In this document: in pieces, positions 1 through 33,630 of the stretch
Layout: each line of letters begins with the position of its first letter
Numbering within the stretch: the first letter of the stretch is position 1
Source: Leptospiraceae bacterium
Lineage (GTDB): Bacteria > Spirochaetota > Leptospiria > Leptospirales > Leptonemataceae
Length of the DNA stretch: 33,630 bases
Assembly: GCA_020440915.1 (NCBI GenBank)
Contig: JAGRNE010000007.1
Location: 1 to 33,630 of the forward strand
Direction: 5' to 3'
Translations under genes and position numbers: made by a program
The notes under the pieces: generated by a model
What the model saw: only the letters and a program-made list of their open reading frames with translations
Databases searched by the model: none
What the model was told of the DNA's origin: nothing

Positions 1-2
1 CA

Positions 3-110
3 AGCAAGAAAGCAGCGAAGAAAGGCAAGGCCGCCGCAAGCAAGAAATCGGCGAAGAAAACCAAAGCCCCCGCAATCAAGAAAGCAGCCCAAAAAAAGCG
101 GCGAAAATAG
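3..110 (+). CDS. Lys/Ala-rich basic C-terminal tail (partial, 5' end outside window)
   Basis: An open frame runs in from the left edge and stops with TAG at 108-110. The 35 visible residues are almost only K, A, S and G in KKAAKK-like repeats and end in KKRRK. Such tails occur on bacterial histone H1-like proteins and on basic extensions of other DNA-binding proteins such as topoisomerase I; nothing upstream is visible to choose between them. The tail would bind nucleic acid through charge. The gene converges on the hypoxanthine phosphoribosyltransferase gene, and the 70 bases between them hold no clear terminator hairpin. Confidence 0.6.
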   Translation, partial: SKKAAKKGKAAASKKSAKKTKAPAIKKAAQKKRRK

Positions 111-180
111 ACACTGGCTTTGCGTTCGGTTTGGTTGCGCTGGGACGGCCGGAAATGAAAAAATCCCGCTACGGCAAATA

Positions 181-726
181 TCAGACGGGCGCGTCAAAAA
201 CGGCAACATGGTCCAGGTTGCGATACAGTCCGGCTGCATCCAGGCCGTAACCCACTACATATTCTTCGCCGATGGTAAAGCAGGAGTACTTTACGGGTCG
301 CATTTCCTGATCCACCGATCGGCGAACCAGAAGGGTAGCGATCTCCAGCGATGCAGGCTTCTTGAGGCGAATGTGCTCAAAGAGAAAATCAAAGGTCAGC
401 CCGGTATCTACAATGTCCTCCACAATGAGAACATGACTGTTTTCTACAGGGTGTTTGAAGTCCTTAACAATGCGAACATTTCCTGTGGATTGCAGATCGT
501 TGCCGTAGGAAGATACTTCAATGAAGTCTATGTGTAGAGGGCGGGGAATGGCGCGAACCAGGTCGGCCATAAAAATGAAGGAGCCCTTCAGGCATCCGAT
601 AACGGTAAGCGGTTCATCCCGGTAATTGTCGGCAATGCGCTGTCCCATCTGTCGAATGCCTGCATGAATCTCTTCGCTATCGATCAGTACTTTCTGGCCG
701 TATTCGTTTTTTCGTGGCGCATTCAT
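181..726 (-). CDS. hpt: Hypoxanthine phosphoribosyltransferase
   Basis: This cytosolic purine-salvage enzyme converts hypoxanthine (and usually guanine) plus PRPP to IMP or GMP. The 181-residue length is normal for bacterial Hpt. The PRPP-binding signature VEDIVDTGLT lies at residues 102-111, with the acidic pair E103/D104 and the catalytic-type aspartate D107. The flexible-loop motif SSYGN is at 72-76. The ATG start at 726 follows the TAA of the upstream helicase gene by one base. An AGGA ribosome site lies inside the end of that gene, so the two are almost certainly co-transcribed and probably translationally coupled. The family assignment is secure. Confidence 0.95.
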   Translation of the reverse strand: MNAPRKNEYGQKVLIDSEEIHAGIRQMGQRIADNYRDEPLTVIGCLKGSFIFMADLVRAIPRPLHIDFIEVSSYGNDLQSTGNVRIVKDFKHPVENSHVLIVEDIVDTGLTFDFLFEHIRLKKPASLEIATLLVRRSVDQEMRPVKYSCFTIGEEYVVGYGLDAAGLYRNLDHVAVFDAPV

Positions 727-727
727 C

Positions 728-3670
728 TTACGATATCCTGTAGATCTGAAGAGGACGAATCTGCAACTTCATGTTGGACTTGCGCCGAATCTCTTCCATC
801 TGGATTTCCATCTCCTGCCTGGCTTTGAGGATTAGATTCTCGGCACGAGTGAGGCGCGCCTTCCTTTCCGGGGCCGGATTCTGGGAGAACTTCATCTTCT
901 CGATGTCTTTCTTTTCTTCCAGCAGGCGAAGCTTTTTGCCGTAGCTGATTTCCAGTTTGTATTCTTCTTTCTTGAAAATTGGGTGTAACTCTTCCTTGAG
1001 CTCCTGGGCAATGATCTCTACTTCCTTTCGCAATCGGATTTCGCTGCGCCGGAGCAGATTCAGAAGTTCCGGCCTCAGATGAAGTGCATTGCCGGGGTCG
1101 TCGGTATCCGGATCATACTTTCTGGAAAGATCCTGTTGCCAATTGGAATCTGAATCCGCAGCGGAGGGGCCAATCCTGGCTTTGTCGGATGCCCATGCCT
1201 CCGCCGAAGCGGATGCTTTGAGCGCTCCGGTGATGGTCTTGCTGCTTTTTGCTCCTGATTGAATCCGGAAACCGGGCGGAATGGCGATTTCTCTGTGGAA
1301 CGTAAGTTCACCATTTGTATCGGCATGGATTGCCATCAATTCAGTGCGCTGGAATCCATTTTCGAATTGAACAAGATAGATCAAATAGTGCCCTCTTTCG
1401 ATTTCGAAAGAGGAATCGCCCTTAACGGCGGAGGACTGCATTTCCAGAAAAGTCTCTCTTTCCGGATGAGCCAGAAAGTACTCCAGACATTCATCGACCA
1501 GAGGATGCCCCACAGCCAGAAAGTCCAGGGAGTCCTGGGCAAGAGCCAGTTCGCTATCAAAGGTCCCTTTTCGCCTCTCACCGGTAAGCAGTCGCGTAAG
1601 TTCGTAGATTCCGTCCCCCAGTTTTCTGATCGAAAAACTTGAGCGCTCCGTCCTCTGGCAGAAGTACATGCAAAGATGTTCGATTTCCGAATTCTTGATG
1701 GCCCTTTCTTTTTCGGTGATTCGATAATAGTCTGTAAGGTTGAAATCCACCATCCTGGGCGCCACCAACTCATTGAGCCTTTCGTAGCTGTTGCGCGCCA
1801 GGGCTGCACGCTCTTCCACCGTTGATTCAAAGGTATCTTTGTCCAGTTTTCCGGATACAAAGTCCATGAGCGTGCGGCTGAATTTCAGATCGTCTTCAAT
1901 GCTACCCAGAAGCATGTCCGAAGGTCCTATGGACTCCTCGAAGAGGCGAATTTTGCTTTCCAGCACTTCCAGGATGCGCTCTGCCACTGTATCCCTGGTG
2001 GCAAAATTAAAAATGAAGACATCGCGGGTCTGGCCAAATCGATGAATCCTGCCAATGCGCTGCTCGATCTTCAAGGGAGACCAGGGAAGGTCATAGTTGA
2101 TCAGGATGCTGGCAAACTGCAGATTACGCCCTTCGCCACCGGCTTCGGTGCAGATCAAAATTTCCTTATCGCCCCGGAAGTTTTCGATGGCTTCCTCTTT
2201 CTCTTTCATGTTCAGGGAGCCATGAAAGAGCTCCACTCGATATTCCTCAAGGTTCTCGAGTAAGTATTCCTGCGTTGTGCGAAATTGCGTAAAAATGATG
2301 AATTTGCTGTGGCCTTCTTTCTTTAGCTTCAGCAGTGTTTCCCGCAGCTTTATTAGTTTCTTGTCATGCTTGATGGCGCGTCCCAGGTGGATGAGCTTGC
2401 CCAGGGTTAAAACCTCTTTCCGGAGGTCCTTGTAGCTCTTCTGAAAGCTTCCCTCCTCGGAAAGATCATCCTCTTCCCAGTCATCTTCCAATTCAGGATC
2501 AATGTCCTGCAGATTCCAGGCGCTGCAAGTATCCGCAAGAAAAGAGGTCTGATGCATTCGCATCTCGAGCATGGATTTTCGCTTTTCCAGGGCGCGCAAT
2601 AATGCCCGGGTAGATGAATCCAGTAACTTCTGAAAGGCTATCATTACAAAGCCAACAGCCCTATTCTTTTCCTGCATTGCCAGGTTGTATTCGCGGCGCA
2701 CATAATCGGTGGTTTCGTCGTAGAAAGCCCTTTCCTGGGGTGTGAGGTCGAATTGAATGGTTCGGGCAAATCGGCGGGTGAAACCGCCCACTTCTACCTT
2801 TCGCCGGCGAAGCAGAACGCGATCCAGCCGCGACTTCAGGTCTTTGACGCTGCCTCCGGAACGGGAAGGGAGCACATATTCCATGAAAAAAGCGTTGCGC
2901 GGGCCCAGGATATGAGGATCCACCAGTCTTACGAGATAAAAAAGCTCCTCCAGCTTGCCGCGAAATGGAGTGGCGGTGAGCAGCAGAAGGGCGTCCACCC
3001 TGGCCGCCAGCTTCTCTGCGAAGCTGTAGGCATGGGTAATCTTGGAGTCGTCCCGCCGAAGCCTGTGCGCTTCATCGAAAACTGCAATGTCCCAGTTCGT
3101 CTTCAGAACCTGTTCGCCGTATTTTTCGTTTTTTATAAAATCGATGGAAACAAGAATCCTGGGATAGCGTGACCACTTTGCGGAAATGCGCGCGAAGTTG
3201 CTTCGATCCATGATCACAAAATCTTCGTTGAACTTGGACTTCATTTCCTGCTGCCACTGTACCGTCAGAGTGGCAGGCGCCGCCACCAGCACCTTTTTGT
3301 ACCCCTTGCGAAGCATGAGCTCTTTCATGATTAGACCGGCTTCGATGGTCTTGCCCAGACCCACCTCATCGGCAAGAATGAAACGAGGGCGAAGCGCCTG
3401 CACTACACGATGGGTTGCTTCTATCTGGTGGGGTAATAAGCGCGTTCTGGAATTGGACAGACTGGACAGCTTATCGTAGATATGATTGAGCTTAACGCGG
3501 TGGGCATCCAACAGGCGAAAAGCAAAGTCAGCTTCGCCCTGGTTCAAAATTCGAAATCGCGAAGGAAGGGTGTTTTCCCGGCTGGATGCCAGGGATTCCT
3601 CGTCCAGGTGCAGAAGCTGCTGGTGCATGGACAGCCAGTGTGCTGGATTATGTCTCGCTGAGTCAAGCAA
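728..3670 (-). CDS. SNF2-family DEAD/DEAH helicase (RapA/HepA-like)
   Basis: A 980-residue ATPase of the SNF2 superfamily 2 type. Walker A is DEVGLGKT at residues 101-108, Walker B is DEAH at 199-202 and motif III is LTATP at 231-235. A C-terminal helicase lobe carries an arginine-finger motif, QRIGRIHRFGQ. A charged, coiled-coil-prone tail (roughly residues 860-960) follows. Such proteins translocate on double-stranded DNA and remodel protein-DNA complexes; RapA recycles RNA polymerase, while others act in phage defence. No defence genes neighbour it, so a housekeeping role is likelier. The called start is TTG at 3670 without a clear ribosome site; ATG at 3628 (residue 15) is the alternative, and an in-frame stop lies about 20 codons upstream. 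It is followed after one base by hpt. Confidence 0.9.
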   Translation of the reverse strand: MLDSARHNPAHWLSMHQQLLHLDEESLASSRENTLPSRFRILNQGEADFAFRLLDAHRVKLNHIYDKLSSLSNSRTRLLPHQIEATHRVVQALRPRFILADEVGLGKTIEAGLIMKELMLRKGYKKVLVAAPATLTVQWQQEMKSKFNEDFVIMDRSNFARISAKWSRYPRILVSIDFIKNEKYGEQVLKTNWDIAVFDEAHRLRRDDSKITHAYSFAEKLAARVDALLLLTATPFRGKLEELFYLVRLVDPHILGPRNAFFMEYVLPSRSGGSVKDLKSRLDRVLLRRRKVEVGGFTRRFARTIQFDLTPQERAFYDETTDYVRREYNLAMQEKNRAVGFVMIAFQKLLDSSTRALLRALEKRKSMLEMRMHQTSFLADTCSAWNLQDIDPELEDDWEEDDLSEEGSFQKSYKDLRKEVLTLGKLIHLGRAIKHDKKLIKLRETLLKLKKEGHSKFIIFTQFRTTQEYLLENLEEYRVELFHGSLNMKEKEEAIENFRGDKEILICTEAGGEGRNLQFASILINYDLPWSPLKIEQRIGRIHRFGQTRDVFIFNFATRDTVAERILEVLESKIRLFEESIGPSDMLLGSIEDDLKFSRTLMDFVSGKLDKDTFESTVEERAALARNSYERLNELVAPRMVDFNLTDYYRITEKERAIKNSEIEHLCMYFCQRTERSSFSIRKLGDGIYELTRLLTGERRKGTFDSELALAQDSLDFLAVGHPLVDECLEYFLAHPERETFLEMQSSAVKGDSSFEIERGHYLIYLVQFENGFQRTELMAIHADTNGELTFHREIAIPPGFRIQSGAKSSKTITGALKASASAEAWASDKARIGPSAADSDSNWQQDLSRKYDPDTDDPGNALHLRPELLNLLRRSEIRLRKEVEIIAQELKEELHPIFKKEEYKLEISYGKKLRLLEEKKDIEKMKFSQNPAPERKARLTRAENLILKARQEMEIQMEEIRRKSNMKLQIRPLQIYRIS

Positions 3671-3858
3671 AAGGACGCTGGAGGCGTTTTTCCGGGCCCG
3701 GGAAAAGTCCTTTCCAGGTCTGCAGGCTCGATCAATCCATCCACATGGTATGGCTGGGCAGAATAAAAGCAGGCTTCTGGAAGCGATCCACCTGGTGCCG
3801 GCCTTTGGGCAGGCAACCGGCCTGTACCGCAGCGGCAGAGATAGTCCGGTTCGAGTCC

Positions 3859-5028
3859 TTGGCCCGGCTTGCCGCTACCCCCGGGTCCTCCACAGCAAAA
3901 TCCGGTTTTCTTCTTCGCTTGTTTCCTGGCTTGTCCTTCCTCTTTTTGCTGGGCCAATGCAGCGTTCTGCATACTTTCTTATTCGCGGAGCTGGATCGGC
4001 AGGAGAGTCGCATAGCCACCGATCCAGCATTCTTTCATGAAGCCATAGGCGCCGACCATCTCTCCAGGGAAGACCGCTATCGGGAGCTTCGCAGTCGCGA
4101 AGAGCAAGCCCTTCAGGTTTGCCGCGCTGAGATTCGGCTGAATAGCCTCACGGCTTATGCAATCAGCGATGGCGCTCTGGTCTGCGGACTTACAGGGGGG
4201 TTGGAGCGCAGCCAGGAACTCTTTGATGTATCGATCAAAAAGGCCTCCGGCCTGGACAGGCGAAAAATCATGTTGAATCGGCTTATGATGCTGAATCGCC
4301 TGGATATGGACATCCTGGACGCGGATCTGGGCCCGGTTCTTACCGACCTTTCGCATACAAAGGCTCTGGAACTGGTTCAGGGGCTGGAAGAGAGAAGACA
4401 GGATTATCTTGCGGATCGCATCTACTCTTTTATGATACCTCGAAGTAGCGGGGTAGCCCTGGCGGACGTTCTTCTGGCCAGGGGAATCTACGATGATTCC
4501 AGGGGCCGGACGGCCCTGGCTGTGACTGCCCTTCAGAAGTCTATTGAGCTGCGCGACAACTACAAAGCGCGGGAGATTCTTGGTAGCATTTTCTTGCAGA
4601 GCGGAGACTACGATCGCGCTGTCCGAAATCTGCAAAAAGCATACGAAAAGAAGGCCGGGCCCGAGCTTGCCTTTCGTCTGTCCAGCGCGTACATGGGCAA
4701 AAAACAATACGACAAGGCCCTGGAATGGATTCGTAAGGCGGATGGCTCGCAGGCAGATGTTATTCAACTGCATGGACAGATCCTGCTTTCTCTTGACGTT
4801 TCTGCAGATCCTACACCCTTGCTGTCTTCTATGAAGCGAAAGGCCGGTTCCCAATGCCTTGCTGAAGCTGCTTCAATGCAGGAAAATCTGCACTATTGCG
4901 GACTTCAGAAATACTACGATGCAATTCGTCCTTTGCGCCGTCGCTCCCACATTCTTCGGGGCTGGTTTGGAACCTCCCGGCCGGAGAACAGGAAGGATCT
5001 GATACCTATTATTCAGGGACACTATTAG
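3859..5028 (+). CDS. Exported TPR-repeat protein, probable lipoprotein
   Basis: About 390 residues. The N terminus has a basic stretch, a hydrophobic run (FLFLLGQC) and a cysteine fitting a loose spirochaete-type lipobox, so the protein is probably lipidated and periplasmic. The rest is helical. Its C-terminal half has two or three TPR units, for example around the segments TALQKSIELRDNYKAREILG and YDRAVRNLQKAYEKK, then AYMGKKQYDKALEWIRKA. Such repeats bind partner proteins; the partner is unknown. The start is uncertain: TTG 3859 gives the best signal peptide, ATG 3745 is the only upstream ATG that fits, and neither has a good ribosome site. It is transcribed away from the helicase gene, and its stop lies 10 bases before the next gene, so the two probably share a transcript. 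Confidence 0.72.
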   Translation: MARLAATPGSSTAKSGFLLRLFPGLSFLFLLGQCSVLHTFLFAELDRQESRIATDPAFFHEAIGADHLSREDRYRELRSREEQALQVCRAEIRLNSLTAYAISDGALVCGLTGGLERSQELFDVSIKKASGLDRRKIMLNRLMMLNRLDMDILDADLGPVLTDLSHTKALELVQGLEERRQDYLADRIYSFMIPRSSGVALADVLLARGIYDDSRGRTALAVTALQKSIELRDNYKAREILGSIFLQSGDYDRAVRNLQKAYEKKAGPELAFRLSSAYMGKKQYDKALEWIRKADGSQADVIQLHGQILLSLDVSADPTPLLSSMKRKAGSQCLAEAASMQENLHYCGLQKYYDAIRPLRRRSHILRGWFGTSRPENRKDLIPIIQGHY

Positions 5029-5038
5029 GAGATTTTGT

Positions 5039-5686
5039 ATGTGCGGTCGATTTGCCCTTATAAACAATCCTCTGCTTTTGATGACCCTTTTTGATTTGCC
5101 TCCGATGCAGGACTTTGTGCCCGTCTACAATATTGCTCCTTCATTTCGCGTTCTGGCTGCCCATGTAAAGGATGAGCAGGTTGCCCTGGGAAAGTTCGCC
5201 TGGAATTATAGGCCGCACTGGGCCAAGCAGAACATGAAATCCGTTATTAACGCAAGAGTAGAAACCGTTTTCGAAAAGCCATACTTTCGTGGGGCTATCA
5301 AGTATCATCGTTGCCTGGTTCCTGCCACTGGATTCTATGAATGGAAGCCGCCGGAAGCCGGCGAAAAGGGAAAGACTCCTGTGTTCATACATCCTGAAAA
5401 AATGGAGGAAGGATTCCTGCTGGCCGGTCTGTACGATGGGGAAGGCATGGCCATCTGCACACGCGAAGCATCCGATAGAATGCGTCGGATTCACGATCGC
5501 ATGCCGGTGATTATCTCGAGAGACGATGCAGAGATGTGGTTGCGAAGTCAGGAAACTACAGAGGTGAAGGAGATTCTGGACCGGGCTCTGGATGTAGACC
5601 ATGCTTTTCCGGTTTCCAGAGATGTAAATTCCCCCGCCACAAACTCCGCCGACTTGCTTGAACCGACGGGCAAGCCATATTTCTGA
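5039..5686 (+). CDS. SRAP/HMCES-family abasic-site crosslinking protein (YedK-like)
   Basis: 215 residues of the SOS-response-associated peptidase family. Members use the N-terminal cysteine, exposed after Met removal, to form a stable thiazolidine crosslink with abasic sites in single-stranded DNA, shielding them. The diagnostic start MCGRF places the catalytic cysteine at residue 2. The other conserved active-site residues are visible: N71 in INARVET, E101 in TGFYEW and H152 in IHDRMPVI. The ATG at 5039 has a strong AGGAG ribosome site in the 10-base gap after the TPR gene, so co-transcription is likely. In other bacteria such genes are often SOS-regulated, but I see no LexA box just upstream. 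Confidence 0.95.
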   Translation: MCGRFALINNPLLLMTLFDLPPMQDFVPVYNIAPSFRVLAAHVKDEQVALGKFAWNYRPHWAKQNMKSVINARVETVFEKPYFRGAIKYHRCLVPATGFYEWKPPEAGEKGKTPVFIHPEKMEEGFLLAGLYDGEGMAICTREASDRMRRIHDRMPVIISRDDAEMWLRSQETTEVKEILDRALDVDHAFPVSRDVNSPATNSADLLEPTGKPYF

Positions 5687-5789
5687 TTCCCGTAATCTGC
5701 CATCGAACACGCCAACCACTCGGAGCAAGAGCCCGGCAACGGCGACGGTCAGGCTACGGCCAGGCGGGTTCGCTGAGAAGAGCTAGTAT

Positions 5790-6833
5790 TTGAGTATGAA
5801 AATCTGTGTATATCGTCCAGGAGCTCTGGGAGATTTGATCGTCACCGGCCCGGCCATAGAAGCGATGCGAATTCAATGGCCGGACTTGAATCTGACTCTC
5901 ATCGCTTCCCCGTCCTGGTCTGCACTGGCAGGAAAGGCGAGATTTCTTTCTGCGGATGATCCGGCTCTTCTACCCCTGTTTTCCGGGAAGTCTCCCATGC
6001 GGCGAGATTGGATAGTGCAGGGCGGCTTTGATCTTGCAATTCTGTTTCTACAAAGGCCAGATCCGCTGCTGGAGCAGGGTTTTGGCACTGTTGCTTCCAG
6101 GGTTCTGACCGTGCGGAGTCGACCGCCGGCGGGCTATGCGAAAAACATTCGAGATTTCCTCTTTGAAGAAGTGCAGGCCGCGCTGAATCTTTCCGTGTCC
6201 CGGCCACCATCGCGATGGCCGCTTTTGCCGGAGGGCGTCGGGGACCTCAGAACAGAGTCGAATCCGGCAATGCTATGGCTTCATGCAGGCTCCGGAAGTT
6301 CCAGGAAAAACTGGCCGCCTGAGAATTACTACTCTCTGGCCAGGGAATTCGCCCGATCGGGCTACTGCATTCTCTGGAGTCTCGGTCCGGCCGAGGAAGG
6401 GCTAGCCCAGGGGCTTGCGAAACTGCAACAGGATTCCGGGTCTGTTTTCTGGATTCGCAGCCAGAGGGACTGGCAGACCTGGAAAGCCATTCAGGAGACG
6501 TCCTATGATCGTTCCCGGACGGTCGCGCCTGGCGATGGCAATTCTGGTAGCGCCGCTCCGGTGCGAAAGGAAGGCCTACATGCTTTGCTCCAGGTCGATC
6601 TGGCTCAGTTGATCTCTTTCCTTCAGGAATGCTCTTTCTTCATTGGGAATGATAGTGGAGTGGGGCATCTAGCCGCCGGGCTTGGAATTCCGACTTTGAC
6701 CGTGTTTGGGTCCAGCGATTCTGTGGTCTGGGCTCCGCAAGGCCCCGGCAACGGTGTTCGAACGCTGGGCTCCGCCGAAGGGTTTCCTGATCTGGCAGAT
6801 GTGCTGGAACTGGCCCGGAAGATGGTACAATAA
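5790..6833 (+). CDS. Glycosyltransferase family 9 (heptosyltransferase-like)
   Basis: 347 residues with the GT-B architecture of lipopolysaccharide heptosyltransferases. The N terminus has the typical RPGALGDLIVTGPA strand-loop-helix. The C-terminal nucleotide-sugar site includes the family signature GNDSGVGHLAAGLGIP followed by TVFGSSD. It probably transfers a sugar in lipopolysaccharide core assembly at the cytoplasmic face of the inner membrane; the exact sugar cannot be read from sequence. The central region (about residues 225-265) is loosely conserved and may hold an insertion. TTG at 5790 has GAGAAG nine bases upstream; ATG at 5796 is the alternative and gives MKICVYRPG. A 103-base gap separates it from the SRAP gene, and a strong hairpin follows the stop directly. 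Confidence 0.88.
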   Translation: MSMKICVYRPGALGDLIVTGPAIEAMRIQWPDLNLTLIASPSWSALAGKARFLSADDPALLPLFSGKSPMRRDWIVQGGFDLAILFLQRPDPLLEQGFGTVASRVLTVRSRPPAGYAKNIRDFLFEEVQAALNLSVSRPPSRWPLLPEGVGDLRTESNPAMLWLHAGSGSSRKNWPPENYYSLAREFARSGYCILWSLGPAEEGLAQGLAKLQQDSGSVFWIRSQRDWQTWKAIQETSYDRSRTVAPGDGNSGSAAPVRKEGLHALLQVDLAQLISFLQECSFFIGNDSGVGHLAAGLGIPTLTVFGSSDSVVWAPQGPGNGVRTLGSAEGFPDLADVLELARKMVQ

Positions 6834-6834
6834 A

Positions 6835-6858
6835 AAAGGGGCAGAGTACTGCCCCTTT
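6835..6858. terminator. Bidirectional rho-independent terminator
   Basis: A perfect 10-bp stem, AAAGGGGCAG paired with CTGCCCCTTT, with an AGTA loop, starts two bases after the TAA of the glycosyltransferase gene. The A run before the stem and the T run inside its 3' arm let it act on both strands. It lies between the convergent glycosyltransferase and Hsp20 genes, as expected for a shared terminator. Confidence 0.88.
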
Positions 6859-6885
6859 CGTATGAGTCCGTTACGTACTCAATGT

Positions 6886-7359
6886 TTATTCGGATCTTAC
6901 CGAGATTTTCCTTTTTTCCTGACCGCTGCCTGTTTTTCTGGGAAGCTTTATGCGCAGAACGCCTTTGCTGTAGCTGGCTTCTGCCTTTTCATCCTCCACT
7001 TCGCAGGGTAGCGCAATGGTTCTCTGAAAGCTGCCATAGCTTCTTTCTACTCTATGGTAGTTTCCTTCCTTCTTTTCAGATTCCTTTTTCTTCTCTCCTT
7101 TGATGGTAAGTGAATCCCGGTGAAGGCTTAACTCCAGGTCTTTTTCGTCCATGCCTGGGAGCTCCACGGTGACTTCCACTTCCTTCTCGCCTTCGTGGAT
7201 GTCTACGGCGATGTTCAGAGCTGCCGGCTCCATGTCGTAGAAATCCTTGAAGAATTCACCAAACAGATTGTTCATCTCTCGATGGAAGCCAAGAAAGGAA
7301 TCGTCCCATCGCTTCGGAGAGGTTTCGCCTTTTCGGCTTACAAGATCTTTCAGTCCCAT
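6886..7359 (-). CDS. Small heat-shock protein, Hsp20/alpha-crystallin family (third gene of cluster)
   Basis: 157 residues. An N-terminal arm (about 1-45) precedes the alpha-crystallin domain, recognised by VTVELPGMDEKDLEL, SYGSFQRTIALP and the closing GVLRIKLPR. The C-terminal tail KISV fits the I-x-I/V anchor that docks into neighbouring subunits. These ATP-independent holdase chaperones bind unfolding proteins in the cytosol as large oligomers. A strong GGAGGT ribosome site lies about six bases before the ATG. This is the last of three tandem hsp20-like genes; 133 bases with a stem-loop separate it from the gene before it. It is the longest of the three and its tail is the most charged. 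Confidence 0.94.
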   Translation of the reverse strand: MGLKDLVSRKGETSPKRWDDSFLGFHREMNNLFGEFFKDFYDMEPAALNIAVDIHEGEKEVEVTVELPGMDEKDLELSLHRDSLTIKGEKKKESEKKEGNYHRVERSYGSFQRTIALPCEVEDEKAEASYSKGVLRIKLPRKTGSGQEKRKISVRSE

Positions 7360-7408
7360 ATTCTACCTCCTTTGCTTTTCAAGTATTTCTAAATCTTCTC
7401 GCATTCCG

Positions 7409-7442
7409 GGTCCTTCCCCGCCATGTCCGGCAAGGAAGGACC
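7409..7442 (-). other. Intercistronic stem-loop between Hsp20 genes
   Basis: A perfect 9-bp stem, GGTCCTTCC with GGAAGGACC, encloses a 16-base loop in the gap between the second and third Hsp20 genes. On the plus strand it is followed by a T-rich run and would resemble a terminator for antisense transcription. On the coding minus strand no U run follows, so there it is more likely an RNA-processing or stabilising element that could set different levels of the two proteins. Confidence 0.55.
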
Positions 7443-7492
7443 TCTTTTTTCTCTTTCGCCTCCGCCTCGCATTCGAAAGCCAGAGGCCGCGA

Positions 7493-7888
7493 TCATACTG
7501 ATTTGACTTCAATCTTTCTGGTCATGCCTTTGCGAATGGGAATGACCAGCTCCAGAACGCCATTTTTTACCTTCGCCTGGATGTTCTCTACGTCGATGTC
7601 ATCGCTCAGGCGAAAGGAACGTTCGTAATCTCCAACGCCGTATTCGCTGTAGAGAAGGTTCATACCCTCTACCGGCGATTCTTCCACAGAGGCCTTGATG
7701 GTGAGAATGTCCTTCTCGACGCTAATGTCTACGGACTTCTCATTGGCGCCTGGAATATCGGCGTAGAGATAGAAGGTCTCTTCTTTTCTGTAGAGATCAA
7801 CGGCCGGCGAATAGATGCGATGTCTTACCGGTCGCTGCTCACGTTGTTGCGCTGCATTTTCTTTTCCTGTTTGTACTGCTGTTTCCAT
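7493..7888 (-). CDS. Small heat-shock protein, Hsp20/alpha-crystallin family (second gene of cluster)
   Basis: 131 residues. A short Gln-rich N-terminal arm leads into the alpha-crystallin domain, with the typical YLYADIPGANEKSVDI, the ERSFRLSDDID strand and NGVLELVIP near the end. The C-terminal KIEV supplies the I-x-I/V docking motif. Its role is a cytosolic holdase chaperone. The ATG at 7888 has a good AGGAGG ribosome site. It sits 112 bases downstream of the first Hsp20 gene in the same direction and may form mixed oligomers with its two neighbours; that is inference from tandem arrangement, not seen in the sequence. Confidence 0.94.
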   Translation of the reverse strand: METAVQTGKENAAQQREQRPVRHRIYSPAVDLYRKEETFYLYADIPGANEKSVDISVEKDILTIKASVEESPVEGMNLLYSEYGVGDYERSFRLSDDIDVENIQAKVKNGVLELVIPIRKGMTRKIEVKSV

Positions 7889-8000
7889 AATTTCTTCCTC
7901 CTGTTGTCTCCTGATTGTTGATTAACTTCTTATACTTCGTGCGACTTTTTATTTTGAACGTCCGAGAATATGCTCGTCCGCCGCAGGGCTTGCCAGCCTT

Positions 8001-8396
8001 TCAGGAAGCGGCCACTGCGATTTTTCGAGGACGGTCTTCCATAGCTCTTTCCAGCCTAACATTCAGAACTCCGGCTTTGAGCTCGGCGTTTACCTTTTCG
8101 GGGTTTGCCCGGAAAGGCAGTCGAACCACCTTTTCGTATTCGCCATGGGGGCGTTCGCTCCGCAGCGCCTCTCCCTGTACCGCATCGCGCTTGATGCGAA
8201 TGCTCAGCTCCTGGTCTTGCACTTCCAGTTCCAGGTCTTCGGCTTTCACTCCGGGTACTTCCGCTCGAATCAGAGCTTCGTTATCGCCGCCAAAAAGTTG
8301 GATTCCTGGATAGCTTCTGCGTAGTTGACCTGCGCTACTCTGTTGGGCCAGGTCCCATAGATTTCGTTGCCATCCATACCAGTCATTCCAGAACAT
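8001..8396 (-). CDS. Small heat-shock protein, Hsp20/alpha-crystallin family (first gene of cluster)
   Basis: 131 residues, beginning MFWNDWYGWQRNLWD, an aromatic-rich arm typical of Hsp20 N termini. The alpha-crystallin domain follows, with ALIRAEVPGVKAEDLELEVQ, EKVVRLPF and AGVLNVRLERA, and the tail KIAV fits the I-x-I/V motif. The open frame extends 38 codons further upstream, but ATG 8396 has a perfect AGGAGG ribosome site six bases away and follows the sigma-54-type promoter, so this start is chosen. The gene leads the three-gene cluster and is transcribed away from the metal-binding lipoprotein gene. Confidence 0.94.
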   Translation of the reverse strand: MFWNDWYGWQRNLWDLAQQSSAGQLRRSYPGIQLFGGDNEALIRAEVPGVKAEDLELEVQDQELSIRIKRDAVQGEALRSERPHGEYEKVVRLPFRANPEKVNAELKAGVLNVRLERAMEDRPRKIAVAAS

Positions 8397-8444
8397 GTTG
8401 TGCCTCCTGTTCTTCTCCGTTTTGAGTTTCTTACCTATCACTAT

Positions 8445-8461
8445 AGCAAGTGCTGTGCCAG
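8445..8461 (-). promoter_or_regulatory. Sigma-54 (RpoN) promoter for the Hsp20 cluster
   Basis: Read on the minus strand the site is CTGGCACAGCACTTGCT. It matches the sigma-54 consensus YTGGCAC-N5-TTGCW, with GG and GC exactly 12 bases apart (-24/-12). The predicted start point is near 8434, which gives a leader of about 38 bases containing the AGGAGG of the first Hsp20 gene. Placement, strand and spacing all agree. Activation would need an enhancer-binding protein whose sites would lie inside the divergent lipoprotein gene. Confidence 0.78.
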
Positions 8462-8474
8462 CCTTGCAGGGCCG

Positions 8475-8486
8475 GGGGCCGGCCCC
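8475..8486. promoter_or_regulatory. GC-rich palindrome before the ribosome site of the metal-binding lipoprotein gene
   Basis: GGGGCCGGCCCC is a perfect 12-base palindrome ending just before AGGAG (8487-8491) and the TTG start at 8498. It could fold in the leader RNA or serve as a protein-binding site. It does not resemble the AT-rich Zur or Fur operators I know, so its role is open. Confidence 0.35.
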
Positions 8487-8497
8487 AGGAGACGGTC

Positions 8498-9403
8498 TTG
8501 AGGCTGGCAACTGTCAAAGTGACACTGACTGCCGTCGTTTTGACAGGATTGGTTTCTCTTCCCAGCTGTCAGGCTCCCTCCTCTGTGCCCTATCCAGCCA
8601 CCATACGTCCTGTGGCATTCCTGGTGGAGAGGATTGTAGGAAGCCGTATGAGCGAAGCCCTGGTGCATCCGGGGAGAAATCCGGAAACCTATGATCCTTC
8701 GGTGGCCGATCTTTTGCAGTTTCGAGATTGTCGGGCTCTCTTCTATGTATCTCCGGTGTTGGATGGCTGGGCCGCCAACTTCAAGGAATGCCAGGCGCAA
8801 GCGATCCTGAGGCCCGCTACACCGGCGAAGGGACATGGCCATGCTCACGGTCTCACAGTTCTGGACGCTCCTTTCTCCTCGGATTACCTACACGAAGGAA
8901 AAGGTCTTACACATGCGGATCCCCATTTCTGGACCGATCCTCACCGAATACTCGAGGTTTTGCCAGGACTGGAAAGCAGCCTTGTTGCGCTGGAGCCTGA
9001 ATCCGAAAGCCGTATCCAGCAAGAGGTGCAAATACTGGGTCGCCAGCTGCAGGACATGGAAGATGAGGCCGCTCGACGTCTGGCCCATCTGAAGGGAAAG
9101 AGGGCCGTTCTAATGCATCCTACCTACAAAAGTTTTCTGGAAGAGCACGGTCTCGTAATAGTGGCCATTGTAGAACCCACACCGGGCAGAGAATTGAGCG
9201 TTCTGGAATGGCGGCAGCTACTTTCCAGGAGGCCGGTGGATTTGATCATCTACGAAAAGCAGCTTTCCATGCGGCCGGCGCGAATACTTGCAAAGGAATT
9301 GAATGCACAGATTGTGGAGTTGGATCCCATGGGTTCGGAGGCTCGCAATCTAACGGAGTTGTTGAACAATCAGCTAAATGCCCTGGCCAGCGTTCGATTC
9401 TAG
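8498..9403 (+). CDS. znuA: Metal ABC transporter substrate-binding lipoprotein (ZnuA/TroA family)
   Basis: 301 residues. A signal peptide ends in SLPSC, so Cys24 is the probable lipidated residue. The mature part has the two-lobed cluster A-I fold with its central long helix (ESRIQQEVQILGRQLQDMED). Expected metal ligands are visible in DPHFWTDP, MHPTYKSF and the aspartate of IVELDPMG. The first ligand motif, usually DPHxYEP, reads NPETYDP. The short histidine loop GHGHAHG is typical of zinc-binding members. It would deliver zinc or manganese to the permease in the inner membrane. TTG 8498 is chosen because AGGAG lies seven bases upstream and the resulting signal peptide is good. The ATPase gene follows after 72 bases. 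Confidence 0.88.
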   Translation: MRLATVKVTLTAVVLTGLVSLPSCQAPSSVPYPATIRPVAFLVERIVGSRMSEALVHPGRNPETYDPSVADLLQFRDCRALFYVSPVLDGWAANFKECQAQAILRPATPAKGHGHAHGLTVLDAPFSSDYLHEGKGLTHADPHFWTDPHRILEVLPGLESSLVALEPESESRIQQEVQILGRQLQDMEDEAARRLAHLKGKRAVLMHPTYKSFLEEHGLVIVAIVEPTPGRELSVLEWRQLLSRRPVDLIIYEKQLSMRPARILAKELNAQIVELDPMGSEARNLTELLNNQLNALASVRF

Positions 9404-9475
9404 AGCCGGGGCCAGAACGGCGTTGCCAGGAGACAGTGCGGGAAAGAAACCATTCAGCCATTGCAAAGGAATCAT

Positions 9476-10252
9476 ATGAAAGAGATGAATCAAAATGTAC
9501 AGGACCAGGGAGCCGGCGCGTCGGAAGCAGGGCCGCACTGCTTAAAAGTAGAAGGGCTTACGGTGCGCTTTGGACGAAACGTTGCCATCGAAAACCTCAG
9601 CTTCACCTGTTTGCCGGGTAGTTGGACGGCTGTCATCGGGCCCAACGGAAGCGGAAAGTCCACTCTCTTGAAAGCCATTCTTGGTCTTGTGGATGTGGAT
9701 CATGGCACCGTAGAGCTTTCCTGCACAGAAGCCGGTATCGGATACGTTCCCCAGGCAAAAACCCTGGATCGCAGGTTTCCGGCCACTGTTGTGGAACTGG
9801 TAAGCACCGGACTCAGGCCCCGCTGGCCATTTCGCATACCCAAAGAGGTGCGAAAAAAAGTAGAGATCTGCCTGGAGCGAGTTGGACTGCGCGGGTATAG
9901 CAGACATCTATTGAGCGATCTGAGCGGGGGCGAACTTCAGCGAGTGTATCTGGCTCGCAGTCTTATCCGAAGTCCTGCCCTCGTGATTCTGGACGAACCG
10001 GCCACTGGCCTGGATCGATCCGGCGAAACAGATATGTATGAGCTGCTGGATCAGTTACGCCAACAGCAGGGAGCAACCATCCTGATGGTCACCCATGACC
10101 TGGATGCGGCCTATCATCATGCCACCCACGTTTTGATCATGAATCGCACAACTATAGCGGCAGGCACCCCGGATTGCCTTACCCAGGAGAACCTGAAGGC
10201 GGCCTTTGGCCACAGCGGTCATGAGCATCCAGTAGGAATGCTCCATCATTGA
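9476..10252 (+). CDS. znuC: Metal ABC transporter ATP-binding protein (ZnuC-like)
   Basis: 258 residues. Walker A is GPNGSGKS at 55-62, followed by the Q-loop in GYVPQ, the signature LSGGELQR, Walker B VILDEP and the H-loop in MVTHD. An extra acidic/polar arm of about 22 residues precedes the first strand, and the C terminus is histidine-rich (HSGHEHPVGMLHH), as in several zinc/manganese ATPases. It energises uptake by the binding protein and permease encoded on either side. ATG 9476 is preceded by AAGGA at a good distance; a TTG 15 bases upstream is in frame but less likely. The gene overlaps the 3' end of the opposing GH13 gene by seven bases. Confidence 0.92.
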   Translation: MKEMNQNVQDQGAGASEAGPHCLKVEGLTVRFGRNVAIENLSFTCLPGSWTAVIGPNGSGKSTLLKAILGLVDVDHGTVELSCTEAGIGYVPQAKTLDRRFPATVVELVSTGLRPRWPFRIPKEVRKKVEICLERVGLRGYSRHLLSDLSGGELQRVYLARSLIRSPALVILDEPATGLDRSGETDMYELLDQLRQQQGATILMVTHDLDAAYHHATHVLIMNRTTIAAGTPDCLTQENLKAAFGHSGHEHPVGMLHH

Positions 10253-11868
10253 AGAACGATTCCGGACCAGGCCGGCAGTTCAATGGCGCCGTCCGCAGTA
10301 CAGGCCGGATCAGTGCGAAACAGGATCTTTCCGCTGGCATGGTGGAATTTCACAGGCTCGGGCCCCAGATTCATGTAGATGTTTGTATCTTCGGATTCGC
10401 TCTTTCTTGAGTAGCCCACCACAGATTCCGGCAATCCTTCAAGAATCTGCAAATTCTCGCTGCGAAGGGAGTCATGCGCCTTTCGCAAATGCAGCAGATT
10501 TCTGTGGATGTTTAGGAGGGAATAGGGATCTTTATTCGCCTTTTCTACATTGCAGATTTCAAAGTCTGGATGAACAGGAAGCCAGGGCCGGGCGCTGGAC
10601 GTTTTGCTAAACCCGGCATTCGGGCTTGAATCCCATTGCATGGGAGTGCGACAACCGTCCCGGTTCACATAAAGGTGGAGCGATCGAGCCAGGGCAGGAG
10701 GTAGCCACCAGTATTTGTGTGCTGTGGCATCTTTGGCACCTATATGCGGCAGGTCGCCGTCCGGAATGCCAATTTCATCGCCATAGTAGGTTATGGGAAC
10801 GCCCCGCGCAGTGTATTGCAGCAGGGCCAGGAGCCGCGCCAGACCCTGATTATTCTCGATGCGGCTTATGTAACGTCGTCGGTCATGGTTTCCCACAGAA
10901 TAGGTGGGCAGAAAAGGGGGCGAATATTCGCTTTCGTAGCGCTGCAGGATGTTTCGAATCTCTTGCGCCTTATTCCCATCGGCTCCCTGCAATTCGATAA
11001 GGTCGAATTGCAAAATAAGATTCAGTCCGTCCTGATTTTCTCCCAGGTACTTCTTCACTACGTCTTTGCCAAAGACCTCTCCAATTACGAAGCGATCCGG
11101 ACTGTATTCGTCGATGACCTGGCGCACTTCCTTTGCCAGGGCAAAGCTTTCCGGTCTGTTAATATTGTATTCAAGCTTCTGAAAATACCCTTCGTCAAAA
11201 TCGCTGGTGGGCACGTATTTCCAGGAAAAGGGATTATCGCGAAACTGATCGTCTTTGTAGATGCTATGGAAGATGTCCAGGCGGAAGCCGTCCACGCCGC
11301 GGTCCAGCCAGTACCGCATGGTATCGAACATCGCCTTCTTCACTTCTGGATTTCTGAAGTTAAGGTCCGGCTGAAAATCCAGAAAATTATGGAAGAACCA
11401 TTCATCGGTAGTGTTATCGTATTTCCATCCAGAGCCCCCCGGAAGGCAGGCCCAGTTATTTGGAGGTTTGCCTGGACCATTTCCTTTTCGCCAGATATAC
11501 CAGTCCCTTTTCGGGTTGTCCTTGCTTGATCGGGACTCCTGAAACCATGGATGCTGATCCGAGGTATGGTTCAGAATCATATCGAAGAGGATTTTCATAT
11601 CCCGAGAGTGTATTTCATCGATCAACTGAAGAGCATCCTCCGTATCGCCATACTCGGGCGCCACCGAGAAGTAATCGCTTATGTCATAGCCGAAATCGCG
11701 CTGGGGGCTGGCATAATGAGGAGAAAGCCATATGGTCTCGAATCCCAGATCCTTGATGTAGTCCAGTTTCTCAATGATGCCGGGCAGATCGCCGATGCCG
11801 TCCCCGTTGGCATCGTAAAACGATCTGGGATAGATCTGATAAATAGAAGTTTCTTTCCACCATTGCAT
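10246..11868 (-). CDS. GH13 alpha-glucosidase / oligo-1,6-glucosidase-like enzyme
   Basis: 540 residues from ATG 11868. It shows the (beta/alpha)8 amylase fold: SIYQIYPRSFYDANGDGIGD at the start, nucleophile D198 in GFRLDIF, acid/base E264 in VIGEVFG and transition-state D329 in VGNHD. The later TPMQWDSSPNAGFS is typical of oligo-1,6-glucosidase and alpha-glucosidase subfamilies. There is no signal peptide, so it should act on imported or storage-derived alpha-glucosides in the cytosol; trehalose-related activity cannot be excluded. The frame is open up to ATG 12024 inside msrB, but the extra 52 residues do not resemble the family and ATG 11868 aligns with known N termini; neither start has a strong ribosome site. 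It probably forms an operon with msrB. Confidence 0.9.
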   Translation of the reverse strand: MQWWKETSIYQIYPRSFYDANGDGIGDLPGIIEKLDYIKDLGFETIWLSPHYASPQRDFGYDISDYFSVAPEYGDTEDALQLIDEIHSRDMKILFDMILNHTSDQHPWFQESRSSKDNPKRDWYIWRKGNGPGKPPNNWACLPGGSGWKYDNTTDEWFFHNFLDFQPDLNFRNPEVKKAMFDTMRYWLDRGVDGFRLDIFHSIYKDDQFRDNPFSWKYVPTSDFDEGYFQKLEYNINRPESFALAKEVRQVIDEYSPDRFVIGEVFGKDVVKKYLGENQDGLNLILQFDLIELQGADGNKAQEIRNILQRYESEYSPPFLPTYSVGNHDRRRYISRIENNQGLARLLALLQYTARGVPITYYGDEIGIPDGDLPHIGAKDATAHKYWWLPPALARSLHLYVNRDGCRTPMQWDSSPNAGFSKTSSARPWLPVHPDFEICNVEKANKDPYSLLNIHRNLLHLRKAHDSLRSENLQILEGLPESVVGYSRKSESEDTNIYMNLGPEPVKFHHASGKILFRTDPACTADGAIELPAWSGIVLQ

Positions 11869-11981
11869 TGCAGCGTCAGCAGACAACGGGGGAGAGTTTG
11901 CTGCAACAAGTTTGCCCCGCCGGCCCAGGGCTTTCCGATATTCGAAATGCTTTTTGGCTTCTAGAAGCCTTGCGCTGATTG

Positions 11982-12377
11982 TTATTTGCCCGGCTCGAAC
12001 CTCAAGGATAGCGAGTTGATGCAAAATCTCTGACCGGTGGGTTTAGGGCCGTCCGGAAATACATGTCCCAGGTGTGCATCGCATCGGGCGCACAGTACCT
12101 CGGTGCGAACCATTCCATGGGAGCGATCTTCTTTGCTTTCTACTACGTCTTTGCTGGCCGGCTGCCAGAAGCTGGGCCAGCCACTGCCGGATTCATACTT
12201 TTCGTCGGAACGGAAGAGCTCCTCGCCACAACAAATACATCGATATACTCCAGACTCCTTATTATCCCAGTATCGTCCGGTGAAGGCTCGCTCCGTACCA
12301 CCCTGTCGCGCCACCTGGAATTCCTCCGGGCTTAGCTGCTCCTTCCACTCTGCTTCCGATTTCTGAATCTTTTCCAT
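11982..12377 (-). CDS. msrB: Peptide methionine-R-sulfoxide reductase
   Basis: 131 residues, a standalone MsrB of usual length that repairs the R form of methionine sulfoxide in proteins. Structural zinc cysteines are seen as C47-x2-C50 and C96-x2-C99. The substrate-site motif GWPSFWQP is at 66-73, and the catalytic cysteine is C119 in RFCINSLSL. C49 lies within the first zinc pair. There is no export signal, so it is cytosolic. The ATG at 12377 shares a CATG with the opposite strand. Only a weak GAG precedes it. The gene is 5' of the GH13 gene on the same strand and is transcribed away from the permease gene. Confidence 0.95.
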   Translation of the reverse strand: MEKIQKSEAEWKEQLSPEEFQVARQGGTERAFTGRYWDNKESGVYRCICCGEELFRSDEKYESGSGWPSFWQPASKDVVESKEDRSHGMVRTEVLCARCDAHLGHVFPDGPKPTGQRFCINSLSLRFEPGK

Positions 12378-12429
12378 GGGCTCAAAAAAACAATGCGCGG
12401 GCAGAAGGGTCCATCATTTTAGACTCTGG

Positions 12430-13236
12430 ATGATCGCAGACCTGCTCTCCCTGGATTTCTTTGTGCGTTCCATGCTTCTTACAGCCATGGTTGCCTTTTT
12501 TGCCGGGTACTTCGGCGTTTTTGTGGTGCAGCGACAGATGAGCTTTCTGGGTTCCGGACTTGCTCATGCGGCCTTCGGAAGCGTTGCTCTGGCTATGCTG
12601 CTGGAAACGGAGCCTTTGCTCATTGCGCTGCCTTTCACGGTTCTGGGGGCTTCTTTAATTCACTGGCTGGGACGTCGGGGATTGAGCGCGGATTCGTCTA
12701 CCGGTATTCTGTTTTCGCTGAGCATGGCCCTGGGTATCCTCTTTCTTTCCCTTCGCAACAGTTTTGGCCAGGACGCTTTCGCCTATTTGTTTGGTTCCAT
12801 TCTCTATGTAGAAGAGGCCGATCTATGGATTGCAGGAGGATTGCTGCTGCTTACTCTGGGTAGCTTTGCGTTCTGGGGACAATGGGCCTATGCCGGTCTG
12901 GATTCGGAGCTGGCAAAAAGCGACGGTCAGAAGGTGGATTTGATGGAATGGCTACTTGTGTGCTTTCTGGCAGTGGTTATTGTGCTTTCTATTAAACTCA
13001 TTGGAGCAGTGCTGATTACCAGTTTTCTTGTTCTGCCCGCGTCGGCTGCGCGCATGGTTAGTCGTAGCTTTGCTCGAATGACGGCTCTTTCCATAGCCTT
13101 TTCGCTCTTCGGGGCCATCACCGGTCTTCTGATCAGCGCCTTTGTGGGTGTGCCGGCAAGCGCCGCCATAGTCCTGGTGCACTGTTTTATACTGGGAATC
13201 TGTCTCTTGTTACAGGCTCGATTTAGCCGTAGCTAA
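12430..13236 (+). CDS. znuB: Metal ABC transporter permease (ZnuB/ABC-3 family)
   Basis: About 268 residues with eight or so membrane helices. It has the ABC-3 family pattern, with SFLGSGLAHAAFGSVALA in the first third (the family segment that contacts the ATPase) and LIGAVLITSFLVLPASAARM near the end. It forms the channel for the zinc or manganese delivered by the lipoprotein encoded at 8498. The frame is open from ATG 12376, but the extra 18 residues are basic and polar and do not look like a permease start, so ATG 12430 is preferred. The ribosome site is weak. The gene lies over 2 kb from the ATPase gene, with two opposing genes between them. Confidence 0.9.
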   Translation: MIADLLSLDFFVRSMLLTAMVAFFAGYFGVFVVQRQMSFLGSGLAHAAFGSVALAMLLETEPLLIALPFTVLGASLIHWLGRRGLSADSSTGILFSLSMALGILFLSLRNSFGQDAFAYLFGSILYVEEADLWIAGGLLLLTLGSFAFWGQWAYAGLDSELAKSDGQKVDLMEWLLVCFLAVVIVLSIKLIGAVLITSFLVLPASAARMVSRSFARMTALSIAFSLFGAITGLLISAFVGVPASAAIVLVHCFILGICLLLQARFSRS

Positions 13237-13246
13237 TGCACTCTGT

Positions 13247-13266
13247 GCGGCAACGACGGTTGCTGC
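13247..13266. terminator. Hairpin between convergent permease and GGDEF-EAL genes
   Basis: GCGGCAAC and GTTGCTGC form an 8-bp stem with one G-U pair on the plus strand and a GACG loop, just after the permease stop. No U run follows on either strand, so it may slow or protect transcript ends more than terminate by itself. Confidence 0.45.
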
Positions 13267-13285
13267 GTAGCGGCGCCAGGATCTC

Positions 13286-16216
13286 TTAACCTGGCCGCCA
13301 ATCCCTGGCATCGGACTTTAGATAATCCGAAAAGGGCATGGGTCTGGAGATGTAGTAACCCTGACCGTATTCAATGCCCATCTCCGTCAGTTTATCCATG
13401 ACATCTCTGGTCTCAACGTATTCGCCTATGACTTTGATTCCCAGAGCCTGGCCCAGTTCGCGAATGGAGCGAATCATGGCCAGATCCACCGGATCTTCGC
13501 AAATGTCCCGAACGAAGATCCCGTCGATTTTAAGAATATCCACCGGCAAAGTCTTGAGATAGGCGAAAGAAGACAAACCGGATCCGAAGTCGTCCAGCGC
13601 GAAATGAGCGCCCAGGGATTTCACTGCAGAAATAAACTTCATGGCGCTGGCCATATTCGCCACTGCGGCGGTTTCGGTTATCTCGAAGCAGAGCTTATTC
13701 GGATCGATGGGGCTTTCTTTGATCTGTGCGATCAAAAAATCCCTGAAATCTTCGTCGCCCACAGTTGCGCCCGAGAGGTTCAGAGTAAAGAAATTGAATT
13801 GGTCCAGCCCATCCCTGCTGCTTTCTACAAAGTCCTTCACCGTATCAAAGAATCGCTTCACGATGAATCGATCCAGGCGAGCCATTAATCCGAAGCGCTC
13901 CACCGCCGGAACAAACATCCCTGGGGCCACAAGATTATTCCCAGACTTCATGCGAACCAGGATTTCGCACTGATGACCCGGACCATTCTGTAAATCGGCG
14001 ATGGGCTGGCAGTAGAGCTCGAAATCTCCGGATTCCAGAGATTCCTGCACCTGGTTTACCCATTCCATTTCGGCCCTTCTGCGAGTCAGGGCTTCGTCAT
14101 CCGGATGAAAGATGTGGATTCTTTGCCGTCCCAGCTCTTTGGCAGCGTAACAGGCCGTATCCGCATCCCGGAGAATCTGAGTGTCGTTTTCGGCGAATTC
14201 ATCAATAAAGACCACTCCAATGCTACAGCCCACTGTGAAAATCTTGTCTTCCCATACGAAGCGAAACTCTTGAACGGCATCTTTGATTGAATTCAAGGTA
14301 TTCATGGAAGCTTCCAGGCTGGAATCATGAAGCAGGATGCCAAACTCATCGCCTCCCAATCTGGCCAGGACATCCCCGGGCGGCATGAGCTTTCGCATAA
14401 CCTGCGAAAGCTGTCTCAATAATTGATCGCCTGCCGAATGGCCGCTCGTATCGTTCACTACTTTGAACTGGTCCAGGTCCACGTAGGCAAAGGCATGGAT
14501 TCCTTTGCCGGAGCGGGCGGACTGTATGGCATCGTCCAGAAAGACTTTGAAGCGATTTCGATTAATTAGTTCGGTGAGCGGATCATGATTGGCCTGGTGC
14601 GCCAGTATTCTGGCAATTTCCCGGTGTTGCGTAATGTTGCGGAAGATATATGTAGTTCCAATCCATTCGCCCTGACGGTTCTCCATTCTGGACGTGGCAA
14701 TCTCGACTATTACCTCGCTTTCATCTTTCCGTAATAGAATCGCTTCCTGCCGCCGGGAGTTGTCCAACCCGGGACTCAGAGCTTCCAGCCCCAGGGGTTC
14801 GCCGGATTCTTCGTCTTTCAGGCGAAGTACCTTTTGAATGGGTAGTCCTTCCTGCCGAATGGTTCTGCGGATGGCTTCCTGGTCCTCTAGCGGACCGGTA
14901 ACGGGCTCCAGGGGAGCAAGCTTCTGCACTGCATCGCTCTGCCAGCCTGTGAGCTTTCTGGCCGCGGGGTTCATGTATTCGATTTCTCCGGCCCTGTCTA
15001 CAGAAATCACTCCCTCCGAAATAGAGTTCAGGGTAATGCCCATCCATTCCCGAGCTGCCTGCAGTTCTTCTGTGATTCGCTCCCGCTCGCTGATATCGCG
15101 GATAATGGTGCTGTAGACCTGAGGATTGCTTTCGCGGTGCGCGATTATTATCTGAGAACAGGGTATGATATCCCCTTTCTGGTTGCGCAGAGAGGTCTTA
15201 CCTTTCCACACTCCGTTGCTTCTAGCGACGGGCAGCGCCTCTTCCAGGATGAATTTCGCTACGGCGGCATCATGAAATTCGCTAATCTGAATGGACTCGG
15301 GCTCTCGATCCGGCCCGGCCCCTATAAATTCGCGGCCGGCCTGGTTCAGGAAAATGTGCTTACCGTTTCCATCGGTAATTCCAATGATATCCCGGGTATT
15401 GTCCACTACGTAGCGCAGTCTTTCCATCTGGCGCTCCGCTTCTCGCCTGGCCGTGACGTCGCGGACGCTTACGAGATAAAATCCCTGACCGGCCATTTGC
15501 ATGGGGACTCCGCTCAATTCGCCTTCAAAGGCGGTGCCATCGGAGCGAATACCTGTTCCATTCCCGGATAGCTTGCGACCCATGCGAATAGCGCGGGCAA
15601 TGAGCTCTACCGGCCGATTCTGTTCAGGGAGAATAAGATCACCGATGGTTCTTTCCAGAAGCTTCTCCCTGCTTTCGCGATGAAGGCCGCAGGCCGCGGG
15701 ATTTACATCCACCAGGGCTCCAGCCCGGGTAAGAAGGTAGAGCCCTTCCGAAGAATTCTGGAAAATGCCCATATATCTGTGCTCAGCCTCTTCCAGAGCG
15801 CGAACCGCATCCATCTCATTGGTAAGATCCACGCCGACGCCTACCAGAAGCGGAGCGTCACCGCTATCTACTCTCCTACCGGTGAGAAAGAAAGGAATTA
15901 GCTGACCTGACTTTGTTCGAAGCGGCGCCTGTAGAACGGCTTCGCCTGTTCGCCAGGCCTTGTCCATTGAGCGTTCCAGGACGCTGTGGTAAGAATTATC
16001 TATTAGATCATAGGCGGTTCTTTCTCTCATCTCGGAGGATGAGTAGCCAGTTAGCTCCAGAAACCTGGAGTTGAAGTCTAGAAAACGTCCTTCAGTGCTA
16101 ATGATGTAGAAGATGCCGGGCAGGGATTCTATAAGCGCCTGCGTTAGACGATACTCGCCGGTCCGGGAAAAATGTGAGCCGATCCACTCTCCGGGTCTTT
16201 GGTCCTGTTCGGGCAT
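13286..16216 (-). CDS. PAS(x4)-GGDEF-EAL cyclic-di-GMP turnover protein
   Basis: 976 residues, no clear membrane segment. Four PAS domains lie at about 20-135, 145-260, 265-380 and 390-530, each with a typical FN, VNPAA, FLNQAG or MNPAAR core. A GGDEF domain follows (about 540-705, GGDEF at 621-625), then an EAL domain (about 720-970). The PDE residues known from RocR are all present: E751 (EIL in place of EAL), N813, E845, D875/D876, K896, E932 and Q952. The cyclase motif is intact, but no RxxD inhibitory site precedes it. The protein can probably make and degrade c-di-GMP in response to signals sensed by the PAS domains. ATG 16216 has AGGA five bases upstream and lies 21 bases after the RumA-like gene. 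Confidence 0.94.
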   Translation of the reverse strand: MPEQDQRPGEWIGSHFSRTGEYRLTQALIESLPGIFYIISTEGRFLDFNSRFLELTGYSSSEMRERTAYDLIDNSYHSVLERSMDKAWRTGEAVLQAPLRTKSGQLIPFFLTGRRVDSGDAPLLVGVGVDLTNEMDAVRALEEAEHRYMGIFQNSSEGLYLLTRAGALVDVNPAACGLHRESREKLLERTIGDLILPEQNRPVELIARAIRMGRKLSGNGTGIRSDGTAFEGELSGVPMQMAGQGFYLVSVRDVTARREAERQMERLRYVVDNTRDIIGITDGNGKHIFLNQAGREFIGAGPDREPESIQISEFHDAAVAKFILEEALPVARSNGVWKGKTSLRNQKGDIIPCSQIIIAHRESNPQVYSTIIRDISERERITEELQAAREWMGITLNSISEGVISVDRAGEIEYMNPAARKLTGWQSDAVQKLAPLEPVTGPLEDQEAIRRTIRQEGLPIQKVLRLKDEESGEPLGLEALSPGLDNSRRQEAILLRKDESEVIVEIATSRMENRQGEWIGTTYIFRNITQHREIARILAHQANHDPLTELINRNRFKVFLDDAIQSARSGKGIHAFAYVDLDQFKVVNDTSGHSAGDQLLRQLSQVMRKLMPPGDVLARLGGDEFGILLHDSSLEASMNTLNSIKDAVQEFRFVWEDKIFTVGCSIGVVFIDEFAENDTQILRDADTACYAAKELGRQRIHIFHPDDEALTRRRAEMEWVNQVQESLESGDFELYCQPIADLQNGPGHQCEILVRMKSGNNLVAPGMFVPAVERFGLMARLDRFIVKRFFDTVKDFVESSRDGLDQFNFFTLNLSGATVGDEDFRDFLIAQIKESPIDPNKLCFEITETAAVANMASAMKFISAVKSLGAHFALDDFGSGLSSFAYLKTLPVDILKIDGIFVRDICEDPVDLAMIRSIRELGQALGIKVIGEYVETRDVMDKLTEMGIEYGQGYYISRPMPFSDYLKSDARDWRPG

Positions 16217-16237
16217 TGATTCCTAATTTCTGTCCCG

Positions 16238-17626
16238 TTAACTTTGCGCCGTCAACAGAATTGCTTGTTCCATATGTGAGGTGTATGGAAAGCAATCGGC
16301 CAGAATGGCTGTCCTGGGAATGTAACTCTGGCTTAGAATTTCCAGATCTCGAAGCTGCGTCTCTGGATTGCAGGAAATATAGATCATGTATTTGGCCGGC
16401 TTTGTGTGAGCAATTTCCTGGCAGAGTGCCGGAGAAAGCCCCGCCCTTGGAGGATCGGCTATAAGCAGGTCCGAATTCAGTTCCAGATTCCCGGGCTGAT
16501 TTAGATCCACCGCTTCAAAGGAGGCCTGCACTTCGGACTCGGAAAAAAGGCGCATAGCCTGGTCCACAGCGGATTGAACGAATTCATAGCCTTTGATCTT
16601 TCCAAAAAAGGGCCATCTTCTGGCAACTATTTGGGATAGTATTCCGGCGCCACAGTATAGATCTACCAGAGTCCCTGCTTTCGGGTTATCGCCACTTTTC
16701 CATCCTGTCTCTGCGCCTTGCGCTTCCAGAAAATAGGGTTCTGAAAGCTCCAGAAACGTATCCAGAAGAAGGCCGAAAGCGTCGGGATTGGGTTGAAAGA
16801 AGGAATCGTACGGAACGTCGAACGTCTGGCCAGCCAGCTCGTCGCGATAATCCGGTCTGCCTATTAGCGCAGTTCCGCCGGGAGTACAGGACAGTTCCTG
16901 CTTATCCTCGGTTACAGTTTCAACCAGCGATAGGGGAAAACCTTTCGTGGTAGTTAGATCAGAAAGCGCTTTCTCTAAATCCAGGAGGAAGTTCGAAATG
17001 CCTTCCTTCTGGCCCGACGTCGTAAGCACAATCACTCCGGCGCGTTTTCCCAGGCGGATGGTAACATACTTGAGCCAGCCAGTCTCGTTTTCCCTGTCTC
17101 TGCCCAGGGAAGGATGGCGAACCAGCAGAGTCCTGAATATCTTGAGAATCTCTTCGCCGGGTTGTCGCAGCACCGGGCATTCTTCCAGGTCCAGGACAGT
17201 CTGAAAATCCTGGGGCGGGCGAAGACCAATCTTTGTGCCTTCTACGGCATAATCCATCCGATTGCGAAAGTGCGCTAGATCCGGCGCTGCCAGAAGCCGG
17301 GGTTCCAGCCCGTATTTTTCCTGCATTTTCTGCCGGATGGGCCGGCTCTTCCATTCCCATTGAAACTGATAATCCAGATGGCGGGCCCGACAGCCGCCGC
17401 AAAGCCCGGCATGTTTGCAACCGGGCTGCTGGCTCAGGACAATGCCTTCCGGTTTCTGGTCTGCAGGTTCAATATGTACTACCTGAAATTTGCTCTTTCG
17501 GCCTGCCCTGAGTATCTTAAATTGCACCAGATCTCCCGGAAGAGCGAACGGAACGGAATATTTTTTGCCCCGAAACTCCATTTCTCCCTCTAGTTTGCTG
17601 TTTAGCCGCTGTACTGGTAAGGCCAT
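16238..17626 (-). CDS. RNA (uracil-5-)-methyltransferase, RumA/TrmA family
   Basis: 462 residues. The N-terminal region resembles a TRAM RNA-binding domain (residues 1-55). Four cysteines at C70, C76, C79 and C150 match the iron-sulfur ligands of RumA (RlmD). The Rossmann methyltransferase domain shows DLYCGAGILS for S-adenosylmethionine, the motif LLIADPPRAGLSP, the nucleophile C419 in SCNP and the base E453 in HMEQAILL. It methylates C5 of a uracil in 23S rRNA or tRNA; the iron-sulfur pattern favours the 23S enzyme, but the target base cannot be assigned. The ATG at 17626 lacks a close ribosome site. It probably shares a transcript with the downstream GGDEF-EAL gene and diverges from the 718-residue protein gene 48 bases away. 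Confidence 0.93.
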   Translation of the reverse strand: MALPVQRLNSKLEGEMEFRGKKYSVPFALPGDLVQFKILRAGRKSKFQVVHIEPADQKPEGIVLSQQPGCKHAGLCGGCRARHLDYQFQWEWKSRPIRQKMQEKYGLEPRLLAAPDLAHFRNRMDYAVEGTKIGLRPPQDFQTVLDLEECPVLRQPGEEILKIFRTLLVRHPSLGRDRENETGWLKYVTIRLGKRAGVIVLTTSGQKEGISNFLLDLEKALSDLTTTKGFPLSLVETVTEDKQELSCTPGGTALIGRPDYRDELAGQTFDVPYDSFFQPNPDAFGLLLDTFLELSEPYFLEAQGAETGWKSGDNPKAGTLVDLYCGAGILSQIVARRWPFFGKIKGYEFVQSAVDQAMRLFSESEVQASFEAVDLNQPGNLELNSDLLIADPPRAGLSPALCQEIAHTKPAKYMIYISCNPETQLRDLEILSQSYIPRTAILADCFPYTSHMEQAILLTAQS

Positions 17627-17674
17627 GCGTCAAATTCTTACCCCCGGCTGACGATTCTATAGAAAAGACGATTC

Positions 17675-19831
17675 ATGGAATGGATTCTGCTATTATTACT
17701 TGGCGGCCTGGCGGCCGGCACTGCCTTCTGGGCGGCAGGCGGTAGAGACGAGGACGGCTCCGATCTTCCCCGCGGACCGGGTCCCCGGAGCAGCCCTGAT
17801 TTGCCGGAGGCAGGAGGATCCGGGGATGCCAGGGATCGGGCCCGACCTGTTGTTGTAGGCGAAAAAGGCTCCAGGGAGGAGGCGGCCCGGGCTATTCGCG
17901 ACGCTTTTGAAAAGGCTCCCGATTCAGTGAAAGGTAAGCTTCTGGAAGGGGAGCCGGATCGGGTTAAGGATACAGTTGAGCAACTGAAAGAGGAGCGCAG
18001 GAAGAAACGCCGCAAACCTCTGAAGATCACATACAAGGCCGATGAAATCGTTCCCCGGTCTTCTCCGTATGCACACCATCGTCGGCCCTTGCAGAGCGCT
18101 GAAGCCCTGGTAGAAAACCAGCAACCGGACGAAGCGCTTTCCATATATCAGAGGGTGAAAAACCGCATCTCGGACGAGGTCCCGAGAGAGAAAATCGATA
18201 CCAACATTGAAGATATCAAACGATGGCAGGAAGGCCTGGATCTTGAAGAAGACGAAGGTTTCGAATTCCCGGAAATCATTATTCCTCTGACCACCCAGGC
18301 CCTGGCTCTGGAGAACCTGAGCGAAGGCCTCCGTAGTCTTTCCGATACCTTATCTCGTCAGATTGGAGAGGCTCTGGCCCACGCCCTTTCCAGGCAGCCG
18401 ATTCAGGGGCAGTTTACCGGCGATCTCCGTAGCGGCGGTCCTGCTCCATCCGGCGCTCCTTCCCAGTCCGGCGCGGCCGCTGCTCCATCGCCGGCCGGCG
18501 CTGCAGCCCCTGCTGGTCCGGCCCAACCTGGCGCTGTATCCGCTGCAACACCTTCGGCCTTTGCGGCCGGCGGGATGGCCACAGGAGCGCTGGCTTACGC
18601 TGGCGAGCTTCCTCCTGGAATACCTCAGATCGCAGTGCCTTCCGCCGCGGTGCCCACCGGAGAAATTGTTCAGGGATATGAGCCTGCCGAATACCAGGAC
18701 TACGGTTTCCATGGCCTGGATGTAGACGAACTTGGGAACGTTCGCACCGATGGTTGGACCGATGCGGATTTCGAAAGGGAATGGGAGAAGTACAAGAATC
18801 TGCCTGCCTTTGATCGCCGTTCTGGAATTGAGCGCCGTAGCGGATCGGATCGTCGGGGAGCTCCCGATCCAAAGCGGCCGGATCGAAGATCCGGCGAAGA
18901 TCGACGGAAGAAGGATCTTTTTAAAGAGCGCGAAGAGTTTCTCAAGAAGCTGGAGAAGCATCGGGAGAACAAAAAGAAACTAGAAGAACTCAAGAAAAAG
19001 CCGCCCGAACCGGTAAAGATGCCCGCGGCGCCGGTACCGGCTGCGGCCGCGCCGGCCGAGGAAAAGGAAGAAACGGTTATTCGCATCGAAAATGCGCGAA
19101 TCGAAATCGGAGAATGGCCGCCCCGCGATGAGGCCCGAACCGAACCGGAACCTGAAATTGAGCCCGAGCCGGAACCGGAACCCGAGCGCGAAATTGAACC
19201 GGAACCTGAAATTGAGCCCGAGCCAGAACCAGAGCCCGAACCCGAGCCTGAAGAAGAAGAGGAAGAGGCGGAGGAGGAAGAAAAAGGGGAATCGGACACA
19301 CAGAAGATCGACCATGTGGCGGCTACAGATCTGGAACCGCTGGGATTTCCTTCCCCTCTACCCGAAGAGCAACCAGAAGGGCCGGAGGCGAAGGAGCCGG
19401 AACCTCTGGATACTCGATCCAGTATGGCCGAAGACGAAGAGCTTGGCGAAGGCGTGGAGGCCGCAGAATTTCCTGAGTCCTCGCCGGAGGAGCCACAGCA
19501 GGTGCAGGAGATTCGCGGCGTTCTGGAGCTCAAGCCTCCGGATGAAGACGATGCTCCCTTCCTTACGCTTACCTACGATTTCTCCAAGATTCCCGATTCC
19601 TTCAAACTGAGTCGAGATTATCATACCATGGAATATGCGTACTACAAGTACAAACCCATGCTTATCAAGGCTCAAGAGTTTACGCGTCGCAAGATGCTAA
19701 AGAATGCTCTTAACTATTACAGGGTGATCAAGTCCCAGAACATACCTCCGGAGTTCAAGAGAATGGTCAACCGCAACATTCGCGACATTACAGACTACCT
19801 TGAGAAATTCCTGATGAGCAGAAGCGAATGA
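17675..19831 (+). CDS. Membrane-anchored low-complexity protein with repeated TPR-like modules
   Basis: 718 residues that I do not recognise as a named family. A single N-terminal hydrophobic helix (2-20) anchors it, with most of the protein probably outside the cytoplasm. A helical TPR-like module at about 142-189 is followed by an Ala/Pro/Gly-rich linker (250-320). A segment with RRSG repeated three times (380-410) precedes a Lys/Glu coiled coil, then a Glu-Pro repeat tract (490-530) and a second helical module at 666-712. The two modules align without gaps over 40 residues, sharing AL, Y, K and the NIxDI motif. The layout suggests a scaffold with two binding modules on a long spacer. Its TGA overlaps the ATG of the symporter gene by four bases. 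Confidence 0.8.
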   Translation: MEWILLLLLGGLAAGTAFWAAGGRDEDGSDLPRGPGPRSSPDLPEAGGSGDARDRARPVVVGEKGSREEAARAIRDAFEKAPDSVKGKLLEGEPDRVKDTVEQLKEERRKKRRKPLKITYKADEIVPRSSPYAHHRRPLQSAEALVENQQPDEALSIYQRVKNRISDEVPREKIDTNIEDIKRWQEGLDLEEDEGFEFPEIIIPLTTQALALENLSEGLRSLSDTLSRQIGEALAHALSRQPIQGQFTGDLRSGGPAPSGAPSQSGAAAAPSPAGAAAPAGPAQPGAVSAATPSAFAAGGMATGALAYAGELPPGIPQIAVPSAAVPTGEIVQGYEPAEYQDYGFHGLDVDELGNVRTDGWTDADFEREWEKYKNLPAFDRRSGIERRSGSDRRGAPDPKRPDRRSGEDRRKKDLFKEREEFLKKLEKHRENKKKLEELKKKPPEPVKMPAAPVPAAAAPAEEKEETVIRIENARIEIGEWPPRDEARTEPEPEIEPEPEPEPEREIEPEPEIEPEPEPEPEPEPEEEEEEAEEEEKGESDTQKIDHVAATDLEPLGFPSPLPEEQPEGPEAKEPEPLDTRSSMAEDEELGEGVEAAEFPESSPEEPQQVQEIRGVLELKPPDEDDAPFLTLTYDFSKIPDSFKLSRDYHTMEYAYYKYKPMLIKAQEFTRRKMLKNALNYYRVIKSQNIPPEFKRMVNRNIRDITDYLEKFLMSRSE
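19142..19224 (+). repeat. 54-bp-period direct repeat coding for Glu-Pro tract
   Basis: A 29-base sequence at 19142-19170 recurs exactly at 19196-19224, an offset of 54 bases or 18 codons, within a longer Glu-Pro coding tract. The repeat keeps the frame, so gain or loss of one unit would lengthen or shorten the spacer without disrupting the gene. Confidence 0.85.
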
Positions 19832-21189
19832 TAGCGGTTTCTTCCATAGGATTTGCCTGTTTGGCTCTGGCCCTGGGGTTGGCGCTATATCATCGTGTGG
19901 CGCTGCTGCGAAAGTATCTGATTCAGCCTGCCCTTATTGCCGGTATTCTGTTGCTACTGCTCGGAAGTCAGGGAGTTGACCTGATCCAGAAGTCCAACTA
20001 CCAGGCCTGGTCGCAATGGCCCGGCTTTCTGATATCCTTTCTTTTTTCTTCTCTCATTCTGGCGGCCCCTTCCAGCAAAGATGGCCAGGGGAAGAAAGCG
20101 GTCTTTTTTCAAGGAGGCTTTGTCTGGATTCTGGCTCTGGGGCAAATCGCTCTTGGGCTGCTGGTCATCTCCTTTTTTGATGAGAGATGGTGGCTGGCCG
20201 GTCACATCATTGAAATTGGATGGATGGGAGGACATGGAAGCGCCGCAGCTTTGATAGCGGTGGCCGACGACCTCGGACATCGCCAGGCCGCAGAGCTGGC
20301 GCTTTTTTCGGCGACCATCGGGTTGATTTACGGTTCCATAAGCGGAATGATTCTGATCAACTTGCTGCGAAGGAAGAGCAAAGGCCACGGATTTCCCGGA
20401 ATTGATTGGCGTTCCAGGGAAGAAGGGGCGGGGCCGGCTTACGAAAAAGAAACTGGTTCGCTGCAGGCTACAAGGAGCCCGGCTCAAGAAGAAAGCAATG
20501 ATTCCCTGGATGACAACTCGGCCTGGCTAATAGCGATCATCGCCTCCGTTCTGCCCGTCTTACTTGCCTATTTCCTTCTTACAGTGGTCGAACAGGTCTT
20601 GTCGAGCAACGAAGATCTGAGCGGCTGGATCGCTAAACTACCTCTGTTTTTCGTAGCCTTGCTTCTGGCTTTTCCGGTGCGAAAGATACTGGAGGCCGCC
20701 AACTTGCAGGATGAAAGGAAGGCTCGAATTATTAATGGACTGGTGCTTGAGTTTCTTATAGTATCAGCCATAGCTACGCTGGATCTCCACCTCTTTCTTC
20801 AGAGCTGGCAAATCCTTCTGGCCCTTACCGTGGCCGGGGCTATCTGGACGGCGCTTTGTTTTTTCGTCCTGGCGCCCAGGCTTCTGTCCGACCATCCTGA
20901 TTTATCCATCATCAACTACGGTATGTCCACAGGAGTGACAGCTCTGGGCCTACTATTGCTACGCTCCTATAGAGGATTCATCCCTTCGCGACCGGCTACC
21001 GTTTATGGTCTGGCGGCCCCTTTCTCGGCCCCTTTCATTGGAGGAGGAATGATCAGTCTTCTACTACCTGTTTGGACTCTGGATGCAGGACCGCTCATTG
21101 TCGGGTTTTGCGTCACCGGGGTTTTGCTGGTTCTGATTACAATACTTCTAGGGCTGAGAAAAAGTGAGTCAGGATCCCGGACACAGTAA
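19828..21189 (+). CDS. gltS: Sodium:glutamate symporter family (GltS/ESS) membrane protein
   Basis: 453 residues with ten or more membrane helices in two halves, as in the glutamate:sodium symporter family. The first half carries the family motif GGHGSAA at 134-140, usually GGHGTA. The second half has the counterpart NYGMSTGVTALG. A hydrophilic insert of about 45 residues (roughly 182-228) separates the halves, making the protein longer than the about 400 residues of E. coli GltS. It probably imports glutamate with sodium, though the divergent motifs leave the substrate open. It starts within the ATGA shared with the preceding gene and its end overlaps the methyltransferase gene by 26 bases, so translation of all three is probably linked. 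Confidence 0.82.
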   Translation: MIAVSSIGFACLALALGLALYHRVALLRKYLIQPALIAGILLLLLGSQGVDLIQKSNYQAWSQWPGFLISFLFSSLILAAPSSKDGQGKKAVFFQGGFVWILALGQIALGLLVISFFDERWWLAGHIIEIGWMGGHGSAAALIAVADDLGHRQAAELALFSATIGLIYGSISGMILINLLRRKSKGHGFPGIDWRSREEGAGPAYEKETGSLQATRSPAQEESNDSLDDNSAWLIAIIASVLPVLLAYFLLTVVEQVLSSNEDLSGWIAKLPLFFVALLLAFPVRKILEAANLQDERKARIINGLVLEFLIVSAIATLDLHLFLQSWQILLALTVAGAIWTALCFFVLAPRLLSDHPDLSIINYGMSTGVTALGLLLLRSYRGFIPSRPATVYGLAAPFSAPFIGGGMISLLLPVWTLDAGPLIVGFCVTGVLLVLITILLGLRKSESGSRTQ

Positions 21190-21937
21190 TCTGCACGATC
21201 CACAGTACGTGGCCGGTCTGTTCGATCGGATGGCTTCCACGTATGGAATTCTGAACTACATCACCTCCTTTGGCTTTTCCGAGCGCTGGAGGAAGCAATG
21301 TGTGGATTCGCTTCTGGAGGCCGGCGCAGGGATTTCGGGGCCGGACCAGAACGGATCGGCGCCCTGGAGCGAGGAGGCGGTGGCCTACGATCTAATGAGC
21401 GGCATGGGCGAGACCTGGCCCTCGCTGTGCCGATTTCCTTTGAAGCGAATTGTGGCAGTGGATCTTTCTGCTGGAATGTGTGCTCGGGCCCGTAAGGCGG
21501 CGGCCAAATACTCGTCGGACATTCGCATTCTCTGCCAGGACGTCTTCTCTGGCGTGCTGCCGGAAAATTCCGCAGACATTGTAATCTGTAGCTTTGGTCT
21601 CAAGACATTGGATCCTTCTCAGCGCAGAGAACTGGCAGGATTAATCTACAGAGTGCTTAAGCCAGGCGGTCGTTTCGCTTTTGTTGAGATTTCCGATCCC
21701 CGATCCTGGTGGCTCCGCAACCTGTATATCTTCTATCTGAAAAGAGTGATTCCAGCGCTGGGAAAGCTATTTGGTGGCGATGCCACAGCCTATGGAATGC
21801 TGGGAGTCTACACTGAATCCTTTGGCGATTGTCGTACTTTTGGCAGTTACCTGGAGGCGGCCGGACTCTCGGTTTCTTATTTGAGATTCTTCAGCGGATG
21901 CGCCACAGGCGTAAGCGGCAGCAAGCCGCCTTCATAG
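21164..21937 (+). CDS. ubiE: UbiE/MenG-type quinone methyltransferase
   Basis: 257 residues. The N-terminal pattern GLFDRMASTYGILNYITSFG and the following RWRK are diagnostic for the UbiE/MenG C-methyltransferases of ubiquinone and menaquinone synthesis. The S-adenosylmethionine site is present as DLMSGMGE (76-83) and AVDLSAGM, with the post-motif LKPGGRFAFVE. An insert of about 18 residues before the first strand and loss of the usual histidine in the C-terminal motif (GVSGSKP) are mild departures from the family. The GTG start at 21164 lies 26 bases inside the symporter gene; a later ATG at 21230 would remove conserved residues. It is the last gene of a three-gene overlapping set. Confidence 0.82.
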   Translation: MSQDPGHSNLHDPQYVAGLFDRMASTYGILNYITSFGFSERWRKQCVDSLLEAGAGISGPDQNGSAPWSEEAVAYDLMSGMGETWPSLCRFPLKRIVAVDLSAGMCARARKAAAKYSSDIRILCQDVFSGVLPENSADIVICSFGLKTLDPSQRRELAGLIYRVLKPGGRFAFVEISDPRSWWLRNLYIFYLKRVIPALGKLFGGDATAYGMLGVYTESFGDCRTFGSYLEAAGLSVSYLRFFSGCATGVSGSKPPS

Positions 21938-22124
21938 GTTCGGCTTCGCTCCATCCCCTGGCCAAAAGAGGGATTCTTGTTCGGACTCCTTTTTCATTCT
22001 GGCCAGCAAAAAAAACCGCCTCAGCATGCGTTGCACACTACAGGCACGTTTTTGGTTTGTAGCAGAACCGTACCGCTGCTAGAACGTCCAATGTCAGAGC
22101 ACTGCCTGACAGGAACTGGATATC

Positions 22125-23297
22125 ATGATACGAGCAACAACTCTCATCCTAATCTTTAGCCTGGCAGCCGGTATGCATTGTTCTATGGCTTCGGCCATGC
22201 GCGACGCTACCACCGGCAGCTACGAGGAGGGGGCCACAGAGAGCTATCCGGAACAGTCCAAGCGATCCAGGATGGACAAGGAAGAAGAAGATGCGCCGGC
22301 CGGCGCCGCCGATGAAAGCCCTCAGGAGCGCATGGTCATCTATAAAGCCGGCCTCCACAACACAGTAAACGAAATTGAACCCGCTCTACAAAAGGCCAGG
22401 GCCATTGCCGAGAAGTTTGGCGGCTATGTGGAAAAGCAAAAGGTAGATAAGGACGATACAACGGCCTATCTTGTGTTGCGTGTGCCGGTAAAGAGCTTTC
22501 AGGATGTTCTGGCCGACCTTTCGACCATTGGCAAGGTTGTAAAAAGAGACATTAGCGCCGACGATATAACCCGTGAATTCGCGGACCTGTCCCAGCGATT
22601 GGAGAATCGTAAGCGCTTGCTTGCTCGACTCTATGACATACTGAAAAAGACTACGGACACCAAACAGAAAATACGAATTCTAAACGAAATCGCCCGACTC
22701 AACAAAGAAGTGGAATCCATGCAGGCCCGCAAGGATTACATGCAGAAAAAGGCGGCCTTCTCTACCATTGAGGTTAGCTTTCGAGCAGAAGCAAGAACCA
22801 GCGTTAATCAGGGTTCGGCCATACCCTGGATTCGAAGTCTGCGACCGGATCGAAGAACCCTTTCTCTGGCTCCCGACTTTAAATTCGAGATGCCTTCTGG
22901 CTTTCTGGATTATTCCGAAGACTACGGAGATGACGGCGATTACATCTATGCCAGTCCGGACGGCGTTCAGATTCGAGCCGCCACCATCGAAAACAATCCC
23001 GAGGCAGATGCAGTGTACTACGAAAGAGCGTTGCTCTATGAGCGTGGTCGGTATCCGGAGAAAGTCCTGAGCAGCGAAGCGAGCGCCAATCGCGTAAGCT
23101 TGACAACTCCGCAGCAGGTTGGCTATAACAAAGCCTTTTATACCATTGTCCTCTTTGTGGATGGGCAGGATCTTCACGTTATCGAAGTATTCTATCCTAC
23201 AGAAGAGGTATTCAAGAAGCAGCGTTCCGCCGTGGAACGCGTAATCAAGACCATCGAGCCTAAATCGATCCTGGACATTCTGGAGGGAATACTATGA
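22125..23297 (+). CDS. Exported DUF4349 protein with additional C-terminal domain
   Basis: 390 residues. The signal peptide is followed by either a loose lipobox (GMHC, Cys19) or an ASA cleavage site, so export is clear and lipidation uncertain. Residues 70-222 are a DUF4349 domain, including VLRVPVKSFQDVLADL, ISADDITREFADLSQRLENR and a coiled-coil segment. IPWIRSL (233-239) then links to a second domain (255-380) with PSGF, SPDGVQIR and a closing helix. Unlike most DUF4349 proteins it has no C-terminal membrane helix. The next two genes repeat these two domains separately. The gene starts an overlapping four-gene set, and its stop shares ATGA with the next start. Function unknown; envelope-associated. 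Confidence 0.85.
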   Translation: MIRATTLILIFSLAAGMHCSMASAMRDATTGSYEEGATESYPEQSKRSRMDKEEEDAPAGAADESPQERMVIYKAGLHNTVNEIEPALQKARAIAEKFGGYVEKQKVDKDDTTAYLVLRVPVKSFQDVLADLSTIGKVVKRDISADDITREFADLSQRLENRKRLLARLYDILKKTTDTKQKIRILNEIARLNKEVESMQARKDYMQKKAAFSTIEVSFRAEARTSVNQGSAIPWIRSLRPDRRTLSLAPDFKFEMPSGFLDYSEDYGDDGDYIYASPDGVQIRAATIENNPEADAVYYERALLYERGRYPEKVLSSEASANRVSLTTPQQVGYNKAFYTIVLFVDGQDLHVIEVFYPTEEVFKKQRSAVERVIKTIEPKSILDILEGIL

Positions 23298-23941
23298 GAA
23301 GGAAAGAGCGGAATCATACTGCCGGAAAAGCGGCCCTGGCCCTTCTAATCCTGGGTTTCCTTGGGCTTCCTTTGCAGACCATTCGCGCTGAAGACGATAA
23401 CCGTGAAAGCATGGAAGTCACGGCTCTGGAATTCTCGGTGCGCGCCGAATCGCCGGATCGGTTCATCGATGAAATGATGGCTTTCAGTAGCAAGGAGGGA
23501 GGATACCTGGTCACCCTTCGATCGGGTTATGCCGAATTTCGCATTCCGGCCAGGCTGGGACGGGAAAGGGTGGAAGGTCAGATCTCATCGATTCCAGGCA
23601 CCTTCCTGTATCAATCTTCGCGTGAAACGTCCGATGTGGCCGGCGAAATGGTGGACCTTCGGGCCAGGCTGAAAGTCGCCGAAGAGAATCTGGCCAAACT
23701 ACGGGCTCTTTCCGGAAGTGCAGGATTGGACGATCTTCTGGATCTGGAACGAGCGCTGAATCGTTCTCTTGAAGAAGTAGAGTCCCTGAAAGGGCAGATC
23801 AACTACTTGAAGGAGTCTTCCAGTTTATTTGCCGTGAAGATTCGCATCAACGCTTCTGGCGGAACATCGGATCCAGAAAAGGTTCGCATACCCTGGGTGC
23901 GATCGCTGACCTTGAATGGCATTATGGGAGGCCTTGAATGA
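23294..23941 (+). CDS. Exported DUF4349 domain protein (single-domain paralog)
   Basis: 215 residues. An Arg-rich start and hydrophobic core end at IRA, giving a signal peptidase I site near residue 32. The rest is a compact DUF4349 domain: FRIPARLGRERVEGQISSI, the TSDVAGEMVDLRARLKVAEE region, a coiled coil and FAVKIRINA. It then repeats the motif IPWVRSL (199-205) seen as IPWIRSL in the preceding protein, and stops. It is therefore a paralog of the first domain of its upstream neighbour. Both ends overlap neighbours by four bases (ATGA), a sign of coupled translation. Function unknown; the coiled coil suggests pairing, perhaps with the upstream product. Confidence 0.84.
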   Translation: MRRKERNHTAGKAALALLILGFLGLPLQTIRAEDDNRESMEVTALEFSVRAESPDRFIDEMMAFSSKEGGYLVTLRSGYAEFRIPARLGRERVEGQISSIPGTFLYQSSRETSDVAGEMVDLRARLKVAEENLAKLRALSGSAGLDDLLDLERALNRSLEEVESLKGQINYLKESSSLFAVKIRINASGGTSDPEKVRIPWVRSLTLNGIMGGLE

Positions 23942-24390
23942 AATCAGCATCAATACTTGCTATCCTCTTCACGCTGACGCTGGTTGCGAACTGCAAGACG
24001 CCCAGCATCAATACCCCGGCTGGATTTGCCGTTTATGAAGGCCAGAGCACTCAATACAATCTGGTGTCGCCGGATGCCGTTCGCATTCGGGTTTACAGAA
24101 CCAAAAATCAGCCGGTGGGTAGCCTTGCCACACTTACCAATGCAGTGGAGCTACATTTTCAATCCCTGGGCTACCGGGTGTTGCGAAACGAGAATATTTC
24201 CACGAATGAAGGATTAAGCGGCCGGCTCTTCCTGACTTCCGTGATGACGATGAACGGTGAGTATCGCTATCTGGCTTCTTTCTTTCCCATGGAGGAAGAC
24301 GTGCTGGTGGTGGAGGCCGGCGGACGAAAAGAAGACTTTGATCCCTATGAAAAGGAAATCATCGCTCAAATCAAAACTCTTAAACCATAG
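23938..24390 (+). CDS. Lipoprotein resembling the C-terminal domain of the first DUF4349 gene
   Basis: 150 residues. The signal peptide ends in LVANC, with Cys19 as the lipidation site. The mature sequence begins PAGF and continues with VSPDAVRIRVYR, matching PSGF and ASPDGVQIR in the second domain of the 390-residue protein two genes upstream. The later strand FFPMEEDVLVVEAG and the final helix ending QIKTLKP match VFYP and VIKTIEP there. It is thus a free-standing copy of that domain, anchored by its own lipid. It overlaps the previous gene by four bases and the next by 44. The similarity is judged by eye; function unknown. Confidence 0.8.
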   Translation: MKSASILAILFTLTLVANCKTPSINTPAGFAVYEGQSTQYNLVSPDAVRIRVYRTKNQPVGSLATLTNAVELHFQSLGYRVLRNENISTNEGLSGRLFLTSVMTMNGEYRYLASFFPMEEDVLVVEAGGRKEDFDPYEKEIIAQIKTLKP

Positions 24391-24850
24391 TTACGAGGGC
24401 AGCTTTCTGTCTGCCCTGATTATCGTTTCGCTGGTTGTGTCCGGCGCTTGCTCTCTGGAAGACCGCCCCAGCCCTCCGGCGCCTCCCATAGGCAAGAAAG
24501 TGGTCTATGATGGAGAAGGAAGGAAAGATGTATATACCTTCTGTCCCGAAACCGTTGAAGTGGAGTTTCGCCATTCGCCGGATCGACCGCACATTCAGGA
24601 AGGAACCTGGCGACGCTCCGGCGAAGAGATCATAATTCATTGGAACCTGGAACGCGGTGGCCGGGGTCAGGGAAAACCTGTGGGCGAATGTCCGGACTGT
24701 GTTTTTCCATCGTATAAGGCATTTTCGCAGGCTCTGAACGAAGAGCAGCGAATGCCGTGGAAATTTATCGAGGAAAATCCCTTCGGAGACTGGAGCATTT
24801 CCGATCATGCTCGCCCCTGTCCTTCCATTCAGAACAGAAAGAGTCAATAG
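24347..24850 (+). CDS. Hypothetical lipoprotein, last gene of the DUF4349 cluster
   Basis: 167 residues from ATG 24347. A basic N terminus and hydrophobic stretch end in VSGAC, so Cys35 is the likely lipidated residue. The mature part is small, with GTWRRSGEEIIIHW, a beta-rich pattern reminiscent of lipocalin-like extracytoplasmic domains, and a CPDC pair that could bind metal or form a disulfide. I do not recognise a family. The start lies inside the preceding gene; no strong ribosome site is visible, so translation probably depends on the upstream gene. The frame is open further upstream but the signal peptide favours this start. Confidence 0.68.
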   Translation: MKRKSSLKSKLLNHSYEGSFLSALIIVSLVVSGACSLEDRPSPPAPPIGKKVVYDGEGRKDVYTFCPETVEVEFRHSPDRPHIQEGTWRRSGEEIIIHWNLERGGRGQGKPVGECPDCVFPSYKAFSQALNEEQRMPWKFIEENPFGDWSISDHARPCPSIQNRKSQ

Positions 24851-24862
24851 CAACTGGCGCTC

Positions 24863-24886
24863 ATCCTCTGCCCTGGGTCGGAGGAT
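24863..24886. terminator. Weak hairpin between convergent genes
   Basis: ATCCTC and GAGGAT form a 6-bp stem with a 12-base loop, followed on the plus strand by CGATTTCATTTCT. It lies after the last lipoprotein gene and before the 3' end of the opposing phosphatase gene, and could be a modest terminator for the lipoprotein set. Confidence 0.4.
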
Positions 24887-24944
24887 CGATTTCATTTCTC
24901 AGCATCGTGGCCTTACGCCAGATCTGGATATATAGGGACCGGCT

Positions 24945-26276
24945 TCAGTCCACGCCGTAATCGATGCATATGACGGCCACGTCGTCTTCCCGGGCTTGCT
25001 CATTGCAGAACTCCTCTACGTGATCCATAATGGAGCGAACAAATTCGGATGGAGACCGATGGCTATTTTCCTGTAAGAAGCGAGCCAGGCGTTCGCTACC
25101 GAATTGCTCTCCTTGCGGATTCATGGCCTCCACCACTCCGTCGGTGAACATCAGAATCCTGTCACCTTTTCGCAAAGGGCGACTTTCGGTTCGGAACTCA
25201 AAATCGGGCATAACGCCTAGAAGAAAGGTGTCTTCGGTGTCCAGCTCTTCCAGTCGCCTTTCATCAGAATGATAGAGCAGAGCCAGCGGATGTCCGGCCA
25301 CGCAATAGCTTAGCTCCTCTCTCTTAAGATCAATGACACAAAGGAAAGCGCTCAAATAATGGGTAAGGTCGCCTATGAAATTGTACATGCTGCGATTGGC
25401 GCCGCGAAGCATTTCGCCCGGGCTTGCCTCTCCGGAAACAGCCACAGTAAACACTGCTTTGGCCATGGCAGTTACCAGAGCCGCCGGCACCCCATGGCCG
25501 GAAACATCTGCGATGAATACTGCTGTGCGATCGGGACTCAATCGAATTACATCGTAGAGATCGCCGCCCACGCTCTCCAGCGCCAGATACCGGGAGCCCA
25601 GCCGCAGTCGGGTGGACGATGGCAATCGTTCTACTTCGGGCAACATCCTTTCTTGAATGATGCGAGCCATCTCCAGATCCCGGACCAGATGAGCCTCTGC
25701 TGCTTTGCGATCCCGAATTTCCTGGTTCAATTGAAAGAATAATCCGGATACGATGCGATTTACCAGCAGGAAGGAAAGTAGCGCTGTTCCGGAGGCAAAC
25801 AGGATGGCCCAGATCTCCGGAATCCTGGCCGCTCCCATCAAGTTTACCGGTGGAGCAATACCAAGGTATACCAGAAGTCCAACCAGAGCATACATGGCCG
25901 AAGAGAAAAGAGCGGTGAAGGCTCCGTAGTTCCGCTGGTCGGTCATGGAGGAAAGAGTAACGAGTATGACGTAGCCCATAACCAGAAATGAAGAAACATT
26001 GCCGGTTACATATACAAGCATGGACAGATAGCAAGAATCCGCGGCTGCAGGAACATAGCCGCTCCACCAGAGGCGTTCCTCCACCAGGATTCTAAGCTCT
26101 ATCAGGAGGAACCAGAGGAAGGAAAAGCTCAGATGAATTAGAGAAAGTATGAGCAACTCCGGAAAGTCAAAGAAGAACAAAAAAATAGTGAAGCCGGAGC
26201 TATAAGCGATCCGCGTGAGATTGATGGGGCGCAACTTGCTGGCATCTGAGCCTGTATCTCTCTTCTGTTTTCTCAT
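24945..26276 (-). CDS. Membrane-bound SpoIIE/PP2C-family serine phosphatase
   Basis: 443 residues. The first 180 residues hold about six membrane helices, followed by a short coiled coil (183-212, NQEIRDRKAAEAHLVRDLE). The SpoIIE/RsbU-type catalytic domain (about 220-440) shows metal-binding aspartates in VGGDLYDV, IADVSGHGVPAAL, FTDGVVEA and REDDVAVI. Such proteins dephosphorylate anti-sigma-factor antagonists or similar STAS proteins in partner-switching pathways; no anti-sigma or STAS gene is visible here. The frame extends to a GTG at 26405, but the extra residues do not look like a normal start; ATG 26276 is chosen without a strong ribosome site. It diverges from the hybrid kinase gene across 159 bases. 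Confidence 0.9.
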   Translation of the reverse strand: MRKQKRDTGSDASKLRPINLTRIAYSSGFTIFLFFFDFPELLILSLIHLSFSFLWFLLIELRILVEERLWWSGYVPAAADSCYLSMLVYVTGNVSSFLVMGYVILVTLSSMTDQRNYGAFTALFSSAMYALVGLLVYLGIAPPVNLMGAARIPEIWAILFASGTALLSFLLVNRIVSGLFFQLNQEIRDRKAAEAHLVRDLEMARIIQERMLPEVERLPSSTRLRLGSRYLALESVGGDLYDVIRLSPDRTAVFIADVSGHGVPAALVTAMAKAVFTVAVSGEASPGEMLRGANRSMYNFIGDLTHYLSAFLCVIDLKREELSYCVAGHPLALLYHSDERRLEELDTEDTFLLGVMPDFEFRTESRPLRKGDRILMFTDGVVEAMNPQGEQFGSERLARFLQENSHRSPSEFVRSIMDHVEEFCNEQAREDDVAVICIDYGVD

Positions 26277-26435
26277 ATGAGGCTCTAAATTCTTATCACA
26301 TAGCACATGATCGCAAGCGAAAAAGCCCAAAGCTGGGAAGAACAGCGGATAAAAGGACGGCCTCCTGGCGAAAAAATGCTTTAACCCGAAAGGCCACTGG
26401 CGCACACCTTATTCTGCTGGAACAATTCTCATTTC

Positions 26436-29030
26436 ATGAATTCGGTTGAAGAAAGCATTCCCCGGGCAGCCCCGCTACTCATCCTGGTGCTGGATGCGAA
26501 AGGGAAGTTGGAATACATAAATCCCTTCGGAGAGAGGCTTACAGGTTACTCCCTGGCGGAATTGCAGGGCCTGGATTTCTTCGACGTCTTTGTTTCTGAG
26601 TCCGATCGGCAGGAAGCCCGGCAGACCATGGAGCGCCTGCGCCAGCCAGATCAACGGGAAAGGAAGCTCGGGCCCATCATACTGAAAGACGGTTCCGTTC
26701 GATTGCTGGAATGGATTGGCTATCCCCTGGAGGGCCGTCGCTTTCTGGCTCTTGGCTACGATCTTTCCAGCAGTCTCACCGGGGCCTTCGAATTACGAGA
26801 AGTCCTGGATGAAATGCCCGTCAATATTGTCATTCTGGACCGGGATGCCAGAATTGTAGAGATAAATCAGTTTCCCCTGACTGGCGTCAATCTCAGCCGC
26901 GAAAGTGTAATTGGACGGTCCTTTCTGGATCAACCCTGGTTTACAGAAGAGAAAGAAAAGCAGAAGTTTGCCGACCTTTTCCGGGAGGTGCTCCAGGGGC
27001 ACATCGCCAGAAATGTCTTTCGTCTGAGGTTTCATAATGAATGGAGGTGGGTTCAGGGGGTGTTTGCGCCCATCCATCAGGACGGAGAAATCCATAGCGT
27101 TGTTGGCTTTGGTAGCGATATAACAGAGCTACGAGAGGCGCAGGAATCCACCCGGGAGGCCATCCAGCTATTAAAGACTGTGGCGGCTGGCGCCCCCATC
27201 ATCATCGCATCCCTGGATTCTTCTGGCCGGTTCATTATTTGCGAAGGCATGGGCTGGCAGGAGCTGTCTTCCGAGGAAATGGTAGGGCGGGACGCAAGGG
27301 ACTTTCTTTCGCACGTACCCGGCTGGAACAACGCTATCGGGAGCGCCTTTTCCGGAATCAAGTCTACCCTGGAGGGCAGGCTGGGTTCGCGAGATTTCGA
27401 AGTCACCTTTCTGCCGGCTCCTGATTCCGGTGGCATAACCCTGGTTGGCTTCGAAATCACTCAAAGAAAGGATTCGCAGAAACGTATCCAGCAGATGAAT
27501 CAGGAGCTGGAGACCCGCATACTGGTTCGTACCGAGGCTCTTCAGGAAAGCGAAGAGCGGTTTCGTCAGATTGCGGAGCATGTAAGAGATGTATTCTTCC
27601 TGGCCAGCCCGGATCTTTCCAGGGCCTATTATCTGAGCCCTGCCTTCGAGGAGCTCTGGGGCGAGTCGGCCCAGGCATTCGTAGATTCCGGTAGAAGCCC
27701 TCTGGATCGCGTCCATCCACAGGATCAAAAAGCTCTGTTAGAGATTATAGAACAGAACCGTCCCGGTCAGACCGTGGACCGGGAGTTCCGATTGTTGCGG
27801 AGGGATGGCCAGGAGCGATGGGTTCGGCTCCGTACATTTCCTCTGCCAGGGCCGGGAGAGGCGCGGGTGGCGGGCGTTGCCGAAGACATCACCGATGCCT
27901 TTCGCAGTAGAATGGAACTCATCGCTTCCAGGGAAAAAGCCAATCGTGCGAATCGAGCAAAGTCCGAATTTACGGCCCGAATGTCTCATGAGTTGCGCAC
28001 TCCGCTAAATGCAATTCTGGGCTTTGTTCAAGTCCTGAGCCAGAAGGCAGGCCAGGAATACCAGGGCGATTTAAGGGAGATTCGTGAAGCGGGCAATCAT
28101 CTGGTCTCATTGATCGACGATCTTCTGGATATCTCTCGGGTCGAGACCGACCAGCTCCAGGTGAAAACCGAGTCTTTGCCCCTCCAGCTTCTGGTGGAAC
28201 AGGCTTGCCGCTATCTTGCGAATCGAGTGCGAAAGAAGCAGCAAAACCTCACCAGGGACGTATCTGCAGAGCTCTGGGTGAAAGGGGATCGGACACGGAT
28301 CGTTCAAATTCTGATCAACCTGCTAAGCAATGCCAGCAAATACAGCGCAGTTGGCGATCGAATTACGGTTCGGGCCTACACCGCCGGCGAACGGGTGCGA
28401 ATCCACGTAGCCGATACCGGCCCCGGAATTGCTGAAGCCAAGCAACCCAGGCTTTTCTCTCCTTTCGAACGATTGGGCGAGAGTAGCAGCGAAGGCGTGG
28501 GTCTTGGACTGTACCTTTCGCGGGAATTGGCCATTCGCATGAACGGCTCCATGGGCTTGACGTCCAGGGAGGGGCACGGATCGGATTTCTGGCTTGAGCT
28601 TCCTCTGGGTCTGGCCATGCCTCGGCCCGGCGAAGGCCTGTCGAAAGCGAAGAAATACCAGCGATCCATCAATGTACTGTATATTGAAGACAATCCGGTA
28701 AACCTTCGAGTTATTGGCTCGATGATGGAAACGATGGAAAACGTAAGATTTCGTGGCGTGGATAATCCGGAAGCAGGCCTTTTTGCCGCACAACAGGAAG
28801 CTCCGGATGTAATTCTGGTAGATATGAATCTTGGAGATAGTACCGGTTACGACGTTATGGAAAGTGTGCGCAAAATATCTACTTTGCGCGCAGTCCCCCT
28901 GGTGGCGGTTTCCGCAGATGCAATGCACGATAACGTTCAAGCCGCGCTGGACGCGGGCTTTGCCGCCTACGTGAAGAAGCCTGTGGAGATGGATGAACTT
29001 ATGGGATGCCTGTACAGGCTAACAGTCTGA
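26436..29030 (+). CDS. PAS-containing hybrid histidine kinase with receiver domain
   Basis: 864 residues without membrane helices. Sensory PAS-type domains occupy about 10-110, 120-235, 245-345 and 370-490, with a coiled coil between the third and fourth. The dimerisation domain has the phospho-accepting H518 in MSHELRTPLN. The ATPase domain shows NLLSNASKYS, ADTGPGIAEA and GVGLGLYLSRELA. The C-terminal receiver (745-864) has acidic pocket E751/D752, phospho-acceptor D796 and K848. There is no output domain, so phosphate is probably passed on to a separate protein or the receiver tunes the kinase. The nearest candidate partner is the divergent SpoIIE phosphatase. The ATG at 26436 lacks a strong ribosome site. 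Confidence 0.94.
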   Translation: MNSVEESIPRAAPLLILVLDAKGKLEYINPFGERLTGYSLAELQGLDFFDVFVSESDRQEARQTMERLRQPDQRERKLGPIILKDGSVRLLEWIGYPLEGRRFLALGYDLSSSLTGAFELREVLDEMPVNIVILDRDARIVEINQFPLTGVNLSRESVIGRSFLDQPWFTEEKEKQKFADLFREVLQGHIARNVFRLRFHNEWRWVQGVFAPIHQDGEIHSVVGFGSDITELREAQESTREAIQLLKTVAAGAPIIIASLDSSGRFIICEGMGWQELSSEEMVGRDARDFLSHVPGWNNAIGSAFSGIKSTLEGRLGSRDFEVTFLPAPDSGGITLVGFEITQRKDSQKRIQQMNQELETRILVRTEALQESEERFRQIAEHVRDVFFLASPDLSRAYYLSPAFEELWGESAQAFVDSGRSPLDRVHPQDQKALLEIIEQNRPGQTVDREFRLLRRDGQERWVRLRTFPLPGPGEARVAGVAEDITDAFRSRMELIASREKANRANRAKSEFTARMSHELRTPLNAILGFVQVLSQKAGQEYQGDLREIREAGNHLVSLIDDLLDISRVETDQLQVKTESLPLQLLVEQACRYLANRVRKKQQNLTRDVSAELWVKGDRTRIVQILINLLSNASKYSAVGDRITVRAYTAGERVRIHVADTGPGIAEAKQPRLFSPFERLGESSSEGVGLGLYLSRELAIRMNGSMGLTSREGHGSDFWLELPLGLAMPRPGEGLSKAKKYQRSINVLYIEDNPVNLRVIGSMMETMENVRFRGVDNPEAGLFAAQQEAPDVILVDMNLGDSTGYDVMESVRKISTLRAVPLVAVSADAMHDNVQAALDAGFAAYVKKPVEMDELMGCLYRLTV

Positions 29031-29095
29031 GCGGATGCGCTCTGGATTGTATCGGGACTTGCCAATATTGATTCTTATGACAAAGGCGAAAGAAT

Positions 29096-29112
29096 GCGGG
29101 CCCGGGGCCCGC
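29096..29112 (-). terminator. GC palindrome terminator of the YidB-like gene
   Basis: GCGGGCCCGGGGCCCGC is a near-perfect inverted repeat, folding as a 6-bp stem with a 5-base loop. On the minus strand it follows the stop of the YidB-like gene and is succeeded by ATTCTTTCGCCTTTG, which is U-rich enough for termination. On the plus strand no T run follows, so it serves the kinase gene poorly. Confidence 0.6.
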
Positions 29113-29118
29113 AAGATG

Positions 29119-29526
29119 TCACATAAATCCTTTCAGAACATTCATTCCTGAGGTCAGAAGGGATCCGTCGTTCCCTGCCTGGCCATCCGGAGTCAGTTGA
29201 TTGATGATCACCGGAAGCAGCGCGGCCAGGATGGGCGCCACTTTTGATGCATCAATGCCCAGTTCGCTGGAAAGTTCGGAGATAGTACCGGAGTCCAGAG
29301 CGCTCTGGATTTCGGATGCATCCACCGATGCATTGGCTCCATTCCCTACCCAGGATGTTACCTTCTCTTCCATTCCGTTTTGCTTGAGTACGGACACTAT
29401 AGTGTCTATGCGACTGCTGCCGCCGCCAGAAGAAAGGAGGGACTTCGCAATATTGCCTACGTCCAGGCCTCCCAGGTCGGCATTGGAGCCGGACAATTCA
29501 TTCATTACACTGTTTAGAAACGACAT
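29119..29526 (-). CDS. YidB/DUF937 family protein
   Basis: 135 residues from ATG 29526. The glycine- and serine-rich first half carries a 'KSLLSSGGGSSRIDTIVSVL' segment. The second half has EEKVTSWVGNGANASVDASE, then KVAPILAALLPVIINQLTPDG, both typical of the YidB/DUF937 family, whose biochemical role is not established. No export signal. The frame stays open to a TTG at 29559, but that TTG lies inside the likely -35 box, so the ATG is preferred. There is no Shine-Dalgarno sequence; a promoter directly abuts the ATG. It is encoded after the MBL-fold gene on the same strand but 304 bases away. Confidence 0.82.
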   Translation of the reverse strand: MSFLNSVMNELSGSNADLGGLDVGNIAKSLLSSGGGSSRIDTIVSVLKQNGMEEKVTSWVGNGANASVDASEIQSALDSGTISELSSELGIDASKVAPILAALLPVIINQLTPDGQAGNDGSLLTSGMNVLKGFM

Positions 29527-29532
29527 CCGGGT

Positions 29533-29560
29533 ATAGTAATTCGTCAGCAGGGAGCGCAAG
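29533..29560 (-). promoter_or_regulatory. Sigma-70-type promoter placing the start point at the ATG
   Basis: On the minus strand CTTGCG (29560-29555) and TACTAT (29538-29533) are separated by 16 bases. Six bases follow the -10 box before the A of ATG 29526, so the predicted start point is that A itself. Together with the missing ribosome site this points to a leaderless mRNA. Confidence 0.5.
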
Positions 29561-29830
29561 CGAAAAAGATTCGGACCAGGTTACGAAACGAAAAAAAGCA
29601 TCCATACATTAGAGTTTATCCGAGAGGTACGCGAATGCCTCGGGATGTTCTGCGGTATATGCGAACGAGACGTCTGTCTTTGGATTCTGCCTGTCTTGCG
29701 TGGAGCAGCCCGGGGCGAAATTCGACAGGAGGGATTGGACAGAATGTCCAGCAACCTTCATATAAGATCTGGTCAGGAATGGCCCTTAAATGCCGGGCAA
29801 GAGGCTCAAGGAAACCATACCTGTGCGGCT
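29561..29830. other. Intergenic region upstream of the YidB-like gene
   Basis: About 270 bases between the YidB-like promoter and the stop of the MBL-fold gene, both read on the minus strand. It contains no strong hairpin. On the plus strand an open frame beginning at ATG 29645 has an N terminus with a Cys-x2-Cys pair and another Cys (FCGICERDVC), but no ribosome site; a second frame from ATG 29635 has GAGAGG upstream but an unconvincing protein. Neither is called as a gene. Confidence 0.4.
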
Positions 29831-30847
29831 CTAATCCTTCCAGATGTACTGCTCGTATGGAGGATCGATTTCCTGAATGTCGATGTGCCCTTCTCGATTG
29901 AATTTATCTATGAAGGAGTGCATAACTGCCAGCGCTGTAGAATAATGACCTCTTGCCTCAATCTTTTCGCCCATTGCCTGTATCGTCAGTTCGCGAAGAT
30001 CAATGGGGCCTTCTTTCAGCCTGTTCTTCAACCCTCGTTCAAGTATTCCAATGGTTCGAATGAGTAATTTGATCGCCCTCTGTGGATTCTGCGGTTCGTC
30101 GAAATGAGCAGGAAGTAGTCTGCGAATAGGTAGCTTGAGCAATCGATCCAGACTTTCCTGATATTTACCAAGGTTGCCGTCCAGCTCAGCATAGACTGCG
30201 GACACATTCTGCAGTACCAGATCTCCGGTGAAGTAGATGCCTTCTCCTACAAGGTAAGGAGTGAGATGCCACTGGTTATGGCCGGGAGTATAGATGAAGC
30301 CAAGTTCCCTGTCGCCTATGGGAATAACATCGCCCTCTTGAAGCTCCACATCCATCTTCAGTACAGGGTCCACCTTATGGTCCACTTCAACGGCATCCAA
30401 AAACTTGATGAAGCTTTCTTCGGACTTTCGCGCCAGCTCCTTTCGCTGGTTCTGGTCTCCCTGAGACTTATATATTAGTCGATTGTTGGCACGCTGAAAG
30501 CGGCGCATATGATCCCTGTAATCGCCTACGTGTGAAGCCATGCCTACCATTCCGTACAGGGTGGCGTTGGAGTAGCTGCGGATCACCAGAGCGGCGCTTA
30601 TGTGATCGATGTGATCGTGGGTGTAGAATATCTTCTTAATTTTGTGCAAACTGTAACCGATTTCTTTGAGCGCCCTTTGCAGAAGTCCCAGGTTCTGCAC
30701 GTATCCGGTATCTATGAGAACTGGCTCTCCGGAATCGATGAGGTAGATATTGTTGTCCTCGTAGAACGGTTGAGGGATCTTTACCCGCCAGATACCCTCT
30801 CCCATATCGGAAAACCGGGGAATGGAATCGTAACTGTGGACCTGCAT
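29831..30847 (-). CDS. Metallo-beta-lactamase-fold hydrolase
   Basis: 338 residues. The metal-site motif THDHIDH at 76-82 is followed by H190 in TPGHNQWH, D209 in FTGDLVL and H248 in LLPAHFDEP, a complete binuclear set. After the MBL fold come about 80 helical residues forming the C-terminal domain seen in many MBL hydrolases. An inserted helical segment rich in Lys/Arg lies at about 105-160. The substrate (thioester, lactone, phosphodiester or other) cannot be assigned. ATG 30847 is chosen; the 45 upstream residues in the open frame are low-quality. No signal peptide, so cytosolic. It diverges from the LamG gene across 184 bases. Confidence 0.88.
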   Translation of the reverse strand: MQVHSYDSIPRFSDMGEGIWRVKIPQPFYEDNNIYLIDSGEPVLIDTGYVQNLGLLQRALKEIGYSLHKIKKIFYTHDHIDHISAALVIRSYSNATLYGMVGMASHVGDYRDHMRRFQRANNRLIYKSQGDQNQRKELARKSEESFIKFLDAVEVDHKVDPVLKMDVELQEGDVIPIGDRELGFIYTPGHNQWHLTPYLVGEGIYFTGDLVLQNVSAVYAELDGNLGKYQESLDRLLKLPIRRLLPAHFDEPQNPQRAIKLLIRTIGILERGLKNRLKEGPIDLRELTIQAMGEKIEARGHYSTALAVMHSFIDKFNREGHIDIQEIDPPYEQYIWKD

Positions 30848-31031
30848 ATATCCAGGCTCGGGGAGGCTGCAACAGGGAAAAGGAAAAAGGGCCGGAAAAT
30901 AAGTCTGGCGTTCTTTAGATCTGGGTCGAACCGGATATCTGGGATCAAACCGGCATTTTGCTGTACAGGCAGCGCCCTTCATCTGGCCTTTTTTCGTTTA
31001 ACCGTGCCCGTCCCACTTCGTCTATGCAGAT

Positions 31032-31913
31032 ATGAATGTCTATGGAAAGCCGGTTCTCTGGAGCCTGGGATTCGCTTTTCTGGCCGCGATCATGTTTGCC
31101 TCCGGTGGCCTTAAGGCGGGCGCGGAAGGCCTAATACTTCATATTCCGTTTAGCGAAGGTCCGGGGGCCAGTGTTTTCTCCGATACCTCCGGACACGGCC
31201 ACAGCGCCCGTTGCGGAACATCCATTCCCTGTCCGGAGGCAAGAATGGATCATGGTTTTTTTCGACTGAGCGATTCGCACTGGGAATGGCTGGAGGTAGC
31301 GCACAGTGAAGAGCTCAACCCGGGAACAGAATTCACCATGGCAGTCTGGATTCGTCCAGGCAACGCAATCTGGGAAAACGGCCAACCAGTAAGGATTGGC
31401 GGAGGCAAGATAATGGGAAAGACAAATGCTCTCTTTGATGGGGGCTTTGTCCTGGGTACCGATGTAAAAAGCCAGGAAAATCTGACCTATCAGCTCTACC
31501 CCGAAATATGGGATTCCAGGGGCAGGAACCATGTGTTTCGAGCCGGAGAATTCCGGTTTGGAGAATGGACGCATCTTGCGGTAACCTGGAAGAGCGGCGG
31601 TCACATGATTGGCTACGTCAATGGAAAGGAAGTCCATCGCATCAAAGCCAGTGCTCTTCCCGTGGGCCGGAACACCAATCCTTTTCGCATCGGCATTGCT
31701 CCCTGGGACACAAATGCCCTGGCCTTTGGCGGCGGCATCGACGACATTCGCCTCTACAGGGAGGAGTTGAGTGCGAATGAGGTAGCGGCTCTCTTGCAGC
31801 TGGGAAGAAACTCCGATGCCCAAATCGAAATTCCGCCCAATCCAGAACCGGACTCTACTGATCTCGAGACTATTGAATCGCCCGGGCCCACCCCAGAGAA
31901 CAGCACCCCTTAG
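31032..31913 (+). CDS. Secreted LamG/concanavalin-like domain protein
   Basis: 293 residues. A signal peptide (1-31, ending KAGA) precedes one LamG-like jelly-roll domain (about 34-260). Its hallmarks are LILHIPFSEGPG, DTSGHGHSA, TEFTMAVWIRPG, EWTHLAVTWKSGGHMIGYVNGKEV and GIDDIRLYREELSANEVAAL. The C terminus (265-293) is a Pro/Glu/Ser/Thr tail. Such domains bind carbohydrate or protein ligands on or outside the cell surface; no catalytic residues are visible. The ATG 31032 lacks a good ribosome site but gives a sensible signal peptide. It stands alone; the next convincing gene is nearly 300 bases on. Confidence 0.86.
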   Translation: MNVYGKPVLWSLGFAFLAAIMFASGGLKAGAEGLILHIPFSEGPGASVFSDTSGHGHSARCGTSIPCPEARMDHGFFRLSDSHWEWLEVAHSEELNPGTEFTMAVWIRPGNAIWENGQPVRIGGGKIMGKTNALFDGGFVLGTDVKSQENLTYQLYPEIWDSRGRNHVFRAGEFRFGEWTHLAVTWKSGGHMIGYVNGKEVHRIKASALPVGRNTNPFRIGIAPWDTNALAFGGGIDDIRLYREELSANEVAALLQLGRNSDAQIEIPPNPEPDSTDLETIESPGPTPENSTP

Positions 31914-31917
31914 TGCC

Positions 31918-32115
31918 ATGTTCAAAAATGCATTCCAGAACCTGCCAGGACGATACTCGAAGCCCTTCGATAAGGATAAATGCTACAGCCTTCCTGTTGC
32001 CCGGAGATCGGAAGCCTGGCTGACGAAAAAGAGAGTTAGTGGCGAAGCTTGGAAGGGCTCCAGAAAAGAATTCAGAAATCCCGGAGCACCTGAAAAATTT
32101 ATCGGCCTTCCCTGA
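31918..32115 (+). CDS. Possible small basic protein (65 residues)
   Basis: An ATG six bases after the LamG stop opens a 65-codon frame (MFKNAFQNLPGRYSKPF start) with Lys/Arg-rich composition and no signal peptide or known motif. No ribosome site is seen and its stop falls inside the first arm of a hairpin. It may be noise in a 295-base gap; it is listed because nothing else occupies the stretch. Confidence 0.22.
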   Translation: MFKNAFQNLPGRYSKPFDKDKCYSLPVARRSEAWLTKKRVSGEAWKGSRKEFRNPGAPEKFIGLP

Positions 32116-32137
32116 AAATTGCTATCCCGGGAAGGCC
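32104..32137 (+). terminator. Stem-loop upstream of the small exported protein gene
   Basis: GGCCTTCCC and GGGAAGGCC form a perfect 9-bp stem around a 16-base loop. It lies about 70 bases before the 76-residue protein gene. With no U run after it, it may be the 3' end of the LamG transcript, or an element in the leader of the next gene. Confidence 0.45.
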
Positions 32138-32208
32138 GGCACTCGTCCATTCTTTCAGGTCGCTCGCCCGGGCGGCCTCCTACAACGAAACCGGGCAGGA
32201 GATACAAA

Positions 32209-32439
32209 ATGAAACGTATCCTTTTTGGAGCTATCGCAGCTCTAATTCTCTCTACTGGCATCTACGCAGAGCCGGATGGAGAGCAAATCCTCGAAGAGTG
32301 TCTGATCGAAGCTGACGGACGCGGCTACGATATCGAGAGCGATGCATTTGCTGAGCGCGTGGGAACAGCCATCGCAAACGAGGACTCCGGAACTATGATG
32401 GAAGTGTGCCCCCAGACATTCCAGAAATACGACGACTAA
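32209..32439 (+). CDS. Small exported acidic protein with two cysteines
   Basis: 76 residues. A clean signal peptide (MKRILFGAIA start, cleavage after IYA at residue 20) leaves a 56-residue mature acidic protein. Cysteines at 31 and 67 could form one disulfide in the periplasm. No known family is recognised. AGGAG at a good distance before the ATG supports the start, which is 30 codons inside a longer frame. A hairpin with a UUCG loop follows the stop within ten bases. Standing between two hairpins, it is probably an independent, well-expressed transcript. Confidence 0.8.
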   Translation: MKRILFGAIAALILSTGIYAEPDGEQILEECLIEADGRGYDIESDAFAERVGTAIANEDSGTMMEVCPQTFQKYDD

Positions 32440-32446
32440 TTTTTCG

Positions 32447-32466
32447 GGCCGCTCTTCGGAGCGGCC
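32447..32466 (+). terminator. UUCG-loop hairpin after the small exported protein gene
   Basis: GGCCGCTC and GAGCGGCC form a perfect 8-bp stem closed by the very stable C(UUCG)G tetraloop, seven bases after the TAA. Only a broken T-rich run follows (TCATCATACACTCATTTCTTTT), so it is a somewhat atypical rho-independent terminator. Confidence 0.7.
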
Positions 32467-32794
32467 TCATCATACACTCATTTCTTTTGTATTGCCTTCA
32501 ATTCTAAACCCGTTTCGTGCGGCCAGCCCTGAAATCCTCCGGAATGTTTCGGGTCATTCTTTCCTGATCGTTTCCGATTCTGACTCGCCTCCCTGCTACC
32601 ACGTGCGATTCGCCGGGCGAGAAAAAGCTGCTAACCGTCAGAATTTGCGGGCTCTAATGGGCGAAATATAACAGGTCTTACTGGGCCCGATGAGCGCCTA
32701 CTTTGCAGCGCGGGATGCCCGGTCCAACCCCGGGAAGAAAAACCCGAAATGGGCAAAAATACCCAGAATTGGGGATACCAAAAATCATGTACTG
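32467..32794. other. Noncoding stretch with short repeats
   Basis: About 330 bases with no convincing gene. AATGGGCGAAATA at 32656 recurs with one or two changes at 32748. From 32743 onward CCC and GGG triplets alternate (CCCGAAATGGG, then CCCAGAATTGGG), able to form two short hairpins just before a promoter. Nothing matches a riboswitch, tRNA or 6S RNA that I recognise. Confidence 0.4.
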
Positions 32795-32803
32795 TGCTAT
32801 AGT
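32795..32803 (+). promoter_or_regulatory. Extended -10 promoter for the 71-residue membrane protein
   Basis: TGCTATAGT matches the extended -10 form TGnTATAAT with one change. The predicted start is near 32810, giving a leader of about 17 bases before ATG 32827. No good -35 box is seen at normal distance, as is common for extended -10 promoters. Confidence 0.5.
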
Positions 32804-32826
32804 ATGGCTCGGGCCGGGATCATACT

Positions 32827-33042
32827 ATGGCTGTTTTGAAATCGAACATCTGGAAGGACAGGTTACTGGTTCTGCTTTTGCTGCTGGCCGCCAGCCTTTT
32901 GGCCTATCCTGGCCACTGGTGGAAGAAGGGCTTATCGGACACATCCGGTCAAGATCCTGCGTCCCTTCCCGGGGATACCTTTCAGAGCAAGCGCCGGGTT
33001 CCTCCGGAGTACTATGCTTCCCCTGGCGAGCCGTCCGAATAG
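32827..33042 (+). CDS. Small single-helix membrane or exported protein
   Basis: 71 residues. The N terminus is Lys-containing (MAVLKSNIWKDR) and leads to a Leu-rich hydrophobic helix (13-26), then a polar tail of 45 residues ending PEYYASPGEPSE. It could be a bitopic membrane protein or a secreted peptide; no lipobox is present. GGGA lies about ten bases before the ATG and an extended -10 promoter sits just upstream. No family recognised. The next gene follows after 44 bases. Confidence 0.55.
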   Translation: MAVLKSNIWKDRLLVLLLLLAASLLAYPGHWWKKGLSDTSGQDPASLPGDTFQSKRRVPPEYYASPGEPSE

Positions 33043-33086
33043 TCGGGGGGCCGCATTCTGTCGCAGTCGCATGCTAGACATACAGG

Positions 33087-33630
33087 ATGTCCCTGGATTA
33101 TTCCGTTTTGGATCCTATAGAGCTGGAAGTGATTGAATATGTGCTACGAAAGGAAGCTGGAACCGAAGTCAGCACATTGCGAAAGAAAACCGTCCCGCTG
33201 AATGCAGGCTTCTGTGGTCCGTATCTCGGGCTTGTAGAGCAGCGGCTTCCGCCTTACCTGGCCACGGATTTCGCCAACCGCAATCGGACGTCGATCGTGC
33301 TACCTGAAGAGGCCCTGCCGGGATCGAATTGGGAATTCTGGTTAGAGAATGACACTGATAATACCATTATACTGGGTGAAGATGCTCGGCAGGGGCTGCC
33401 ACTGGCGAGCGAAGACAATGGACTGGAATCCACAGGTTTTCCTCAAGAACATGATTTTGGAAGTCCAGGTCCTGCAGTCTATGCAGTATCGCGCCCGGCC
33501 ATCTGGTGGGACCGTCGAGCGGCCTTGATTTTCATCCAATGGGATGGCGGATCCGACGGCATTCGTTCGGACTACATCTTGCTCAATTATCAGGCCCGGC
33601 TAAGGCGATGGAATCGACTCCGGCGATTCG
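33087..33630 (+). CDS. Hypothetical protein, cut by the window end (partial)
   Basis: An ATG at 33087 opens a frame that stays open for 181 codons to the right edge. The start reads MSLDYSVLDPIELEVIEYVL with no signal peptide or membrane helix. The visible part is rich in acidic residues and Leu/Pro, includes the Trp-rich segments NWEFWLEND and PAIWWDRRAA, and ends in a basic stretch (ARLRRWNRLRR). I recognise no family. Balanced codon use and the absence of stops over 544 bases support a real cytosolic gene. No Shine-Dalgarno sequence precedes the ATG, so the start is tentative. Confidence 0.7.
   Translation, partial: MSLDYSVLDPIELEVIEYVLRKEAGTEVSTLRKKTVPLNAGFCGPYLGLVEQRLPPYLATDFANRNRTSIVLPEEALPGSNWEFWLENDTDNTIILGEDARQGLPLASEDNGLESTGFPQEHDFGSPGPAVYAVSRPAIWWDRRAALIFIQWDGGSDGIRSDYILLNYQARLRRWNRLRRF

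Follow-up and report, generated by a model that had tools for sequence, protein, structure and literature searches.

Three consecutive genes of a Leptospiraceae bacterium code for a two-domain lipoprotein followed by separate versions of each of its domains. They are found in the 33,630-nt stretch of DNA analysed here, hereafter called the window (GCA_020440915.1, contig JAGRNE010000007.1, positions 1-33,630, forward strand). The first protein joins a DUF4349 domain and a domain predicted to adopt the Mog1p/PsbP/DcrB fold, the second consists of DUF4349 alone, and the third is a lipoprotein with only the second type of domain. The trio is kept in the same order in other spirochaete families, and sequence trees point to an ancient duplication at its origin. 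On balance, we favour the idea that the three proteins make up one membrane-tethered periplasmic complex of two homologous (DUF4349 + Mog1p/PsbP/DcrB-like) protomers, one of them in a single chain and the other in two.

Gene 1 (22125..23297, + strand) codes for the 390-residue composite lipoprotein, as delineated by its ORF, Pfam, alignments, AlphaFold and Foldseek. A lipid-type signal peptide with Cys19 and a disordered stretch (residues 21-61) precede the DUF4349 domain (residues 69-240, 22329..22844, + strand; PF14257 and alignment), which ends with the motif IPWIRSL. The Mog1p/PsbP/DcrB-like domain follows (residues ~252-378, 22878..23258, + strand; profile-profile comparison, AlphaFold and Foldseek). 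Based on its ORF, Pfam and alignments, gene 2 (23294..23941, + strand) codes for a stand-alone DUF4349 protein of 215 residues, with a non-lipoprotein signal peptide and a short conserved C-terminal tail, IPWVRSLTLNGIMGGLE. Gene 3 (23938..24390, + strand) codes for a 150-residue lipoprotein, with Cys19 and the Mog1p/PsbP/DcrB-like domain only. An earlier note made from the sequence of the window had proposed this division of domains among the three proteins, and it holds. The note also ascribed ATGA overlaps to all three genes; the overlaps are present in the window sequence, at two junctions, i.e. between genes 1 and 2 (23294..23297, + strand) and between genes 2 and 3 (23938..23941, + strand). 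We read both stop/start overlaps as translational coupling. A scan for sigma-70-type promoters upstream of the trio yielded no candidate. Right behind gene 3 lies a small lipoprotein-like ORF (24347-24850, lipobox SGAC), and a similar gene occupies the same position in three loci of the same genus. Elsewhere in the window, positions 17675-19831 code for a genus-conserved protein of 718 residues, which matches TPR weakly and contains an extended region of Glu-Pro repeats.

The DUF4349 assignments of genes 1 and 2 both exceed the gathering cut-off of PF14257 (27.7 bits), with the matches covering residues 69-230 of gene 1 (E=1e-38, 133.3 bits) and residues 45-197 of gene 2 (E=7.2e-17, 61.9 bits). 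The family was also matched in 19 of 19 relatives of gene 1. The two domains of the window are 25% identical (BLASTP E=1e-8), and profile-profile comparison relates them with a probability of 99.0 (E=3e-18). Like other members of the family, both proteins are exported and have a long helical hairpin, and gene 1 also shares the motifs RVP..F and D[VI]T with the family. Weak NCBIfam matches of the coiled-coil hairpin of gene 1 to families of helical pore-forming proteins scored far below the cut-offs, and we attribute them to the helical hairpin as such; the NCBIfam search of the window proteins gave no credible match.

The IPWIRSL motif, which had been taken for a linker between the two domains of gene 1, is in fact the conserved, Trp-containing end of DUF4349. 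Its Trp residue (W235 in gene 1, W201 in gene 2) is invariant in the alignments of both families, and in stand-alone spirochaete DUF4349 proteins the motif takes the form GPLGWVFYG and leads into a hydrophobic tail, GPLGWVFYGLYVGVKWLFVWD. We found this C-terminal tail after the Trp motif in four stand-alone members, and we treat it as a trait observed in such proteins rather than as a curated family criterion. Unlike them, gene 2 has a short, non-membrane tail (mean maximum hydropathy of 0.61 vs 1.39 in the stand-alone member L016), and gene 1 has its PsbP-like domain in place of the hydrophobic tail.

The C-terminal domain of gene 1 and gene 3 are 26% identical (BLASTP E=2e-6), and profile-profile comparison firmly relates them (probability 99.5, E=3.6e-23). 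The observation of the earlier note thereby withstands the profile check that the note had set for it. Furthermore, a genome profile search with the gene 3 family recovers the C-terminal domain of gene 1 at positions 22881-23258 of the window (E=1.5e-10). No Pfam family, DcrB (PF08786) included, matches gene 3 or the C-terminal domain of gene 1. Among 17 relatives of gene 3, the best match to PF08786 was that of a single protein (E=0.0057) and was not significant, and searches of PDB sequences with the gene 3 and gene 1 profiles returned nothing credible.

The AlphaFold model of gene 3 (pLDDT 92.9, pTM 0.83) has 38 Foldseek matches in the PDB at E<=0.001, with TM scores up to 0.66. Most of them are EagT6/SciW, PsbP/CyanoP and DcrB structures, and EagT6, PsbP, DcrB and CyanoP were matched with a probability of 1.00. 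The model of gene 1 (mean pLDDT 83) is composed of two confident domains, mostly above 85, and a flexible join; with a pTM of 0.46, it does not fix their mutual placement. Its top PDB match is DcrB, and no clear match was found for its DUF4349 part among the matches listed. Since both models match DcrB/PsbP/Eag structures, gene 3 and the C-terminal domain of gene 1 share one predicted fold, in agreement with the homology first proposed from the sequence. On the basis of these models, both belong to the Mog1p/PsbP/DcrB fold, which the earlier note had not named. This fold is used in photosystem assembly, effector chaperoning and lipid export, and because it serves such differing roles, likeness to DcrB or PsbP conveys no function.

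We know of no description of Mog1p/PsbP/DcrB-fold proteins fused or co-operonic with DUF4349. The superfamily comprises DcrB (PF08786), PsbP/CyanoP, LpqN and EagT6/SciW, with which gene 3 and the C-terminal domain of gene 1 share the fold but no sequence-level match; DcrB and LpqN are envelope lipoproteins too. DcrB acts with YciB in membrane fluidity (PMC9487459), and LpqN acts with MmpL3/MmpL11 (PMC7458404). PA1624 of Pseudomonas aeruginosa (PMC7716261) likewise combines two domains in a periplasmic protein, one of them Mog1p/PsbP-like. In contrast with gene 1, PA1624 has its PsbP-like domain at the N-terminus, an OmpA-like domain as the partner and no lipidation Cys, and we found no mention of split paralogues in that description. 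In the open-access literature searched, DUF4349 is found only in a Tat tail-anchor screen and in an evolution study of P. aeruginosa, with neither such a module nor a function for the family. Relative to that literature and to general knowledge, the trio is an undescribed module. It offers a testable architecture for DUF4349, an exported domain with no function assigned in those reports, which thereby gains a concrete set of partners including a PsbP/DcrB-like lipoprotein.

The conservation of the Cys residues at the N-termini differs among the three proteins. Cys19 of gene 1 is conserved in at least 90% of the rows of its family alignment and is invariant in a further alignment, and Cys19 of gene 3 is similarly conserved in at least 90% of the rows of its own. 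Alignments of the gene 2 family contain no conserved lipobox Cys. Genes 1 and 3 thus likely code for lipidated proteins; for gene 1 we say no more than likely because its lipobox in the window, AGMHC, is missed by a simple lipobox pattern. The presence of a lipobox Cys in genes 1 and 3 and not in gene 2 would provide one lipid anchor per protomer in the split arrangement.

To survey the phylum, we searched 393 sampled genomes with the profile of the gene 3 family. It was matched in 34 genomes, which represent 24 of 168 genera and 12 family labels. Two matches, corresponding to the C-terminal domain of gene 1 and to gene 3, were found in 32 of the 34 genomes, about 1 kb apart when on one contig. 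The exceptions, G062 and G237, both carry fused gene 2-3 proteins; one of these fusions is adjoined by gene 1, and the other lies at the edge of its contig. Among carrier genomes with complete contigs, there is no case of the C-terminal domain of gene 1 without gene 3, or the reverse. The named carriers include Turneriella sp., Leptospiraceae, Spirochaetales and Sediminispirochaeta, all of them metagenome-assembled genomes.

Wherever the flanks of a trio are intact in this 34-genome set, its genes are arranged 1-2-3 on a single strand. The earlier note had suggested looking for conserved order in Leptospirales, and the order is kept across many families of the phylum. Overlaps of four bases are found at the gene 1/2 junction in 25 of 33 trios and at the gene 2/3 junction in 17 of 33. 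Apart from a block of flagellar genes described below, conservation of the neighbours (ACT-domain/PaaK, UbiE and SpoIIE phosphatase genes) is local only. One locus (L104:1-2905) has a partial gene 1, gene 2 and gene 3, and then a second copy of gene 1 directly downstream, the N-terminus of which has no clear lipobox.

A composite gene beside its own split paralogues might arise if a gene had recently been duplicated in tandem, with fission, in the lineage of the window, as the earlier note had suggested from the layout as such. The trees argue strongly against this. In the DUF4349 tree, 40 of 40 gene 1 domains are on one side of a branch with a support of 99, and gene 2 and the stand-alone members are on the other. 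In the tree of the PsbP-like domain, all the C-terminal domains of gene 1 are separated from gene 3 with a support of 94. Both trees are quick ones, with an arbitrary root and no resolution of the deeper forks. In addition, genes 1 and 2 of the window are only 25% identical in their DUF4349 domains, whereas gene 1 shares 70-73% identity with the orthologues from three sister species. Given a single split between gene 1 and genes 2/3 in each tree, across all families, and trios in as many as 12 family labels, we reject a recent duplication, the likelihood of which is negligible. As judged from these trees, the duplication is ancient and older than every trio found.

In four lineages, genes 2 and 3 form a single ORF (L065:8312-9352, also in L103; L091:7635-8627; L074:7747-8343; L110:6929-7810). 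The signal peptide and lipobox of gene 3 are missing at the join in each case, which indicates that the fusions are not frameshift artefacts, and the fused proteins have no lipid anchor site from gene 3. The ORFs of L074 and L110 are truncated by contig ends and still cover the join. As the nearest relatives of each fusion are split, the four fusions are independent. An overlap between genes 2 and 3 at L093:7723-8486 suggests a fifth fusion with a broken frame, whether natural or due to an assembly error; we left it out of the count.

Recurrent fusion of genes 2 and 3 in the domain order of gene 1 is a classic sign that two chains meet. In the complex that we favour, the first protomer would be gene 1, with both domains in one chain and an N-terminal lipid anchor, and the second would be made of two chains, gene 2 and gene 3, of which the PsbP-like one would bear the lipid anchor. 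Gene 2 would dock onto gene 3 as the counterpart domains do inside gene 1, and the two protomers would pair, most plausibly via the long helical hairpin that each has in its DUF4349 domain. We infer such pairing, in an obligate heteromer, from the invariant gene block, the coupling, the re-fusions and the co-divergence of the proteins; its stoichiometry and function are likewise inferred. For the last of these four points, the three proteins' pairwise distance matrices are correlated, with r=0.89-0.93 (0/2000 permutations), values that species history alone could produce. Of the two explanations put forward in the earlier note, the assembly of fused and free domains into a complex thus gains indirect support, and recent duplication does not. 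The trio is a clean natural case of one ancient duplication retained in both fused and split forms, in which four re-fusions provide built-in evidence of interaction.

Free paralogous domains beside a fused protein would also suit regulatory titration, with genes 2 and 3 acting as modulators or competitors of gene 1, e.g. gene 3 occupying the partner site of gene 1; the separate lipid anchor of gene 3 could localize it. Nevertheless, the repeated re-fusions, always with 2 followed by 3, suit a joint protomer better, and we consider such modulation quite improbable. The divergence of gene 2 from the DUF4349 domain of gene 1, at 25% identity, might alternatively reflect paralogues with separate functions that merely have an operon in common. 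This is very improbable in view of the invariant order, the recurring fusions and the constant presence together of gene 3 and the C-terminal domain of gene 1 on complete contigs.

As for the role of the proposed two-protomer complex, comparable PsbP/DcrB-type lipoproteins (DcrB, LpqN and PsbP) act as accessories of membrane machines or in maintaining the membrane, which suggests that it may be an accessory or a scaffold for an envelope machine. In some lineages, that machine may be the periplasmic flagellum. In eight of the 34 trio genomes, from three families, the trio lies directly behind a fliF/G/H/I/J-SLT-flbB run, on the same strand and ~60-260 bp after flbB. The genes of the run were identified by Pfam at one of these loci (L080), and FlbB was confirmed in the three linked loci tested, with matches to the NCBIfam equivalog NF047368 above its cut-off (E=1.7e-45 to 3e-52). 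The flagellar collar of spirochaetes, as described in Borrelia, is built on a scaffold ring formed by FlbB (PMC11750108).

This linkage would fit an accessory role in the motor or collar of the periplasmic flagellum: the trio would assemble with the FlbB ring or close to it, and rearrangements would have moved it away from the flagellar operon in other genomes. Moreover, FliG_C is matched in 33 of the 34 trio genomes and FlbB in 30, and G237, a complete genome with neither a full-strength FliG match nor a FlbB match, has FliP ~8 kb from the trio. Flagella are almost universal among spirochaetes, and the co-occurrence is hence of little weight. In the genus of the window and in most other trio genomes, flbB is distant or on another contig, the trio is absent from most sampled genomes of the phylum (present in 34/393), and G237 keeps it without a FlbB match. 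A flagellar role is unlikely on the whole. Its most elaborate version is rather improbable: an undescribed spirochaete envelope machine, in which a pseudo-symmetric, lipid-tethered heterodimer or ring with one covalent and one split protomer would join the FlbB collar in assisting the periplasmic flagellum. The FlbB linkage nonetheless yields one functional hypothesis that lends itself to direct testing, in a phylum that relies on periplasmic machinery for its motility.

Outside these genomes, no relatives of gene 3 were found in the viral contigs searched. The plasmids searched contained no composite protein; no match there spanned more than 60% of the query, and most of the matching was to its DUF4349 part. 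An intact trio is present on a contig filed under 'Candidatus Brocadiia' (L112, JABWCH010000104.1), which could be a case of transfer or a misbinned spirochaete contig.
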